A stretch of DNA of 64,000 bases. It comes from Gammaproteobacteria bacterium (GTDB taxonomy: Bacteria; Pseudomonadota; Gammaproteobacteria; Steroidobacterales; Steroidobacteraceae). Positions 1 to 64,000 of the stretch are shown here, in pieces; position 1 is the stretch's first letter; every line of letters begins with the position of its first letter. The DNA lies in assembly GCA_003164785.1 (NCBI GenBank), contig PLUE01000034.1, forward strand, positions 1 through 64,000, written 5' to 3'. The position numbers and the translations under genes were made by a program. The notes beneath the pieces are model-generated. The model was not told the DNA's origin. It searched no databases and saw nothing but the letters and a program-made list of their open reading frames with translations.

Positions 1-121
1 GTCCGCTTGGAGGAGCAGCACTCAGGTGAATCCTTGCGGCCGCTGCAAGAGTTTTTGGCCGACACTCGTGGTGAGCCGGCCCAATGAGTCAAGCATCTCT
101 CAACTTGTTCTGGGTGTTCGC

Positions 122-1156
122 GTGAATGCGCCGCTGCGCGGCTTACGCGTGGTGGAATTCGAGGGACTGGGGCCTGGGCCACTGGTCGGCCGATTGCTCG
201 CCGATATGGGCGCCGAAGTCACACTGATTCGGCGCCCGCAAAGCGGCGCTGTTGCGAATCAGTTTGACGGTGGCGACAGGGACGTACTCCGCCACGGTAA
301 GATCGGCGTCGCACTGAACCTCAAGCAACCGTCGGACGTGGCCAAGGCACTTGACTATGTGGCCTCGTCCGACGCGTTGATCGAGGGAAACCGCCCGGGC
401 GTGATGGAACGCCTCGGTTTGGGACCCGCTCAATGTGCGGCGCGAAACCCGAAGCTCGTGTACGGGCGCATGACGGGGTGGGGTCAGAACGGACCGCTGG
501 CTCAAGCGGCCGGGCATGATCTGAACTATGTGGCGTTATCGGGGTTGCTGTCGCTCTCGGCGCATCGTGGCGAGCGCCCCATCATACCGCCGACGGTGCT
601 GGGCGACGCCTCGGGTGCTCTGGGGCTGGCATTCGGTATCGTCTGTGCGTTGTTCGATGTCCGCCGCACGGGGCATGGCCGCGTGGTCGACGCCGCCATC
701 GTCGATGTCATGGGCATGCTAGGGACGATCGCGATGTGGGTGCGCGCGAGTGGGCACCTGGATGGCCCCGGCCCGAGCGTGTTTTACGATTCACCATTTT
801 ACGACGTATACGCATGCGCCGATGGGCGGTATATCTCGGTAGCCGCGCTGGAGCCGCAATTCTATGCGCTGCTGATCAAGGCGCTCGGCTTCAATGACGT
901 GGATCTGAATGCTCAAAACGACGAGAGCGCGTGGCCCGCGCTCAAGTCGCGGTTCAAGGAGACCTTCGCCTCGCGGCCGTCCGCTCATTGGCGGGAAGTC
1001 CTCGAGGGTACGGATGCATGTTTTGCTCCGGTCCTCAGTGTGAGTGAGGCGGTCAATCATCCGCACAACGTGGCACGTGAGATATTCCGGGTCGATGACG
1101 GGGGCACGGTCACCGTCAAAGTGGCGCCGCGATTTTTGCCCCTCGGCGAGCCCTGA
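122..1156 (+). CDS. Family III CoA-transferase / alpha-methylacyl-CoA racemase-like (CaiB/BaiF)
   Basis: Probably moves CoA between carboxylic acids or epimerises a 2-methylacyl-CoA in the cytoplasm. The start is taken as the GTG opening VNAPLRGLRVVEFEGLGPGP, because family members begin a few residues before this LRGLRVVEF segment; the tracked ORF reaches further upstream without family-like sequence. Visible marks are the GxxLADMGAEV nucleotide-proximal segment, GHDLNYVALSG (its His matches the racemase catalytic His) and LGDASGALG (its Asp matches the racemase Asp; CoA-transferases also use an Asp). The length of about 344 residues fits the racemase branch. It is co-directional with the MttB-family gene downstream, but about 436 bases separate them. 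Racemase versus transferase is unresolved. Confidence 0.8.
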   Translation: MNAPLRGLRVVEFEGLGPGPLVGRLLADMGAEVTLIRRPQSGAVANQFDGGDRDVLRHGKIGVALNLKQPSDVAKALDYVASSDALIEGNRPGVMERLGLGPAQCAARNPKLVYGRMTGWGQNGPLAQAAGHDLNYVALSGLLSLSAHRGERPIIPPTVLGDASGALGLAFGIVCALFDVRRTGHGRVVDAAIVDVMGMLGTIAMWVRASGHLDGPGPSVFYDSPFYDVYACADGRYISVAALEPQFYALLIKALGFNDVDLNAQNDESAWPALKSRFKETFASRPSAHWREVLEGTDACFAPVLSVSEAVNHPHNVAREIFRVDDGGTVTVKVAPRFLPLGEP

Positions 1157-1592
1157 AAATACTGTGGCCACTTTTGTACCGGCAAAAACAGATTTGCCCG
1201 TCATTTCCCTGACGTAGACGGCAACCGTCGCCCGCAAGATATTGGGTGTTCGTTCGTGATCTCTGCGCGTACCGTCAAGGCCGAGGCGGGAAGTTTCGGT
1301 CGCAGCCAGCGATCGAATGGCTCGGGCGGCGCGTCGGAACCTGCGCTGAGAAGATCGCGGTCAACGGGGCGGCCGCCGTCACGCGGCACGGACACACGAT
1401 GCTGCAACTGCAGGGCAGAACCGCAAGCTGATCCACCGTGCGGTGCCGTCAAGCCTGCGCCTACACATGCCGTAGCGGAGCCAAGGGTGCCCGATCTTGT
1501 GAAAATGGCGCTTCCAGCTAAGCCGGCGACGCAAACCCATCACCCGAGCCCCGCGTCAGCGACCATACTCTGCCGAGCAACGGGAGAAATCG
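1157..1592. other. Intergenic, no convincing gene
   Basis: This stretch of about 436 bases lies between the CoA-transferase and the first MttB-family gene. The small ORFs on both strands here have no recognisable family character and compositions typical of high-GC shadow frames. The last 15 bases contain a plausible ribosome binding site (CGGGAG) for the downstream ATG. A promoter for the methyltransferase gene probably lies here, but no clear -35/-10 pair could be picked out. Confidence 0.5.
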
Positions 1593-3179
1593 ATGGGTGA
1601 TGCTTCTGACGGCGCCGACGGCGCAGTATTGCAGGCCGGGCATGGGCGCCGCCCCAGTGGCAGAGACGCGAAACGCGCGGCTCGAACAGCCCGCGCAGCG
1701 GCATCGATTCCCTACATCACGCGCAAGATCCCCTACTACGAGGTCCTGAGCGAAGAAGGGCTGTCGCTGCTCGAGCACAATGCGGACACCATTCTCGAGG
1801 ATATCGGCATTGATTTCCGCGACGACCCCGAAGCGCTCGAGATCTGGCGTGAAGCCGGCGCCGACGTCAGGGGCGAGCGTGTGCATTTTCCCCGCGGCAT
1901 GTGCCGCCAGCTGGTGCAGCGCTCCGCGCCGCGCGAGTTCACCCAGCATGCCCGCAACCCGGCCCGTAACGTTATCATCGGCGGGAAGAATACGGTGTTC
2001 GCCCCGGCCTACGGTTCGCCGTTCGTGCGCAGTCTGGACGAAGGCCGCCGCTATGCGCGGCTCGAGGACTTCCGCAATTTCGTAAAGCTCGCGTACATGG
2101 CCGGCTCGTTGCACCATTCCGGCGGCACCATCTGCGAGCCGGTCGATCTGCCCGTCAACAAGCGCCATCTCGACATGGTGTACAGCCACCTCAAATATAG
2201 CGATAAGGCCTTCATGGGCTCGGTGACAGCGCCGGATCGTGCGGCGGATTCGGTCGCCATGGCCAATATCACGTTCGGTGAAGAACCCGATCCGCTGACG
2301 GGCAGACCCAAAACGAGCCTCATCAATTTGATCAACGTGAATTCCCCCATGACTTACGACGCGACCATGCTCGGCGCCGCCAAGGTCTATGCCCGCGCCA
2401 ATCAGGCCACCATCATCACGCCTTTCATCCTCGCCGGCGCGATGTCACCGGTGACGGTGGCGGGCACCGTGGCGCAGACGCTGGCGGAGGCGCTCTCGGG
2501 GCTGGCGTTCGTGCAGCTGGTCAATCCCGGCGCACCCGTGGTGCTCGGCAGTTTTGCCTCGTCGATCTCGATGCAATCCGGAGCGCCGACTTTCGGCACC
2601 CCTGAACCGGCATTGGTGCTGTATGCGATGGCCGCGCTCGCACGCCGTGTGGGAGTGCCTTTCCGTTCCGGGGGCAGTCTGTGTGCCTCGAAGATCCCCG
2701 ATGCGCAGGCTGCATACGAGTCGGCCGACACGTTGCTCCCGACCTGCCTCGCGGGGGTGAATTTCGTGCTTCATGCGGCGGGCTGGCTCGAGGGCGGCCT
2801 GACCATGGGCTACGAGAAATTCATGATGGACGTGGACCAGACGGGCATGATGCACACGCTGCTCGCGGGCGTCGACCTGTCGTCGAACGGCCAGGCCATC
2901 GACGCCATCAAGGAAGTCGGGCCCGGCAAGCATTTCCTGGGATGCGCTCATACCCAGGCGAACTTCGAGAATGCCTTCTACCGTTCGCCGCTCGCCGACA
3001 ACAACAGCTGCGAGCAATGGGAGGCAGAGGGGTCACCCGACATGACCAAGCGCGCGAACGTGCTGTGGAAGAAGCAACTGGCGCAATACGTGGCGCCGCC
3101 GTTGGATCCGGCCATCGACGAGGCGTTGCTGGATTACATCGCGCGCCGCAAGGCGGCCGCACCCGATTCCAATATCTGA
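1593..3179 (+). CDS. MttB-family (trimethylamine methyltransferase-like) corrinoid methyltransferase, non-pyrrolysine, copy 1
   Basis: Belongs to the COG5598/MttB superfamily, whose members transfer a methyl group from methylated (often quaternary) amines to a cognate corrinoid protein. The 528-residue frame runs through without an internal UAG, so it is the non-pyrrolysine type; described relatives use glycine betaine, proline betaine or carnitine. Family-like segments include NVNSPMTYD, TPFILAGAMSPVTVAG, PGAPVVLGSF, FGTPEP and a C-terminal GKHFLGCAHT. The start is the ATG after GGGAG. It converges on the RamA-like gene with about 20 bases between, and its likely partners are the corrinoid protein and folate methyltransferase transcribed from the other strand. 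Substrate unknown; a second paralogue lies at 7822-9372. Confidence 0.88.
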   Translation: MGDASDGADGAVLQAGHGRRPSGRDAKRAARTARAAASIPYITRKIPYYEVLSEEGLSLLEHNADTILEDIGIDFRDDPEALEIWREAGADVRGERVHFPRGMCRQLVQRSAPREFTQHARNPARNVIIGGKNTVFAPAYGSPFVRSLDEGRRYARLEDFRNFVKLAYMAGSLHHSGGTICEPVDLPVNKRHLDMVYSHLKYSDKAFMGSVTAPDRAADSVAMANITFGEEPDPLTGRPKTSLINLINVNSPMTYDATMLGAAKVYARANQATIITPFILAGAMSPVTVAGTVAQTLAEALSGLAFVQLVNPGAPVVLGSFASSISMQSGAPTFGTPEPALVLYAMAALARRVGVPFRSGGSLCASKIPDAQAAYESADTLLPTCLAGVNFVLHAAGWLEGGLTMGYEKFMMDVDQTGMMHTLLAGVDLSSNGQAIDAIKEVGPGKHFLGCAHTQANFENAFYRSPLADNNSCEQWEAEGSPDMTKRANVLWKKQLAQYVAPPLDPAIDEALLDYIARRKAAAPDSNI

Positions 3180-3200
3180 CAGGTGCCTGCGGACCCTCGG

Positions 3201-5225
3201 CTAGATCTGCGGCATGGGAGCGCCGGGGGTGCGGCGGCGTCCGCGGGTTTCCGTTTGGCTGACGGATTCCTTGGGCGCGGGCAGGTCGACCGACCGACGC
3301 AGGTGCGGGAAGGGGGCGGTCTTGTGCGGCATGGCCATCGCCTCGACGAAGTGCTGCTGGAAGCCTGGCTCGACCGCCGTCTCCACCTTTTCGATTCGTC
3401 GGACCAGGCCTTCTATGACGGGTCGCGACGCGGCATCGAGCAGCGCGATGCACGCGCCGGTTCCTGCCGAGTTGCCGGCCGACTGAACCCGGGCCGGATC
3501 GCAGTCCGGAATCATGCCGAGGATCGTGGCGTATTTGACGTCGATATGGCTGCCGAAAGCGCCGGCCAGACGGATGCGATCGACCTGTTCGATCCCGAGC
3601 CGCTCCATGAGCAGCGCAATGCTGGCGTACAGCGCTGCCTTCGCCAGTTGGATCGCGCGCACGTCCGCCTGCGTGATCTTCATCTCGGTCATGCCTCGAT
3701 GCAGCACATACGCGAACGTCCTTCCGTTGGCGACGATCCGAGGCGATCGAGCCGCCATCCTGCCGTCGAGCACGCCATCCTGATTGATGATGCCGGCAAG
3801 ATACATTTCGGCGATGACTTCGATGATCCCGGAACCGCACACGCCGCTGATATCACCGAGCGCTGCCGCCCGCTCGAAGGCGGGATCGTCCGACCATAGG
3901 TCGGAGCCGATCACCTTGAAACGCGGTTCGAGGGTCTCGCGGTCTATGCGGACACGCTCGATTGCTCCAGGCGCCGCGCGTTGACCACAACTGATCTGGG
4001 CCCCTTCGAAGGCCGGGCCGGTGGGGCTGGAGCACGCGACCAGCCGCCGGTTGTTGCCGAGGACGATTTCCGCGTTCGTGCCGATGTCCACCAACAGGGT
4101 CATTTCCGGAAGAAGGTCGGGGCGTTCGGCAAGCACCATGCCCGCGGCATCGGCACCCACATGCCCGGCGATGCAGGGCAGGACGTATACGCGGGCATTG
4201 CGATGCAAATTCAGGTCGAGCACGCGGGCCCGCAGCGTCAACGATTGATCCAAGGCGAGGGCAAACGGCGCGCCGCCGAGTTCCACCGGATCGATTCCCA
4301 GCAACAGATGGTGCATGATCGGATTGCCGACGATGGTGGCTTCGAGGATGTCATCGCGGGAAACACCCGCCTTGCGCGCGACATCGGTGGCCAGGGCGCA
4401 CAGCGCTTCGCGCACCGCCGAGGTCATCTGCACGGCACCGCCAGGGTTCATCATCGCGTAGGACACGCGGCTCATCAAATCCTCGCCGAATCGGATCTGC
4501 GGATTCATGAGGCCCGCCGAGGCGACCACGTCACCGCTGCGAAGGTCGCACAGATGCGCGGCGATCGTGGTGGATCCGATGTCTAGGGCGAGTCCGTAGG
4601 CGAATTCGTGCAGGCCTGGCCATAGGCCGATGATCCGCGTTCCTGCGTGTACCGCCACGGTAACGCGCCAGGATCCGGCACGCAAGGTGGCCTGCAGCCC
4701 CTGTAGCACCGATAAATCGCACTTGAGGTCCTCTAGGCTCCATTCCGATGCGAGCGCATCGTACAGCCGGCGCAGGTCGCCCGAAGGATCCTGCATGTCC
4801 GGCTGTTCGACCTCGACGTAATGTAGGCGCACGACCGGGTTCAACTCGAGGACGCGCGCACCGGGCTCTTTACGCACCAGCTGTCGGTGGACTTGGCTGC
4901 CCGCGGGCACGTCGATGACCACGTCGGCCTCGATTCGCGCCGAACAGGATAGGCGCCTGCCGTCCGCCAACCGGCTGTGTCGCGCAAATAGCAGCTCCTG
5001 CTCGCCGGGCGGCGAGAGGCTTGCGCTCGAGGAGGCCATGCCGTGCTTGGCAAATTGGCCGTCCGCGACCAGAACCTGGCACCGTCCACACAGTCCCCGG
5101 CCGCCGCATACGGAATCGATGTCCACGCCCAGCATGCGCGCAGCCTGCAGCAACGGAGTACCGACCGGAAAGTGGCCGCGTTTGCCGGACGGTATGAAAA
5201 CCACGAGCGGAAAGTCGTCTGCCAT
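3201..5225 (-). CDS. RamA-like ATP-dependent reductive activator of corrinoid proteins (2Fe-2S plus ASKHA domain)
   Basis: Expected to return the inactive Co(II) corrinoid to Co(I), using ATP and electrons from an iron-sulfur centre. The start was set at MADDFPLVVF: the preceding 62 residues of the tracked ORF are Arg-rich, unlike the family, and overlap the upstream methyltransferase gene. Residues about 1-90 form a plant-type 2Fe-2S ferredoxin domain with CGGRGLCGRC and a later SCSA cysteine. The rest is the DUF4445/ASKHA activator region, with ALDIGSTTIAAHL, LLVDIGTNAEIVLG and RLAGAFGSHID. The C-terminal tail (about 30 residues) is Arg/Pro-rich. It is last in the minus-strand set mttB2, corrinoid protein, DUF1638, MeTr, activator, 19 bases after the previous stop. 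Confidence 0.9.
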   Translation of the reverse strand: MADDFPLVVFIPSGKRGHFPVGTPLLQAARMLGVDIDSVCGGRGLCGRCQVLVADGQFAKHGMASSSASLSPPGEQELLFARHSRLADGRRLSCSARIEADVVIDVPAGSQVHRQLVRKEPGARVLELNPVVRLHYVEVEQPDMQDPSGDLRRLYDALASEWSLEDLKCDLSVLQGLQATLRAGSWRVTVAVHAGTRIIGLWPGLHEFAYGLALDIGSTTIAAHLCDLRSGDVVASAGLMNPQIRFGEDLMSRVSYAMMNPGGAVQMTSAVREALCALATDVARKAGVSRDDILEATIVGNPIMHHLLLGIDPVELGGAPFALALDQSLTLRARVLDLNLHRNARVYVLPCIAGHVGADAAGMVLAERPDLLPEMTLLVDIGTNAEIVLGNNRRLVACSSPTGPAFEGAQISCGQRAAPGAIERVRIDRETLEPRFKVIGSDLWSDDPAFERAAALGDISGVCGSGIIEVIAEMYLAGIINQDGVLDGRMAARSPRIVANGRTFAYVLHRGMTEMKITQADVRAIQLAKAALYASIALLMERLGIEQVDRIRLAGAFGSHIDVKYATILGMIPDCDPARVQSAGNSAGTGACIALLDAASRPVIEGLVRRIEKVETAVEPGFQQHFVEAMAMPHKTAPFPHLRRSVDLPAPKESVSQTETRGRRRTPGAPMPQI

Positions 5226-5244
5226 GCGTCGCTCGACGTGGGAC

Positions 5245-6162
5245 CTAAACGGGCCGCCGCCGGTGTCCGCCTTCCCGGCGGCCGCGCACTGGCTCCGATC
5301 CCGCCGCGCCCGGCAATGGCGCCTCGCGGAACCTGCGAATCCAGCGGGCGCAGTCCGGATCATGGCCAAGCATGACATCGGCACCCAAGATGGCCTTGAC
5401 CACCTCGACATGCAGTGGATTGGTGATGGCGGAGGTCATGCCGGCGCTCATTGCCATCGTCAGAAAGGCGCTGTTGATGCCGTCCCGATTTGGCAGCCCA
5501 AAACTGATGTTCGAGGCTCCACACGAGGTGTTGACCTTGAGTTCGGTGCGCAGTCGATGCACCAGTCGCATCACCTGAACACCCGCCTGGTTGACGGCTC
5601 CGACGGGCATGACCAGGGGATCGACCACGACGTCGCATGCTGGGATGCCGTAATCGCTGGCGCGCTCGACGATCTTCCTGGCAACGGCGAAGCGCACGTC
5701 AGGATCCTGGGAGATTCCGGTCTCGTCGTTCGAGATTGCGATGACGGCGGCGCCATACCTTTTTATGAGCGGCAGCACGGCTTCCAGACGCTCGTCCTCG
5801 CCGGTCACCGAATTGACCAGCGCTTTTCCCTTGTATACCGCAAGTCCTGCCGCGAGCGCGGCAACGATGGACGAATCTATCGAGAGCGGCACATCGGTGA
5901 TGGATTGCACGAGCTGGATCGCACGCGCGAGAATCGCCGGCTCGTCCGCGAGCGGGATTCCCGCGTTCACGTCCAGCATGTGGGCGCCAGCCTCGACTTG
6001 CGCGTGCGCATCCGCCTCGACCCGGGTGAAGTCGCCGGCCGCCATCTCGGCGGCAAGGATCTTTCGGCCGGTCGGATTGATGCGCTCGCCTATGATGACG
6101 AAAGGTCGATCGAAGCCGATGACGACCTCCCTGGTGGCGGAACTGATCACGGTGTCGGTCAT
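5245..6162 (-). CDS. Methyltetrahydrofolate:corrinoid methyltransferase (pterin-binding, MtgA/AcsE-like)
   Basis: Predicted to move the methyl group from the methyl-corrinoid protein to tetrahydrofolate, feeding one-carbon metabolism (reversible in the family). The pterin-binding TIM-barrel signature is clear: VIIGERINPTGRK near the N-terminus, LDVNAGIP, DVPLSIDSS, ALVNSVTGE and the Asn/Asp-rich AAVIAISNDETG. NTSCGASNISFGLP matches the MeTr subgroup rather than dihydropteroate synthase. An AAGGACA ribosome binding site precedes the ATG. The C-terminal 25 or so residues (PGAAGSEPVRGRREGG) are basic and look like low-complexity extension. Its place between the corrinoid protein and the RamA-like activator supports the assignment. 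Confidence 0.9.
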   Translation of the reverse strand: MTDTVISSATREVVIGFDRPFVIIGERINPTGRKILAAEMAAGDFTRVEADAHAQVEAGAHMLDVNAGIPLADEPAILARAIQLVQSITDVPLSIDSSIVAALAAGLAVYKGKALVNSVTGEDERLEAVLPLIKRYGAAVIAISNDETGISQDPDVRFAVARKIVERASDYGIPACDVVVDPLVMPVGAVNQAGVQVMRLVHRLRTELKVNTSCGASNISFGLPNRDGINSAFLTMAMSAGMTSAITNPLHVEVVKAILGADVMLGHDPDCARWIRRFREAPLPGAAGSEPVRGRREGGHRRRPV

Positions 6163-6313
6163 GAGACTGTCCTTTGGGAGGGTGGGGTGGCGAGATCGAC
6201 GCCATGGGCGCGGTCGATCGCTCTATGAAAGCGTTGCGAGAGTTGCACCTTCGCCGCCGCGCGGCCGCGTTTGACGACGACCTGTGCCGGAATCGCACGC
6301 CACGAGATGATGA

Positions 6314-6976
6314 TCAGGGATGCCATTCGACAGGCTCCACGCCGCCGGCGTCGGCCCGCCGGCCCGCCGCGTACATGGCGGTTTCCAGCTTGCCGTAGCC
6401 GGTGACGCGATAGTCGAATGCAAGACCCATGCGAGACGCAATCGCACGCGCCTCCTGCTCGCCGCCCGGCGTCGGCGACTGGGCCAGGTAGACGAGCTTG
6501 CGGTAGTTGCCGAAATAGCTCGGGAACAGCTCGGGGTGACGATCCAGCGCCAGGCCGCGAATCACCAAGCGCTCGAAATGTCTCAGCAAGAAATCCGTGA
6601 GATAGAAGGTGCCTGGTTCTTCCTCCGCCAGATTGGCTAACACCGCCGCGGTGGCGTAGAACTCATAGCAATGTGCGCCCGGGATGCGCTCGACCCCTTC
6701 CGCGCGCAGCACGTCATCGAGCAGTCCGCCGGTCCCGCAGTCTCCGTAAGCCACGAAGATCGAACGATATCGCCCGCGCGATGAGCGGATAAGTCCGCGC
6801 ACCGCGGCCGGAATGCGCTCCGGCCGGTTGTGGAGTTCGGGCGGCAAACAGCGCACATCCATGAGCCGCCAGCCATTCGTGCGCCGTATCGCCGTGATTT
6901 CACGCGCCAGGGCACCGCAGGCAATGACCAGCACTCCGGCGCCGTCGGCGGCCTCGATTGGCGCCCCCGTATGCAT
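6314..6976 (-). CDS. DUF1638 domain protein
   Basis: A 220-residue cytoplasmic protein of the DUF1638 family, whose biochemical function is not established as far as I know. From memory, members are repeatedly encoded beside MttB-type methyltransferases. Visible features are a Rossmann-like start (GVLVIACGALAREI), LPPELHNRPERIP, a glycine-rich VAYGDCGTGG segment and an AHCYEFY motif; the Cys and His residues could bind a metal (inference). It begins 6 bases after the corrinoid-protein stop, so the two are almost certainly co-transcribed. A role in delivering, chaperoning or sensing the methyl-corrinoid system is plausible but unproven. Confidence 0.82.
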   Translation of the reverse strand: MHTGAPIEAADGAGVLVIACGALAREITAIRRTNGWRLMDVRCLPPELHNRPERIPAAVRGLIRSSRGRYRSIFVAYGDCGTGGLLDDVLRAEGVERIPGAHCYEFYATAAVLANLAEEEPGTFYLTDFLLRHFERLVIRGLALDRHPELFPSYFGNYRKLVYLAQSPTPGGEQEARAIASRMGLAFDYRVTGYGKLETAMYAAGRRADAGGVEPVEWHP

Positions 6977-6982
6977 GGTCCG

Positions 6983-7693
6983 TTACAGTACCGCCGCCGC
7001 GCCTGCGCGCCGCGCGGCGATCAGCCCTTTTGCCGTGTCCACGGCGATCGCGGCATCGCGGCAATAGGCGTCCGCGCCGACGGCCATGCCGAATTCCTCG
7101 TTGAGTGGCGCACCACCAACCAGCACGATGTAGTCGTCGCGGATGCCGCGCTGTTTCAAGGCATCGATGACGACCTTCATGTAAGGCATCGTGGTCGTCA
7201 GAAGCGCCGACAGACCGAGGATGTCGGGTTTGTGTTTCTCGAGCGCTTCCAGATATTTCTCGACCGGATTGTTGATGCCGATATCGATGACTTCGAACCC
7301 GGCGCCCTCGAGCATCATGGACACGAGATTCTTCCCGATGTCGTGGATGTCGCCCTTGACCGTTCCAATGACGACCTTGCCGATGGGCTGGACCCCGGTT
7401 TGCGCCAATAATGGCCGTAGGATCTCCATTCCACCCTTCATCGAGTTCGCAGCCAGCAACACTTCGGGCACGAACAATATGCCGTCGCGAAAGTCGACGC
7501 CGACGATCTGCATCCCGGCGACCAGCACCTCGTTCAACACGCGCTCCGCCGACCAGCCTCTTGCGAGAAATATCCGCGTGGCGTCCTCGACCTCGCTCTT
7601 CAGCCCGTTGTACAAATCGTCGTGGACCTGTTCCGTGAGTTCCTCATCGTTGAGGCTGCCCAGGTCGAATTGCCCGTCGGTCGACTCTGACAT
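6983..7693 (-). CDS. Cobalamin-binding corrinoid protein (MtgC/MttC-like)
   Basis: The methyl carrier of the system: it takes a methyl group from an MttB-family enzyme and passes it to tetrahydrofolate through the MeTr protein. The 236-residue protein has the helical B12-binding-2 cap (about residues 15-105, with FVPEVLLAANSM) followed by a Rossmann B12-binding domain. GDIHDIGKNLV contains the lower-axial His of the DxHxxG motif. SALLTTTMPYMK and VGGAPLNEEFG are typical of corrinoid proteins of methylamine-type systems. It follows mttB copy 2 by about 128 bases and is tightly followed by DUF1638. It is the only corrinoid protein in the window, so both MttB paralogues may share it. Confidence 0.93.
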   Translation of the reverse strand: MSESTDGQFDLGSLNDEELTEQVHDDLYNGLKSEVEDATRIFLARGWSAERVLNEVLVAGMQIVGVDFRDGILFVPEVLLAANSMKGGMEILRPLLAQTGVQPIGKVVIGTVKGDIHDIGKNLVSMMLEGAGFEVIDIGINNPVEKYLEALEKHKPDILGLSALLTTTMPYMKVVIDALKQRGIRDDYIVLVGGAPLNEEFGMAVGADAYCRDAAIAVDTAKGLIAARRAGAAAVL

Positions 7694-7821
7694 CTATGCC
7701 TCCAGCGGTTTTATAAGGGGCGCTGCAGTGGGATTCGAAGGACGCCTGCGCTTCATGGTAAATGGCGGCTGTTGCCGGTGGCTGTAGTATTGCGACGGCG
7801 GCGTGTTCGGGTGCGACATGA

Positions 7822-9372
7822 TCAACTGACCGGAGGTGCGCCGCCGGCGGCGGTTCTGGCTGCAACGAAATGGTCCAGAGCCTCGACCATCGCCGGATCA
7901 CGCTGCGGCGCGACATAGCGCTCCAACGTGTTCTGCCAGACCGAGCTGGCCCGTTCTGTCGCCGTCTTCGCGCCGTCGTCGGCCCACGTGCCGTAATTGC
8001 GCCAGTCTGAAACCAACGGCGCGTAAAATGCGCTGCGATAGCGTTCCATGGTGTGCGCGCAGCCAAAGAAATGGCCGCCGGCCCCGACTTCGGCGACCGC
8101 CTCGAGCGCGAGGTCTGACGGTGCTGCGCCGACCGGCTGGAATATCTCGGCGAACATCTGCAGCATTTCGATGTCGAGAATGAATTTTTCGTATGAGGTC
8201 GTCAGGCCGCTTTCGAGCCAGCCGGCCGCGTGCAGCACGAAGTTGCATCCGCCGAACAGGGCGCCCCAGAGACTCATCTGCGATTCGTAGGCGGACTGTG
8301 CATCGGCGAGGTTCGAGGCGGTGGCATTCGACGAGCGCCATGGCAGCCCCAGAAAACGCGCCATCTGCCCCGCGCCGAAAGCTGCCTTGACGTATTCGGG
8401 CGTGCCGAACGCGGGCGATCCAGATTTCATGTCGACGTTCGAGGTGAAACTGCCGTACACCACGGGTGCGCCCGGCCGCACGATCTGCGAAAGGGTCAGG
8501 CCCGCGAGGGTCTCGGCATGTGCCAAGGTCAGTGCGCCGGCGATCGTGACCGGTGCCATCGCACCGGCCAGGGTGAAGGGCGTGATCACGACCACCTGGC
8601 CAGCGGTCGCAAAGTCGATGATGCCGTCCGCCATCGGTGAGTCGAGTTGAAGCGGCGAATTCGTGTTGATGATGGTGTAGGTATAAGGCCGGCAGCGGAA
8701 CTCGTCGCTCGTGATGCCGTGCGCGAGACGTATGAGCTCGAAATTGTCGGCGACCTGCTCGTGACCGCGCGAAAAAATAAACGGTATCTTGTCGCTGAGC
8801 ATCAATTGCGCCCGCGTGACGTGCAGATGCCGTTCGTTGACGGGAATGTCCTGGGGCTCGGTCGCACCGCCGAGGAAGTGGATGACCTCGAAGCTTTGGC
8901 ACAGCTTGGTGATGTTGCAGAAATCCTCGAAGGTGCCGGCGCGGCGACCACGTGCGGTGTCCGTGATGTTGGGCGGACCCGATGTCGGTCCGAAGGCGAC
9001 GCAACGCTCCGACAGCGGCACGTGGCGTTCGCGATCGACGGAGTGCAGCGTGATGTCGCGTGGCGCCGTCGCGAGTGAGGCCATGACCAGCCCGCGGCCC
9101 AGACGCACGGTCTGCGTCGCCTCATCCGTGTCGGCGCCGGCAGCGCGATACCGGTCACGGGCGTCCCTCGACAGGATCTTCATCCCCTGGGTTTCGAGCA
9201 TCAGCAACGCCGACTCGTGGATCGCCGCAACCTGATCGTCCGAGAACACCTTCAGCGGCTCGAACGGATTGCGCAGATGCCGATAGGATCTTGTGCGATC
9301 GAATGCGGCGGTGCCGGCATCGGCGCCTGTTGCGCGGCGCCGATGGCGACGGCCGGGCTGGTCAGCGAGCAT
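7822..9372 (-). CDS. MttB-family corrinoid methyltransferase, non-pyrrolysine, copy 2
   Basis: A 516-residue MttB-superfamily member, first gene of the minus-strand methyltransferase set. It shares the family order with copy 1: NTNSPLQLDSPM, TPFTLAGAMAPVTIAG, PGAPVVYGSF, FGTPEYVKAAFG and GGHFFGCAHTMERY. It also has the long Arg-rich N-terminal stretch (RRHRRRATG) that copy 1 has in a different form. There is no internal UAG. The two copies differ throughout, which suggests different substrates or a heteromeric arrangement rather than recent duplication (inference). An IS1182-type remnant begins only about 48 bases upstream of the start, so the native promoter may be altered. Confidence 0.88.
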   Translation of the reverse strand: MLADQPGRRHRRRATGADAGTAAFDRTRSYRHLRNPFEPLKVFSDDQVAAIHESALLMLETQGMKILSRDARDRYRAAGADTDEATQTVRLGRGLVMASLATAPRDITLHSVDRERHVPLSERCVAFGPTSGPPNITDTARGRRAGTFEDFCNITKLCQSFEVIHFLGGATEPQDIPVNERHLHVTRAQLMLSDKIPFIFSRGHEQVADNFELIRLAHGITSDEFRCRPYTYTIINTNSPLQLDSPMADGIIDFATAGQVVVITPFTLAGAMAPVTIAGALTLAHAETLAGLTLSQIVRPGAPVVYGSFTSNVDMKSGSPAFGTPEYVKAAFGAGQMARFLGLPWRSSNATASNLADAQSAYESQMSLWGALFGGCNFVLHAAGWLESGLTTSYEKFILDIEMLQMFAEIFQPVGAAPSDLALEAVAEVGAGGHFFGCAHTMERYRSAFYAPLVSDWRNYGTWADDGAKTATERASSVWQNTLERYVAPQRDPAMVEALDHFVAARTAAGGAPPVS

Positions 9373-9419
9373 GGTTCATGATCTTCGGCGATTCTGGATC
9401 TGTGCGGTGAGCAGTGATG

Positions 9420-9719
9420 CTACATTCGGGCAAGCGGGGGTCCGCAGTCCATACGCGTTTGCCGCAGTTGGAAGGCGTCCATGCGCACCTTGATGGCCCG
9501 AAGGCGTCGCATTTCCTGTTTGAGCGTGCCGGTGCGATCTTTCAGACGCGTGACCTGGCGCGGCGAGCTTGGCGTCTCTTTGCGATCCCGATGGCTGATG
9601 GCCTTGAACTTGCTGCCATCAATCGCCACGGCCGTCTCGGCAAACTTACGAAACAGAACCTCAGCGGTCAGCTTCTCCGACGCCCGATCAAAACCACCCG
9701 TACGGCGCGAGCGGTTTAG
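9420..9719 (-). pseudogene. IS1182-family transposase remnant
   Basis: The minus-strand frame reads LTAEVLFRKFAETAVAIDGS then KFKAISHRDR, matching the VAIDGSKFKAVN signature of IS1182-type DDE transposases. It continues into the basic RLKDRTGTLKQEMRRL helix that follows in those proteins. Both the N-terminal third and the C-terminal catalytic part are missing, so this is an internal fragment of about 100 codons. Its left end abuts the truncated end of the adjacent antitoxin gene, so insertion or later deletion here probably removed the antitoxin's C-terminus and its toxin. Confidence 0.75.
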
Positions 9720-9907
9720 TCCTGTGGCCGAACGGCGCCGCTTTCAATCTCGTCCAGACGCCGCTCCGACTCTTCGAGCCAGGCCCCCTCGGAATTCGCT
9801 TCGCTGGGAGCATCGAGATCGCCAATGAGTCTTCCAAGAAGCTCGTTGCGTTCCTGACGGCTCAATGCCCGGATGTCTTGCTCGATATCGGTCAATGCGC
9901 GTGCCAT
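9716..9907 (-). pseudogene. Truncated addiction-module antitoxin (Unstab_antitox, TIGR02574-like)
   Basis: Starting at MARALTDIEQDIRALSRQER, this 63-residue product has the helical pattern of the short antitoxins that pair with RelE/ParE toxins: an RALSRQERNELLGRL helix, then EANSEGAWLEESERRLDEIE. In complete members the protein continues past the ESGxVxP position for about 12-15 residues, and the toxin gene follows. Here it stops at GAVRPQD, exactly where the IS1182-type remnant begins, and no toxin is present. It is therefore called as broken and orphaned. A longer in-frame start at 10006 exists but its extra residues are not family-like. Confidence 0.65.
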
Positions 9908-10409
9908 CAATTCGTCCCTTCCTGTCATCTGAGCGCTTGGCGCCTTCTCCGCAGTGCGCAGGGGTGAAAAAGAATCCGCCGTCGTATTGGAGCGGCCAGG
10001 TTCCACCCACTACCGTAGCGTACGGAATCTTGCCGGCGCAAGGTTGTTCGGCGGTTTCACCGGACGGCGCGATTGCAGCAGCCAAAGGCCACCGGTGTGG
10101 GCATATTGTAGTAACACCCATGAGCGTGGGGTGATTTTCGGGGGCACCGCGTGGATTCGTGTCGTGAAATACTATATATATACAATAGGTTATGGAAAAA
10201 TTGCGAATCCTCTTTGCGCACCATTAACCTCGTCCAGCGACGTCTAGTTCGTTCGGAAAATCCCTGGATCTGTAGGCTCCCACTTTCCATGTCAGTCGAT
10301 TCGTGTTGTTCCCCGTCCATTCGGTCAAAGTGACGGGACCAAGACGGGCGTCAGGTCGCCGGGACCATTCGTTTGGAAATATTACTGGTTTTATGGGAAT
10401 ATGGGAACT
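9908..10409. other. Non-coding stretch around the first att-like copy
   Basis: No gene was found. The left part (to about 10150) is GC-rich without a usable frame. From about 10160 the composition drops to A/T-rich sequence, including CTATATATATACAATAGG, likely promoter or operator material for the VapBC-like pair. The first att-like copy (listed separately) lies within it. Confidence 0.5.
10201..10245 (+). repeat. att-like repeat, copy 1 (tRNA 3' end fragment)
   Basis: GCGAATCCTCTTTGCGCACC followed by ATTAACCTCGTCCAGCGACGTC matches the other two copies across the T-arm and acceptor end of a tRNA-like sequence and into the downstream flank. It is shorter on its 5' side, lacking the anticodon-arm part. 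Similarity to copy 3 seems to resume near 10281 (CACTTTCCAT) after an insertion. It marks the left edge of the VapBC-like islet. Confidence 0.65.
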
Positions 10410-10637
10410 ATGAAAACTACCTTGGAACTTCCCGACGGTCTGATGCATCGCGTGAAACTTCGTGCGGTACATCGAAATCAAAAGCTCAAAGACGCAATTG
10501 CGCAACTGCTTGAGCTTGGTATGGCCGCATCGCCGGATACGGAAAAAACGCCGCGGGCGCCCAAACCTGTGCGACTGAAAGGCGGCCGTCTGAATATCGG
10601 AGATATCGAAGCGGCGATTGCTGCCGGTCGCGAGTAG
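10410..10637 (+). CDS. VapB-type antitoxin
   Basis: A 75-residue antitoxin. The ATG opening MKTTLELPDGLMHRVKLRAV is preferred to one three codons upstream, because MKTTxELPD is the usual start of this ribbon-helix-helix-like DNA-binding class. The N-terminal 45 residues should bind the operator. The basic C-terminal tail (PKPVRLKGGRLNIGDIEAAI) would wrap the toxin. The toxin gene starts one base after the stop codon, so the pair is one operon, presumably autoregulated through the A/T-rich upstream region. It sits between att-like copies 1 and 2. Confidence 0.85.
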   Translation: MKTTLELPDGLMHRVKLRAVHRNQKLKDAIAQLLELGMAASPDTEKTPRAPKPVRLKGGRLNIGDIEAAIAAGRE

Positions 10638-10638
10638 C

Positions 10639-11037
10639 GTGGTACTCGTAGATACCAATGTTCTCGCTTATCTGATGTTGGAGGGTGATCGCACGTCCGC
10701 AGCGCAGGAATTGTATGAGCGGGACTCGGACTGGCGCAGCGAGGCGTTCATCATGGTGGAATTTTCGAATGTTCTCACCACCTATGTGCGCACCAAAACG
10801 CTCACGCGCGATCAGGGGCTAAAGCTTTTGGTTGGAGCGGAAGAGTTTATGCCGATACTGACCAGTGTGCCGCATGCACGGGCACTGGGGGCAGCAGTGC
10901 AATTCGGAATCTCCGCTTACGATGCGCGTTTTATTGCTCTGGCCATGCAAATGAAAGTTAGACTCGTAACCGAAGATGCCAAGCTTCGAGCTGCCGTGCC
11001 GTTGTGGACGGCTTCGATCGCAAATGCTATAGCCTGA
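10639..11037 (+). CDS. VapC-type PIN-domain toxin ribonuclease
   Basis: A PIN-domain RNase of about 132 residues starting at the GTG of VVLVDTNVLAYLML. The tracked TTG start 21 bases upstream would overlap the antitoxin. The acidic metal-binding residues are in place: Asp in VDTNVL, Glu in MVEFSNVL, Asp in AYDARFIALA and Asp in TEDAKL. It should cut a tRNA or rRNA loop when freed from the antitoxin. Frame and motifs are intact, so the pair may be functional. It is the only gene pair left between two att-like copies, consistent with addiction preventing loss of the islet. Confidence 0.88.
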   Translation: MVLVDTNVLAYLMLEGDRTSAAQELYERDSDWRSEAFIMVEFSNVLTTYVRTKTLTRDQGLKLLVGAEEFMPILTSVPHARALGAAVQFGISAYDARFIALAMQMKVRLVTEDAKLRAAVPLWTASIANAIA

Positions 11038-11082
11038 ACCGGTTTCTTTACAAATCCACCAAATGGGAACAATCGAGCACGA

Positions 11083-11234
11083 TCTTCGTAATGCGTGGGT
11101 CAGGGGTTCGAATCCTCTTTGCGCACCATTTACACAATCCCACCAACTCCGACAGTCTCCGGTGGCGTCCCGCCACGTTCACGAAACACCTGTATTTCTA
11201 GCCTCAAACTCACTTGGCGCTGACCAACGGCGTC
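11083..11234 (+). repeat. att-like repeat, copy 2 (tRNA-Thr(CGT)-like 3' half plus flank)
   Basis: The sequence starts in an anticodon-loop-like TTCGTAA, runs through TGCGTGGGTC, a T-arm GGGGTTCGAATCC and an acceptor end GCGCACCA, then about 105 bases of flank. It is colinear with copy 3 over about 152 bases, while sequence to the left of TCTTCGTAATGC is unrelated. The 5' half of a tRNA is absent, and the 3' half appears one base short of a normal tRNA, so it is a scar and not a working gene. An integrase remnant follows within 150 bases, the usual order at the end of a tRNA-targeting element. Confidence 0.8.
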
Positions 11235-11380
11235 AATCGGCGTCCGGACGAATCCGTTGACAGGACGGCGCTCGTGGGGGTGCTTTGGCGGTCTGGAAAG
11301 GTCGGTACCCCCAAAATCGCTCACAGGCCGAATCACGCCCGGACGAGCCATCGCAATCGAATCCGACGTCGCAAGGAGCA

Positions 11381-12075
11381 ATGATGCTGCTGACCAAGAT
11401 TGCTATTCGACAAGCCAAGCCCGCGCCGCGTGCGATCAAACTGTTCGACGGTCCCCGGCGGCCTGTTTTTGCTCGTGCAGCCGACGGGATCTCGATATTG
11501 GCGTTTCAAGTACCGTATCAACGGCAAGGAGAAAATGCTCGCGCTGGGGGTCTATCCCGTCGTTCCATTGAAGCTTGCCCGCGAGCGTCGTGCGGACGCG
11601 CGCCGCCTCGTCAGCGGGGTCGATCCCAGCGCGAAGCGGCAAGCAGAGAAGATTTCGAGATCCGATACTTTCGAGGCTATCGCGCGTGAGTGGCTTGCGC
11701 TGCAAGAACATCAGCTGAGTACGTCGACCCTCGACAAAGTCAAAGGGACGTTCGAGACATTGATTTTCATGCGACTCGGCGATCGACCCATCACGACCAT
11801 CAAGGCATCCGATCTGCTCGCGACGCTGCGCAAAATCGAAGAGCGCGGAACGTACGAAACGACGCATCGCGCCAAACATCGGAGTGGCAGATCTTTCGTT
11901 ATGCAATCGCGACACGCCGCGCGGAGCACGACGTGCCGGCCGATCGGCGCGGCGCTGGCGCCAGTCGTGAGCACGAACCGGGCGGCGCTCACCGATCCGG
12001 TTCGTGTGGGGGAGTTGCTGCGCGCAATCGATGGCTACCGCGGTGCGTCGACGACCGCCTACTCCCTAGTTCCTG
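11381..12075 (+). pseudogene. Tyrosine-type integrase remnant (P4-like, DUF4102 arm-binding)
   Basis: The start MLLTKIAIRQAKPAPRAIKL is in one frame. The reading then shifts to GGLFLLVQPTGSRYWRFKYR and YPVVPLKLARERRADARRLV, the DUF4102 arm-binding domain of P4-type integrases. It continues into SAM-like core sequence (TFEAIAREWLALQ), with further frame slips near 11890 (IFRYAIATRRAEHD lies in another frame). Recognisable sequence ends near GELLRAIDGYRGASTTAY. The catalytic C-terminal R...HxxR...Y region is missing, so the gene is dead. Its place just right of att copy 2 fits the integrase of an element inserted there. Confidence 0.82.
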
Positions 12076-12234
12076 CATCATCTGCGCTCCCGCCGGTAGT
12101 TGCCCTTCATATCTTGTTGGCAACCAAGCAAAGTGGCGACCGGATAATCGTCGCCGCCTTCGTGCGAGCTGTTGGAATAGCTTACAATCTCCGCATGGTC
12201 AGAGAATCATTGCTCATTGAATGGAGGAAGTCCC

Positions 12235-13593
12235 GTGTCCACTGCTGTTAGACAAGAAGTTCAGGGCGCTCGTGCACAAATCGAGCGGGTTTTTGCTCTA
12301 CAGCAAACTCACCAATGGGACGTCAAGGCCACCACCGCCGAGCAACGGAAGGAAAAACTGAGGAAGTTGAAGTCGGCCGTCGAGGCCCACGGCGATGAGG
12401 TCGTGGCTGCGGTGAAACAGGACACCCGCAAGCCTGAGAACGAAATAAGAGTCACGGAACTCCTGAACGTGATCGCCAATATCGATCGGAACATCAACAA
12501 TCTCGACGATTGGATGAAGCCGGTCGAGGTGTCGCCCGCCCTCAACAAGAACGACAACGCGAAGATCGTCAGCGAAGCGAGAGGCGTATGTCTGATATTG
12601 GGTCCGTGGAACTTTCCGCTTGGGTTGGCTTTTGGCCCCCTGGCTGCAGCCGTTGCTGCGGGAAACTGCTGCATAGTCAAGCTGACCGACTTGTGCCCCG
12701 CCACGGCGAGAGTGGCCGCCAAAATCATCAAGGAGACATTCGAGGAAAAGGAGGTTGCGTTATTCGAAGGCGGTGTAGAGGTGGCAAGCGCCTTGCTCGA
12801 TCTCCCGTTTAACCACATCTTCTTCACGGGAAGTACGCGAGTCGGAAAGCTGGTCATGGCGGCGGCGGCCAAGCACCTGGCCACCGTGACACTGGAATTG
12901 GGCGGGAAATCGCCCGTCATCGTCGATGAAGACGCGGATGTAAAAAAGCTTGCCGGCGATCTCGCCGCAGCCAAGCAATTCAATGGCGGCCAAGCCTGCA
13001 TCTGTCCCGACTATGTATTCGTCAAGGAGGAGCAGAAGAATGCCTTGGTCGAGGAGTTTCGAGCCAGAGTGACGAAAAGCCTCTACGGCGAAGACGGGAG
13101 CATCAACAAGGCAGACATCGCCCAGATTGTGAATGACCAGAACTTCGCCCGAATCAAGAAACTCTTCGACGATGCTGTGAGCAAGGGTGCCAAAATTGCT
13201 GTGGGTGGCATTTTGGAGGCGGCCGACCGCACGATACATCCCACCATGCTCACGGATGTCACGCCTGATATGCTGATCATGCAGGAGGAGATTTTCGGGC
13301 CGATCGTACCCGTCCTGACCTACGAGAACCTCGATGAGGTCATCGCCTACGTCGCGGGACGGGCGAAGCCGTTGGCGCTCTACATCTACAGCAATAATCA
13401 GAAAAACATCGACCATATTCTCAGCCGGACTTCATCGGGTGGAGTGACGATCAACGGGTTCTTTTCCCATTACCTGGAAAACCAGCTGCCTTTTGGCGGC
13501 GTGAATCAAAGCGGAATGGGAAGCTATCACGGCATCTTTGGGTTTAAGGCGTTCTCTCATGAGCGCGCAATCTACATACAGGCGAATCGCTAG
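12235..13593 (+). CDS. NAD(P)-dependent aldehyde dehydrogenase (class 3 / fatty or coniferyl aldehyde type)
   Basis: Oxidises an aldehyde to the acid. The start is the GTG at VSTAVRQEVQ, preceded by a strong GGAGGA ribosome binding site. The 452-residue length is that of short class-3 enzymes. It has GPWNFPLGLAFGPL (cofactor region), FTGSTRVGKLV, the general base in TLELGGKSP and the nucleophile in NGGQACICPDY, with PFGGVNQSGMG near the C-terminus. It is the only intact metabolic gene inside the scarred island. It has no operon partner, and codon use is somewhat less GC-biased than the flanking core genes, consistent with acquisition as cargo. Confidence 0.9.
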   Translation: MSTAVRQEVQGARAQIERVFALQQTHQWDVKATTAEQRKEKLRKLKSAVEAHGDEVVAAVKQDTRKPENEIRVTELLNVIANIDRNINNLDDWMKPVEVSPALNKNDNAKIVSEARGVCLILGPWNFPLGLAFGPLAAAVAAGNCCIVKLTDLCPATARVAAKIIKETFEEKEVALFEGGVEVASALLDLPFNHIFFTGSTRVGKLVMAAAAKHLATVTLELGGKSPVIVDEDADVKKLAGDLAAAKQFNGGQACICPDYVFVKEEQKNALVEEFRARVTKSLYGEDGSINKADIAQIVNDQNFARIKKLFDDAVSKGAKIAVGGILEAADRTIHPTMLTDVTPDMLIMQEEIFGPIVPVLTYENLDEVIAYVAGRAKPLALYIYSNNQKNIDHILSRTSSGGVTINGFFSHYLENQLPFGGVNQSGMGSYHGIFGFKAFSHERAIYIQANR

Positions 13594-13983
13594 GCGGCTG
13601 TTAAGTTGCGCTCGCGCTTTCAGGCATGCTCCCGGCCACTTCGATCTAGAAGCGGCGAACCGGGCGATCACAAAGCCGAGGGTTGACGTTCAAGATTAGC
13701 TGGTGGTCCGCGGGGATCGCCCAGGTGTACTCGGTGCTGGCGTTAAATGGTGGAGTTGAACCCTTAGTCACTTTGCGCAAGAATGCCCTTGAACCTGCCG
13801 GACTGGGTGACAAGGAACTCGTCGCGATGGCCGTGTACTTTCTGCGCCTCAAGAGTTTCTCGCGCATCAATGGCGGCCGGGTATCCATGGTGGCGGGTAG
13901 GGATGCCGGTGGCAGCTGAATGCACCCTCATGCGCTGGATCGTCGACAAAGACATCATGCCGCTCTAAATCGACACAGCGAAG
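13594..13983. other. No recognisable gene between aldehyde dehydrogenase and IS91 remnant
   Basis: About 390 bases. An open frame at 13683-13919 (ISWWSAGIAQVYSVLALNGG) matches no family I know, and overlapping frames on the other strand are equally open. It may be eroded mobile-element sequence, but nothing can be called. Confidence 0.4.
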
Positions 13984-14290
13984 TCCTTTGCCGCGTTGAG
14001 ATCCGCAGCGCAGCGCTGGCTCGAAGCACGGCGGGCCGACCTGCTGCTGCCCGTGGAGTATTACCACGTGGTCTTCACCTTGCCGGCGCCCATCAGCGCG
14101 ATCGCCTATACCAACAAGGAGATTATTTATGGCTCGCTGTTCGACATCGCCGCCGAGACCCTGCGCACGATCGCCGCCGATCCGAAGCACTTGGGCGCGC
14201 GCATCGGCACGACGCTGGTGCTGCACACCTGGGGTTCCGCCCTGACCCATCATCCGCACGTCCACGGCATCGTACCCGGCGGCGGTCGCC
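13984..14290 (+). pseudogene. IS91-family transposase fragment
   Basis: Reads AAQRWLEARRADLLLPVEYY, HVVFTLPAPISAIAY, then HTWGSALTHHPHVHGIVPGG. This is the Y2/HUH-type IS91 transposase core, including the HxH of HPHVHGIVPGG. The zinc-finger N-terminus and the catalytic tyrosine region are missing, and the match stops abruptly after the PGGG. This is therefore an internal fragment of about 100 codons. It directly precedes the promoter of the MazE/AbrB-type toxin-antitoxin pair. Confidence 0.82.
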
Positions 14291-14363
14291 ACGAACATCC
14301 TTCGAAGCTCGTTCTTAATAAAGAAGGCTTCAGGAGACCGCGTTGCGTCGCGAACGGCGACTG

Positions 14364-14388
14364 GATATACTTTAGATGGCTGTATATC
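14364..14388. promoter_or_regulatory. Inverted repeat, probable operator of the downstream toxin-antitoxin pair
   Basis: A perfect 7-base inverted repeat GATATAC...GTATATC separated by 11 bases lies 16-41 bases upstream of the antitoxin GTG, in a locally A/T-rich stretch that must contain the promoter. AbrB-type antitoxins bind such dyads to repress their own operon. The assignment rests on position and symmetry only. Confidence 0.5.
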
Positions 14389-14404
14389 TAGATTGGAGGG
14401 AGCC

Positions 14405-14638
14405 GTGCAAGTATCAAAGTGGGGTAACAGTTTGGCGATTCGATTGCCTGCGGCGGTAGTGGACGCGCTCGGCTTGAAAGAAGGCGATCAGATTGAAATT
14501 CAAGTAGCCGGCAAGCGGTCGTTCGATGTGGCGAAGGCTGCTAGCGCACGCGAGTTGCTGGCGCGCTTGCGGAAGTTTCGCGGAAGGCTCCCGGCTAATT
14601 TCAAGTTTGACCGGCTCGAAGCTAATGAGCGACGTTGA
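14405..14638 (+). CDS. AbrB/MazE-type (SpoVT-AbrB fold) antitoxin
   Basis: A 77-residue swapped-hairpin DNA-binding antitoxin. The start is the GTG of VQVSKWGNSLAIRLPAAVVD, following GGAGGG. The tracked TTG start lies at the edge of that ribosome binding site and is less likely. VSKWGNSLAIRLP and LGLKEGDQIEI are the hallmark of the MazE/VapB AbrB class. The C-terminal half (ARELLARLRKFRGRLP) would neutralise the toxin. It overlaps the toxin gene by 14 bases, indicating coupled translation. It lies between att-like copies 2 and 3. Confidence 0.88.
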   Translation: MQVSKWGNSLAIRLPAAVVDALGLKEGDQIEIQVAGKRSFDVAKAASARELLARLRKFRGRLPANFKFDRLEANERR

Positions 14639-15035
14639 GGATTTTTTTGATACAAGCGTACTGCTTTATTTGCTTTCGGAAGATTTCGACAAGGCGGACC
14701 GTGTGGAGCAACTGCTTGCCGAGCGCGGTACCATCAGCGTCCAAGTCCTGAATGAATTTGCGGCTGTCGCTTTGCGAAAGCTGCGGATACCGCTTGGCGA
14801 TGTCCGGGAAATTCTAGATACGGTGCGGGCTGTTTGTAGCGTCGAGGCGGTCACTGTCGCGACCCATGATCGGGGTCTGGCTATCCATGAGCGGTATCGA
14901 TTTTCGTTATACGATTCTATCTTGGTCTCGTCTGCCCTGCTCGCAGGCGCTAAGGTGCTGTACTCGGAGGACCTTCAGCACGGACAGGTCATTGACGGTC
15001 AATTGCAGGTGGTAAACCCATTTTTGATGAGCTGA
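14625..15035 (+). CDS. PIN-domain toxin ribonuclease partnered with AbrB-type antitoxin
   Basis: Starts at MSDVEDFFDTSVLLYLLSED; the tracked ORF's extra N-terminus lies inside the antitoxin gene in another frame. The protein of about 136 residues carries PIN acidic residues in FFDTSVLLY, Glu in VLNEFAAVALRK, Asp in SLYDSILVSSAL and Asp in SEDLQHGQ. DTSVLLYLLSED and ILVSSALLAGAKVLYSEDLQ are typical of chromosomal VapC-like toxins. The frame is intact. AbrB-type antitoxin with PIN toxin is a common VapBC variant. It sits immediately left of att copy 3, so the second islet is also closed by an addiction module. Confidence 0.88.
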   Translation: MSDVEDFFDTSVLLYLLSEDFDKADRVEQLLAERGTISVQVLNEFAAVALRKLRIPLGDVREILDTVRAVCSVEAVTVATHDRGLAIHERYRFSLYDSILVSSALLAGAKVLYSEDLQHGQVIDGQLQVVNPFLMS

Positions 15036-15060
15036 CGGGATTCAGAATGAGCAGGAAAAG

Positions 15061-15213
15061 TCTTCGTAATGCATGGGTCAGGGGTTCGAATCCTCTTTGG
15101 GCACCATTTATCCCGTCCAGCCAAGTCCGACACTTTCCATCGGCGTCCAGGCAAGTTCACCAAGCCCCTTTATTTCCCGCGTCAAATACACTTTACGCTG
15201 ACCGCCGGCGTCG
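15061..15213 (+). repeat. att-like repeat, copy 3 (tRNA-Thr(CGT)-like 3' half plus flank)
   Basis: Starts at the same base as copy 2 (TCTTCGTAATGC) and is colinear for about 153 bases, through GGGGTTCGAATCC, TTTGGGCACCATTTA and on to the shared end CGCTGACC..CGGCGTC. It differs from copy 2 at positions such as TGCATGG for TGCGTGG and GGGCACC for GCGCACC, so the copies have diverged for some time. No intact tRNA gene lies next to it. It closes the right side of the second toxin-antitoxin islet. Confidence 0.8.
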
Positions 15214-15544
15214 GCAAAGATCCATCCGCGACAACCAGTCGGTCTACCTGCTTGGTTTCTGGCCAAACCGACTTTACGCGCGCCAGCCGCCCCGGACGAT
15301 GATGTCCATGCACGCGACGGGGATCGTCTCGACAGCTTTCCGGTATTGGTGCCTTGCACCCGCCAGTCTGAAAGTAACTTAAGGCGGTCTGAGCACTGCG
15401 CGGAATCGTCCAAGTAGATGAGGAAGCGGGTGGCCAACGACCATTTCTTAACAGCGGCTTAACATGCGTCCACCTTAGCATTCGCTCCCAGGGAGTGGCG
15501 TAGACATGCATTGGGAGAACACACGATGCGCTCCAGAGAACGCA

Positions 15545-15831
15545 AGCTCCCCTTTGGAGGAGCTTGTGGTCACCGCACAGAAGCGCGTCTTCACACTTGG
15601 CGTGACCTGCAAGCGCTCAAAATGGTCACGCGGTGATTGATCCCGATCGCGGACCTGAATCGTATCGAAATTCTGTGCGGGCCTCAGGGCGCGCTGTTCG
15701 GATCCGGTCCGATGAGCGGCACGGTAAGACTGATTTCGAAGCAACCGAACTTGACGGGGTTTCAATCGACCGTCCAGCGCGTCCTGTCGGGCGCCGATGG
15801 CGGTGGGTTCAACCACAACGACCGTTTCTAG
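15545..15831 (+). pseudogene. TonB-dependent receptor remnant (plug domain)
   Basis: Two separated pieces are recognisable. PLEELVVTAQKR at about 15551 matches the mature N-terminus of TonB-dependent receptors. In another frame, IPIADLNRIEILCGPQGALF then GSGPMSGTVRLISKQPNLTG matches the plug-domain core. The intervening plug sequence and the whole 22-strand barrel are missing. About 320 bases between att copy 3 and this remnant hold no gene that I could recognise. Confidence 0.78.
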
Positions 15832-16121
15832 GGAGAAGTCCACGGGCCGCGCATGAATTCTATGTGCGCGCCATTTCCCGGGTCGGGGGATTGAGTCAGA
15901 AGTATCGCTAACAAGGATGGCCGGGCGCCGGGTGATGCTTACATGTTCACGACACGGCCGCTATTGAGTGGATGCGAAATGGATGCGACGCCAAGGGTGG
16001 TCGATAGGGTTGCGTTCACGCCTGGCGGCACGAGGCAAATGTTCAACGTCGGCAAATCGGAATATTTACGCAAGTTTTACGATCGAGCGGGTAGGGTGTA
16101 TCCACCGCGAGGATATGCTCC
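15832..16121. other. Intergenic before the KdpE-like gene
   Basis: About 290 bases without a convincing gene. Small frames at 15943-16198 are not family-like. The promoter for the KdpE/KdpD-like pair is expected here but could not be defined. Confidence 0.45.
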
Positions 16122-16844
16122 ATGACCGAGGCTATGCATCAAGTGTTGATCGTCGAGGACGATCCGGCGTTGCAAAGTGTCTTGCGCACGTTTTTTGAAG
16201 CAAACGGCTACCGTGTTGTCGCAGCGCCAATTGCTCTTGGCGGAATCCGTGACGCGCGTCTGTACAACCCAGATGTTGTCATCGTGGATTTGGGACTGCC
16301 GGATCGCGATGGAATCGAGGTGATCAAGGGCATTCGAACTTGGTCGGCAATGCCGATCGTGGTTCTTTCTGCGCGAACAGCCGAGCCCCAGCGCTTGTTG
16401 GCATTTGACAGTGGCGCCGACGACTATGTCGTCAAGCCGTTCAGCGCCCCGGAGCTATTGGCCAGAGTGCGAGCGGTCTCGCGCAGGCATGTCCGCGGAA
16501 ATTTACCTATGGCGATCCTGCGGCTCGGAGGCATCTCCGTAGATCTGACTGCCCGGACGACCCGAACAGCAGACGGCCATGAGGTTCGCCTCACACCGCT
16601 TGAGTACAGAATACTAGCCGTGCTCGCGCGCCATTCGGAGAGTATCGTCACTCAAGCGACCCTTCTCAAAGACGTATGGGGCCCGGATCGCGATGACTCC
16701 GGCTCACTCCGTGTTTACATTGCTAGTTTACGTCGAAAACTCGAAGTAAACCCCAGCCGGCCAAAACATATCATTACGGAGCTTGGGCTCGGGTACCGGC
16801 TGCTTCTCGATCAGGAAGCTGAGATTGATGATTCAATCGAATAA
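16122..16844 (+). CDS. KdpE-like response regulator (OmpR/PhoB family)
   Basis: A 240-residue transcription regulator. The receiver domain (residues about 6-120) has the acidic pair EDD, the phosphoacceptor in VIVDLGLPDRDG, the Ser of VLSARTAE and the Lys of [18 protein letters not shown]. The C-terminal winged helix has LTPLEYRILAVLARH and SLRVYIASLRRKLE. DLGLPDRDG and the SARxxE pattern are characteristic of KdpE. The alternative start MHQVLIVEDD lies four codons in. The KdpD-like kinase gene follows after about 60 bases. No kdpFABC potassium-pump operon is in the window, so the regulated genes are elsewhere or different. Confidence 0.87.
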   Translation: MTEAMHQVLIVEDDPALQSVLRTFFEANGYRVVAAPIALGGIRDARLYNPDVVIVDLGLPDRDGIEVIKGIRTWSAMPIVVLSARTAEPQRLLAFDSGADDYVVKPFSAPELLARVRAVSRRHVRGNLPMAILRLGGISVDLTARTTRTADGHEVRLTPLEYRILAVLARHSESIVTQATLLKDVWGPDRDDSGSLRVYIASLRRKLEVNPSRPKHIITELGLGYRLLLDQEAEIDDSIE

Positions 16845-16904
16845 CGTCTCAGCCAGGGGTGGCGTTACTCTTAGGTTCATTTCGGTGTCGCAGGAAAACG
16901 GATC

Positions 16905-19595
16905 TTGCTTGGTGTTGTTGACGTGAATCGGTATTTCAACGAACCGTCACGACCGGTCAGTGGCGCCAATCGAGGGCGCCTAAAGATATTTTTCGGTTCT
17001 GCAGCGGGGGTTGGTAAAACCTATAGCATGCTTGAGGCCGCGCGCGAGGCCAGCGCATCTCGGATTGATCTCGTCATTGGGTACGTCGAGTTCCACGGCC
17101 GTCTTGAAACCGAGCGCTTGGTGACCGGGCTTGAGCAGCTGCCTTTGCTCGAGGTGGACTATCGAGGGATCATGCGCGCCGAATTGGACCTCGACGCTGC
17201 GCTCAGGCGCCATCCCGCAATCCTGGTTGTCGACGAACTGGCGCACTCCAATTTGGTGGACGGACGGCCCAAGCAGCGTCATCCGAAGCGTTGGCAAGAC
17301 ATCGAGGAGCTTCTGGCGGCGGGCATCGATGTGTGGACGACGGTCAATGTCCAACATTTGGAGAGTTTAAACGATGTCGTGGCGGGTATTACGGGGGTTC
17401 GGCAACGGGAAACGATACCGGACCGAATATTCGATCGCGCCGATGATGTCCAACTGATCGATCTTCCGCCGAGTGATTTACTTGCGAGGCTGAAGGAGGG
17501 AAAGGTCTATAGCGTCGAACACGCCTCACCCGCGACCAAAAAATATTTCAGAGAGCCGAATCTATTGGCGTTGCGCGAGCTGGCATTGCGGCGAACTGCG
17601 AAACGGGTCAACGCCGAAGCTCTTCCCTACAAGGATCGCGACGGCTTCGCTCAGCCGTGGTTGGCCCGCGATCGATTCCTGGTTGCCGTGGCGCTGGACG
17701 ATCAAGCCGAGCAGATCATCAGAGTGGGAAAACGCTTCGCCGACGCCCTCGATGCAGAATGGTTGGTGGTTTCCGTCGAGACCCCCGCAATGCTCAAGCT
17801 CGGTGAGGCGGCGCGAGATCGTCGCGTCGATATCTTGCGCCTCGCAGAGTCGTTGGGCGCCGAGACGGTTACCCTGGATGGCCCGTCCGCATCCGCCGCG
17901 TTGGTTGAATACGCCCGGCTCCGAAATGTTACCCGCGTCGTAGTCGGAGCGCCCCGGCGACTTGGACCAAGCTCTCTCTTGCGACCCTCCACTGCTACCA
18001 AGCTGGTACGCGCGGGCGGGGCACTCGACGTCTCGGTGATCGCCCGGCGAGGGCCGGCGCCCGCAAAGTCCTTGCCTGCGGAGGCCCCTGCCCCACAACA
18101 GAGGCCGAATTGGGGGGCGTACGGAGCTGCCTTATGCATCTCCTTGGCCTGTACTGCGGTCGCGGCCGTCATGTACCCCTATTTTGCGTTGACCAACCTC
18201 GTGATGGTGTATCTCCTTGGCGCTACAATTGCTGCCCTAAAGCTGGGGCGAGGTTCTGCGAGCGCCGCCGCCGTGGCGAATGTCCTGGCATTCGATTTCT
18301 TCTTTGTCCCCCCACGCTATTCTTTTGCGGTCGCCGATTTCCAATATGTGGTGACATTTGGCGTCATGCTGGCGGTCGCTCTCATCATTGCGACGCTGGT
18401 CGCCAGCGTAAGAGCTCAAACACGTGTCGCCGGCGCGCGGGAACGCCGTACTGCGCTCTTGTATGCCATGAGCCGCGAACTCGTGTCGACGCGAAGTCTT
18501 GAGGACTTGGCGCGCGTCGCCGTGAAGCATGTGGCGGAAACCTTCGCAAGCCACACCGTGTTGCTCGTTCCCGATGCGAATGGCCGGTTGCGACATCCGA
18601 ATAGCTCACCGATAGTCGGTTCCTTGCTGGGCGCGGACTTGGCGGTCGCCCAATGGGTATACGATAACAGTGCGTCGGCGGGCTTGGGAACCGACACGCT
18701 GCCGGCAGCCGTGGCGCAATACCTGCCGCTCAGGGCGGGCCATCATACGTTGGGGGTGTTAGCCGTGGAGCCAATGCAACGGCGACGCCTGCTCCTGCCC
18801 GAGCAATGCCACCTGCTTGAAACATTTGCCGCCCAGATCGCGCTCGCGCTGGAACGCGCCCGCTTGCAGGAGGAGGCAGAGCAATCGCGTGTCACTGCAG
18901 AGACGGAGGGGATCCGCAATACGCTCCTAGCCTCCATCTCGCATGACTTGCGGACACCGCTTGCCGTGATCACCAGCGCGAGCAGCGCGCTCAGTGATCC
19001 CTCCAGTACTTTCGACCCCGAAGCGCGTCGCTCCCTGTCGGCACAAATCGAGGGAAAGTCCAAGGAGATGGCCGAAATCATATCCAATGTGTTGGACCTG
19101 ATGCGGTTGGAGAGCGGACAGGTTTCCTTGCGGTGCGAGAGCGTCATGCTCGAGGATCTCGTAAATTCGGCGTTGCAACGGTTAAGCACGCGCTTGCGAG
19201 ACCATCCGGTCAAGGTGAACATCCCGGCGGATCTGCCGACCGTGAATGTGGACGGCTCATTGGTGCTCCAGGTATTCACCAATCTGCTGGAGAACGTCGT
19301 CAAATATACGCCCGCCGATACCTCCGTAACCATCGCGGCGGTTGTCGAGGAGGCCTTTTTGCGAATCAGCATTGATGACACAGGCCCGGGCCTTCCGGCG
19401 GGAGATCTTAACCGGCTTTTCGCCAAGTTCCATCGCGGGCGCGACGAGAGCAACGCGGGCGGCGCTGGCCTCGGGTTGTCAATCTGCCGCGCCATAATCG
19501 CAGCCCATGGGGGGGAAATCGATGCGAGTCAACGTCCTGGTGGCGGCGCCCGGTTTTCCTTTACTTTACCGCTGTATCAAGACGCACATCTCTAG
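16905..19595 (+). CDS. KdpD-like sensor histidine kinase
   Basis: An 896-residue inner-membrane kinase, nearly the length of E. coli KdpD (894). In order: the N-terminal KdpD domain with Walker A GSAAGVGKTY and VVDELAHSN; a Usp-like domain (about 250-370); a four-helix DUF4118 membrane section (about 400-500, MVYLLGATIAALKLGRG); a GAF-like region; HisKA with SISHDLRTPLAVI; and HATPase with NLLENVVKYTP, DTGPGLP and AGLGLSICRAI. All kinase motifs are intact. The start is a TTG about 10 bases after AGGA; a GTG six codons in is an alternative. Family role: sensing potassium limitation or ionic stress and controlling KdpE phosphorylation. Confidence 0.9.
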   Translation: MLGVVDVNRYFNEPSRPVSGANRGRLKIFFGSAAGVGKTYSMLEAAREASASRIDLVIGYVEFHGRLETERLVTGLEQLPLLEVDYRGIMRAELDLDAALRRHPAILVVDELAHSNLVDGRPKQRHPKRWQDIEELLAAGIDVWTTVNVQHLESLNDVVAGITGVRQRETIPDRIFDRADDVQLIDLPPSDLLARLKEGKVYSVEHASPATKKYFREPNLLALRELALRRTAKRVNAEALPYKDRDGFAQPWLARDRFLVAVALDDQAEQIIRVGKRFADALDAEWLVVSVETPAMLKLGEAARDRRVDILRLAESLGAETVTLDGPSASAALVEYARLRNVTRVVVGAPRRLGPSSLLRPSTATKLVRAGGALDVSVIARRGPAPAKSLPAEAPAPQQRPNWGAYGAALCISLACTAVAAVMYPYFALTNLVMVYLLGATIAALKLGRGSASAAAVANVLAFDFFFVPPRYSFAVADFQYVVTFGVMLAVALIIATLVASVRAQTRVAGARERRTALLYAMSRELVSTRSLEDLARVAVKHVAETFASHTVLLVPDANGRLRHPNSSPIVGSLLGADLAVAQWVYDNSASAGLGTDTLPAAVAQYLPLRAGHHTLGVLAVEPMQRRRLLLPEQCHLLETFAAQIALALERARLQEEAEQSRVTAETEGIRNTLLASISHDLRTPLAVITSASSALSDPSSTFDPEARRSLSAQIEGKSKEMAEIISNVLDLMRLESGQVSLRCESVMLEDLVNSALQRLSTRLRDHPVKVNIPADLPTVNVDGSLVLQVFTNLLENVVKYTPADTSVTIAAVVEEAFLRISIDDTGPGLPAGDLNRLFAKFHRGRDESNAGGAGLGLSICRAIIAAHGGEIDASQRPGGGARFSFTLPLYQDAHL

Positions 19596-19701
19596 TGATG
19601 ACATTTATCGGGACCATGGGCACCAGTAATGCCACAGACGTCATCCGTTGACTTGGACCGTAGATATAGGACGCCGCTCCGAAAGCACGAGAGATCCACG
19701 A

Positions 19702-20349
19702 ATGCCTGATCCACAATCCATCGCATTGCTCATTGAAGACGAAAAGCAGATCCGTCGCTTTGTACGAACGGCGCTTCAGGGACAAAACTGGGTCGTTGTT
19801 GAGGCCGAAACCGTGGCAGCGGGTCTTTCCGAAGCGAGCATTCGCCGCCCGGACGTCATCATTCTGGATCTGGGATTACCAGACGGTGACGGCGTCGATT
19901 TACTGCGCGATCTACGAGGGTGGTCGCAAGTGCCGGTCATTGTTCTCTCAGCGCGTGTGAATGAGCAGACTAAGATCGATGCGCTCGATGCCGGAGCGAA
20001 CGATTACCTGACCAAGCCTTTTGGCATTGGCGAATTGCTTGCTCGAGTGCGGGCTGTGTCCCGTGTTCGTTTGGGCAGCGAGGAGCCGGCGCCATCGGTC
20101 TTTTAGTTTGGCGACATTCGCGTGAACACCGACTTACGCACGGTTGAGAAGGCTGGGGTTGAGATCCGCCTCACGCCTATCGAATACCGGCTGATATGCT
20201 TTCTTGCGAGTAACGAAGGCAAGGTTTTGACCCACAGTAAATTCCTGACCCACGTCTGGGGGCCTAAGCGGTCCGAGGATGGCCTCTATCTGCGTGTATA
20301 TATAAGTCATTGCAGACCGCGGCGCACACGCCCGCAAGGGTTCCATTAA
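19702..20349 (+). pseudogene. Second KdpE-like response regulator, broken by an in-frame TAG and a C-terminal frameshift
   Basis: From MPDPQSIALLIEDEKQIRRF the receiver domain is complete ([38 protein letters not shown]). An in-frame TAG at 20104-20106 then interrupts the interdomain linker (PSVF-stop-FGDIRV). The same frame continues with the winged-helix domain (IRLTPIEYRLICFLASNEGK, LTHVWGPKRSEDG) until LRVYISHCRPRR, where a frame change destroys the last helix and wing. A stand-alone receiver could still be made from 19702-20106. Its position after kdpD suggests that it may once have been the partner of this kinase, with the 16122 gene a related copy. Confidence 0.8.
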
Positions 20350-20697
20350 CATCGACCAGGCCATTACAGCCCTCATCCAGGGACAATGCGCATGAATGGT
20401 CATCGACGGAGCGGCGCCGGCGCACAATCCAGCTTGCGTCGTAGCTCGGCGAGTTCGCGTTCCCGGGGCTCAAGGCCGCTGTGCCCCGTAGTCGGGATCT
20501 CAAAGTCGCCCCGCGCTGTATGCGCGTGCCAGCGACGGCTTGCCGGGTCTTTTATCGGTCGGTAGCCGCGATCTGCCTGAGGTGAATCGCAAGCAGCGCG
20601 AGCGCGTTCGTCGAGCGGCAGCTGTACGGACAGACGCGCTAATTTGGTATCATATTCGAGGTGCGCACGATCTAAGGCTACGGAAGACCCTGCAGAA
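20350..20697. other. Gene-poor stretch after the broken regulator
   Basis: About 350 bases. The minus strand near 20401-20480 encodes a charged heptad-like run (EPRERELAELRRKLD) that could be the tail of an eroded transposase or other coiled coil, but it is too short to name. The right end should carry the promoter of the kinase that follows. Confidence 0.4.
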
Positions 20698-21471
20698 ATG
20701 AAAGGCTCTCTCAGTTCACTTCACCATCTGCAAATGCTTGTGGAGCAAGAAAAAACGGATCTTGCCCGTGCTATCCATGATGATTTGGGAGGGCATCTCA
20801 TCGCTACCGCGATGGATCTGGCGGTGCTCAAGCGACGGTTTGTCACCAGCGATGCAGATACGCTGGAAAAGATCGATCGGGCGATCCTAAGTCTGACCGC
20901 GGCCGTGGACATGATGCGGCGCGTGACCGAAGAGCTACATCCGACGTTATTGGACAATGTCGGACTATTTGCCGCATTGCGCTGGCAGCTAAATCAAATC
21001 TGCCAACGTTCGAATATCGCGTGTCGGGATCATCTTCCCTCGACCGAACCAAAGCTCCGCCCAGCAACAGCCATTTCCCTTTTTAGGGTTGGCCAGGAAG
21101 CCTTGATATTGGCCGAAAACCAAGCCGACACTACCGCCGTGGACTTGTCGATGGACCTTCAGGACGGCATGCTTGTTATGACGGTCCGATCGAACGGCTC
21201 ATCTGAAACTCCCCACTCGGGGAGTCGCGGCTATATCGCCTTGGAATTTCTGCGCCATCGGGTCGACGCAATGGACGGAATTGTTGCTCTAGGTCAGCCT
21301 CCAGAAGGTGGGCTCATCTTAACGGCGAAAATCTCCTTGGACACCATGAGCCTGTCCGAAACACAAGCAGTGCGGACCTTAGAGACGGCTTTCATGCCTT
21401 ACGCGCAAAGCACCAGCAACGACAGTGACCACCATGAGGATGACCGGTCAGGTTCCTCATCCGCTGATTGA
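20698..21471 (+). CDS. Stand-alone NarX/UhpB-type histidine kinase core with degenerate ATP-binding motifs
   Basis: A 257-residue protein starting at MKGSLSSLHHLQML; the tracked TTG start adds 18 non-family residues. The HisKA_3 dimerisation helix is clear, with the phospho-accepting His in LARAIHDDLGGHLIATAMDL and the following EELHPTLLDNVGL. In the HATPase part the usual QEALTNAxKHA is replaced by GQEALILAENQAD, and the DxG of the ATP lid by RSNGSS, so autophosphorylation is doubtful. No membrane or sensor domain and no adjacent LuxR-type regulator are present. It may be a decaying kinase or a phosphotransfer partner. Confidence 0.75.
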   Translation: MKGSLSSLHHLQMLVEQEKTDLARAIHDDLGGHLIATAMDLAVLKRRFVTSDADTLEKIDRAILSLTAAVDMMRRVTEELHPTLLDNVGLFAALRWQLNQICQRSNIACRDHLPSTEPKLRPATAISLFRVGQEALILAENQADTTAVDLSMDLQDGMLVMTVRSNGSSETPHSGSRGYIALEFLRHRVDAMDGIVALGQPPEGGLILTAKISLDTMSLSETQAVRTLETAFMPYAQSTSNDSDHHEDDRSGSSSAD

Positions 21472-21508
21472 TCTGCGGCTTACCACACCCCGATGTCGCG
21501 TCGGTTCG

Positions 21509-22197
21509 CTAGTCGAGCTTCGCGGTGGCGTGGGCGAGCGCATACTGGGCCTGGGCATAGTGGGTGAGGGCTCGCGTCAAATCGGTCCGGGCCTGGGTGA
21601 GATCCCGCTGCGCTTGAATCACGTCAAGCACGGCGGCGACCCCGAACTCTTTGCGCTGCGCGCCCAATTGCAGGCTCCGGTCGGCCAGGACGGCGTTTTG
21701 ACGGGCCAAGCTAATTTGATCGAAATCGGAGTGCGCCGTCTCGTATGCGGTCGCTACTTCCTGCGCAATTCCGTCGCGCAGTCGGGTGTCCTTCAGTCGC
21801 TGTGTCCGCCACCGCGAGTCAGCCTCTGCTGCGTTTGCACGCGGACGCGCAGCTCGTCACTCTTGTTCGCGATCCCGATTTGCGTTGCGCGGATCAACTG
21901 ACCCTCGTACTCTTCCGAAATGCGCAGCGCCTCTCGCGCGATATCTTGCAACGCGACCGCATTGACCAGATTGAGGTAGGCAATCGCCCCGGCGAGCGCG
22001 GTGTCGTTGCGCTGAGCATCTGCGTCGAATGCCGCCGCGCTTTGCAGCTGTCGCGCGGCAAGCTTGCGAAAGATGGCATCGCCAATGTTGATCTGCGCGT
22101 TGACGGCAAATGAGCGGCCATAGAGATCCTTCTCGACATCAAAGACGGTCCCGTTGGAATCCTGGACGCCGCCCGTGTGCTTCGTGTTGGCGCAAAC
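21509..22197 (-). pseudogene. TolC-family outer-membrane efflux protein remnant
   Basis: The first part, in the tracked frame, has the alpha-hairpin pattern of TolC-type proteins: YGRSFAVNAQINIGDAIFRK, AIAYLNLVNAVALQDIARE, and RATQIGIANKSDELRVRVQT. A deletion or frame change near 21800 follows. The coding then resumes as LRDGIAQEVATAYETAHSDF and FGVAAVLDVIQAQRDLTQAR to the natural C-terminus. The N-terminus and a middle section are gone. It was the outer-membrane partner of the RND pump remnant upstream. Confidence 0.82.
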
Positions 22198-23401
22198 GAT
22201 CAAATAGACGATTATCACGGGAACTCGAAGTCTGAGAGTTCCCCGTAGCACGCGTTCGTAGCGCGACTGGAGACGAGAGAAAAAAAGCGGCTCGCCGGAC
22301 TTCGAGCTGTCTTTCGAATTGCGACCGCGGAACGCCCACACGCACAGCACGGGGACCAGTGTGCTCGCAAGGAAGTAGGAGGCCACCATCGAAAATCCCA
22401 CGGCCACCGCGAGCGGAGCAAACAACGCTTTGGCGGTTCCTTGCATCGTCAGCGATGGCAAGAAGACCGAAAGAACGCAAAGCATCGCAAGAAGCCGGGG
22501 CCCCATGACCTCGCGCCCTGCGTTCAGGACCGCCCGTTCAACCCGGGACTCGCGCACCAGGTGCGTATGGGTGTTCTCGACGACGACGGTCGACTCATCG
22601 ATGAGGATACCGACAGCGAGCGCAAGACCGCCGAGCGTCATGATGTTGATGGTTTGGCCGCTGACCCACAGCGCGAAGGAGGCGTCCAGGAGCGACAGCG
22701 GGATTGTCACGACAACGATCAGGGCGCCGCGCCAATCCCGCAGAAACAACAGCACCATTACACCGGCAAGAACGGCGCCCAATGCGCTCTCGGTGAGGAG
22801 ACTCGAGAGGGCGCGGGTGACGAACGGCGACTGGTCGAAGACATATTGGACCGAAACGTCGTCCGGGAGAGCCGCTTGAAACCTGGCGAGGTTGGCCTTG
22901 ACGAGTCCTACGACCGACAGTGTCGAGGCATCCGCGCGTTTGGTGACCGGAATGTAGACGGTGGGCTTACCATTGACGAGAGCCACACTCGTCGGGACGT
23001 CCGAGGAGTCGGAAACCTTTGCAAGATCGCGGACGAAGACGGTTGGAAACACGCCGGGCTTGATGGCGACGCCGCCCAGGTCCTTGATGTTTTCAACAAT
23101 CGAGTTGACCGGAACGACCGGGTATTTACCGTTGAAATCGATGTTGCCGGACGGGCTGATGGTTTCGGCGTTCGTGATCGCCGTCACCACGTCCTGCCCG
23201 GAAAGTCCGTAGGCCTGTAGTTTCGCGGTATCCACGTCAATCACAATGGTGCGGGGGCTACCGCCAAACGGCGGCGGCGCCGAGACTCCCGCCAAGGTGG
23301 CAAAGAGCGGCCGCACCGTATTGAGCGCAAGGTCTTGGATTTGGGAAACGCTCTTAATCGTACTTGCGAACGTGAGAAGGAGTCTGCGAACGGGCCGAAA
23401 T
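22198..23401 (-). pseudogene. RND efflux transporter remnant (HAE/CzcA-like), N- and C-truncated
   Basis: Starting inside the porter domain (IQDLALNTVRPLFATLAGVS, then APPPFGGSPRTIVIDVDTAK) it runs through LRDWRGALIVVVTIPLSLLD, SGQTINIMTLGGLALAVGIL and the first membrane half. It ends at VPVIIVYLIVCA, about residue 530 of a protein normally about 1030-1070 long. At that point the frame passes directly into TolC-like sequence, so a deletion fused the two genes into one 507-codon ORF (21793-23316). The upstream end abuts a truncated sensor kinase. About 170 N-terminal residues and the second transmembrane half are missing, so no pump can be made. Confidence 0.85.
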
Positions 23402-23638
23402 CTAGGCCTCTTCGCGTACTTCCTGCTCTACACCGGCTCTGTTCAGGGGCTTCGCCTCGAGAATCCGTATGAGCACCTGCATTTTCTGGTTGAGGAAGTC
23501 CCGATTGCCCTGTTCAAGGTTCGCCCTGAGACCCCAATAGAGGAATCCTGAAGATGCACTCAAGAGGACGAAAATCGACACGGTGTAATAGGCGGTGAGC
23601 CATGTGCTCATCGCCCAGCGGCTGCGATTACTCGTCAC
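23402..23638 (-). pseudogene. N-terminal fragment of a heavy-metal-type sensor histidine kinase (CusS-like)
   Basis: Begins with a GTG ([20 protein letters not shown]) that overlaps the end of the response-regulator gene, as is usual for RR-HK operons. It has the first membrane helix TAYYTVSIFVLLSASSGFLY and the start of the periplasmic loop (LNQKMQVLIRILEAK). It ends after VEQEVREEA, where the RND remnant begins. The second membrane helix, HAMP, HisKA and HATPase domains are missing, so the product cannot signal. Confidence 0.78.
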
Positions 23639-24317
23639 GGGGGCGTCCGCGTGCCTCCATGACGTACCCCATTCCTCGAACGGTGTGAATGAGTTTGACC
23701 GGCGATGGGTCGTCCACCTTGCGTCGCAAACGCCGGATGGCGACATCGACGACATTACTGTCGCTGTCGAAATTCATGTCCCACACCTGCTCCGAGATCA
23801 CCAGCCGCGAAAGCACCTCGCCTTGCCGACGTGCCAACAAGGAAAGCAGCGTAAATTCTTTTGGCGCGAGCTCGAGCCGTGCATCGCCACGAAACGCGCG
23901 GTGACCCAATAGATCGATTGTCAAATCCGCGATCTGTACGACATCGGCGCGTCGCTCATCGCGACGTCGCAACAAGGCGCGTACCCGCGCCAAGAGTTCG
24001 CTAAACTCAAAGGGCTTCACCAAATAGTCGTCCGCGCCCAACTCGAGACCCTTGACCCGGTCCTGTACTGCGCCACGAGCGGTCAGAAAAATAACCCGCG
24101 TTAACCGATGGTGGCGACGCATCTCCTGCAACACGGACCATCCGTCTTTGAAAGGCAACATCGCATCCAAGATCACCAGGTCATAGTCGATATTCAGTGC
24201 CTTGAAGAGGCCGTCCTCGCCGTTGTTGGCGACGTCCACGACAAAACCGGACTCCGTCAGGCCTTTGCTCACGAATGTGGCTGCCTTCGCTTCATCCTCA
24301 ACCACTAGAATCCGCAT
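23628..24317 (-). CDS. CusR/CopR-like heavy-metal response regulator (OmpR family)
   Basis: A complete 229-residue regulator. Receiver: [20 protein letters not shown], phospho-Asp in [14 protein letters not shown], Thr in FLTARGAV and Lys in [20 protein letters not shown]. Winged helix: [40 protein letters not shown] and [11 protein letters not shown]. The pattern matches CusR/CopR/CzcR regulators of metal-efflux operons. It is the only whole gene of what was an RR-HK-RND-TolC operon. Without its kinase it may be constitutively inactive, cross-activated by another kinase, or on its way to decay. Confidence 0.88.
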
Positions 24318-24430
24318 GGCGATATTATCTGGGAAAACGTCGAAAGCGTATACATGCCCCGAGCGGATTCATGGGCGATGTACGTGAGTGGCGATCGCGA
24401 GCCATCGATCAGTTTCTCGATCCGTTCGAG

Positions 24431-25300
24431 TCAACAGCGTTGCATCACTGCCACGCCGCTCAAGCTCAATATCCTTCGCCGCATTTCCTGCGGCAGCACC
24501 CTCATGAGGAGGCCATACGGGAAATCGACCGGGTAGGGCCTGTTGATTTGGTTCGATTCCTCGAAACTGGTGATTATCTTGGACGATTGCCAACCGTACT
24601 TTTTGAAGAACTCAAACCAGTCCTTTACCTCAAACAGAAACGGGGCTGCCTTGAGGTGTTTTGCCCATCCTCTCGGCAACCGACGCTTTCCGGCATTATC
24701 GAAATCCTGGATCCAACGATGCACCGACGGCTCCGCGTGCAAGTCGGCCGCAAGCGTGGAGGCATCGTAAACCGACAAATAGGAGATGACACCTTCGGTG
24801 ATCACCAAGGTTCTCCGGGAGGCGGCGCCGTAGCGAGCGAATAGTTCCTGGCGGGACCTGCGGTCCAACAGATCCATCCCGATACGTTCGACCCGACAAA
24901 CGGGCTGCTGGCCGAGCAGTTTCGTGTTCTTCAACTCGACGATGTTGGGAAAGTCCACTTCAATCCAGCGCAGGGCTGCCGGCAGCTGCATGCGATACGG
25001 GCGGGCATCCAGGCCTGCTCCCAGATTCAAAACGGTGTCGATCCCATCACTCAGGGCCTCGTGGATCAGTCGGTCAATGGCAGATGTTCGAATAATCATG
25101 CCCCACTCCGCCATGGCGGGGCGTGAAATGGCTCGGGCAATATTGCGTCCGCGTTCGCCGGCCAACAAGGCGGCCAACGGATCGTCGAATACCGCGTCCG
25201 CTCGTTGACCTTCGAGTGCCCTGAACGTCGCCACCCACAGAGCGGTGTCACTCACGTGGGTGATGGAGGAATCCCTGTCACGCCGGATGTCCGTCCTCAT
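24431..25300 (-). CDS. SAM-dependent methyltransferase, PPM1/LCMT-like (TIGR00027) family
   Basis: A methyltransferase of about 289 residues. The start at MRTDIRRDRDSSITHVSDTA is preferred because it overlaps the cytochrome b561 stop as ATGA; the tracked ORF's extra 124 residues lie antisense-style inside that gene. Markers are TALWVATFRALEGQR, FDDPLAALLAG, the SAM-binding VLNLGAGLDARPYRM, WIEVDFPNIVELKN and LVITEGVISYLS, all typical of the family once annotated as O-methyltransferases of carboxylates. Substrate unknown. Coupling to cytochrome b561 is unusual and gives no clear hint. Confidence 0.85.
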   Translation of the reverse strand: MRTDIRRDRDSSITHVSDTALWVATFRALEGQRADAVFDDPLAALLAGERGRNIARAISRPAMAEWGMIIRTSAIDRLIHEALSDGIDTVLNLGAGLDARPYRMQLPAALRWIEVDFPNIVELKNTKLLGQQPVCRVERIGMDLLDRRSRQELFARYGAASRRTLVITEGVISYLSVYDASTLAADLHAEPSVHRWIQDFDNAGKRRLPRGWAKHLKAAPFLFEVKDWFEFFKKYGWQSSKIITSFEESNQINRPYPVDFPYGLLMRVLPQEMRRRILSLSGVAVMQRC

Positions 25301-25866
25301 TCGCGGGAACGGGGCCACATTCGCATCAGTACGCCATCGTGCAGATAGAATTGGTGCCACAAAGCCGCCAAGGCATGCAGCCCGGCCAAAGCGAACAGCG
25401 CGTACGCCAGATAGCCATGAATGTCTTCCGTCGGATGAAAAATCGCGCGATTCTTCGCAACTCCCGGATTCACCTGGAACAGCCCGAAATCGAATATGCG
25501 GCCGTGATAAATGAACGTCACGAAGCCCAGGATGGGTGTGATGAACAGCAGCGCATACAGCAGCCAATGGACGGGGCTGGAAAACCGGCGCGCAAACGAT
25601 CCGACGTTGCCCGGCAGTACCGGTGGTGCATGACGGAACCGCCACCCGAGCCGGGCGATGAGCACCGCCCACAGCAACAGGCCGAGCAAGGCATGTACGT
25701 CGATCCAGAGCGCTTGCGTCTGTTTCGGCCAGCTATCGTGCAGCAGACCCAGGACACCCACGATCACGACCAAGGCGAACATGGTCCAGTGAAATGCCAT
25801 GGCGCCGCCGCCGTAACATGTGACGGGTGGAAGGGGGCGGCTCGATTCCAACGGGTCGGTGGGCAT
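25297..25866 (-). CDS. Cytochrome b561-family membrane diheme protein
   Basis: A 189-residue inner-membrane electron-transfer protein with four predicted helices: AFHWTMFALVVIVGVLGLL, DVHALLGLLLWAVLIARLG, WLLYALLFITPILGFVTFIY and YLAYALFALAGLHALAALW. The likely heme-ligand histidines are in AFHWTM, VHALLG, DIHGYL and LHALAALWHQF, as in bacterial b561 (CybB-like) proteins. It lies in the same strand group as the diheme cytochrome c and the porin-like cytochrome upstream, so it could pass quinol electrons to them. It is translationally coupled to the methyltransferase that follows. Confidence 0.88.
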   Translation of the reverse strand: MPTDPLESSRPLPPVTCYGGGAMAFHWTMFALVVIVGVLGLLHDSWPKQTQALWIDVHALLGLLLWAVLIARLGWRFRHAPPVLPGNVGSFARRFSSPVHWLLYALLFITPILGFVTFIYHGRIFDFGLFQVNPGVAKNRAIFHPTEDIHGYLAYALFALAGLHALAALWHQFYLHDGVLMRMWPRSRE

Positions 25867-25882
25867 CTTAGATTATTCCTGA

Positions 25883-26065
25883 TTACGAGGTTGCGGCGAC
25901 CTCCATGGCAACCACACCGTACTCGAGGCTGGTTTGAAAGCTTCTGGCCCAAATGCCGTTCTGATCGAGCGGCAGTTCGTGATCCAATCCAAGCAGTCCC
26001 CCACCGGCGTTTGCCAGCGGAGCATCCAGAATGCACGTCAATACAATTCCCGCCGCCAATCGCAT
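25883..26065 (-). pseudogene. Short secreted fragment resembling the N-terminus of a PAP2-family phosphatase
   Basis: From MRLAAGIVLTCILDAPLANA it has a signal peptide followed by GGGLLGLDHELPLDQNGIWA and SFQTSLEYGVV. This resembles the start of periplasmic PAP2-superfamily proteins (GxLGxDHxLxxDxxGIW...ALEYGV). It ends at EVAATS, only 16 bases before the cytochrome b561 gene, with the whole catalytic domain missing. It is therefore most likely a truncated gene. A genuine 60-residue secreted peptide cannot be excluded. Confidence 0.5.
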
Positions 26066-26260
26066 CGTTGAGCCCCTCGCTCGCTCCAAAAGCGCTGAAC
26101 CAGCGGGGAGCCTACCTTGCAGTTCACAAACTTTGCAACACAAAGTAAATGTGGGGGACGCCAACCGTCAAGTGCTTTTGGTGCGGTGTGTCGCCGGCGG
26201 CTCGTTTATACCGCTGCTGCCGGACGTTCAATGAAGCAGGAGGCGGAGACTTTGCCGATC

Positions 26261-26941
26261 CTAAATGCCCTCCAAGTAGGTGACGACCGCCTGCATCTGT
26301 TCCCGGTTCAAATCCTTGATGACACCGTGCATCACCGGAGCGGTGCGCAGCACGCTTTGAATCACCAGCAGTTGCTTGAGAAGATACGGTGCATGCTGGC
26401 CCGCGAGGCGTGGAAACGGACCGTTTCCCTCGGCGTGCGCGCCATGGCAATTGACGCATGCGACGATCTGCCGTGCCGGCACGCCTTCCGTAAATATCTG
26501 CTTGCCCTTTGCCATGAGTGCGGCGTTGCCGCTTCGTCCCGGCGTGGCGGATTGCTTGGAGAAGTATTCCGCGAGCCCCTTGATCGACGCATCGTCGAGT
26601 TGAGCCGCCATGCCCCACATGTAGGCTTGCGCGTCGGGATCTGCCCGGCTCTGGTCCTTGAACGCATGCAATTGCAATTCGATGTACGGCGCCGTTTGGG
26701 CCGCGAGAATCGGAAACGTCGGCGAGACGCTGCGGCCGCCTGCGCCGTGACACGCCGTGCACGTCTCGACGGTCTTTTGCAAATTGGTCCCCGGCGGGTC
26801 GCTCGCGGCCCCGTCCGCAAGGCAGACGCGGCTGAAAACGAGAAGTGCCGCCGCGATGATGGTGCCGTAGCGCGACTTCATCGTCGTAAATGCCCGGATT
26901 CCGATGCTCAATGCTTGCGAATGATTTGCGCGATTGTTCAT
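26261..26941 (-). CDS. Diheme c-type cytochrome (cytochrome c4/c553-like)
   Basis: A periplasmic electron carrier. Two CXXCH sites, CTACHGAGG and CVNCHGAHAEG, lie in two similar halves, each followed by a distal Met region (YMWGMAAQL and APVMHGVIKDL), as in cytochrome c4. The signal peptide starts near MKSRYGTIIAAALLVFSRVC. The start could be that Met (26881), the MNN Met (26941) or the GTG at 26950; 26941 is given because it follows the upstream stop by 9 bases. It is co-oriented with the porin-like cytochrome, so both are probably one transcript. Likely partner: the heme of that outer-membrane protein. Confidence 0.87.
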   Translation of the reverse strand: MNNRANHSQALSIGIRAFTTMKSRYGTIIAAALLVFSRVCLADGAASDPPGTNLQKTVETCTACHGAGGRSVSPTFPILAAQTAPYIELQLHAFKDQSRADPDAQAYMWGMAAQLDDASIKGLAEYFSKQSATPGRSGNAALMAKGKQIFTEGVPARQIVACVNCHGAHAEGNGPFPRLAGQHAPYLLKQLLVIQSVLRTAPVMHGVIKDLNREQMQAVVTYLEGI

Positions 26942-26950
26942 GGTGCGCAC

Positions 26951-28342
26951 TCAGTAATTCAGCCAGACCAAGGCGTACAACGTGTTGTTGTCGGATGCAT
27001 TACGTCCGGTCCCGTCATAGTTGGTCTTCAGTCCATTGAACTTCTCGTAGGCCACGTACTGCAGTTGGAGCTTCACGTTGAGCCACGGTAGGTAGTTCAC
27101 CTCGGTAATATAACCGCTGGTGTTGGGGCTGTAGTTCGCGCTGCCCGTGACCGGTGCTGCCGGATACAGGAGCGTGTCCGTGCTTCCCATGGTGTTGAAA
27201 TAGCCCAGCGTGCCGCCGATTCGGCGCCGGTACATGTATTCACCGGTGAGTTTGAACGTCTTTAGGTTATCGCCGACGTTGGCGGAGAACTGATCGATCA
27301 CGCTGGCATCGAGCGATTGAGTCTCGTGAATATAGGTCGCCAGGACGGTCGCCAGATGATCCTCGCCGATGAACTGGTATTGTGCGTCCACCGCGGCGTC
27401 CTTGTATTGGTCGGTGGCACCTTGCAGGGCCGTTCCGTTGCCGGGATGCACCCGGGTGACCAGGCCGTAGGTCCCAGCGGACAGGGAATTTCTGCCCCAT
27501 CGCTCCTCATAGACCAGACGCCAATAAGGGGAGAGACCGTGAATCACGTTGCTCTGCGTGCTGTCGAGCGGATGCGCGCCTCCGACGACGGCCGCCGTGT
27601 AGCCGGTAATTTCGGCGTACAGGTGATCGTCGAACCACGCGTAGACGCCGATGCCGGCGACACTCTGGCCCAAGCGACCATCGACTTGCGCGGACGCAAT
27701 CTGACCGGGGGCCACGGTGCTGCCGGAGTAGGGGAATCCCCAGGCCGGCGTCGTGTTCCATGCATCCTGCACCGTCGGATTGTTGTTGAGCGTGACACCC
27801 AGAATCATGTGATGATCATTGGCGTCCGCTCCGCCGAACGACAGATGATGGGCATAACGAATGTCCGTATTGTCGAGCCCAAAATGATCGGCCGCTCCAT
27901 CATAGGTGAGTTGCATGAACGCCCCGAGCTCGTCGGCTATCTTCCCTGCATAGAAGAGGCTCACCTGATCCGGGAACAACACCTCGCCGTCCTTTGATAG
28001 CGCGCCCGGCAAGGCGCTGTCCGGCAGGGCCTTGCCCGTGTGGGTATACGACACCTGGAGCATCGCGCTGATGGGAGGAATGGAATTGAGCGCGAGAGTT
28101 TGATTGTCGTCGACATCGATGTTGGTTATCTGCTTGATGTTGTCGAGCACGTAACCATTTAGTTTGAACTCGCGACCGAACGGAGTGAGTTCTGGAAATA
28201 CCGTATGGCACGCTGCGCAGGCCATACCGGTCTGCCGCGCGAAACTGGGCACAGCCCAACTTGGGCCCACCGCCATTACCGGGGCGGTGAGCAACAAAAA
28301 TTTCAATAACGCATGACGCAAACTGCGTGAGCGAAAGATCAT
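26951..28342 (-). CDS. Outer-membrane beta-barrel protein with N-terminal c-type heme (porin-cytochrome fusion)
   Basis: A 463-residue exported protein. A signal peptide (LLKFLLLTAPVMAVGPSWAV) is followed by one heme site in FARQTGMACAACHTVFPELT, then PFGREFKLNGYVL. About 390 residues of alternating hydrophobic and aromatic beta-strand sequence follow, ending in an aromatic outer-membrane signature (LYALVWLNY). This layout is shared with Cyc2-type fused cytochrome-porins that carry electrons across the outer membrane; I do not claim Cyc2 orthology. A diheme cytochrome c starts almost at its stop codon. Role inferred: electron exchange with an extracellular donor or acceptor. Confidence 0.8.
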   Translation of the reverse strand: MIFRSRSLRHALLKFLLLTAPVMAVGPSWAVPSFARQTGMACAACHTVFPELTPFGREFKLNGYVLDNIKQITNIDVDDNQTLALNSIPPISAMLQVSYTHTGKALPDSALPGALSKDGEVLFPDQVSLFYAGKIADELGAFMQLTYDGAADHFGLDNTDIRYAHHLSFGGADANDHHMILGVTLNNNPTVQDAWNTTPAWGFPYSGSTVAPGQIASAQVDGRLGQSVAGIGVYAWFDDHLYAEITGYTAAVVGGAHPLDSTQSNVIHGLSPYWRLVYEERWGRNSLSAGTYGLVTRVHPGNGTALQGATDQYKDAAVDAQYQFIGEDHLATVLATYIHETQSLDASVIDQFSANVGDNLKTFKLTGEYMYRRRIGGTLGYFNTMGSTDTLLYPAAPVTGSANYSPNTSGYITEVNYLPWLNVKLQLQYVAYEKFNGLKTNYDGTGRNASDNNTLYALVWLNY

Positions 28343-28601
28343 CTATCTACTCCCCATTCAAGTCCGCGCACAATCAATAACGACCTTCGCTTGGTGGAGA
28401 AGCATGGCGGGAGATGAGGCGAAAGTCTGTACGGGAATACCCGTATCGAGATGAAGTGGATCGCATGGGCATATTCAACAGCACCCTATCGGCTTTCGAG
28501 CACCGTTTGCGGTGCGGTGACGACCGCGGTGCGCCGGATGCGGCCGCCACCGCTCGGACGGCCACGCCCCATTGCCAAGGGGATGCGAGGCTCTGGGTAA
28601 A

Positions 28602-29531
28602 TCATGAGGCGGGGCAGAGGGGTTTGCGAGCGTTAAGGTAGGCCACGCGATCGGTGGTGACTGCTTTTCCGGATTCCACCGTGGGCCTGACCAGCTTCTC
28701 AAACAAGTCGCGCTCGTCAGGCGAGAAGCTCTTCTCGAGAATGGTCGCGAGCGAGGGAGCCCACGGGTGGGGTGAGATGCCGAGAAATACGGACCAGTTG
28801 GTAACGAGGGAGGGCATGATGTCGATGTGTAGGCGCATGTGTATTGCGGTGAAGCCAGCCGCATTGGCAAAGTTCACCAAGTTGCGCTCGGAGAAATTGA
28901 CGATTGGTGACTCGGCGCACGCAGCCTCGGTGTCCGGAAATTGGGCGGACTTCCATCGATGCAAGAGGCCCAGAAACGGATCCCGCGGTGCGGCGGTCTG
29001 CGCTTCAATGCGCGTCCTGAGAACACGCGTGAGGAACGCCTCATCCTGCAAAATGGGCTCCGCGATGCTGATGAAGCCGCCTGGCTTCAAGACCCGATGA
29101 AACTCATTGAATGCCGCCGTCTTGTCCGAAACGTAGGCAATCGCCGCGCGGGCGACAACGACGTCTATCGAGGCATCAGCGATTCCGGCAAGATTCTGCG
29201 CCGAGAGTTGGAGGAATCGGCATTGGTCACTCACCTTCCGGTGCGTCGCGATCTGCTCGGCATGCCGAAGCATGGGCGCGGAGATGTCGGTGAGGATTAC
29301 TTTGACTGCACCAAATCGTTCGATGGCCCGGAACGCCACCAATCCCTCCCCCGAGCCGATGTCGAGAAGCGTCATTCCGGGCGAAATATGCGCGGCATCG
29401 AGCACGTTTTCCGCAAAGCGAGCGACGGATTCCTGCACGGCAATGTCATAGGTCGGATCGTCCCCGTGACGGCGGTGCAATAGCCATTCGGACCATTCAT
29501 CCGCTTCCTCATCCGGCCGATTACCCGTCAC
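28602..29531 (-). CDS. Class I SAM-dependent methyltransferase
   Basis: A 309-residue cytoplasmic enzyme. SAM-binding motifs are the glycine loop LLDIGSGEGLVAF, the acidic post-strand residue in VILTDISAPML, and DVVVARAAIAYVSDKT with the FHRVLKPGGFISIAEP strand, as in Methyltransf_11/25 proteins. The C-terminal 110 residues vary within the superfamily and do not reveal the substrate. It is separated from the porin-cytochrome gene by about 260 bases with no recognised gene. It may be an independent unit. Confidence 0.82.
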   Translation of the reverse strand: MTGNRPDEEADEWSEWLLHRRHGDDPTYDIAVQESVARFAENVLDAAHISPGMTLLDIGSGEGLVAFRAIERFGAVKVILTDISAPMLRHAEQIATHRKVSDQCRFLQLSAQNLAGIADASIDVVVARAAIAYVSDKTAAFNEFHRVLKPGGFISIAEPILQDEAFLTRVLRTRIEAQTAAPRDPFLGLLHRWKSAQFPDTEAACAESPIVNFSERNLVNFANAAGFTAIHMRLHIDIMPSLVTNWSVFLGISPHPWAPSLATILEKSFSPDERDLFEKLVRPTVESGKAVTTDRVAYLNARKPLCPAS

Positions 29532-29581
29532 GAGACCTCCGATCTGTTACGCGCGGCAGGTCAAAAACTTCGGAAACCCCC

Positions 29582-29607
29582 TAAAGTTTCCCGGCCGGTG
29601 CCGATAC
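29582..29607 (+). promoter_or_regulatory. Sigma-28 (FliA)-type promoter
   Basis: TAAAGTTT then a 10-base gap then GCCGATAC closely matches the FliA consensus (TAAAGTTT-N11-GCCGATAA), with a spacer one base short and one mismatch at the last position. It faces the small gene at 29665, whose ATG is about 58 bases downstream with a GGAGG ribosome binding site. No other sigma-28-like site was noticed in the window. Confidence 0.65.
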
Positions 29608-29664
29608 TTTGTATCGCAAAGAGAAAGATGTCCACTTCGAGTTCAGTTTTTGGAGGCTATTTCA

Positions 29665-29835
29665 ATGACCATTTCCAGCGTCTCACCCTCGGCCGTTCCG
29701 ACGGTCCATGCTCCCGCCGCCGCTAAACCTCAAAGCGGGCAAGCCGTTCAAGCCGCCAAACCGGCTCCAGCACCCGTTGTAGCCGACAGTGATGGCGATC
29801 ACGATGGAAGTGGGCGGATTAACGTCACAGCGTAA
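29665..29835 (+). CDS. Small Ala/Pro-rich protein with acidic DxDGDHDG tail
   Basis: A 56-residue protein with a strong ribosome binding site (TGGAGG, 8 bases before the ATG). The N-terminal two thirds is a low-complexity Ser/Ala/Pro/Gln segment (TISSVSPSAVPTVHAPAAAK). The C-terminus has SDGDHDGSGRINVTA, resembling a calcium-binding DxDxD loop. I have an impression of similar short bacterial proteins ending in DGDHDG...VxA, but no function is known to me. The sigma-28-like promoter suggests expression with the flagellar/chemotaxis regulon. There is no signal peptide or membrane helix. Confidence 0.7.
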   Translation: MTISSVSPSAVPTVHAPAAAKPQSGQAVQAAKPAPAPVVADSDGDHDGSGRINVTA

Positions 29836-29972
29836 AAGTCGCGAACCCCTCGAGGGTGGTTCCGTCGCCTATGCGGATGTTCAGCCCAATGGGTACATCG
29901 ATCATTTTTTTGTGGCCGCCGCCTTCGTGCGACAAGGCGTGGGGGCGCGTGGCCCTGGCACGCGCCCTGGGG

Positions 29973-30227
29973 TTAGCGCTTGAACCCTCTGGCGTGCTCC
30001 GGATCATCCAATTCGTCGGCCAATTCGTCTTCTTGCGCGTCGAGGAAAATGACCCCCTCATTGTCGGGATCGGGCATCTCCACATCCGCGTCCGCCTGAA
30101 GTTTGGCCAAGGCGAGGTTCAGGAGTTCTTCGCGTTGCAGCGCCTTGTCCGAGTCATACAGGTCCTCCAACTTCGTGCCGGGTGCATCGATCGTGATGAT
30201 CAGGGGTACGATGACAATGACCTTCAT
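29973..30227 (-). CDS. Small acidic hypothetical protein
   Basis: An 84-residue protein, MKVIVIVPLIITIDAPGTKL, with a hydrophobic first strand and a strongly acidic second half (EMPDPDNEGVIFLDAQEDEL). No family recognised. Its ATG overlaps the stop of the Lys-rich coiled-coil gene upstream (ATGA), so the acidic and basic proteins are translationally coupled and could form a pair (inference from charge and linkage). The interval from here to the DxDGDHDG gene (about 137 bases) holds nothing recognised. Confidence 0.65.
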   Translation of the reverse strand: MKVIVIVPLIITIDAPGTKLEDLYDSDKALQREELLNLALAKLQADADVEMPDPDNEGVIFLDAQEDELADELDDPEHARGFKR

Positions 30228-30460
30228 GATGCCTTCCTGCGCTTCGCCGTCTTTTTGGCGGCTTTCTTGACCGCTTTCTTGGCGGCCTTCTTGGTGGTTT
30301 TGCGCGGCTTCCGGGGCGTGCCGGGAGATTCGTCGGGCTGCTGATCCACGAACTCCTTCAACTTGCTGATGATTTCCAGCGCTTCCTCGAGCAATGCCTT
30401 GAGGTTCTTGTTCTGCTTTCGCAGGGCGGCGTTCTCGGATTTAAGTTCGGCGTCGTTCAT
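30224..30460 (-). CDS. Small coiled-coil protein with histone H1-like Lys/Ala tail
   Basis: A 78-residue protein from MNDAELKSENAALRKQNKNL. Residues 1-40 form a heptad-patterned coiled coil, the middle is Pro/Glu-rich, and the last 30 residues are repeats of the KKAAKKAVKK type, like the DNA-binding tails of bacterial histone-like proteins. The tracked 387-residue ORF is mostly antisense to the Crp/Fnr-like gene, so only this C-terminal part is called. It could bind nucleic acid. It is coupled by ATGA to the acidic gene downstream. Confidence 0.68.
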   Translation of the reverse strand: MNDAELKSENAALRKQNKNLKALLEEALEIISKLKEFVDQQPDESPGTPRKPRKTTKKAAKKAVKKAAKKTAKRRKAS

Positions 30461-30883
30461 GGAGTTCCCGCTTTTATGGGTTGCTAAAGGGGGGAATGAT
30501 AAGCTGGCTGCCACCTCCGCGGAGCCGTTTGTCGCATGTCTGCAGCAATATTTGACTTGGGCGGCACCCAACTGCGGGCGGCCGTTGCCGCGGATGACGG
30601 GACTCTCGGGCCCATCATGAAACAGCGCATCGGCAGCGTCGCGGCCGGCGATGCGCCCGCCGACATCGATTATGGTGGCGAGATTGGTCATGGCATCGTG
30701 GATGAGTCGCCGGATGCGCCGGCGGCGAACGATTATTTCGTCCCTATGTGCGGTAGCAGACGCAACGCAACAGAAATTGGCGCAGACTAGGCGGGTAAAA
30801 TCTGTCGTAACCCGAGCAAGCTGGGGATTTCGCGGCCTGCATGCCAATAGCGCACCCGCGAAAGCGGCACCTCCGGGAATACC
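30461..30883. other. Divergent intergenic region
   Basis: About 420 bases between the Lys-tail coiled-coil gene and the Crp/Fnr-like gene, so it should carry both promoters. A plus-strand frame at 30536 begins SAAIFDLGGTQLRAAVAADD, which looks like the phosphate-binding start of a ROK-family kinase. The similarity fades within about 25 residues and the frame ends at 84, so it is not called as a gene. Confidence 0.4.
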
Positions 30884-31576
30884 ATGTCCATCGTCAAGAA
30901 CCAGCTTATCGAGAGCCTTCCGCGCAAGGAGCAAGCCCGCTTGCTCGGCGACTGCGAATTGGTGCAGTTGGTGTTGCAAGACGTGCTCTGCGAGCCTGGG
31001 CAGGTGGCCAAATACGCGTACTTTCCCACAGAGAGCTTCATATCGCTCATCACGGCGGTGGACGGAAAACCGGTCCTCGAAGTGGGAATGGTGGGACGCG
31101 AGGGCCTGCTTGGAGCGGAACTGGCCATGGGCGTAGGCGTCTCGCCGCTGCATGCGGTCGTGCAGGGTGCCGGCGGCGCCTGGCGGTTGGGCGCACGGCA
31201 ATTTCGAGCGGAGTTGAAGCGCAGCGCGCCGCTTCAGCAATGCATCGACCGGTATCTCTACGTCGTCATGGGGCAGCTCGCGACCTCCGCGGGATGCCTG
31301 CGATTCCACAATATCACCCAGCGCATGGCGCGCTGGTTGCTGATGACCCAGGATCGTGCCCTGAAAGACCAATTCCGCGTCACCCACGAATTTCTGGCCT
31401 TCATGTTGGGCGTGCGGCGGGTGGGAATCACCAATACGGCCAGCGAGTTACAACGTCGCGGTCTCATCCAGTATCGGCGCGGAGAACTTACGGTCTTGGA
31501 CCGGCCCGGTTTGGAGGCTGCCGCCTGCAGCTGCTACGAGGTGGACCGGCGCACCTATGCCGCGCTCCTGCATTGA
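30884..31576 (+). CDS. Crp/Fnr-family transcription regulator, copy 1
   Basis: A 230-residue regulator with an N-terminal cyclic-nucleotide-binding-like barrel (YAYFPTESFISLITAVDGKP, EVGMVGREGLLGAELAMGVG) and a C-terminal helix-turn-helix (THEFLAFMLGVRRVGITNTA, then LQRRGLIQYRRGELTVLDRP). There is no CxxC...C iron-sulfur set at the N-terminus, so it is not a classic Fnr oxygen sensor, and the cAMP-contact residues of Crp are not evident. The C-terminal LDRPGLEAAACSCYEVDR is shared with the paralogue at 33866. It may control the nearby cytochrome or lipid genes (inference). Confidence 0.87.
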   Translation: MSIVKNQLIESLPRKEQARLLGDCELVQLVLQDVLCEPGQVAKYAYFPTESFISLITAVDGKPVLEVGMVGREGLLGAELAMGVGVSPLHAVVQGAGGAWRLGARQFRAELKRSAPLQQCIDRYLYVVMGQLATSAGCLRFHNITQRMARWLLMTQDRALKDQFRVTHEFLAFMLGVRRVGITNTASELQRRGLIQYRRGELTVLDRPGLEAAACSCYEVDRRTYAALLH

Positions 31577-31588
31577 CAACGCTCCGAT

Positions 31589-31819
31589 CTATTTCGGCAT
31601 TTTGTTGCCGTTCGCCTTGAATTTTTCGCCGAGAGGCGTCAGTGCACCGCCGCCCTTGGGGTTGGTGTGACAATCCCCGCATGCCTTGCCCGTCTCGGTG
31701 CCAAATTGCGCCGTGGCGATCGCGGGCCGTGTGACTATCAATGTGAGCGCGCTGGCGACGACGATCGCGGCGGCCGTGCCCGTGGCGATCGCGAACGCGT
31801 TCCCTTTGGTGATTTTCAT
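31589..31819 (-). CDS. Small exported monoheme cytochrome-like protein
   Basis: A 76-residue protein with a signal anchor or signal peptide (FAIATGTAAAIVVASALTLI) and one heme site in GTETGKACGDCHTNPKGGGA, followed by LTPLGEKFKANGNKMPK. The order TGxxCxxCHT...LTPxGxxFKxNG is the same as in the N-terminal heme module of the 463-residue porin-cytochrome at 26951-28342, so this looks like a stand-alone copy of that module. It converges on the Crp/Fnr-like gene with 12 bases between. Role inferred: periplasmic electron carrier or partner. Confidence 0.78.
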   Translation of the reverse strand: MKITKGNAFAIATGTAAAIVVASALTLIVTRPAIATAQFGTETGKACGDCHTNPKGGGALTPLGEKFKANGNKMPK

Positions 31820-32132
31820 AATCGAGTTGTCCTTGAAAATTGTGAAGCCAACGCTCTGGTCGCGCGATTGACTAGTGAAGGCTCAAAGATTGGAGCACGA
31901 GAGGAGAATATAGACAATCACCCTCCGCGTCTGTGCGCTGTCGTACGGGGTCCCGTACCGCGGTGCGATGGGGTTCACGCCGACAGTGCGTTACCGGACG
32001 GACTTTCGCGGCCTCGCAGCATATCCTGCCACGAGGATCAGGTCGTCCTCGAGACGGCGTTTGGCGGAGCGCGCTTGCTCGACGAACTGGAGGACGATCC
32101 GCTGCCGCGAATTTGTTGACGCGGCATGCCGC
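31820..32132. other. Intergenic, no gene seen
   Basis: About 310 bases between the oleate hydratase stop and the small cytochrome start. Overlapping open frames exist on the plus strand, but none resembles a known protein. Confidence 0.45.
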
Positions 32133-33707
32133 TCATTCGAATGCCTTGATGAGCGCGTCGAATCGCGCGGCGAATGATTTGTCGTGGGGAGTCACCGGCG
32201 GAATCCCGCGCTCGATGGACAGGAGCGAATACACCGCCGTCTGCGCCGCGCGCACCGAATATTCCACCGTGAAGACGACATCGTCCGCGATCTCGACGAA
32301 TTGACTGACGAAGGCGAGATTCTTCGAGTCCTTGGGCACCGGGGGCGGCCGATCGCTGCGCGTGCGCGGCATGAACATGCTCGTGATGTACGGCATGCGG
32401 GAGGGGATGCAGATCGCGTCCGCGACGGTGTCCGGATCGAATCGCAGATGGCCGCAGAGTTCCTTCAGGATCTCCCGCCCATCGCAGTCGTCCATCGGCT
32501 TCGACACGAAATTGCCGACACGGTCCGGATACAGCCCATATCCCCAGAACACCTGCACGTCACGCGGCTGATCGATGAAGTGAGGTTGATGCGCGAGGAC
32601 GATGGACATGAGCCAGTTCGAATCCTTGAACGTGACCAGTCCGCCGGTACCTGGTTGGTTCTGGCTGAAGTTCGACATCTGGTCGAAGAAATATGACGAT
32701 TTCAACGTGACCGTGAATGATTCCCAGCACGATTGGGCGATGCACTGATTGAAGGCCTGCGGATTGCCGAAGTCGGGGCGGCCCTCCGCGAGGTTCTGCC
32801 AGAGGCTCCACCCGTTGCTGTGCGCCTTGTCGTGCTTTGCCGGCGGGGCGGTCATCGACCCCGCGCTCGAGTCATCGGTCATGGAGCCGTTCTGAATCAC
32901 CACCCAATCGTCATCGCCCACCGGGTAATGGTCGGTCACACCGTCATGCAGGCAACGCAGCCCGGTGACCACGAATTGTCCGTTCGCGTATTGGTGCTCG
33001 ACGCCGGTCACCGTGCACCCGGTGTTGAATTTGACGCCCTGCTCTTCGAGCCACTTCTGCAGGGGCCTTACCAGCGAGTCGTATTGGTTGTAGACCGTAC
33101 GCTTGACGCCCGCCAGAGTCTCGATGCGTGAGAACTCGAGCATGAAGCGATGCAGATAGCGTTTGAATTCGACGGCGCTGTGCCAGGGCAGGAAGGCGAA
33201 GGTCGTCGACCACATGAACCAGAAGTTCGTTTCAAAGAAGCTCGGCGAAAGCCAGTCCGTTATCCTGCTGTCGTTCAACTCATGCTCGTCCGCGTTCGCG
33301 AGCTTGAGCAGTTCCATCCGATCCCGCATCGAAAATCCCATCGACGTCACGGGCACCCGTGCGCGGCGTTTGTCGACGAGCCGCGCCTGGGAATGGGAGT
33401 GGTATTTGTCGTTGAAATCGATGGTCTCGTCGTACACCGACTTGCCGGTCTGCGCGAGGGACGGAATGCTCTTGAACAGATCCCAGGTGCACTCGTAGTT
33501 TTCGGTGGTGAACATGCGGCCGCCGCGCATCGAATATCCCTGCGCCGCATCACCCGATGCATCGAGGCTGCCGCCGAGGCGCGATCCCGCTTCGAAGATC
33601 ACGATGTTGCCGCCGGGCACATTGCCGTCCCGGATCATGAATGCTGCGGCTGCGAGCGATCCGATGCCCGCACCCACGAGATAGGCCTTGGATTGGTCAT
33701 GCGACAT
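32133..33707 (-). CDS. ohyA: Oleate hydratase (FAD-dependent fatty acid double-bond hydratase)
   Basis: Adds water to the cis-9 double bond of oleate to give 10-hydroxystearate. The start at MSHDQSKAYLVGAGIGSLAA has an AGGGAGA ribosome binding site; 41 upstream tracked residues are discarded. The FAD-binding GAGIGSLAAAAF and EAGSRLGGSLD open the protein. The catalytic loop reads RGGRMFTTENYECTWDLF, with Met where many hydratases have a Glu after RGGR, as I recall for the monomeric Rhodococcus-type enzyme. The 524-residue length also fits that shorter group. It is divergent from the second Crp/Fnr-like gene, which may regulate it. Confidence 0.92.
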   Translation of the reverse strand: MSHDQSKAYLVGAGIGSLAAAAFMIRDGNVPGGNIVIFEAGSRLGGSLDASGDAAQGYSMRGGRMFTTENYECTWDLFKSIPSLAQTGKSVYDETIDFNDKYHSHSQARLVDKRRARVPVTSMGFSMRDRMELLKLANADEHELNDSRITDWLSPSFFETNFWFMWSTTFAFLPWHSAVEFKRYLHRFMLEFSRIETLAGVKRTVYNQYDSLVRPLQKWLEEQGVKFNTGCTVTGVEHQYANGQFVVTGLRCLHDGVTDHYPVGDDDWVVIQNGSMTDDSSAGSMTAPPAKHDKAHSNGWSLWQNLAEGRPDFGNPQAFNQCIAQSCWESFTVTLKSSYFFDQMSNFSQNQPGTGGLVTFKDSNWLMSIVLAHQPHFIDQPRDVQVFWGYGLYPDRVGNFVSKPMDDCDGREILKELCGHLRFDPDTVADAICIPSRMPYITSMFMPRTRSDRPPPVPKDSKNLAFVSQFVEIADDVVFTVEYSVRAAQTAVYSLLSIERGIPPVTPHDKSFAARFDALIKAFE

Positions 33708-33865
33708 GCGGGTCTCCCTGATGTGAATGGGCAGCTTCTCACCTACAGTGTATGTGGTCTGGAATTGACTGTCTGTGCGGTAGCCGATGCCGCCGACAGG
33801 TTGGTGCGATACGGCACAGTGCGGAATCAATCAGGCTATAGTCAGGTGCCATTCCTCGCCGGACG

Positions 33866-34591
33866 ATGTCATTGGAACCAAAATTCGACCCCAAGCAGAA
33901 TCATCTTCTCGCAGTGTTGCCGGATGCTGCGTGGCGGATGTGGGCACCGCATCTGCAGCCCGTGGAATTGAAGCTCGGGCAGGTGCTGAGCGAGTCGGGT
34001 TCGACACTGACCGACGTCTACTTTCCGACCACGGCGATCGTCTCGCTGCTGTACGTGATGGAAAACGGATCGTCCGCAGAAATCGCGGTCGTGGGCAATG
34101 AGGGGGTGGTGGGCGTGTCGCTCTTCATGGGTGGCGCATCCACGCCGAGCCGCGCGGTGGTGCAGAGCGCCGGGTCTGGCGTCCGGCTCGCCAACCGGTA
34201 CATGATGGTGGAGTTCAACAAGGCCGGTCCCGTCCTGCATCTGTTGCTGCGCTATACCCAGGCGCTCATCACTCAGATGGCGCAAACGGCCGTGTGCAAC
34301 CGACATCATTCGCTGGATCAGCAACTTTGCCGTTGGTTGTTGTTGAGTCTCGACCGGTTGCAGGGTAGTGAATTGGTGATGACGCAGGAACTCATCGCCA
34401 ACATGCTCGGCGTGCGCCGGGTCGGCGTGACCGAGGGGGCGCTGAAGCTGCAGAAAGCGGGATTGATCAGCTATTTTCGCGGACATATCACCGTGCTGGA
34501 CCGGCCCGGTCTCGAGAACCGGACCTGCGAGTGCTATAGAGTCGTGAAGACGGAATACGACCGTTTGCTGCCTGCATTGAAGGCCGGTTAG
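33866..34591 (+). CDS. Crp/Fnr-family transcription regulator, copy 2
   Basis: A 241-residue paralogue of the 30884 regulator. Effector barrel: LGQVLSESGSTLTDVYFPTT and AEIAVVGNEGVVGVSLFMGG. DNA-binding part: MTQELIANMLGVRRVGVTEG, then LQKAGLISYFRGHITVLDRP and GLENRTCECYRVV. Both proteins have the VYFPT..IVSL, VGxEGxxG and LDRPGLExxxCxCY patterns of the group often annotated Crp/Fnr in proteobacteria, with no iron-sulfur cysteines in the N-terminus. It lies divergent from ohyA (about 160 bases between starts) and upstream of the acyltransferase, so fatty-acid-related control is plausible but inferred. Confidence 0.87.
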   Translation: MSLEPKFDPKQNHLLAVLPDAAWRMWAPHLQPVELKLGQVLSESGSTLTDVYFPTTAIVSLLYVMENGSSAEIAVVGNEGVVGVSLFMGGASTPSRAVVQSAGSGVRLANRYMMVEFNKAGPVLHLLLRYTQALITQMAQTAVCNRHHSLDQQLCRWLLLSLDRLQGSELVMTQELIANMLGVRRVGVTEGALKLQKAGLISYFRGHITVLDRPGLENRTCECYRVVKTEYDRLLPALKAG

Positions 34592-34676
34592 CCGGTCAGG
34601 CGCGACTCCTGCGCATGCCCCGCGGGCTTGAGCGGAGGTCCCGGCGACATCCGCGGGACGTGTAGTAGAATCGCGC

Positions 34677-35528
34677 ATGGTTAAATTCCTGTCGCGCCTG
34701 CCGATGTGGGTGCTCTATGCCGTTTCCGGATTTCTTTACCTTCTCGCCTATTACGTGGTGCGGCACCGTCATCGGGTGATCGAGGACCAGATCGCGCAGG
34801 TGTTTCCGCAGGCGAGCGCCGGCGAGCGCACCACCATCCACAAGAATTTCCTGAAGAATTTCTGCGACGTCCTGGTCGAGGTGCTCAAGTCCGCGTCCAT
34901 GGGCGCCGCGGAGCTGGGCGCGCACGTGCATCTGGTCAATCTGCCGGTGGTGCGTGGTCATTTGGATTCGGGCCGGTCGGTGATGTTGGTGACATCCCAT
35001 CTGTGCAACTGGGAATGGCTGCTGCAGGGCATTGCCGTGCAATTGGGTTTTCCGATCGACGCGGCCTACAAGCCGCTGCACGATCAATGGGCGGAGCGGC
35101 TGATGCTCGGCATTCGTTCCCGGTTCGGCGCGCGATTGGTGCCGGCGAAGGAGTTGCTGGGCGACATCTTGAAACGCCGCGCCGTCGTCCGTGCCGTGGC
35201 CATGAACGCGGATCAGGCGCCGGTGTCGACCGATAAGCGCTATTGGACCCAGTTCCTGGGCCAGGACACGGCTTTCTACATGGGCGCGGAACAGATTGCC
35301 CGCGCGACCCGGCTGCCGATGATCTATGTGGTCATGCGGCGCACGCGGCGCGGGTATTACGAGGTCGAATTCCAGCGGTTGTGGGACGGGCGGGAGTCCG
35401 TGCCGCCGAATGGCATCACCGAGCGCTATGCGCGGGCCTGCGAAATCGACGTGCTCAAGAGTCCGGCTGACTGGCTGTGGTCCTACCGCCGCTGGCGGCT
35501 CAAAAAAACCTTGTATGGGATTGATTGA
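34677..35528 (+). CDS. LpxL/HtrB-like lysophospholipid or lipid A acyltransferase
   Basis: A 283-residue inner-membrane acyltransferase. It has an N-terminal membrane anchor (WVLYAVSGFLYLLAYYVV) and the family's HX4E-type catalytic motif in TSHLCNWEWLLQG, with YKPLHDQWAERLMLGIRSRF and a DQAPVSTDKRYW acceptor-side loop. E. coli LpxL/LpxM are about 306-323 residues, so this is slightly short but complete. Its neighbours (fatty acyl-AMP ligase-ACP, P450 and a second acyltransferase) suggest the acyl donor could be a modified acyl-ACP. It is convergent with the ligase gene. The core lipid A role is an alternative. Confidence 0.87.
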   Translation: MVKFLSRLPMWVLYAVSGFLYLLAYYVVRHRHRVIEDQIAQVFPQASAGERTTIHKNFLKNFCDVLVEVLKSASMGAAELGAHVHLVNLPVVRGHLDSGRSVMLVTSHLCNWEWLLQGIAVQLGFPIDAAYKPLHDQWAERLMLGIRSRFGARLVPAKELLGDILKRRAVVRAVAMNADQAPVSTDKRYWTQFLGQDTAFYMGAEQIARATRLPMIYVVMRRTRRGYYEVEFQRLWDGRESVPPNGITERYARACEIDVLKSPADWLWSYRRWRLKKTLYGID

Positions 35529-35554
35529 GGAGCTTCGGCGCGGGTGCCTTGCGT

Positions 35555-35584
35555 GGTATCGGGTGCATCGACAACTGCGATACC
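35555..35584. terminator. Weak inverted repeat between convergent acyltransferase and ligase genes
   Basis: GGTATCG...CGATACC with a 16-base loop lies between the two convergent stops. No T-run follows on either strand, so it is at best a weak bidirectional terminator. Confidence 0.3.
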
Positions 35585-35611
35585 TTCGCCGTGGGCTCGC
35601 TGTAGACCTCG

Positions 35612-37582
35612 CTACGCGGCCGGCACCGGCTGGCTCAGTTTATTCTCGAGATGCTTGGCCAGTTCGGCGATGGTCGGATGATCGAACAACTCGGTCAGGT
35701 CGATCATCCCGGGAAAATCGTGTTCGATGTTCTCGTGGATCTCGATCAGCTTGAGCGAGCTCGCGCCGATGTCGAACAGATTGTCCTGAACGTCGACGCG
35801 CTTGCCGGGCAGGGCGTTCTCGCAGATCGCCTGCAGTCTCGATTCGAGATCGTTGCCGTTCACCGCAACCGCGCCGCCCTGGGCGTCGCGCAAGGCCTGT
35901 AGCTCGGCGAGTTCCGCGTCGAACTCGCCCTCGATATGCGAGGTCTCCAGCAGGTGACGTTGCACCTTGCCGCTGGTGGTCTTCGGGATCCGCTTGACGG
36001 GAATCACCTGCGCGACCTCGAGGCCGGTGTGCTCGTTGATGAGCCGGCTCACCGCCGTCGCGATCGGCAGGAACTCAGGGATGCCGCCACGGTGCAGCAC
36101 GAACACCACGAGTTCCTCGCCCTGCGCGCCGGGCTTCGCGACGCCGGCGGCGACGACCTTGTTGAGGTCGAGGCCGGGAGCGCGTTGCGCGATGTTCTCG
36201 AGGTCGTAGGGGTAGTAGTTCAGACCATTGATGAAGATGATTTCCTTCGTGCGGCCGGCGATATGGAGATTGCCTTCGTGGACCACGCCGAGATCGCCCG
36301 TGTCGAGCCAGCCATTCGCATCGATGGCGAGTGAGGTGGCCTCGGCATCGCCGTAATAGCCCTGCGTGACGCTCTTGCCGCTGATCAAAATGTGCCCGAC
36401 CTGGCCGTCGGGAAGCACCTGTCGGGCGGCATCGGTCACGCGGACATCGATGCTGGGCACCGGGCGGCCGACGCTCATGAGCTCTAGCACGTCGCGCGTG
36501 TCCGCGGGATTGAGCTCGATGGCGGCGCCGACGCCGAGTTTGCGGCGATTGACGCGAATCCATCGATAATCCACGCCGGGCTGGGGGAAGGTCACCGCGA
36601 GGCTGGCTTCCGCCATGCCGTATACCGGGAACATGGCATGATGCTTCAAGCCCGTATACGCCAGCTTGGCCATGAATTCGTTGCACAGTGCGACCGAGAT
36701 CGGCTCGGCGCCGTTGTAGATGGAGCGGATGCTCGACAGGTCGACGTTCTCGAGCTTGCGGTCGCCGAGCACCTTCAAAAAGTGCCGATAGCCGAAGTTG
36801 GGGGAGCAGGTGATGGTCGCGCGTTTCTTCGACGCGATCAGCATCCACAACAACGGGCGTCGCACGAACACATCGGTGGGCATCAGATTGATGTGCACGT
36901 GCTTGTTGAACTGCATGATGAAAAAACCGATGAGCCCCATGTCGTGCGTCAGCGGCATCCAGCTCAGCGACACGTCCTCGCGGTTGTACTTGTCGACCAT
37001 GGCGGCGCCCTCGGAATTGGCGAGCAGGTTCTCGTGGGTGAGCATCACGCCCTTGGGCTCGCTGGTCGATCCGGAGGAGAACTGAATGAACGCGAGATCG
37101 CCCGGCGCGGAGCGGTACACCTTGCCCGGCTTCGAAATGTCCGTCAGCGATTCGACCAGGAACACGCGGGTTTTGAGGTCCGCGAACAGCGCCATCTCGC
37201 CGACCTGGGCCGCCAGAGCGGACAGACGCTCGAGCGTTTTGGCGTCGGTGTACAGATAAGCGTTGCCCAGCTTGCGCGCCACCCGCAACAACTTGTATCG
37301 GTGTTCATCGCTGATCCCCACGGCCAGGGGAACCGGGACGATGCCCCCGCAGACCGCCGCCCAGAAGCCGTCGATGAACTGCTCGTTGTTGTTCAGGAAA
37401 ATGATCAGCTTGTCGCCGCGCTGCGCGCCCAGGGCTTGCAGGTGATGCAGGATGCCGAGCGCACGGGTGTACAGGTCGCCGTAGCTCACCCGGCGCTCGG
37501 AGTTCTCACCGTCGACATACGTGACCGCGCGATCCACGGTGCGATTGTTCTCGATCATTTCCAGCAAAGTCGTATTCGTCAT
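35612..37582 (-). CDS. Fatty acyl-AMP ligase fused to an acyl carrier domain
   Basis: A 656-residue two-domain enzyme. Residues about 1-560 are an adenylating domain of the FAAL type: FIQFSSGSTSEPKGVMLTHE, LPLTHDMGLIG, YGMAEASLAVTFPQPG, WLDTGDLGVVHEG and GRTKEIIFINGLNYYPYDLE, ending with the PKTTSGKVQR loop. Residues about 575-650 are a phosphopantetheine-binding domain with attachment Ser in DIGASSLKLIEI. It should activate a free fatty acid as acyl-AMP and load its own carrier. Its ATG overlaps the P450 stop (ATGA), so the two proteins are co-produced. No ketosynthase or NRPS module is nearby, so it is not a polyketide starter in this locus. Confidence 0.9.
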   Translation of the reverse strand: MTNTTLLEMIENNRTVDRAVTYVDGENSERRVSYGDLYTRALGILHHLQALGAQRGDKLIIFLNNNEQFIDGFWAAVCGGIVPVPLAVGISDEHRYKLLRVARKLGNAYLYTDAKTLERLSALAAQVGEMALFADLKTRVFLVESLTDISKPGKVYRSAPGDLAFIQFSSGSTSEPKGVMLTHENLLANSEGAAMVDKYNREDVSLSWMPLTHDMGLIGFFIMQFNKHVHINLMPTDVFVRRPLLWMLIASKKRATITCSPNFGYRHFLKVLGDRKLENVDLSSIRSIYNGAEPISVALCNEFMAKLAYTGLKHHAMFPVYGMAEASLAVTFPQPGVDYRWIRVNRRKLGVGAAIELNPADTRDVLELMSVGRPVPSIDVRVTDAARQVLPDGQVGHILISGKSVTQGYYGDAEATSLAIDANGWLDTGDLGVVHEGNLHIAGRTKEIIFINGLNYYPYDLENIAQRAPGLDLNKVVAAGVAKPGAQGEELVVFVLHRGGIPEFLPIATAVSRLINEHTGLEVAQVIPVKRIPKTTSGKVQRHLLETSHIEGEFDAELAELQALRDAQGGAVAVNGNDLESRLQAICENALPGKRVDVQDNLFDIGASSLKLIEIHENIEHDFPGMIDLTELFDHPTIAELAKHLENKLSQPVPAA

Positions 37583-38874
37583 CGTAGGGCTACCGTCATC
37601 ATGAGATTGGAGCGGGGCCGCAGATTGATCTGCGCCTCGAGTTCGATCGGTTCGTCGCTGGCGCGCGTCAGTCGGAAGCGTTGCGACATGCGGTGCACGT
37701 GCACCAGCATTTCAAACATGGCCAGGCCTTCGCCGATGCAGTGCCGGGGACCGACCGCGAAGGGGATATAGGAAAACCGGTGGCGTTCCGCCGCGTCCAC
37801 GCCGGCGAAGCGCTCGGGCTTGAATTCTTCGGCGTCGCTCCAGAACGCGGGGTGACGGTGCAGCATGTACGGACTGATGAACACATCGCTGCGGGGGCCG
37901 ATGGCGTAACCGCCGAGTTCGTCCGCCTCGATCGTGCGGCGCGTGAGCAGCCAGCCGGGCGGGTACAGCCGCAGGGCTTCCTGGATCACTTGATGGGCAT
38001 AGGACAGCGACTCGGCCGCATCGAGCCCCAGCCGTTCGGCGGTCACCCGGTCGGATTCGCTTTCCAGGGCCGAGGCGACCCCGGGATGCTGGCTCACCAG
38101 GTACCAAGTCCAGGTCAAGGCGGCGGCCGTGGTCTCGTGGCCGGCGACGATCAGCGTGAGGACTTCGTCGATCATTTCCTTGTCGGCCATGGGTTCGCCG
38201 CTGTCCCGGTCGCGTGTGGCCATGAGCATGGCGAGAAAATCGAAATGCGCCTCGGGCTCGCGGCGACGCCGTTGAATGACCTCGGCCACCAACTTGGCCA
38301 GCGAGCGAAACCGGAACGCGAATTTCAGGTCGCGGTTGGTCTCCTTGGCCACCACCTCGAACGGGTTGGCGCCCATCTGCTGCTCGATGCGGGCGAGGTC
38401 GCTGCCGAAGATCGATCGCAGGACGATTTCCAGGGTCAACTCGCTGACGTCGTCCGTGAGATTGATGGGTTCGCGGCGCGCGGCGCTGGCGGCCCAGCGC
38501 TCGGCGAACTTCTCGTTCACCTCGTCGATCAAACCAGCGAACTGGTCGATGACCCGGCGGTGAAACGCCGGCTGCATCATGCGTCGCTGGCGGCGCCAAA
38601 AGTCGCCTTCGCTGGTCATGATGCCGTTGCCGAGCAGGATCTTGACGCGATCCATGCCCTCGCCCTTGGTGTAGTTGCGATGGTTGGACAGGAGCACGCG
38701 CTTGATGTCGTCGGGGTGGTTGATGACATAGTTGTAGACGCCGCGGCTGGGGGCGAACACGCGGTACGTGTCGCCGAATCGGCCAAAACAGTCTCGCATC
38801 AGCGCCAACGATTCATCACTCCCACCGAGATCGAAGCCGTCGGTGGGGCCGGGGGGCAGGGCCATGGTTTGCAT
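37579..38874 (-). CDS. Cytochrome P450 (class with AGHETT I-helix)
   Basis: A 431-residue soluble P450 starting MQTMALPPGP (a second Met three codons in is an alternative). Features are the I-helix oxygen-activation motif LIVAGHETTAAALTW, the K-helix ExxR in QEALRLYPPGW, and the heme-thiolate Cys in FAVGPRHCIGEGLAMFE. WRRQRRMMQPAFHRRVIDQF is a typical C-helix region contacting the heme. It is first in a two-gene operon with the fatty acyl-AMP ligase-ACP, with overlapping stop and start. A likely substrate is therefore a fatty acyl chain held on that carrier, by analogy with BioI acting on acyl-ACP (inference). No ferredoxin gene is adjacent. Confidence 0.92.
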   Translation of the reverse strand: MQTMALPPGPTDGFDLGGSDESLALMRDCFGRFGDTYRVFAPSRGVYNYVINHPDDIKRVLLSNHRNYTKGEGMDRVKILLGNGIMTSEGDFWRRQRRMMQPAFHRRVIDQFAGLIDEVNEKFAERWAASAARREPINLTDDVSELTLEIVLRSIFGSDLARIEQQMGANPFEVVAKETNRDLKFAFRFRSLAKLVAEVIQRRRREPEAHFDFLAMLMATRDRDSGEPMADKEMIDEVLTLIVAGHETTAAALTWTWYLVSQHPGVASALESESDRVTAERLGLDAAESLSYAHQVIQEALRLYPPGWLLTRRTIEADELGGYAIGPRSDVFISPYMLHRHPAFWSDAEEFKPERFAGVDAAERHRFSYIPFAVGPRHCIGEGLAMFEMLVHVHRMSQRFRLTRASDEPIELEAQINLRPRSNLMMTVALR

Positions 38875-38929
38875 CCGCTATTGTAACGTAGGCGGGTGGG
38901 TATTGCGGTGGGGGGCGCCGTTCCCGACA

Positions 38930-39679
38930 ATGACGGCTGTGCAGAAAAAACCCGGCGCGCCTCTTCGCAATACGATCTACGAACAGCAAACGGCCTCGGG
39001 ACGCCGGCTGACCGCGGGCCGCCTATTCCTCTACCGGTGCATCGTGCCGCTGGGAATCGCCTTGATTCGCCTCGTATGGCGGTCCTCGCGGGTGGTCAGC
39101 GTCACCGGGTCCGACCATATCATCGCGGCACTCGCGCGTGCGCCATCGTTCATCCCGGTGTATTGGCACCAACATCAGCTGTTTTGCGTGCGGCAATTGC
39201 TGGCGCTGCGCGGTGCCGGGGTCAAGCTGGGGTTTTTGATCAGCCCCTCGGTGGATGGCGAACTCGGGGCCATGATGGTGCGCAGATTGGGCGCCCTGGC
39301 CATCCGTGGGTCGTCGACCCATACCGGGGCGAGGGCGCTGCGGGATTATTACCAGGCGCTGTCCCATGACGATGTGTCGCCGGCGATCACGCCGGACGGG
39401 CCGCGGGGTCCGCCTTGGAAGTTCAAGCCGGGCGCCGTGCTGCTGGCCCAGTTGTCCGGGCGGCCGATCATCCCCATGGCGTACGCCGCGTCGCGGGCCT
39501 GGAGAATCAAGTGGGATCGCTTCGTGATCCCGAAACCGCTGTCGCGCATTGCCATCGTGATTGGCGAACCCGTCTATGTACCCAAGGGGTTGGACGCGGC
39601 GGCCCTTGAGGGGTTCCAATTGCAGATGGAAGGGCGGCTGCACGCACTGTATGGCCAGGCAAGAAACGCGCTGGGGTAG
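38930..39679 (+). CDS. DUF374-type lysophospholipid acyltransferase
   Basis: A protein of about 249 residues from MTAVQKKPGAPLRNTIYEQQ; the tracked ORF's first 54 residues overlap the divergent P450 gene and are not family-like. The N-terminal hydrophobic stretch LFLYRCIVPLGIALIRLVW anchors it to the membrane. WHQHQLF, FLISPSVDGELGAMMVRRLG and ITPDGPRGPPWKFKPGAVLL are the DUF374 signature, related to the PlsC acyltransferase fold. Together with the LpxL-like enzyme at the other end of the cluster it could transfer the modified acyl chain to a lipid. The acceptor is unknown. Confidence 0.87.
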   Translation: MTAVQKKPGAPLRNTIYEQQTASGRRLTAGRLFLYRCIVPLGIALIRLVWRSSRVVSVTGSDHIIAALARAPSFIPVYWHQHQLFCVRQLLALRGAGVKLGFLISPSVDGELGAMMVRRLGALAIRGSSTHTGARALRDYYQALSHDDVSPAITPDGPRGPPWKFKPGAVLLAQLSGRPIIPMAYAASRAWRIKWDRFVIPKPLSRIAIVIGEPVYVPKGLDAAALEGFQLQMEGRLHALYGQARNALG

Positions 39680-39865
39680 TGTTTTGCGAAAAAGGCGTTA
39701 ATACAATCGCTTAGCTTGTAATCCTCCTAAGTTATGCGAGAATCCGGCTGTATCTGCCAGTTGCCGAATCCCAGGAAGTGTGTGACACATTCTGTTTTCG
39801 GCGAATAGCAATGGCAAACTGTTGATCCACAACCGCAATCTACATTCCGGGAATCATCACGGCGC

Positions 39866-42550
39866 ATGGCGATAGCTCCCCACGATCCCCGACATGTCGA
39901 CCTGACGGCATCGGACATCCTGTCGCCCGGCACCTGGCCGCGCCGCGACATTCGCGCCGTGGCGGGGCTCGACGTGATTTGCACCAAGATCGCGGTGGAT
40001 TTTCAGGGCATGACGGCCGTCACGGCCGCGGGTTGCATCTTTACGAATCTCGAATTGCTGCGGGACGCGGCCCACGTCGACACCGCCTTCCACATCACGT
40101 TGGACCTCGAGGTCGAAAGCATTGCCGAGGTGCAGGTGGCGCGCGGCATGTTGACCACCGGCAATCCGGAGCAACTGCGGGGGCAGGCCCTGACCGCCCT
40201 GCCGTGGCTGAGGTCCCGCCTGGCGCCGCTGCGGATCTCGGAGATGCGGGACACCGCCAAACCGCGGCCGGACCAGATCGACGATGCCATGCTGTGGAGC
40301 GACCTCGGGATCGGTTCGGTGCTGATGATCGGCTATCACATCGGGGGTCGGGCGGCCGGGATACTGGGGATCGCCAACGCTCAACCGAGGGAAGGCTGGG
40401 AGGTGCAGCTGCACCTGTTGATGAAGCTGGTGGGCAGCAGTTTGTCGACTGGGCTCGAGCGCATCGAGATTCAACGCACCCTGCACGATCTCGAGGAGCG
40501 CAATGAGCTGGCGTTGTACAGCGCGAACGATGGCCTGTGGGACTTCGACACCTTGAACAACCGCGTCTACCTGTCGCCGCGCTGGAAGGCGATGCTGGGG
40601 TATGACGAGGTGGACGTGGGGCAGACGCCGGATTGGCGGACGCTCGTACACTCGGACGACATGTCGCGCGTGCAGTCGGCCATTCGTGATCACGTGGCCG
40701 GCAAGACGCCGATATTCGAGAGCCTGCATCGCATGCGCCATGCCACCGGCGAGTGGCGCTGGGTCATCAGCCGGGCGAAGGCGCGAGTCGACGAGAAAGG
40801 CCGACTGCTGCGGCTGGTGGGCGTGGAACTGGACATCACCGAACGCAAGTTGTACGAGGAAGCGCTGTTCCGCGAAAAGGAGAGCGCGCAGATCACCCTG
40901 CAGAGCATCGGCGACGGCGTGGTCACCACCGATGCCAAGGGAGTGATCGATTATCTGAATCCAGTCGCCGAGGCGCTCACGGGGTGGCGCCTCGAGGACA
41001 GTCAGGGCCGCGCCATCGAGGAGATCTTCCGCGCGTTCCACGAAGAGACCTGCGAGCCGCTGGAGAACCCGCTGGCCGTCGCCATTCGCCGCACACGGTC
41101 GATCAAGTCGGTACGGCCGATGTTGCTGATCCGGCGCGACGGCAACGAGATCTATGTCGAGAGCACGGCATCGCCGATACGCGACGGCAGCGGTGCGGTC
41201 TCGGGCGGCGTGCTCGTGTTCCATGACGTCAGCGAAGCGCGCGAGCTGAACCGCCGCCTGAGCTATCACGCGAGCCACGACGTGCTCACGGGTCTGGTGA
41301 ACCGCCGCGAATTCGAGAACCGCATGGAGCGCGCCCTGAAGAGCGCCAAGGCGCACGAGACCTCGTATGCGCTGTGCTACCTAGACCTCGATCAGTTCAA
41401 GATCATCAACGATACCTGTGGCCACAGCGCCGGCGACGCGCTGCTGGGTCAGGTGGGTGCGCTGCTGAAATCGAAGGTTCGCTGGCGCGACACGCTGGCG
41501 CGGCTGGGCGGCGACGAGTTCGGCATCTTGCTCGAGAGCTGCAACTTGGATGAGGCATTGCGCACGGCGGAGGCGCTGCGCGAGGCGGTGCGCAGTTTCA
41601 AGTTCACCTGGGAGGAACGCACGTTCCGTCTGGGCGCAAGCATCGGTGTCGTGCCGATTGCCCCGGAAAACGCCGACGTGGCCTCCGTGCTGAGCGCGGC
41701 CGACAGCGCCTGCCAGGCCGCCAAGGAGGCGGGCCGCAACCGCGTCCATAGCTTCGAGGAAAACGACATCGACTTGATGCGCCGCCGCCGCGAGATGCAG
41801 TGGGCCGCGCGCATCCACAGCGCGCTCGAGGAGGGCCGGTTCGAACTCTTCCGACAGACCATATTGCCGTTGCAAGTGCCGGAGATCGGCTCGCACTACG
41901 AGTTGTTGCTGCGCATGCGCGATGAGAACGGCAAGATCGTGGCGCCCGACAATTTCATCACCGCGGCCGAGCGCTACGGGATCATGCCGCAGATCGATCG
42001 CTGGGTCATCGAGAACGCGTTCCGGTGGTTGGTGTCGGAGGCAGACGAGCGCGAGAAGCTCGCCATGTGCTCCATCAATCTCTCCGGACAGAGCCTGGGC
42101 GACGACAAGTTCCTGCCCTACGTCATCGACCAGTTCCATCGCAGCGGTCTGGATGCGACGAAGATCTGCTTCGAGATCACGGAGACCGCGGCCATCGCGA
42201 GCTTCTCGCAGGCCAACCGGTTCATTCAGGCGCTGAAGGAGCTGGGCTGCAAGTTCGCGTTGGACGACTTCGGCACCGGTCTGTCGTCGTTCGGCTATCT
42301 GAAGCATTTTCCGGTGGATTTCCTGAAAATCGACGGCAGCTTCGTCAAGGAGATCCTGCACGATCCCATCGACCGGGAGATGGTGCGGTCCATTAACGAG
42401 ATCGGGCATCTGACGGGCAAACAGACGATCGCCGAGTTTGCCGAGAACGTGGACATCATCGACATGCTGCGCAGCCTCGGTGTCGACTACGCGCAGGGCT
42501 ACGGCATCTCGCAGCCACAGCGGGTGCTCAAGGCCGCGAATCTCGCCTGA
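39866..42550 (+). CDS. GAF-PAS-PAS-GGDEF-EAL cyclic-di-GMP signalling protein
   Basis: An 894-residue cytoplasmic protein with no membrane helices. Order: a GAF-like sensor (about 20-205, ending LGIANAQPREGWE); PAS 1 (about 215-330, NDGLWDFDTLNNRVYLSPRW and ITERKLYEEA); PAS 2 (about 335-450, GDGVVTTDAKGVIDYLNPVA); GGDEF (about 460-625, with intact RLGGDEFGILLE); and EAL (about 640-890, YELLLRMRD, DDFGTGLSSFGYL and FLKIDGSFVK). Both catalytic signatures look usable, so either synthesis or breakdown of c-di-GMP is possible. The upstream 186 bases contain a short TACAA...TTGTA repeat and no gene. It is convergent with nadC. Confidence 0.92.
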   Translation: MAIAPHDPRHVDLTASDILSPGTWPRRDIRAVAGLDVICTKIAVDFQGMTAVTAAGCIFTNLELLRDAAHVDTAFHITLDLEVESIAEVQVARGMLTTGNPEQLRGQALTALPWLRSRLAPLRISEMRDTAKPRPDQIDDAMLWSDLGIGSVLMIGYHIGGRAAGILGIANAQPREGWEVQLHLLMKLVGSSLSTGLERIEIQRTLHDLEERNELALYSANDGLWDFDTLNNRVYLSPRWKAMLGYDEVDVGQTPDWRTLVHSDDMSRVQSAIRDHVAGKTPIFESLHRMRHATGEWRWVISRAKARVDEKGRLLRLVGVELDITERKLYEEALFREKESAQITLQSIGDGVVTTDAKGVIDYLNPVAEALTGWRLEDSQGRAIEEIFRAFHEETCEPLENPLAVAIRRTRSIKSVRPMLLIRRDGNEIYVESTASPIRDGSGAVSGGVLVFHDVSEARELNRRLSYHASHDVLTGLVNRREFENRMERALKSAKAHETSYALCYLDLDQFKIINDTCGHSAGDALLGQVGALLKSKVRWRDTLARLGGDEFGILLESCNLDEALRTAEALREAVRSFKFTWEERTFRLGASIGVVPIAPENADVASVLSAADSACQAAKEAGRNRVHSFEENDIDLMRRRREMQWAARIHSALEEGRFELFRQTILPLQVPEIGSHYELLLRMRDENGKIVAPDNFITAAERYGIMPQIDRWVIENAFRWLVSEADEREKLAMCSINLSGQSLGDDKFLPYVIDQFHRSGLDATKICFEITETAAIASFSQANRFIQALKELGCKFALDDFGTGLSSFGYLKHFPVDFLKIDGSFVKEILHDPIDREMVRSINEIGHLTGKQTIAEFAENVDIIDMLRSLGVDYAQGYGISQPQRVLKAANLA

Positions 42551-42593
42551 GTGAGGCCGGGCCTCGCCGGAGTGCAGCAGCCCCTGCGTTTGG

Positions 42594-43469
42594 TCAGCGC
42601 CACTCGAAGCGCATGGACAGATCCACCGCGCGCACGTTCTTGGTGATGCTGCCCACCGAAATATAGTCGACCCCGGTGAGCGCGATATCGCGAATCGTCT
42701 GCGTCGTGACGCCGCCGGAGGCTTCCAGCTTCAACGGATGCAGGGCGGCGCGGTTGATGGCCACGGCCTCGCGCATGTCCGGCAGCGGGAATTCATCCAG
42801 CATCGCGATGTCCGCGCCCGCGGCGAGCGCCTCGCGCAGTTCGTCCAGGGTTTCGCACTCGACTTCGATGGGAACCCGGCCGGCCGCGAGGCCGGCGCCC
42901 GCTGACCGGGCGCTGGCGACGGCTGCGGCGATCGAGCCGGCGGCCATGATGTGGTTTTCCTTGATGAGCACACCATCGAACAGCCCGATCCGATGGTTTT
43001 GGCCACCCCCAACCCGCACGGCGTATTTTTGCGCCAGGCGCAGCCCCGGAATGGTTTTGCGGGTGTCGAGCACCCGGCAGGGCGTGTCGGCGATCAAGCC
43101 GGCAAATGCCCGTGCGGCGGTGGCGGTTCCCGACAAAAACTGCAGGAAATTCAAAGCTGTGCGCTCTCCGGTGAGGAGCGCGCGCGCGGCGCCGCGAAGC
43201 GTGAAGAGCGTCTGGTTCGGCGCCACGGTGGCGCCCTCGGCCACCTGCCACTCGACGACGACGGCGGCGTCGAGGCGGGCGAAGGTGGCGTCGACATACG
43301 GAATGCCGCAAATGACCGCGCTTTCGCGGGTGATGACGGTGGCCCGGCCGGCCCGATCCGCGGGAATGAGTGCGGCGGTCAAGTCGCCGCTCCCAATGTC
43401 CTCGGTCAGGGCCCTATCGACTTGGGTGGTCAAATCGTCGGGAACGGGCACGGCGGGCGGTGTTTTCAA
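42594..43469 (-). CDS. nadC: Nicotinate-nucleotide pyrophosphorylase (quinolinate phosphoribosyltransferase)
   Basis: Converts quinolinate and PRPP to nicotinate mononucleotide in de novo NAD synthesis. The 291-residue length is standard. Recognised by [34 protein letters not shown], the active-site [20 protein letters not shown], then [20 protein letters not shown], with [14 protein letters not shown] and [20 protein letters not shown] near the end. Its start lies about 60 bases from a perfect CsoR-like palindrome in the region shared with grxD. The convergent gap to the GGDEF/EAL gene contains a small GAGGCCGGGCCTC hairpin. Confidence 0.96.
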
Positions 43470-43529
43470 TGGGACAGCTCGTGGGGGGAAGGGCTGGAAG
43501 AATAGGGGGCGCCACTCAATAATTCAACG

Positions 43530-43551
43530 ATACCCCCAGCCCTGGGGGTAT
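43530..43551. promoter_or_regulatory. Perfect CsoR/RcnR-like palindrome between nadC and grxD
   Basis: ATACCCCCAG-CC-CTGGGGGTAT is a perfect 10+10 inverted repeat. TAC-C-tract/G-tract-GTA dyads are the usual operators of CsoR/RcnR/FrmR-family repressors. It sits between the divergent nadC and grxD genes, just upstream of a TACAAT -10-like hexamer (43574-43579) facing grxD, so a bound repressor would block that promoter. No CsoR-family gene is present in the window. Confidence 0.55.
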
Positions 43552-43638
43552 GGGTATGTTTTGGCCATTGCCGTACAATGAGCGCTGATCGCACACGCGA
43601 GCGGGTGTTCGAGCCCTAGTTTCATTTGGAGATCGACC

Positions 43639-43962
43639 ATGAATGCAATTGAACGTATCCAGAGCACCCTGGCGTCCGCCCCCGTCGTCCTTTACATGAA
43701 GGGAACGCCGGATTTTCCGCAGTGCGGCTTCTCGGCTCAGACCGTGGGCGCGTTGCGTGCCAGCAAGGCAAAGTTCGAGTACGTGAACATCTTCGAGGAT
43801 CCGGAAGTCCGTGATGCACTGAAGACGTATTCCAACTGGCCCACGTTTCCCCAGTTGTACGTGAACGGCGAACTCGTCGGCGGCTGCGACATCGTCGTCG
43901 AAATGTACAAGAGCGGTGAATTGAAGCAGTTGTTGGCCGAAGCGGGCGCAGTCCCCGCTTGA
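43639..43962 (+). CDS. grxD: Monothiol glutaredoxin (Grx4 type)
   Basis: A 107-residue CGFS glutaredoxin that binds and transfers a 2Fe-2S cluster with glutathione. It shows VVLYMKGTPDFPQCGFSAQT, the TVG..LK region, SNWPTFPQLYVNGELVGGCD and DIVVEMYKSGELKQLL, with no N-terminal thioredoxin extension, as in E. coli GrxD (115). A GGAG ribosome binding site lies 7 bases before the ATG. Probably monocistronic, with a hairpin downstream. The upstream metal-repressor-like palindrome suggests metal- or persulfide-responsive control (inference). Confidence 0.96.
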   Translation: MNAIERIQSTLASAPVVLYMKGTPDFPQCGFSAQTVGALRASKAKFEYVNIFEDPEVRDALKTYSNWPTFPQLYVNGELVGGCDIVVEMYKSGELKQLLAEAGAVPA

Positions 43963-43967
43963 TCGGC

Positions 43968-44012
43968 AAGGAGGCGCAGCATTCGCCGCGCCTCCTGCGC
44001 CTGCGCCTCCTT
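43968..44012. terminator. Hairpin between convergent grxD and DegP-type genes
   Basis: AAGGAGGCGCAG and CTGCGCCTCCTT form a perfect 12-base stem around a 21-base loop, placed between the two convergent stop codons. No T-run is present on either side, so termination strength is uncertain, but placement and stem length fit a shared terminator. Confidence 0.5.
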
Positions 44013-44019
44013 CGCCTTC

Positions 44020-45462
44020 CTAGCCGAGAGGCACGGGCACGAACACCCGGCTGTCGCCACGCTGTATCAGCAGCGCGATCTGGTTTCCATGGTCTTGCAC
44101 CATCTTGCGCAGCTGCGCGACATTGTCGACCGGCGTTCCATCGACCGAGAGGAGGACATCGCCCGCTTGGATGCCTGCCTCTGCGGCTCGTCCCTGCGCA
44201 TCCTCGACGACCAGGCCTCCGGTCACTCCTGCTGCGCGCTGTTCCTGGGGGTTGAGCGGGCGCACCGCCAAGCCGAGACGACCGGGTGTGGGGCCGTTGC
44301 CGGCTGAAGGCTCGGCCAGCCGCGTGGCCGTGCCGATCGTCGCCATCACGGTGAGGACTTTGCCGTCGCGCCACACCTCGAGGGAGGCCTTGTCGCCGGG
44401 CACGGCGGAACCGATGCGGGCGGACAGCTGGCCTGCGTCCACGATTGGGGCGCCATCGACCTTGAGTATCACGTCGCCGACCTTGATGCCGGCTTGGGAG
44501 GCGGCGCTGTCGGGCTCGACTTTGTCCACCAGCGCGCCGTTCGGTGCATTGAGCTTGAAGGAGTTGGCCAAGGTTTGATCGAGCGTTTGAACCTGCACGC
44601 CCAGGCGGGCATGCACGACCTTGCCGGTGTTGACGATCTGGTCCTTGATTTTGACGGCGACATTGATCGGGATGGCGAACGAAACGCCTTGATAGCCGCC
44701 CGAACTGCTGTAGATCTGTGCACTGATGCCCACGACGGCGCCGTTCGCGTCGAACAACGGGCCGCCCGAATTACCCGGGTTGACGGCCGCATCGGTCTGA
44801 ATGAAAGGGACGTAGCCATCGCCCGGCAGCGAGCGGCCTTTAGCGCTGACGATGCCTGCGGTGGCGGTCTCTTCGAGACCGAACGGTTCGCCGATCGCGA
44901 GCACGTAATCGCCGACGCCCAGCTGGTCCGAGTTGCCGAGCTGCACGACGGGTAGATTGTGCGCGTCGATCTTCAGGACGGCGATGTCGCTGGCCTTGTC
45001 GGAACCCAGCACCTTCGCCTTGAACTCGCGGTGATCGGACAACTTGACCGTGACGTCCTTGGCGCCGTCGACGACATGCGCGTTGGTCAACAACAGGCCG
45101 TCGCTCGAGATGATGAAGCCCGATCCTTGACCCCGCACCATGCGGTTCCTCGGCATCGGTCGGCCGTGAAACAGCTGGCCCAGCGGGTTGTCGTCGTCGG
45201 GGGAGCCGAATTCGGGGCCCGGCCCCGCGGACGTGTTGAGCTCGCCGGCGGTCATGATGCCGACGACGGCGGCCTGGTTTTCCGCCACGATGGCTCGATA
45301 GTTCGGGGTGCTGATCTGCGGGATCGGGTGGGGGGATTCCGCGGCGGTGACGGGCGGCGAGTCCTTGGTCTGCAGCAGGGCGGGGGTGGCCAAACCGGTG
45401 GCAGTGCCCACGGCCAGCAGGCCTGCCGCCGACCAGACTAATGTACTCGTGCGAATTTGCAT
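44020..45462 (-). CDS. Periplasmic serine protease/chaperone of the DegP/DegQ/MucD (HtrA) family
   Basis: A 480-residue exported quality-control protease. An N-terminal signal or anchor (LVWSAAGLLAVGTATGLATP) is followed by a trypsin-like domain with triad His in LLTNAHVVDGA, Asp in KASDIAVLKID and Ser in VNPGNSGGPLFD. Two PDZ domains follow (about 290-380 and 395-478; ARLGVQVQTLDQ and GRLGLAVRPLNP). It degrades misfolded envelope proteins. The two-component system upstream is on the same strand, and a CTTAAG direct repeat 61-77 bases before its start may be that regulator's site. Confidence 0.93.
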   Translation of the reverse strand: MQIRTSTLVWSAAGLLAVGTATGLATPALLQTKDSPPVTAAESPHPIPQISTPNYRAIVAENQAAVVGIMTAGELNTSAGPGPEFGSPDDDNPLGQLFHGRPMPRNRMVRGQGSGFIISSDGLLLTNAHVVDGAKDVTVKLSDHREFKAKVLGSDKASDIAVLKIDAHNLPVVQLGNSDQLGVGDYVLAIGEPFGLEETATAGIVSAKGRSLPGDGYVPFIQTDAAVNPGNSGGPLFDANGAVVGISAQIYSSSGGYQGVSFAIPINVAVKIKDQIVNTGKVVHARLGVQVQTLDQTLANSFKLNAPNGALVDKVEPDSAASQAGIKVGDVILKVDGAPIVDAGQLSARIGSAVPGDKASLEVWRDGKVLTVMATIGTATRLAEPSAGNGPTPGRLGLAVRPLNPQEQRAAGVTGGLVVEDAQGRAAEAGIQAGDVLLSVDGTPVDNVAQLRKMVQDHGNQIALLIQRGDSRVFVPVPLG

Positions 45463-45522
45463 GAAGATCTCCTGGAGATGAAGCGGTCGAGCATTTGCTC
45501 GGCGGAAGCTTCACCTGCCAGG

Positions 45523-45539
45523 CTTAAGGCAGTCTTAAG
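45523..45539. promoter_or_regulatory. CTTAAG-N5-CTTAAG direct repeat, candidate response-regulator box
   Basis: Two identical CTTAAG half-sites with an 11-base period lie 61-77 bases upstream of the DegP-type start, overlapping the end of the histidine-kinase gene. The layout matches PmrA/QseB-type boxes (CTTAA-N6-CTTAA), and the neighbouring regulator belongs to that group, so it may control the protease gene. Confidence 0.55.
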
Positions 45540-46905
45540 AGGCGGCCGGAAAGCGCACCGCGACCCGGAGTCCGGGGCCCGGAGGTTGGCCGCCCCGCAG
45601 GACGGCGCGGCGCGCGCCGTCCTGCGGGCTGCCGCGGGCAGCGTCGTCCGCATCATCCAGGGTGACGAGTGCTCCGTGGCGCTCGGCGATGGCCTTGACG
45701 ATGGCGAGCCCGAGGCCGGTGCCGCTCTCCTGCCGGGCGGCGCGCCGATAGAAACGGTCGAATACCCGCTCCCTGTCGGCGGCCGCGATTCCGGGGCCAT
45801 CATCGACCACTTCCAGCAGCGCCCCGCCGGCGGTCGGCCTGCAGCGGACGTCGACGGCGCCGCCGATTGGCGTATATCGCACTGCATTGTCCAGCAGATT
45901 GCGGACGAGAATCCGCAGCGATTCTCGATCGGCGCGGACGAGGGCGCCGGGCTGGGCCTGCAGGCCGAGATCAATGTCGCGAGCCGCCGCCAGGACATGG
46001 GTGTCCTTGATCCCCTCGGCCGCGACGCTTGCCAAATCCAGCAACTCGAGTTCGACGGCGCCTTGCTGGGGATCGCTCCGGGCCAGGGCGAGCAACTGTT
46101 CGGCCAGATGGATCGCGCGTTCGATGGCGTCGCCCAGCCGGGCGCGAGCGTCGACCCAGGCGTCCAAGTCCGGCGCGCGATCCAATAATTGCAGCTGCAG
46201 GCGCAGCGCCGTCAGCGGTGACCGTAATTCATGAGCGGCGTCGGCGATGAAGTTGCGTTGGACCGCGAACGCTTCGCGCAGTCGCGCCAGCAGCCGGTTC
46301 AGTTCGGCCACGAGCGGATCGATCTCGCGCGGCAGGTTGTCGGTGGCCAGGGGTGTGAGACTGCGCGCATCGCGCCGCTGGATGTCGGCGGTCAACCGTC
46401 GCAGCGGAAGCAGTCCGCGGCCGACGGTCCACGCGACGAACACGATCATCACGGGCAGCAGCAGAATCAGGGGGATCACGATGCGCAGCGCCGCCGCACG
46501 TGCCAGGCGTTCGCGTACGCGGACGGGCTGGGCGATTTGAATCACCCCGTCGCCGGTCTGCAGACCGTAGGCGCGCCACGCCTGCCCCTGCAGGGACAGG
46601 TCGGCATAGCCCAGCACGGTTCGATTGATCATCGGCAATCCTGGCCGCGAGAGGTACATGCGCGAGCCGAACAAATCCCAGATCTGGATCACGAAATCCA
46701 CGTCGCCCTGGTCCGGGGGGATCTCGATGCGCGGCGCGAGGGTTATCTGGCCGCGCAGCGACAGCGCCATCTGGCGCAGTTGATAATCGAACAGCGTCGA
46801 GGTCTCGTTGAGCACGCGGCGATAGGTGATGGTGGCCGTGAGGACGGAGACGATGGCCACCAGCACGATCAACGCCAACAGCAGGCGATTGCGAATCGAT
46901 CTCAT
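45535..46905 (-). CDS. Sensor histidine kinase (QseC/PmrB-like)
   Basis: A 456-residue inner-membrane kinase. First helix LLLALIVLVAIVSVLTATIT; periplasmic loop about 30-165; second helix IPLILLLPVMIVFVAWTVGR; then HAMP, with HisKA His in FIADAAHELRSPLTALRLQL. The HATPase has NLLDNAVRYTPIGGA, DDGPGIAAADRERVF and ESGTGLGLAIVKAI. The periplasmic part is of the two-component-kinase N-terminal type found in QseC. Its ATG overlaps the response-regulator stop (ATGA). Near the C-terminus a short insert (ARGSPQDGARRAVLRGG) lengthens the ATP-domain tail. Confidence 0.92.
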   Translation of the reverse strand: MRSIRNRLLLALIVLVAIVSVLTATITYRRVLNETSTLFDYQLRQMALSLRGQITLAPRIEIPPDQGDVDFVIQIWDLFGSRMYLSRPGLPMINRTVLGYADLSLQGQAWRAYGLQTGDGVIQIAQPVRVRERLARAAALRIVIPLILLLPVMIVFVAWTVGRGLLPLRRLTADIQRRDARSLTPLATDNLPREIDPLVAELNRLLARLREAFAVQRNFIADAAHELRSPLTALRLQLQLLDRAPDLDAWVDARARLGDAIERAIHLAEQLLALARSDPQQGAVELELLDLASVAAEGIKDTHVLAAARDIDLGLQAQPGALVRADRESLRILVRNLLDNAVRYTPIGGAVDVRCRPTAGGALLEVVDDGPGIAAADRERVFDRFYRRAARQESGTGLGLAIVKAIAERHGALVTLDDADDAARGSPQDGARRAVLRGGQPPGPGLRVAVRFPAAS

Positions 46906-47561
46906 GTCTTCGGCACGAAGTAGCCGACGCCGCGCAGCGTTCGAATGACGTCGCTGCCGAGCTTGCGCCGCAGGCCATGGATGTACACCTCGACCGCGTT
47001 GCTGCCGATGGGCTCATCCCAGCCGTAGAGGCGGTCCTCGAGTTGCGAGCGCGACAGCACCGCGCCCGGCCGCTGCAGCAGCGCTTCGAGCACCGCATAC
47101 TCGTGTGCCGAGACGTTGACCGGTACGCCGGCCTGCTCGACCGTATGGGTGACGGGATCGAGCCGCAAGGCACCATGCTGAATGCTCGTATCGGCGCGTC
47201 CGCTCGCCCGGCGCAGTACCGAGCGCACGCGCGCCATCAATTCGTCGAGATCGAAGGGCTTGACGATGTAGTCGTCGGCGCCGGCGTCGAGGCCGGCGAT
47301 CCGGCTGCGGATCTCGTCGCGGGCGGTCAGGATGATCACCGGCGTCGCGTCTCCCCGTCGCCGCAACCCGCGCAGCACCTCGATGCCGTCCTGCTGCGGC
47401 AGGCCGAGGTCCAGCAACACCAGGTCGAAGACCGTGGCATGCAGCGCGCCGCTCGCGCTCCTGCCATCGCTGGTCCAATCGACCGCGAACCCTGACTGGC
47501 GCAGCGCCGTCTGCAGGCCCTGGGCGATCATGCCATCGTCTTCAACCAGCAGGACACGCAT
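46902..47561 (-). CDS. Response regulator (QseB/PmrA-like, OmpR family)
   Basis: A 219-residue regulator starting MRVLLVEDDGMIAQGLQTAL; the tracked ORF's 72 extra residues are antisense-like and overlap rnt. Receiver: phospho-Asp in LVLLDLGLPQQDG, ILTARDEIRSR and DYIVKPFDLDELMARVRSVL. Winged helix: VNVSAHEYAVLEALLQRPGA, LYGWDEPIGSNAVEVYIHGL and IRTLRGVGYFVPK. GWDEPIGSNAVEVYIHxLRRKLG is the signature of the QseB/PmrA/BasR group. It is co-translated with the kinase and probably acts at the CTTAAG repeat before the DegP-type gene. Confidence 0.93.
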   Translation of the reverse strand: MRVLLVEDDGMIAQGLQTALRQSGFAVDWTSDGRSASGALHATVFDLVLLDLGLPQQDGIEVLRGLRRRGDATPVIILTARDEIRSRIAGLDAGADDYIVKPFDLDELMARVRSVLRRASGRADTSIQHGALRLDPVTHTVEQAGVPVNVSAHEYAVLEALLQRPGAVLSRSQLEDRLYGWDEPIGSNAVEVYIHGLRRKLGSDVIRTLRGVGYFVPKT

Positions 47562-47577
47562 CGACCCGCCGCACGAG

Positions 47578-48291
47578 CTATGTCGCGGTCGATCCGGAGA
47601 CCGATCCGTCCGGGCCTGCCGGCCCATCCGTCTCGACCTCGAGCGGTCCCATCGACGCCAGGCGTCTGCGGCTGGCGTCGAATACGCCCTGGAACTGATT
47701 GCAGACGATGCAAAACAGATCGGCCGTGCGCTCCGCGTCGTACGCGGCGGAGTGGGCCGACGCCGTATCCCATTCACCGCCCGACGCGAGCGTGGCGCGC
47801 ATCAGCACGGTCTGCCCGAAGGCGACGCCGCCGAGCGTCGCCGTGTCGAAGCTCGTGAACGGGTGGAAGGGATTGCGTTTGATCTGGGTGCGGGCCACCG
47901 CCGCGTTCAAGAAATTCAAATCGAAAAAGGAGTTGTGGCCGACGAGCACTGCGCGTGTGCAATCGGCCGCGCGTATGGCCTTTCTGACCTCGTTGAAGAT
48001 GCGTTGCAACGCATCTTCCTCCTGGATCGCGAGGCGCAGCGGATGATGCGGATCGATGCCGGTCACCGCCATCGAGGCGGGTTCCAGATTGGCGCCGGGG
48101 AACGGCACGACGTGATGGCGGAAGGTTTCGCCGCGCGCCAGCGTGCCGTCGCTGCGCATTTCAAGGAACACCGCGGCGATTTCCAGCAGCGCATCGGTCT
48201 GCGAGTTGAACCCGCCGGTTTCGACGTCGATGACCACGGGCAGGAAGCCGCGGAAACGGGTGGCGAAAGTGATGGGCGGAAGCTGGCTCAT
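47578..48291 (-). CDS. rnt: Ribonuclease T
   Basis: A 3'-5' exoribonuclease that trims tRNA 3' ends and stable RNAs. The start at [20 protein letters not shown] overlaps the pyrC stop (ATGA). The 237 residues carry the DEDDh exonuclease motifs: [39 protein letters not shown] and [38 protein letters not shown] is characteristic of RNase T, which is confined mainly to gammaproteobacteria and so supports the taxonomic placement. The last 20 residues ([16 protein letters not shown]) are an unusual Gly/Ser tail. The QseB-like gene starts 16 bases downstream. Confidence 0.94.
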
Positions 48292-49334
48292 GCTCGTGCC
48301 GCGGAGGCAATGCGCCATGCAATGCTTTCGCCGCTGCGATAAGGCACCAGGGTGCCGTTGCCGAATTCGTAGGATAGTGGTGACACCCAAGACTCCTTGA
48401 TCAAGGTGATGACGTCGTCGTGACGCGGCAAACCGTAAAAATCCGCGCCAAAATGACTCGCGAAGCCCTGCAGTCGATCGAGGCGTCCCGCCTGCTCGAA
48501 AGCCTCCGCATACAACTCGATCGCCGCATGCGCGGTGAACATGCCTGCACAACCACAGGCATTTTCCTTTGTCGTCCGCTCGTGCGGAGCGCTGTCGGTG
48601 CCGAGAAAATAGCGCGGGTTGCCGCTCGTGGCCGCATTCAACAGGGCGATCCGATCCTCCTCGCGCTTGAGGATGGGCAGGCAATAATAGTGCGGTCTGA
48701 TGCCGCCGGAAAAGATCGCGTTGCGATTGTGCAGCAGATGTTGCGGCGTGATCGTGGCCGCGACGCCGGCGCGGGCGTTGCCCACGAAATCGACTGCGCG
48801 CGCGGTCGTGATGTGTTCGAACACCACCTTCAACGTCGGGAAGCGCTCGAGCAGCGGGGCCAAGACCGCATCGATGAAGTGCGACTCGCGGTCGAAAACG
48901 TCGATCTGCGCGCCCGGCGTCTCACCGTGCACCAGCAGCGGCATGCCGAGTTCCTCCATGCGCGCGAGCGTCGGGTACACGTGTCGTATATCGGTGACGC
49001 CGGCATCGGAATGGGTGGTGGCGCCGGCCGGATACAACTTGACGCCATGGACGAATCCGCAGGCCTTCGCGCGCCCGATCTCCTCGGGCGGCATGTTGTT
49101 CGTCAGATACAACGTCATGAGCGGCTCGAAACGGCTTCCGGCCGGCAATGCGGCGAGAATGCGTTCACGATAAGCGGCCGCGAGCGCCGTCGACGTGATC
49201 GCGGCCTTCAGATTCGGCATGACGATGGCCCGGCCGAATTGCGCGGCCGTGAATGCCGCCACCGCGTTCAGCGATGCGCCATCGCGCAAGTGCACGTGCC
49301 AGTCGTCGGGCCTGTGTATCGTCAGCGCGTTCAA
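48288..49334 (-). CDS. pyrC: Dihydroorotase
   Basis: Cyclises carbamoyl-aspartate to dihydroorotate in pyrimidine synthesis. The start is placed at a TTG (reading [20 protein letters not shown]) that overlaps the stop of the M17 peptidase gene as TTGA; a GTG seven codons upstream is the alternative. The 348-residue length matches class II PyrC. Metal ligands are seen in [10 protein letters not shown], the carbamylated Lys in [16 protein letters not shown], His in LLVHGETPG and [15 protein letters not shown], and Asp in [10 protein letters not shown]. It forms an M17-pyrC-rnt chain with overlapping ends. Confidence 0.95.
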
Positions 49335-50905
49335 CTGCTCGTCGCCTTCGCGGACCCCGCCGCCTTGGCGGGCCACCCGCGTCGCAGCAGGTCGAGCGTG
49401 TAGCGGACGCCGAACCCTGTGATTTCCGAGGAAATGTGCGCGAGCCCACCGTGCCTCGAGCCCGCCGCCAGATCCAAATGCAGCCAGGCGATGTCCTGGG
49501 GCACGAAGCGATTCAGAAATCGTGCCGCGAGGATGTGATCGCCCTTGCCGTCGACGGCGCATTGCAGCACGTCGGCGACCGAGCTTTCCAGGTCCGAATC
49601 GAAATCGGCATCCATCGGAAAGCACCACACCCGCTCGCCGCTGCTGGTTCCCGCCGCTTCGATGAAGTCGCGTGCCTCAGGCCGGTTGGTGAATGCGCCG
49701 CTGTAGCGCTCGGTCAGCGCGGAGACGCACGCGCCCGTCAACGTTGCGTAGTCGATGATGGCGCGTGGCCGGGTGCTCGCGGCCAGGCTCAGCGCGTCCG
49801 CCAACACCATGCGACCCTCGGCGTCCGTGTGGATCACTTGAATGGTCGTGCCGTTGTGGGCGCGGACCACGTCTTGGGGCTTGTAGGCCAGCGGCCCGGT
49901 GCGATTCTCGGTAATCGCCAACCAGCAGTCCACGGCCAGCGGCGAACGCAGCGCATGCAGGGCATACAGGCTGCCGAGAGCGACCGCGCTGCCCTCCATG
50001 TCGATGTGCATATCGAGCATGCCCTTGTGAGTCTTGAGGTTCGTGCCGCCGGTGTCGAAACAAATTCCCTTGCCGACGAGACTGACGAGCGGCGATGTGC
50101 TATTGCGCGCTTTGGCGCGGCCGGCGGCGACGCCCGGCGTGGGGACGCCCCGCCGATACACCAACTGGATGATTCCGGCGTCGCGGGTGCCGTTGCCCTG
50201 GGAGACGGCCAGAAATGCGCCGGCGCCGAGGCGTTTCAATTGCGCCTCGCCATAGAACTTGAAGCCCAGGCCGAGGTGCCGGGCCAAATCCTGCACCAAA
50301 CGTCGATATCCCGATGCATCGAGCGTGTTCGGCGGCAATGCGGTCAACCAGCGCGCGAGGTTGTTTCCGGCGGCGGTTGCGAGGGTCAGATCGAGATCGG
50401 GCAGCTTGCCCGTCCCGACGATTTCCATGTGCGTGAGCCGCTCATGTTGACCCGGAGTGCTCTTGAACGTGGCGAAGCGGAATGCGGCGGCCTCCAGCGC
50501 GGCGATCGTCGCGTTGAGCGTCGCGTCCAGTGCGCTTTTGGCGCATCCCTGGCTCGAAATGACGATTCCATCCGGTTCGCCGTCGAGTGCGGTGCGTGCC
50601 AGTTTCCCGGCGGCTTGCAGCCGCTGAAAGGTGCTGCCGGCGTCGGCAAGGCATACGGCAATCAAGGTGGTCTGTGCGCGCGGTCCCACTTTGAGCTGCA
50701 CGCTGTCGCCAGGCTTGCGGGGCTTCGCCTGATAAAGATCACGCAGCAGGCCGCCAAACGGCAGGGCGGCCCAATCTCCGGCCGTGGGTGTGACGGGCAG
50801 GAATACGATTGCACAGGCGTAGCCGGCGAGTTTGGCCGCATTCAACCGTGCGCTGGTTTGGCGCACGGGCACGAGCAGGGATCCGAAGGGCAAGCGAGTC
50901 GGCAT
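49331..50905 (-). CDS. M17-family leucyl aminopeptidase
   Basis: A 524-residue cytoplasmic two-metal aminopeptidase starting MPTRLPFGSLLVPVRQTSAR; 38 tracked upstream residues are not family-like and run into the divergent promoter region. Catalytic-domain motifs: SLVGKGICFDTGGTNLKTHK, MLDMHIDMEGSAVALGSLYA, VIHTDAEGRMVLADALSLAA (the family's NTDAEGR signature with His for Asn) and AIIDYATLTGACVSALTERY. The N-terminal 170 residues are the less conserved macro-like domain. It lies divergent from aceE across about 197 bases and heads the pyrC-rnt chain. Confidence 0.9.
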   Translation of the reverse strand: MPTRLPFGSLLVPVRQTSARLNAAKLAGYACAIVFLPVTPTAGDWAALPFGGLLRDLYQAKPRKPGDSVQLKVGPRAQTTLIAVCLADAGSTFQRLQAAGKLARTALDGEPDGIVISSQGCAKSALDATLNATIAALEAAAFRFATFKSTPGQHERLTHMEIVGTGKLPDLDLTLATAAGNNLARWLTALPPNTLDASGYRRLVQDLARHLGLGFKFYGEAQLKRLGAGAFLAVSQGNGTRDAGIIQLVYRRGVPTPGVAAGRAKARNSTSPLVSLVGKGICFDTGGTNLKTHKGMLDMHIDMEGSAVALGSLYALHALRSPLAVDCWLAITENRTGPLAYKPQDVVRAHNGTTIQVIHTDAEGRMVLADALSLAASTRPRAIIDYATLTGACVSALTERYSGAFTNRPEARDFIEAAGTSSGERVWCFPMDADFDSDLESSVADVLQCAVDGKGDHILAARFLNRFVPQDIAWLHLDLAAGSRHGGLAHISSEITGFGVRYTLDLLRRGWPAKAAGSAKATSS

Positions 50906-51102
50906 ATCAGTTAAACCGCAAGCGTATCGCGCGCATTCCGCTGGCAGATCCTTGCTTGACCGTAAAAAACCAAACCCCGAAGATAGCGCTGCTAAAATCG
51001 CAAGTGGCAGTTCGCGCATCGGCGCTGTAACGTGCCTGCCATCTTAACAGGACGCGTGGGTGTGTGCATGTGCGCATGCCCCTCGCATCAAGGCTTTTAA
51101 CT

Positions 51103-53766
51103 ATGACGCAACAATCCCCCTTCGAAGACATCGATCCGACCGAAACGCAGGAGTGGCTGGAGTCGATCGACTCCGTGCTGCGCGCGCAAGGGCCGGAGCG
51201 AGCACATTTTTTGCTCGAAAAACTGGTGGACTTCACCCGCCGTTCCGGCACCTACCTGCCGTTCAAACCGAATACGGCCTACCTCAACACCATTTCCAAA
51301 GCGCAGGAGCCGGAGTATCCCGGTGACCGTTCTCTGGAGCGCCGAAACGAGGCCTACATCCGCTGGAATGCGCTGGCGATGGTGGTGCAAGCCAACAAGG
51401 TGAGCTCCGAATACGGCGGGCACATCGCGAGCTACGCGTCGGCGGCGACCCTGTATGAGGTCGGATTCAACCATTTCTGGCGGGCGAAGAGCGCCGCGCA
51501 TCCGGGCGACATGGTGTTCATGCAGGGACATTCCGCCCCGGGCATCTATGCGCGCGCCTATCTGGAAGGCCGGTTGGACGAGAGCCAATTGCTGCGCTTT
51601 CGTCAGGAAGTGAAGGGCGGCGGCTTGTCCTCCTATCCGCATCCCTGGTTGATGCCCGACTTCTGGCAATTCCCGACCGTGTCCATGGGCTTGGGCCCGA
51701 TGACCGCCATCTTCCAGGCACGATTCGTGCGCTACCTCGAGCATCGCGGCATCGTGCCGCCCTCGGACCGCAAGGTTTGGGCCTTCCTCGGCGATGGAGA
51801 AATGGACGAACCCGAATCCATGGGCGCGCTCACCATGCCGGTGCGCGAGAAGCTGGACAATCTCATTTTCGTCATCAATTGCAACCTGCAGCGTCTCGAC
51901 GGCCCGGTGCGCGGCAACGGCAAGATCATTCAAGAACTCGAAGCGGCGTTTCTCGGCGCCGGCTGGAACGTCATCAAGGTCGTCTGGGGCTCGCGCTGGG
52001 ATCCGCTTCTGGAACGAGACCAGAAGGGTCTGCTCAAGCGCCTCATGGAAGAATGCGTGGACGGCGAATACCAGAACTTCAAATCGAAGGGTGGCGCCTA
52101 TACGCGCGAGCATTTCTTCGGCAAGTACCCCGAGCTGAAGGAAATGGTCGCGAACATGTCCGACGAGGAGATCTGGCGCCTGAACCGGGGCGGTCACGAT
52201 CCGCAAAAGGTCTATGCGGCATACGCCTCGGCGGTCGCACACAAGGGCGCGCCCACGGTGATCCTGGCGAAGACCGTCAAGGGATTCGGCCTCGGCAAGG
52301 CGGCCGAAGGGCTCAACTCCTCGCATCAACAAAAGAAGCTTGGCGAAGAGGCGCTGCGCGAAGTTCGCGATCGCTTCAACATCCAGATCTCCGACGAGGA
52401 GATCAAGGGTCTGACGTTCAGAAAACCGGCCCTCGACAGCGAGGAGCTGAAATATCTTCAGGATCATCGCGCTGCGCTGGGCGGTTACGTTCCTCAGCGC
52501 AGCACGTCGGCACCGCTCTTGGTGGTCCCGCCGCTCGAGACCTTCAGCGCGTTGCTCGAGGGAACGGGCGATCGCGAAATTTCCACCACCATGGCATTGG
52601 TCCGCATTCTGACGACGCTCATCAAGGACAAGAACGTCGGCAAGCACATCGTGCCCATCGTGCCCGATGAAGCGCGCACCTTCGGCATGGAGGGCATGTT
52701 CCGGCAGGTGGGCATCTATTCGTCGGTGGGACAGCTGTATACGCCCCAGGATGCCGACCAGCTGATGTTCTATCGCGAAGACAAGCAGGGCCAGATCCTG
52801 GAAGAGGGCATCAACGAAGCGGGAAGCCTGTGTTCCTGGCTGGCCGCCGCGACCGCGTATTCGAACCACGGCGTCAGCATGATTCCGTTTTACATCTACT
52901 ACTCTATGTTCGGGTTCCAGCGGGTCGGTGATTTCATCTGGGCCGCGGCGGACAGCCAGGCCCGGGGATTTCTGGTGGGCGGCACCGCCGGGCGCACCAC
53001 GCTCGCCGGCGAGGGGCTGCAGCATCAGGACGGCCACAGCCATCTGCTCGCGAGCACCGTGCCGAACTGCGTGGCCTACGATCCAACATATGCCTATGAG
53101 CTCGCCGTGATCGTGCAGGACGGCATGCGCCGCATGTATCACGCGCAGGAGAGCGTGTTCTATTACATCACCTGCATGAACGAGAACTATGCTCACCCGG
53201 CCATGCCGAGCGGCGTGGCGGAAGGCATCTTGAGCGGCATGTATCTGCTGCGCATCGGTGGTCGCGGCAAGGTGCGCGCGACGCTGTTCGGTTCAGGTAC
53301 GATCCTGCGCGAGGTGCTCGCCGCCGCCGAATTGCTGGAGAGTGATTATGGCGTGCCGGCCGACGTGTATTCGGTTACCAGCTTCAGCGAGCTGCGCCGG
53401 GACGCTCTCGCCATCGAGCGCTGGAACCTGCTGCATGCCGGTCAGCCGCAGAAGCAGAACTACATCCAGCAGGCGCTCGGCGATCGCGAAGGCCCCTTCA
53501 TCGCGGCGACCGATTACATGAAGACCGTGGCGGACCAAATCCGGCAATGGGTGCCGGGACGTTACGCGGTGCTCGGCACGGACGGCTTCGGCCGCAGCGA
53601 CTGCCGCGCGGAATTGCGCCGCTTCTTCGAAGTCGACCGTCATTACGTCGTCATCGCCGCCCTGAAGGCGCTGGCGGACGAAGGCAAGATCGACAAGAAG
53701 ACGGTCACGGAAGCGATGCAGACCTTCGGCATCGACCCGGAAAAACCCAACCCCTTGTCGGTTTAG
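51103..53766 (+). CDS. aceE: Pyruvate dehydrogenase E1 component, homodimeric type
   Basis: Decarboxylates pyruvate with thiamine diphosphate and acetylates the E2 lipoyl group. Starting at MTQQSPFEDIDPTETQEWLE it is 887 residues, the same as E. coli AceE. Markers are YGGHIASYASAATLYEVGFN, FMQGHSAPGIYARAYLEGRL, the ThDP motif region VWAFLGDGEMDEPESMGALT, FVINCNLQRLDGPVRGNGKI, and the C-terminal GTDGFGRSDCRAELRRFFEV. It is the first gene of aceE-aceF-lpd, with 10 bases to aceF. The promoter should be in the 197-base divergent region; a TTGACC at 50956 is a possible -35 but no matching -10 was found. Confidence 0.97.
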   Translation: MTQQSPFEDIDPTETQEWLESIDSVLRAQGPERAHFLLEKLVDFTRRSGTYLPFKPNTAYLNTISKAQEPEYPGDRSLERRNEAYIRWNALAMVVQANKVSSEYGGHIASYASAATLYEVGFNHFWRAKSAAHPGDMVFMQGHSAPGIYARAYLEGRLDESQLLRFRQEVKGGGLSSYPHPWLMPDFWQFPTVSMGLGPMTAIFQARFVRYLEHRGIVPPSDRKVWAFLGDGEMDEPESMGALTMPVREKLDNLIFVINCNLQRLDGPVRGNGKIIQELEAAFLGAGWNVIKVVWGSRWDPLLERDQKGLLKRLMEECVDGEYQNFKSKGGAYTREHFFGKYPELKEMVANMSDEEIWRLNRGGHDPQKVYAAYASAVAHKGAPTVILAKTVKGFGLGKAAEGLNSSHQQKKLGEEALREVRDRFNIQISDEEIKGLTFRKPALDSEELKYLQDHRAALGGYVPQRSTSAPLLVVPPLETFSALLEGTGDREISTTMALVRILTTLIKDKNVGKHIVPIVPDEARTFGMEGMFRQVGIYSSVGQLYTPQDADQLMFYREDKQGQILEEGINEAGSLCSWLAAATAYSNHGVSMIPFYIYYSMFGFQRVGDFIWAAADSQARGFLVGGTAGRTTLAGEGLQHQDGHSHLLASTVPNCVAYDPTYAYELAVIVQDGMRRMYHAQESVFYYITCMNENYAHPAMPSGVAEGILSGMYLLRIGGRGKVRATLFGSGTILREVLAAAELLESDYGVPADVYSVTSFSELRRDALAIERWNLLHAGQPQKQNYIQQALGDREGPFIAATDYMKTVADQIRQWVPGRYAVLGTDGFGRSDCRAELRRFFEVDRHYVVIAALKALADEGKIDKKTVTEAMQTFGIDPEKPNPLSV

Positions 53767-53776
53767 GCGAACAAAA

Positions 53777-55078
53777 GTGACAACTCCAATCGAAGTCTTG
53801 GTCCCCGACATTGGCGGTTTCAAAGATGTCAGTGTCATCGATGTATTGGTCAAAGATGGTCAGCAGGTCGACAAAGAGACGCCGCTCATCACCATCGAAA
53901 CCGAGAAGGCCGCCATGGACGTGCCGGCTCCCGCCGCGGGCCGCATCACTCAGGTCAAGCTCAAACAAGGCGACAAGGTTTCCGAGGGTTCGCTGATATT
54001 GCTCTTCGAACCTGCGGCGGCAGGCGCGCCGGCACCGGGCGCGGCCGCCGCGCCGGCGGCCGCGCCTGCTTCCGCGCCTGCTTCCGCTCCACCGGCCGCT
54101 GCGCCCGCCCCCGCAGCCGCGCGCGCGGCGTCCGTGGCGCGGCCGCCCGCTGCACGTGTGGTGACCACGATCGACGAGCGAGCCTTCTCGCGTGCCTATG
54201 CCAGTCCGTCGGTGCGTCAGTTCGCCCGGCAACTCGGCGCGGATCTCGGCAAGATCACGGGTACGGGGCCCAAGGCGCGCATCACGCAGGACGACGTGAA
54301 GGCGCACGTGAAGAGGATCCTCACCACGCCCGTCGCGCCGGTGTCGGCGCTGCCGAAAGTGCCGGAGGTCGACTTCTCCAAATACGGTGCGGTGGAAATC
54401 AAGCCGCTGTCGCGCATCCAGAAGATCTCCGGCGCGCGATTGCAGGCGAGTTGGATCAACCTGCCGCATGTCACGCAGCACGACGATGCCGACATCACGG
54501 ATCTCGAAGCCGCGCGATCGGGACTGAAGGCCCGGGCCGCGGCGGAAGAGGTCAAGCTCACGCCGCTGGTGTTCATCATCAAGGCCTGCGTGCTCGCGCT
54601 GCAGCAATTTCCGCGTTTCAACTCGTCGCTGGACGCCGCGGGTGAGAACCTGGTGCTGAAGCAGTACTGCCACATGGGGTTTGCGGCCGATACGCCGAAC
54701 GGCCTCGTGGTCCCGGTGATCCGGAATGCGGATCGGCTCGACATCTACCAGATCGCGCGGGCGCTCGCGGCGCTGTCGTCGAAGGCACGGGCCGGGAAGT
54801 TGACGGCGGCCGAAATGCAGGGCGGCTCGTTCACGGTCTCGAGCCTGGGCGGCATCGGCGGCACGGCGTTCACTCCCATCATCAATGCGCCGGAGGTCGC
54901 GATCCTGGGCGTTTCGAAATCCAGCGTGAAGCCGGTGTACGAGAATGGCGGGTTCATCCCGCGACTCATGTTGCCGCTTTCCCTCTCGTATGACCATCGG
55001 GTGATCGACGGCGCCGAGGCGGCGCGATTCGTGGTGTTTCTGGCCAAGACATTGAGCGATCCGAAGGTTTTACTATGA
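53777..55078 (+). CDS. aceF: Dihydrolipoamide acetyltransferase (pyruvate dehydrogenase E2)
   Basis: Transfers acetyl to CoA and forms the complex core. GTG start. The 433 residues contain one lipoyl domain (1-75, lipoylated Lys in IETEKAAMDVPAP), a long Ala/Pro linker (AAAPAAAPASAPASAPPAAA), the E3-binding domain (ASPSVRQFARQLGADLGKIT) and the catalytic domain (about 205-433), with LGGIGGTAFTPIINAPEVAI and active-site His in LSYDHRVIDGAEAARF. E. coli E2 has three lipoyl domains; here there is one, and E3 carries another. The stop overlaps the lpd start (ATGA). Confidence 0.96.
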   Translation: MTTPIEVLVPDIGGFKDVSVIDVLVKDGQQVDKETPLITIETEKAAMDVPAPAAGRITQVKLKQGDKVSEGSLILLFEPAAAGAPAPGAAAAPAAAPASAPASAPPAAAPAPAAARAASVARPPAARVVTTIDERAFSRAYASPSVRQFARQLGADLGKITGTGPKARITQDDVKAHVKRILTTPVAPVSALPKVPEVDFSKYGAVEIKPLSRIQKISGARLQASWINLPHVTQHDDADITDLEAARSGLKARAAAEEVKLTPLVFIIKACVLALQQFPRFNSSLDAAGENLVLKQYCHMGFAADTPNGLVVPVIRNADRLDIYQIARALAALSSKARAGKLTAAEMQGGSFTVSSLGGIGGTAFTPIINAPEVAILGVSKSSVKPVYENGGFIPRLMLPLSLSYDHRVIDGAEAARFVVFLAKTLSDPKVLL

Positions 55079-56886
55079 GCGTCAGCGAGGTACGGGTCCC
55101 CGACCTGGGAGAGTCCAAGGGGGTCAACGTTCTCGAGGTGCTCGTGGCGAAGGGCGCCGAGATCCGCATCGATGACCCGCTCATCACGCTCGAGACCGAG
55201 AAGGCCTCGATGGACGTGCCGTCCCCGGTGGCCGGAATCATCGAATCCATCGACCTCAAGAAGGGGGACGAAGTCGTCGCCGGGACGCTGATCGCGATGG
55301 TCACGGTGGCGGAAGGCGCGGGTGTCGCCGCGACAGCGCCGGCCGCGAAAGCCGCCACGCCGGAAGCCACCGTGACGGCGCCGGTGACCGTACCGGCTGC
55401 CGCACCCGCCGCGGCTGCCGCGGCGCCCTACGGGGTACCCGACGCCGCGGGCGCCGCCGAGGGCAACAAGGAGCCGCCGCCACCGGGCGCGCTCGATCTG
55501 GTCGTGCTGGGCGCCGGCCCCGGCGGCTATACGGCCGCATTCCGTGCCGCCGATCTTGGGCTCAAGGTGACGTTGATCGAGCGCTGGCCCATGTTGGGCG
55601 GCGTCTGTTTGAACGTGGGATGCATCCCTTCCAAGGCGCTGCTGCACGCCGCCAAGGTGATCGAGGAGGCGCACGACATGGCTGCGTGCGGCATCACATT
55701 CGGTGCGCCCCAGATCGACCACGATCAATTGCGGGCCTGGAAGAACAAGGTCGTCAAGAAACTGGTCAACGGCCTCGGCGTGCTCGCCAAGCAGCGCAAG
55801 GTCGATGTGGTGCACGGTGAGGCGAAGTTCATCGGACCCTATTCATTGGAAGTGCAAACACCCGCGGGTCCGCGGCGGTTGGATTTCAAGCAATGCATCA
55901 TCGCGGCCGGATCCGAATCTGTGCGGCTGCCGGGCTTGCCGGACGATCCTCGGGTCATCGACTCCACGGGCGCGCTCGAAATACCGGCCGGCGTGAAGCG
56001 GCTGCTGGTGATCGGCGGCGGCATCATCGGGCTCGAGATGGCCTGTGTGTACGACGCGCTCGGCGTGAAGGTGAGCGTGGTCGAATTGAGCGACGGGCTC
56101 ATGCCCGGCACGGATCGCGATCTCGTGCGGCCGTTGCAGAAACGTATCGAGAAGCGCTACGAGCGCATTCTGCTGAAGACGAAGGTGTCGAAGCTCGAGC
56201 CGCATGCCGACGGGTTGCGCGCCACGTTCGACGGTCCGGACGCGCCGGAGCCGCAGGACTTCGACCGGGTGCTCGTCGCCGTGGGACGTTCCGCCAACGG
56301 CAACGCGATCAATGCCGGCGCCGCCGGCGTGCTCGTCGACAAGCGCGGCATCATCGGCGTCGACAAGCAGATGCGGACCAATGTTTCCCATATCTTCGCG
56401 ATCGGCGACATCGCCGGTGCGCCCATGTTGGCCCACAAGGCCACTCATGAAGCGAAGGTCGCCGCCGAGGTCGCCGCCGGGCACAAGGCCGCGTTCGACG
56501 CGCGCGGCATTCCCTCCGTCGCCTACACCGATCCGGAAATCGCCTGGGTCGGTGTCAATGAAACCGAGGCCAAGGCGCGCGGCATCGACTACGGCAAGGG
56601 TATGTTTCCGTGGGCCGCCAGCGGCCGTTCCCTCGCCATCAATCGCGACGAAGGGTTCACCAAGCTGCTGTTCGACAAGCAGACCCATCGGGTCATCGGC
56701 GGCGGGGTGGTCGGCACGAATGCCGGTGAATTGATCGCCGAGATCGGCCTCGCCATCGAGATGGGGGCGGACGCGGCGGACGTGGGCTTGACCATCCATG
56801 CGCACCCGACCTTGTCGGAAACCGTCGCCTTCTCCGCCGAAGCCTTCGAGGGCACGCTGACCGATCTGTACATCCCGAAACGCTAG
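55075..56886 (+). CDS. lpdA: Dihydrolipoamide dehydrogenase with N-terminal lipoyl domain (pyruvate dehydrogenase E3)
   Basis: Reoxidises dihydrolipoyl groups with NAD. The 603 residues are longer than the usual 475 because of an N-terminal lipoyl domain (1-80, Lys in LETEKASMDVPSPVAG) and an Ala-rich hinge (AAPAAAAAAPYGVPDAAGAA). The flavoprotein part has FAD motif VVLGAGPGGYTAAFRAADLG, redox disulfide GGVCLNVGCIPSKALLH, NAD motif LLVIGGGIIGLEMACVY, the FAIGDIAGAPMLAHKATHEA region and the catalytic HxxxxE in IHAHPTLSETVAFSAEAF. Lipoyl-E3 fusions are known in Neisseria and other proteobacteria. Coupled to aceF by ATGA. Confidence 0.96.
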   Translation: MSVSEVRVPDLGESKGVNVLEVLVAKGAEIRIDDPLITLETEKASMDVPSPVAGIIESIDLKKGDEVVAGTLIAMVTVAEGAGVAATAPAAKAATPEATVTAPVTVPAAAPAAAAAAPYGVPDAAGAAEGNKEPPPPGALDLVVLGAGPGGYTAAFRAADLGLKVTLIERWPMLGGVCLNVGCIPSKALLHAAKVIEEAHDMAACGITFGAPQIDHDQLRAWKNKVVKKLVNGLGVLAKQRKVDVVHGEAKFIGPYSLEVQTPAGPRRLDFKQCIIAAGSESVRLPGLPDDPRVIDSTGALEIPAGVKRLLVIGGGIIGLEMACVYDALGVKVSVVELSDGLMPGTDRDLVRPLQKRIEKRYERILLKTKVSKLEPHADGLRATFDGPDAPEPQDFDRVLVAVGRSANGNAINAGAAGVLVDKRGIIGVDKQMRTNVSHIFAIGDIAGAPMLAHKATHEAKVAAEVAAGHKAAFDARGIPSVAYTDPEIAWVGVNETEAKARGIDYGKGMFPWAASGRSLAINRDEGFTKLLFDKQTHRVIGGGVVGTNAGELIAEIGLAIEMGADAADVGLTIHAHPTLSETVAFSAEAFEGTLTDLYIPKR

Positions 56887-56904
56887 GGTCGAGGCCGGAC
56901 TCCG

Positions 56905-58662
56905 ATGACCATCTTGCAGGTTTACGCCCGGGTGATCGCGCTGCTCGCCCCGGAGAAGACGCTCGCCATCATGCTGGTGGTGGCGAACCTCGTTCTCGCC
57001 GGGATCATGCTCGTCGAGCCGTGGCTGTTCGGTCACGTCATCGATTCGTTGGTCGCTCAATCGCGCCACGATGCCTGGTTCTACATCGGCGCGTGGGCGG
57101 CCTTCGGGTTGTGCGGCATCGGCGCCGGCGTGGCGGTCTCGCTGCAGGCCGACCGGCTGGCCCATCGGCGTCGCCTGGCCGTCATCGCACAATTCTTCGA
57201 GCATGCCGTCGCGCTGCCGCTGGCCTTTCACGGTGCGCACCACACCGGCCGGTTGCTGCGCATCATGCAATCGGGCGGCACGGGCTTGTTCGGCATCTGG
57301 CTGGGGTTTCTGCGCGATCATCTCGCCACGCTGCTGTCGATCCTCGTGATGCTGCCGCTCGCGCTGTCCATCAACTGGAAGCTGGCGCTGCTCATGATGA
57401 CGTTGATGGTGAGCTTTGCGGCGTTCAACGCCGTCGCTATGCGCCGCACCGACAAGGCGCAGCTGCAGGTCGAGCGGCTGCATCAGGAAATCGCCGAGCG
57501 CACGGGCGACGTGTTGAGCAACGCGCTGGTGGTGCAGAGCTTCACCAGCCACGAAGCGGAGGTCGCCAACATGCGTGAGCTGACCCAGCGCGTGCTGACC
57601 GCCCAATACCCGGTGCTGCGCGGTTGGGCGTGGCTGTCGGTGGCCACGCGTGCGGCCAGCACATTCACCATCGTGGCGATCTTTCTCCTCGGCGCCTCGT
57701 TGAACGGCAAGGGCGAAGTCACCGTCGGCAACATCGTCACGTTTTCCGGATTCGCCATGACGCTGATCGGCCGCCTCGAGCAGTTCTCCGGGTTCATCTC
57801 CGCGCTGTTCTTTCAAATACCGTCGCTGCGGGACTTCTTCGGCGTGTTGGATACGCCGTCGGTGCTCAAGGAGTCGCCGAACACGCCGGCGCTGCCGCGG
57901 GTGACCGGCGAGGTGGTGTTCGAGAACGGCTCGTTCGGCTATGGCGATGCCGGGCCGGCGCTGCATTGCTTGAGCTTTCGCGCACCGGCGGGCTCGACCA
58001 TCGCCTTGGTGGGCCCCACGGGCGCCGGCAAAACCACCGCCTTGAGCCTTTTGTATCGAGCCTATGATCCGACGGCGGGACGCATTTTGGTGGACGGCAT
58101 CGACATCCGCACCGTGTCGCTGCATTCCCTGCGCAGCAACATCGCGGTGGTTTTCCAGGACCCGGGGTTGCTGTATCGGTCGATCGCCGACAACATCCGG
58201 CTCGGGAATCCTGATGCAACCCAACAACAGATCGAGGACACCGCGCGCGCCGCGGAGGCGCACGATTTCATCGTGGTGAAACCCGAGGGTTATGCGACGC
58301 TCGTGGCCGAGCGCGGCCGTTCCCTGTCGGGAGGGGAACGCCAACGCCTGGCCATCGCGCGTGCCATGTTGAAGGATGCCCCGATTCAGATTCTCGACGA
58401 GGCGACCAGCGCACTCGACAATGCGACCGAGGCGCGCATTCAGCGCGCATTGGCTGCCCTCACCAAAGGCCGCACCACGTTCGTGATCGCCCATCGCCTG
58501 ACGACGGTGCGGGAGGCTGACCAGATCCTGGTGCTCAAGGGTGGTCGACTGGTCGAGCAGGGCACCTACGATGAACTGCTGCGCATGGGCGGCTTGTTCG
58601 CCGAGTTGAACAATCAGGGCACGTTCGTCGCCGACGACGATGCGGAGACGGGAGACGCCTGA
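56905..58662 (+). CDS. ABC exporter, ATPase-permease fusion (NdvA/ChvA beta-glucan exporter-like)
   Basis: A 585-residue half-transporter. Residues about 1-310 form a six-helix type-1 exporter membrane domain (VVANLVLAGIMLVEPWLFGH, LSILVMLPLALSINWKLALL). Residues 335-575 are the nucleotide-binding domain, with Walker A VGPTGAGKTTALSLL, Q-loop VVFQDPGLLYRSIADNI, signature LSGGERQRLAIARAML, Walker B IQILDEATSALD and the His-loop FVIAHRLTTV. VARVIALLAPEK-like starts and the overall spacing resemble glucan exporters, but the substrate cannot be fixed. It begins 18 bases after lpd and may share its transcript. Confidence 0.9.
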   Translation: MTILQVYARVIALLAPEKTLAIMLVVANLVLAGIMLVEPWLFGHVIDSLVAQSRHDAWFYIGAWAAFGLCGIGAGVAVSLQADRLAHRRRLAVIAQFFEHAVALPLAFHGAHHTGRLLRIMQSGGTGLFGIWLGFLRDHLATLLSILVMLPLALSINWKLALLMMTLMVSFAAFNAVAMRRTDKAQLQVERLHQEIAERTGDVLSNALVVQSFTSHEAEVANMRELTQRVLTAQYPVLRGWAWLSVATRAASTFTIVAIFLLGASLNGKGEVTVGNIVTFSGFAMTLIGRLEQFSGFISALFFQIPSLRDFFGVLDTPSVLKESPNTPALPRVTGEVVFENGSFGYGDAGPALHCLSFRAPAGSTIALVGPTGAGKTTALSLLYRAYDPTAGRILVDGIDIRTVSLHSLRSNIAVVFQDPGLLYRSIADNIRLGNPDATQQQIEDTARAAEAHDFIVVKPEGYATLVAERGRSLSGGERQRLAIARAMLKDAPIQILDEATSALDNATEARIQRALAALTKGRTTFVIAHRLTTVREADQILVLKGGRLVEQGTYDELLRMGGLFAELNNQGTFVADDDAETGDA

Positions 58663-58698
58663 TGCGCGGGGTCAGGCGGGCTCCGCCGCCCCGGCGCC

Positions 58699-58944
58699 TC
58701 AGGAGGCTGCGACGCACTCCTTGATGAATGCCGCTTTTTGCGGCCCCACGAGCTTCTTCGCCTTGGCTTCCTTGATGCACGCGGTACGCCGGGCGTGCCG
58801 GGCCGCGGCATCGCCGTCCGCGGCGGCCGTCGGGCCCGACGCCGGGTCCGCAGGGGGGGGCGGCGTGGGGTGATGATCGTCGGCCGCGAAGCCGCCGAGG
58901 GCTGCGAGGCTGAGAATGACGGCAAGGGGAAGCACGAAGCGCAT
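58699..58944 (-). CDS. Small exported PsiF-repeat protein
   Basis: An 81-residue secreted protein. The signal peptide LPLAVILSLAALGGFAADDH is followed by a Pro/Ala-rich spacer and a PsiF-type repeat, RTACIKEAKAKKLVGPQKAA then FIKECVAAS, with two conserved cysteines (CxKEAxxKKL...FxxxC). E. coli PsiF has two such repeats and is induced by phosphate starvation; this one has a single repeat. Function unknown. It faces the ABC exporter gene convergently. Confidence 0.8.
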   Translation of the reverse strand: MRFVLPLAVILSLAALGGFAADDHHPTPPPPADPASGPTAAADGDAAARHARRTACIKEAKAKKLVGPQKAAFIKECVAAS

Positions 58945-59018
58945 GGGACACCAAGGATAGCGTTACGCCAAGCCGGCGCCGATGAATGGCGCATGAAGCT
59001 TGCGTAACCTTGCCGGCG

Positions 59019-59471
59019 TTATGTCGCGATGGGCCCGGACAAACGCCGGCGCGCGAGCTCGAGGTACGCCTGCTGGTCCGGTTCGCGACCGGCGCGTTGC
59101 GCCTCCCAGAGCGTCTCGGCAAGCGCCTCCATGAGAATGTGCTCCGCGTCGTGCGAGCCGGCGAATCGCGCCTGAAGTTGCCCGTGCAATTCGCGCACAC
59201 CCGGAGGCCGGTCGATGGAGATTTGCTCGCGCACCGCCATGTGCAGTCCCATGTGCAAGAACGGATTTCCGGTGGCGTGGGCGGCATCGGATTCGATCGA
59301 CAACGCCTTGCCGGTGTTCTGCACCACCGGCTGGTATTCGGGGTGCGCGCCGATGACGTCCGCGATCATCGCCTCCAACGGCGAGAGTAGCGAGCCGGCG
59401 AGGTGTTTGCGCCACGCGTCCAGGTAGCTCTGGCGAAGCTGATCCCGGGTGTAGGAACCGAATATGCTCAC
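59019..59471 (-). CDS. DUF1841 protein
   Basis: A 150-residue protein starting at a GTG (reading [20 protein letters not shown]) that overlaps the nth stop as GTGA; the tracked ORF's extra 36 residues lie antisense-style in nth. DUF1841 marks are the QLRQxYxxAWRKH start, LSPLEAMIADVIGAHPEYQ and GNPFLHMGLHMAVREQISID, with the His-rich LHMGLHM and SHDAEHILME that could bind a metal. Function unknown. The gene is usually near nth/rnfB in gammaproteobacteria as far as I recall, which matches the order here. Confidence 0.85.
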   Translation of the reverse strand: MSIFGSYTRDQLRQSYLDAWRKHLAGSLLSPLEAMIADVIGAHPEYQPVVQNTGKALSIESDAAHATGNPFLHMGLHMAVREQISIDRPPGVRELHGQLQARFAGSHDAEHILMEALAETLWEAQRAGREPDQQAYLELARRRLSGPIAT

Positions 59472-60109
59472 TCGATGGCCTTTGTTTTGTGACGATACTC
59501 GCACAAGTCCGCGATGATGCAGACCGGGCAGTCCGGGACCCGGGCCTTGCACACGTAGCGGCCGTGCAGTATCAGCCAATGATGCGCGTCCTGCAGGTAT
59601 TCGGGAGCGATGACCTTCAGCAACTTGTCCTCGACCGCGCGCACCGTCTTGCCGGGCGCCAGTCCGGTACGATTGGCGACGCGGAAAATATGGGTGTCGA
59701 CGGCAATGGTAGCCTCACCAAAGGCCGTGTTCAGCACGACGTTCGCCGTTTTCCGGCCGACGCCGGGCAGACTCTCCAGCGCTTCCCGGGTCCGGGGCAC
59801 CTCACCTGCATGCTGGGTGACCAGCGCCTCGCAGGCCGCGATGATGTTCTTCGCCTTGGTGTTGTAGAGCCCGATGGTCTTGATGTACCGGCTGAGGCCG
59901 GGAACTCCCAGCGCGAGCATGGCAGCCGGGGTATTGGCCGCCCGGAACAAGGCCGGAGTGGCCTTGTTGACGCCCTTGTCCGTTGCCTGGGCCGACAGGA
60001 TGACCGCAACCAACAGTTCGAAGGGCGAACTGTAATGCAACTCGGTGCGCGGAGCGGGGTTCGCGGCCCGAAACCGGGCGAACATCTCGCGCCGTTTGGC
60101 GGCGTTCAT
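59468..60109 (-). CDS. nth: Endonuclease III
   Basis: A bifunctional DNA glycosylase/AP lyase removing oxidised pyrimidines. The 213 residues match E. coli Nth (211). The helix-hairpin-helix is [20 protein letters not shown], with catalytic Lys in the hairpin and Asp in [16 protein letters not shown]. The 4Fe-4S cysteines are in [17 protein letters not shown] (C-x6-C-x2-C-x5-C). [20 protein letters not shown] is the conserved N-terminal helix. Its ATG overlaps the end of the RnfB-like gene. Confidence 0.97.
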
Positions 60110-60675
60110 GGTCCGTCACCGGGGATGGGGCGCCGCGCCACGGCGATCTTCTTGGCGTCCAGGGCACGCTGTCGTTCCTGGACACGTTGTTCCAGTCGGC
60201 GTCTGTGTGCGTGATAACGCCCGCGGTTACGGGCGGGCTCATCGGCGGCGGGGACGGGCGCGTCCCGCATCTCGATGCAATCCACCGGGCATGGCGCCAC
60301 GCACAGCTCGCAGCCCGTACAGCGGTCGATCAGCACCGTGTGCATGAATTTCGCCGCCCCGACGATGGCATCGACCGGGCAGGGCGCGAGGCAGCGCGCG
60401 CAGCCAATGCAGCGCGCTTCGTCGATCCATGCCAGCCGCGGCGGACCCTCGATGCCGTTGGCGGGATTCAGCGGCTGGAATTGCCTTCCGAGGAGGTCGG
60501 CGAGCGCATGGATCGTGCGACTCCCGCCGGGCGGGCATTGATTGATGGCGGCGGTGCCGTCGGCGATCGCCGTCGCGTACGGCTCGCAGCCCGAATAGCC
60601 GCAGCGCGTGCATTGGGTCTGGGGCAACAATGCGTCGATTCGCGCCACGATGTCGGGCGCGGCAGGTGTCGTCAT
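60106..60675 (-). CDS. RnfB/RsxB-like iron-sulfur protein without membrane anchor
   Basis: A 189-residue ferredoxin-like protein. The N-terminal Fes-type cluster region has [20 protein letters not shown] and CPPGG. Two 4Fe-4S clusters follow in [20 protein letters not shown] and [19 protein letters not shown]. The C-terminus is Arg/Lys-rich ([20 protein letters not shown]). E. coli RsxB starts with a membrane helix that is absent here, and no rnfA/C/D/G/E genes are nearby. It is therefore best called a stand-alone RnfB-like electron carrier linked to nth (ATGA overlap). It could supply electrons to iron-sulfur or reductase partners (inference). Confidence 0.88.
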
Positions 60676-60676
60676 A

Positions 60677-62803
60677 TCACTTGATGCGCATGCCGGGCAG
60701 CGCGCCGGAGTCGGGCGACAGGACGAAAATCTCCCTACCGCCGGGTCCGGCGGCCAACATCATTCCCTCCGAGACGCCGAACCGCATTTTACGCGGCTCC
60801 AGATTGGCGACGACCACGATGAGTCTGCCGACCAAGGCTGCCGGCTCATAGGCCGCGCGGACGCCCGCGAAGACATCCCGCTCGCCGAGGTCGCCCACGT
60901 CGAGCCGAAGCTTCAACAGCTTGTCCGCACCCGGAATCAGGTCGGCGCTCAGGACCTTGGCCACGCGCAGGTCCACACGCAGAAAGTCGTCGATGGAAAT
61001 CGAGTTGCCTTCGACCGCCGCGGCGGCGGCGAGGGTGGCTTCGTCCGAGGCTGCGGTCGAGGCAGTCGCGCGGCGCGTCGGCGGCGGTGCGGCGGGCGGC
61101 GCCGTCACTTTGACCGTCACCGTCGCCTGCGCGCCCGGGCTGGCGGTGACCGTGGCCACCGCTTCCGGCGGCGGTTCGACGAGCTTGGCCACCGCCTTGG
61201 GGTCGAGTCGCGTGGCCAGCGGTTGATATGGCGATATCGTCGTGCCCAGCAAAGGCGCTGCGACGCTGTCCCAGGTCCAGGCGCCTTCCTGGAAGAAACG
61301 TTGGGCCTGCACGGCCATCTCCGGCAGCGCCGGCTGCAGGTAGACCATGAGCACGCGAAACAGATTGAGGCCCTGGGTGCAGACGCTCCGGACTTCGGCA
61401 GCGTTCGCCGGGTCCTTCGCCAGGCTCCAGGGTTTGCGCGCATCGATGTATTGATTCGCACGATCCGCGAGAGCCATGATCTCGCGGACGGCGCTCGCCG
61501 TATCCCGGGCCTCGTAGGCCGCGGCGATCTTCTCGCCGGCGTCCGCGAATTCCGCATACAGGCCGGGTTCGGGCAGGGTGGCCGCCAGCGTGCCGGCGGC
61601 ATTCTTGGTGATGAATCCCGCGCAGCGGCTCGCGATGTTCACGAGCTTGCCGACGATCTCCGAATTGACGCGGGTCGTGAACTCGTCGAGGTTCATGTCG
61701 AGGTCATCGATGCCGGGCCCGAGCTTGGCGCAGAAGTAGTAGCGCAGGTACTCCGCCTTGAAGCTGTCGAGATAGCGCCGTGCCGTGATGAACGTGCCGC
61801 GCGACTTGGACATCTTCTGGCCGTTGATGGTGACGAAACCATGCGCATGGACCGACGTGGGCCGGCGCAGTCCGGAGCCCTCGAGAACGGCCGGCCAGAA
61901 CAGCGTGTGAAAATACAGGATGTCCTTGCCGATGAAGTGATGCAGCTCCGTGTTCGCATCCTTGCGCAGGAAGTCGTCGAATTTCAGGCCGGTGCGCGCG
62001 CACAGCTGCGTGAAACTCGCGAGATACCCGATGGGGGCGTCGAACCAGACATAAAAGTATTTCCCGGGGGCATCGGGAATCTCGAAGCCGAAATAGGGCG
62101 CATCGCGGGAAATATCCCAATCGCGCAGACCTTGCGTGAACCATTCCTCGAGCTTGCGCGCGATGCTCTCCTGCACCGCGCCGCTTTTCACCCAGGCGGC
62201 AAGGCTCGCCTCGAAGGTACTCAGCTTGAAAAAGTAGTGCTCCGAGTCGCGCCACACGGGAGCTGTGCCGCTGACGACGGAGATGGGGTTCTTGAGGTCC
62301 GCCGGCGTATAGGTCGAACCGCAGTTCTCGCAGGAGTCGCCATATTGGTCCGCCGTACCGCACACCGGACAGACGCCTTTGACGTATCGATCCGGCAGGA
62401 ACATCTTGGCGGTGTCGTCGTAGGCCTGGCTGATCGTTTTGCGATCGATGTGACCGGCGGCGCGCAGCGTGCGATACAGGTCATCGCACAGCACCTCGTT
62501 CTCGGGCGAGTGCGTCGAGCCGAAGTTGTCGAAACCGATCAACATCTCCGCCAAATCGCGCTGGTGCTCGATGTTGACCTTCGCGATCAGGGCCTCCGGG
62601 GTGATGCCTTCTGTCTGGGCCTTGAGCATGATCGGGGTGCCGTGAGTGTCGTCGGCACAGACGTAGTAGCACTCGTTTCCACGCAGTTTCTGAAACCGCA
62701 CCCAGACGTCGGTCTGCACGGCTTCGAGCAGATAGCCGAGGTGAATGGACCCGTTGGCATAGGGGAGGGCGCTGGTTACCAGAATTCGGCGTCGTGCGGT
62801 CAT
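60677..62803 (-). CDS. metG: Methionyl-tRNA synthetase with C-terminal tRNA-binding domain
   Basis: Charges tRNA-Met. The 708 residues contain the class I HIGH-type motif in [20 protein letters not shown], a zinc knuckle [18 protein letters not shown], the KMSKS loop in [20 protein letters not shown] and the anticodon-binding helices. A linker rich in Ala/Pro/Thr ([20 protein letters not shown]) leads to the EMAP/Trbp111-like dimerisation domain (about 600-708, [35 protein letters not shown]). It is about 30 residues longer than the E. coli enzyme (677), mostly in that linker. One base separates it from the RnfB-like gene. Confidence 0.97.
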
Positions 62804-62881
62804 GACGAATTATGCCATGGCGCGCCCGGCCGGGGGGCGTGGCCCGGCGCCGGGCGCGCGCAGCGGCCATTCCGGGACCCG

Positions 62882-63946
62882 TCAAGTCGTCGCGTTGCGG
62901 ACCAGTTCGAACCGGCTCTTGTTGATGGCTTTCTTGTAGGCTTCCTGGCCGGAAATCTGCCGCGCATCCAGAAGGGTCTGGATGGCGGTATCCATCAGCC
63001 GCATGCCGGTGGCGCCACCGCTCTGCATGGCATTTTCCAGCTGGTCCATCTTGCCCTGGCGGATCAGGTTGGCGACCGCCGGGGTGTTGATGAGGATTTC
63101 GAGAGCGGCGACCCTACCCTGTTTGTTGACGGTGGGGACGAGTTGTTGCGATACGACGCCCCGCAGGCTGGTCGACAGCATGGTGCGCACGTGCGGCTGC
63201 TTGTCCGCCGGAAACGCGTTCACCAAGCGATCGACCGTGGCCGCCGCCCCATTGGTATGCAGGGTGCCCATGACCAGGATGCCCATCTCGGCGGCGGTGA
63301 CGGCGATACTCATGGTCTCGAGGTCTCGCAGCTCGCCGACCAGGATGACGTCCGGGTCCTCGCGCAGCGCCGACATCAGAGCCGATGAAAACGACGCCGC
63401 ATGCACGCCGATCTCGCGTTGACTGATGAGGCACTGCTTGCGCGTGTGCACGAATTCGATCGGATCCTCGATGGTGAGAATGTGGCCCTTCTCGCGCGTG
63501 TTGATGTCGTCGATCATCGCGGCCAGCGTCGTGGATTTTCCCGACCCGGTCTTTCCAGTCACGAGGATGAGTCCGTTGTTCATCTTGCAGAGGTTCATGA
63601 CCGCCTCGGGAAGTTTGAGTTCCTGTGCGGTGCGGGCCTTGCTCGGAATGGCCCGGAATACCGCGCCCATGCCATTGAGCTGGCGCATGACGTTGACGCG
63701 GAACCGGGCGACGCCGGGGATGCTGTAGGCGAAGTCGGTGCCGTCCTTGGCCTCGAAGCGCTCCACCGACAGTTTGGGCATGATTTCATAGAGCGTGGTC
63801 TGGACCATGTCCGCGGCCAGCCGCTCGGGCCGGAGCGGCTTGAGTTCGCCATATTGACGGATTCGCGCCGGGTCGCCGGCCAGGAAGTGCAGGTCCGAGC
63901 CATTCTTTTCGAGCAACTGGGTCAGATAGCCGTCGATGACTGCCAT
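62882..63946 (-). CDS. PilT-family twitching-motility ATPase
   Basis: A 354-residue type IV pilus retraction-type ATPase. N-terminal PAS-like part (GSDLHFLAGDPARIRQYGEL). RecA-like domain with Walker A LILVTGKTGSGKSTTLAAMI, Asp box IEDPIEFVH, Walker B DPDVILVGELRDLETMSIAV and His box VMGTLHTNGAAATVDRLVNA. The PilT-type AIRNLI box (family) is read here as NLIRQGKMDQLENAMQSG. PilT and PilU are hard to separate by eye; the length fits PilT. The 77 bases between it and metG show no gene. Confidence 0.9.
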   Translation of the reverse strand: MAVIDGYLTQLLEKNGSDLHFLAGDPARIRQYGELKPLRPERLAADMVQTTLYEIMPKLSVERFEAKDGTDFAYSIPGVARFRVNVMRQLNGMGAVFRAIPSKARTAQELKLPEAVMNLCKMNNGLILVTGKTGSGKSTTLAAMIDDINTREKGHILTIEDPIEFVHTRKQCLISQREIGVHAASFSSALMSALREDPDVILVGELRDLETMSIAVTAAEMGILVMGTLHTNGAAATVDRLVNAFPADKQPHVRTMLSTSLRGVVSQQLVPTVNKQGRVAALEILINTPAVANLIRQGKMDQLENAMQSGGATGMRLMDTAIQTLLDARQISGQEAYKKAINKSRFELVRNATT

Positions 63947-64000
63947 GGGGTCACGGATCCACGGGTTCGAAGGGAGGGACGGCCGCCATGTCGGTGACGA
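63947..64000. other. Window edge, no feature
   Basis: Only 54 bases upstream of the PilT-like start are visible. They contain GGGAGGGAC, but the strand and gene it might serve cannot be decided from the window. Confidence 0.3.

Follow-up and report, generated by a model that had tools for sequence, protein, structure and literature searches.

A gene set of a DUF374 acyltransferase, a cytochrome P450 and a carrier-fused fatty acyl-AMP ligase conserved in Gammaproteobacteria, with a possible role in acyl tailoring

Genes at the locus

The window, the whole 64,000-nucleotide stretch of DNA that was analyzed, is part of a host assembly of 5.85 Mb in 75 contigs. The closest named relatives of the host are uncultured Gammaproteobacteria, part of which are labelled Steroidobacteraceae. 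A sequence-only reading had described four genes in the middle of the window: an LpxL-like acyltransferase, a fatty acyl-AMP ligase (FAAL) with its own carrier domain, a cytochrome P450, and a DUF374 acyltransferase. All four were present on the strands given there, with the Pfam matches listed in Table 1, and the reported ATGA overlap of the FAAL and P450 genes was seen in the sequence, the P450 being the upstream gene of the pair. The start of the DUF374 gene had to be moved: the in-frame GTG at 38768 falls inside the divergent P450 gene, and the likely start is the ATG at 38930, from which the protein is of the same length (249 aa) as in relatives. With this start, the P450 and DUF374 genes are divergent and separated by a short gap. 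The annotated neighbouring genes in the window included no PKS, NRPS, or ketosynthase, as had been claimed, and FabH occurs only in another family (f7, see below).

Table 1. Features of the locus (positions in the window)
Feature	Position	Strand	Details
LpxL-like acyltransferase	34677..35528	+	283 aa; HX4E motif H108-E113; PF03279 1.2e-26; facultative neighbour
FAAL-ACP (fatty acyl-AMP ligase with C-terminal acyl carrier domain)	35612..37582	-	656 aa; Lys539 catalytic; PF00501 4e-54, PF00550 1e-11
Carrier domain within the FAAL protein	35648..35812	-	residues 591-645; phosphopantetheine Ser609; PF00550
ATGA overlap (4 nt) of P450 stop TGA and FAAL start ATG	37579..37582	-	from sequence
Cytochrome P450	37579..38874	-	431 aa; upstream member of the P450-FAAL pair; PF00067 8.9e-73
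Short intergenic region between divergent P450 and DUF374 starts	38875..38929	.	shared promoter region likely; from coordinates
DUF374 (LpxJ-family) acyltransferase	38930..39679	+	249 aa; PF04028 2.9e-18; re-assigned start ATG 38930

The encoded proteins

By sequence comparison, the ligase is an AMP-binding fold protein with FAALs as its nearest relatives. Its FAAL domain matched the sequences of FAAL structures in the PDB (3pbk, 1.6e-68; 3kxw, 3.2e-62), and the single best PDB match of FAAL-ACP was the McyG adenylation-carrier protein. The best NCBIfam match, fatty acyl-AMP ligase NF006624, fell short of its 600-bit cut-off with 357 bits. An insertion-like region (residues ~333–370) aligned without gaps to EcFAAL and with gaps to McyG in a sequence alignment. 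The SSGST motif and the catalytic lysine are kept in the sequences of relatives, and the carrier serine is conserved in 99% of 148 sequences. The protein is similar to known FAAL and carrier loading modules (mycobacterial FadDs, EcFAAL, and lipopeptide starters; PMC8460268) in sequence, active site, and the carrier fused downstream; it differs from them in having a P450 and a lipid acyltransferase as partners instead of a PKS or NRPS, and in scoring below the curated NCBIfam FAAL cut-offs. The domain architecture and the known activity of FAALs (PMC8460268) suggest that the FAAL domain loads its built-in carrier.

In the P450, the heme ligand Cys379, the acid-alcohol pair E247/T248, and the ExxR residues E299/R302 were invariant in 129 sequences. 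Its AlphaFold model (mean pLDDT 75.7) was weaker than that of the DUF374 protein. Nearest to it in fold were CYP97, CYP184A1, for which a structure with oleic acid also exists, and the fatty-acid hydroxylase BM3; sequence and fold together placed CYP97, CYP184, and CYP102 as neighbours. No redox partner was seen in the cluster. From the overlapping genes and their co-inheritance (see below), the P450 probably acts on a carrier-bound chain. Genetic coupling to a carrier protein is shared with BioI, which acts on acyl-ACP, and with other P450s on carrier-bound substrates, but the window P450 is not close to BioI in sequence, and BioI was absent from its best 60 sequence matches. In one related locus (L033, 4556–6875), two tandem P450 genes, with 80% and 65% identity to that of the window, precede the FAAL gene.

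DUF374 proteins are often annotated as lysophospholipid acyltransferases and, to our knowledge, most of them are without a tested function. In 133 sequences of the DUF374 protein studied here, W79, H80, D156, and W195 were present in all, D196 in 131, and D109 in 126. These residues (W79-H80, D109, D156, W195-D196), paired by motif and not by an LpxJ alignment, match the six shown to be essential in the Rickettsia LpxJ (W60, H61, D86, D132, W172, and D173; PMC6148475), and the conserved signature is of the LpxJ type, not HX4D. The first PDB fold matches of the AlphaFold model (mean pLDDT 84.8) were LpxM and PatA with a TM of about 0.5, and therefore only the fold superfamily was assigned. By sequence, a weak PDB match was obtained to a PlsC (5kym, E 0.056). 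The protein thus shares with the LpxJ late lipid A acyltransferases (PMC6148475) the DUF374 domain, the six essential residues in nearly all copies, and an LpxM/PatA-like fold; unlike in LpxJ, its gene has a dedicated FAAL-ACP and a P450 as linked neighbours, and lipid A activity is a candidate function.

In the LpxL-like protein, the HX4D/E motif is conserved (H108 in 53/53 and E113 in 52/53 sequences, with D in the remaining one), and all of its NCBIfam LpxL scores were under the cut-off. The host genome encodes a separate canonical LpxL (G000:C29:263638) with a far better PF03279 match (7.1e-66, compared with 1.2e-26), for which reason the window gene was rejected as the main late lipid A acyltransferase of the cell.

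Conservation and variable neighbours

The window genes were compared by tblastn with 27 loci of related genomes, and the arrangement of DUF374, P450, FAAL, and LpxL-like genes was found in most of the genus. Across 80 named loci, the genes usually ran as GGDEF-EAL, optional glycosyltransferases, DUF374, and an optional phosphopantetheinyl transferase (PPTase) on one strand, followed by P450 and FAAL on the other; after FAAL came an LpxL-like gene on the opposite strand, the series FUR-MFP-RND-LpxL on the FAAL strand, or NadC on the opposite strand. The FUR regulator, MFP, and RND transporter genes, which lie on one strand between FAAL and the LpxL-like gene (L083, L084, L090, L093, L096, L099, L103, L110, L111), were treated as local.

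Among 196 genomes of the order, FAAL was found in 71, P450 in 65, and DUF374 in 81. The P450 gene was directly upstream at 63/74 FAAL matches, the aligned ends being 0–129 bp apart, and of the 66 P450 matches 63 adjoined a FAAL; a divergent DUF374 gene lay within 4.5 kb at 61 of the 74 FAAL matches. Fisher tests gave values of 1e-37 to 1e-42, relatedness being ignored in both tests and counts. Beyond the family of the window, three families of the order (f5, f7, and f15) have FAAL, P450, and DUF374, and the remaining sampled families were negative for all three. In the other families, the P450 was found at 27/31 and DUF374 at 27/29, and DUF374 was almost exclusively in FAAL-bearing genomes.

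In a sample of the class, FAAL was found in 27/369 genomes. When 20 class-level loci were read, the P450 was directly upstream of FAAL in 16 and a divergent DUF374 upstream in 14, while in three further ones (L212, L217, L221) DUF374 was downstream of FAAL. Protein distances of FAAL, P450, and DUF374 were correlated with r = 0.92–0.94 across 90 loci and 0.77–0.87 across 12 class-level loci. Among 399 genomes of the phylum, one weak match (35% identity) lay outside the Gammaproteobacteria. The gene set is real and widespread, occurring in many gammaproteobacterial families of soil and water bacteria.

The search for the same neighbourhood in related genomes, which the sequence-only reading had proposed, therefore did not bear out a neighbourhood lost in relatives: DUF374, P450, and FAAL are kept across families, as one unit without a PKS or NRPS and with catalytic residues retained in every enzyme. 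Such conservation across families excludes a chance association. A further possibility is that the neighbours were kept by descent without a common pathway, and the GGDEF-EAL, NadC, and glutaredoxin genes are likewise syntenic in Steroidobacteraceae. Those genes, however, are lost in other families, where DUF374, P450, and FAAL stand together in new surroundings; the genes around the trio differ from family to family, which is evidence against simple synteny, and gene-order inertia is considered very unlikely. GGDEF-EAL, NadC, and glutaredoxin, syntenic only within the window's family, were rejected as module parts.

An Sfp-type PPTase, not mentioned in the earlier reading, is beside the module in 16/63 named loci (L078, L088, L091, L100, L105–L109, L119, L121, L129, L131, L133, L136, L139) and 7/20 class-level loci (L203–L205, L207, L212, L217, L221), usually between DUF374 and P450. 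Its residues D126, E128, and K169 are invariant. It is absent from the window's locus, and the host genome encodes PPTases elsewhere. As the trio is found again in other, unrelated families and gene contexts across the Gammaproteobacteria, often with a PPTase, the core is DUF374/(PPTase)/P450/FAAL-ACP.

The LpxL-like gene had been counted as an equal member of the cluster, and this did not hold. Its orthologue was found in 27 of the 196 genomes of the order, all in the window's family, where seven FAAL genomes lack it and seven genomes have it without FAAL; it was therefore rejected as a core part. Because it is not tied to FAAL there, yet an LpxL-like gene immediately follows FAAL in two other families (L210 and L216), it is an optional, lineage-specific partner. 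Steroidobacteraceae genomes that lack P450-FAAL (L226–L228, L231) still have the DUF374 gene at the same place in the chromosome, so this gene is independent of the pair and must also use another acyl donor.

FAAL occurs without P450 in several f7 genomes and in L138–L140, and the f7 genomes that have lost the P450 retain FAAL, most of them together with FabH and DUF374. A radical SAM/SPASM protein takes the place of the P450 in three loci (L113, L125, and L137), where it precedes a FAAL-ACP that belongs to the same subfamily. An oxidation step is therefore not obligatory, and tailoring by the P450 is the step that is lost most readily. In 16 loci of f7 (L143, L150–L153, L157, L159, L160, L163, L164, L166–L168, L170, L171, L048), a FabH-type ketoacyl-ACP synthase III directly follows FAAL, and the loaded acyl group may therefore be elongated there. 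Two of the P450-less loci (L138 and L140) have FAAL and DUF374 beside xanthomonadin/aryl polyene-like genes; their neighbours encode flavin halogenase-like, FkbO/Hyg5-like chorismatase, GT2, AMP ligase, and LpxL-like proteins.

Possible pathway and relation to known systems

The gene content, conserved linkage, co-inheritance, conserved catalytic residues, and DUF374 fold superfamily are the observed basis for reading the genes as one acyl-tailoring and transfer module, in which a chain would be loaded, oxidized on the carrier, and transferred to a lipid. We give this reading roughly even credence. A PPTase, encoded inside the module in many relatives and probably elsewhere in the host genome, would arm the carrier domain; that many relatives have one of their own in the module agrees with a step of carrier loading. 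The FAAL domain would then turn a free fatty acid into acyl-AMP and load its own C-terminal carrier, bypassing CoA. The co-translated P450 would oxidize the acyl chain, most simply by hydroxylation and probably while it is carrier-bound. The LpxJ-type DUF374 protein would transfer the modified chain to a hydroxyl group of a lipid, with lipid A or its precursor as the first candidate, and the LpxL-like enzyme, where present, may be a second acyltransferase of certain lineages. The acyl transfer by DUF374 is suggested by linkage and LpxJ chemistry; the substrate, the on-carrier oxidation, this transfer, and the acceptor are what we infer in the module, and lipid A as the acceptor is the least secure step. 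The full route in Gammaproteobacteria, from an exogenous or salvaged fatty acid through the dedicated carrier and P450 hydroxylation to LpxJ-type attachment to lipid A, is put forward tentatively. If it is true, the outer membrane gains an oxygen-dependent acyl modification.

The main alternative is that the product is a free oxidized fatty acid or a small secondary metabolite, such as a signal, surfactant, or acyl-amide, and that the acyltransferases are linked for other reasons. FAAL products usually go to a PKS or NRPS (PMC8460268), and the FabH genes of f7 and the P450-less loci beside xanthomonadin/aryl polyene-like genes would suit such a product, but no release thioesterase, PKS, or NRPS constantly adjoins the module, and in most families the module is linked to a DUF374 gene, whose product is of a lipid acyltransferase family and varies in step with FAAL and P450. 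We regard this alternative as rather unlikely. Remodelling of lysophospholipids or other glycerolipids, with DUF374 re-acylating a phospholipid, not lipid A, with the oxidized chain, would agree with the common annotation of DUF374 proteins and with the weak PlsC match; it appears unlikely given the LpxJ signature in place of HX4D (PMC6148475), the best fold matches to LpxM and PatA, and the glycosyltransferases that flank DUF374 in several lineages. These are of the GT2, GT39-like, or GT9 type, and their position beside DUF374 in some relatives is expected for a surface glycolipid.

A pimelate route, in which the P450 cleaves a carrier-bound fatty acid to pimeloyl-carrier for biotin, would be provided with its acyl-ACP substrate by a carrier-fused ligase, as used by BioI, but is extremely improbable, as the host genome has a BioC above the curated cut-off (G000:C69:102491), none of the genes identified at the locus is a biotin gene, the P450 neighbours are other than BioI, and the DUF374 linkage is left unexplained.

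For the tailoring and transfer module, two further systems are comparable. In aryl polyene and xanthomonadin clusters, an AMP ligase, a carrier, and an LpxL-like acyltransferase are clustered, and some relatives of the module adjoin such a cluster, but the module is without the ketosynthase, dehydratase, and ketoreductase set. In the AcpXL-LpxXL system of rhizobia, a dedicated carrier brings an oxidized very-long-chain acyl group to lipid A, an idea that the module resembles, but no AcpXL elongation genes are at the module, and activation would be by FAAL from a free fatty acid. Each enzyme family is known; no description of the combination DUF374/P450/FAAL-ACP was found in open-access papers. 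A stand-alone FAAL-carrier kept with a P450 and a lipid acyltransferase in many families points to an undescribed lipid of the membrane or surface in bacteria that are common in soil and fresh water, and provides a partner-gene lead for DUF374 proteins. If the module reading is true, fatty-acid salvage, oxygen-dependent tailoring, and envelope acylation are united in one compact pathway.

Elsewhere in the window, an oleate hydratase of the MCRA family (32133–33830, reverse strand; above the NCBIfam cut-off) is flanked by two Crp-like regulators (30884–34591). These three genes are not kept beside the module in relatives and were rejected as pathway parts. At 1593–5411, a trimethylamine-methyltransferase-family protein (MTTB) adjoins a RACo-like corrinoid activation protein.
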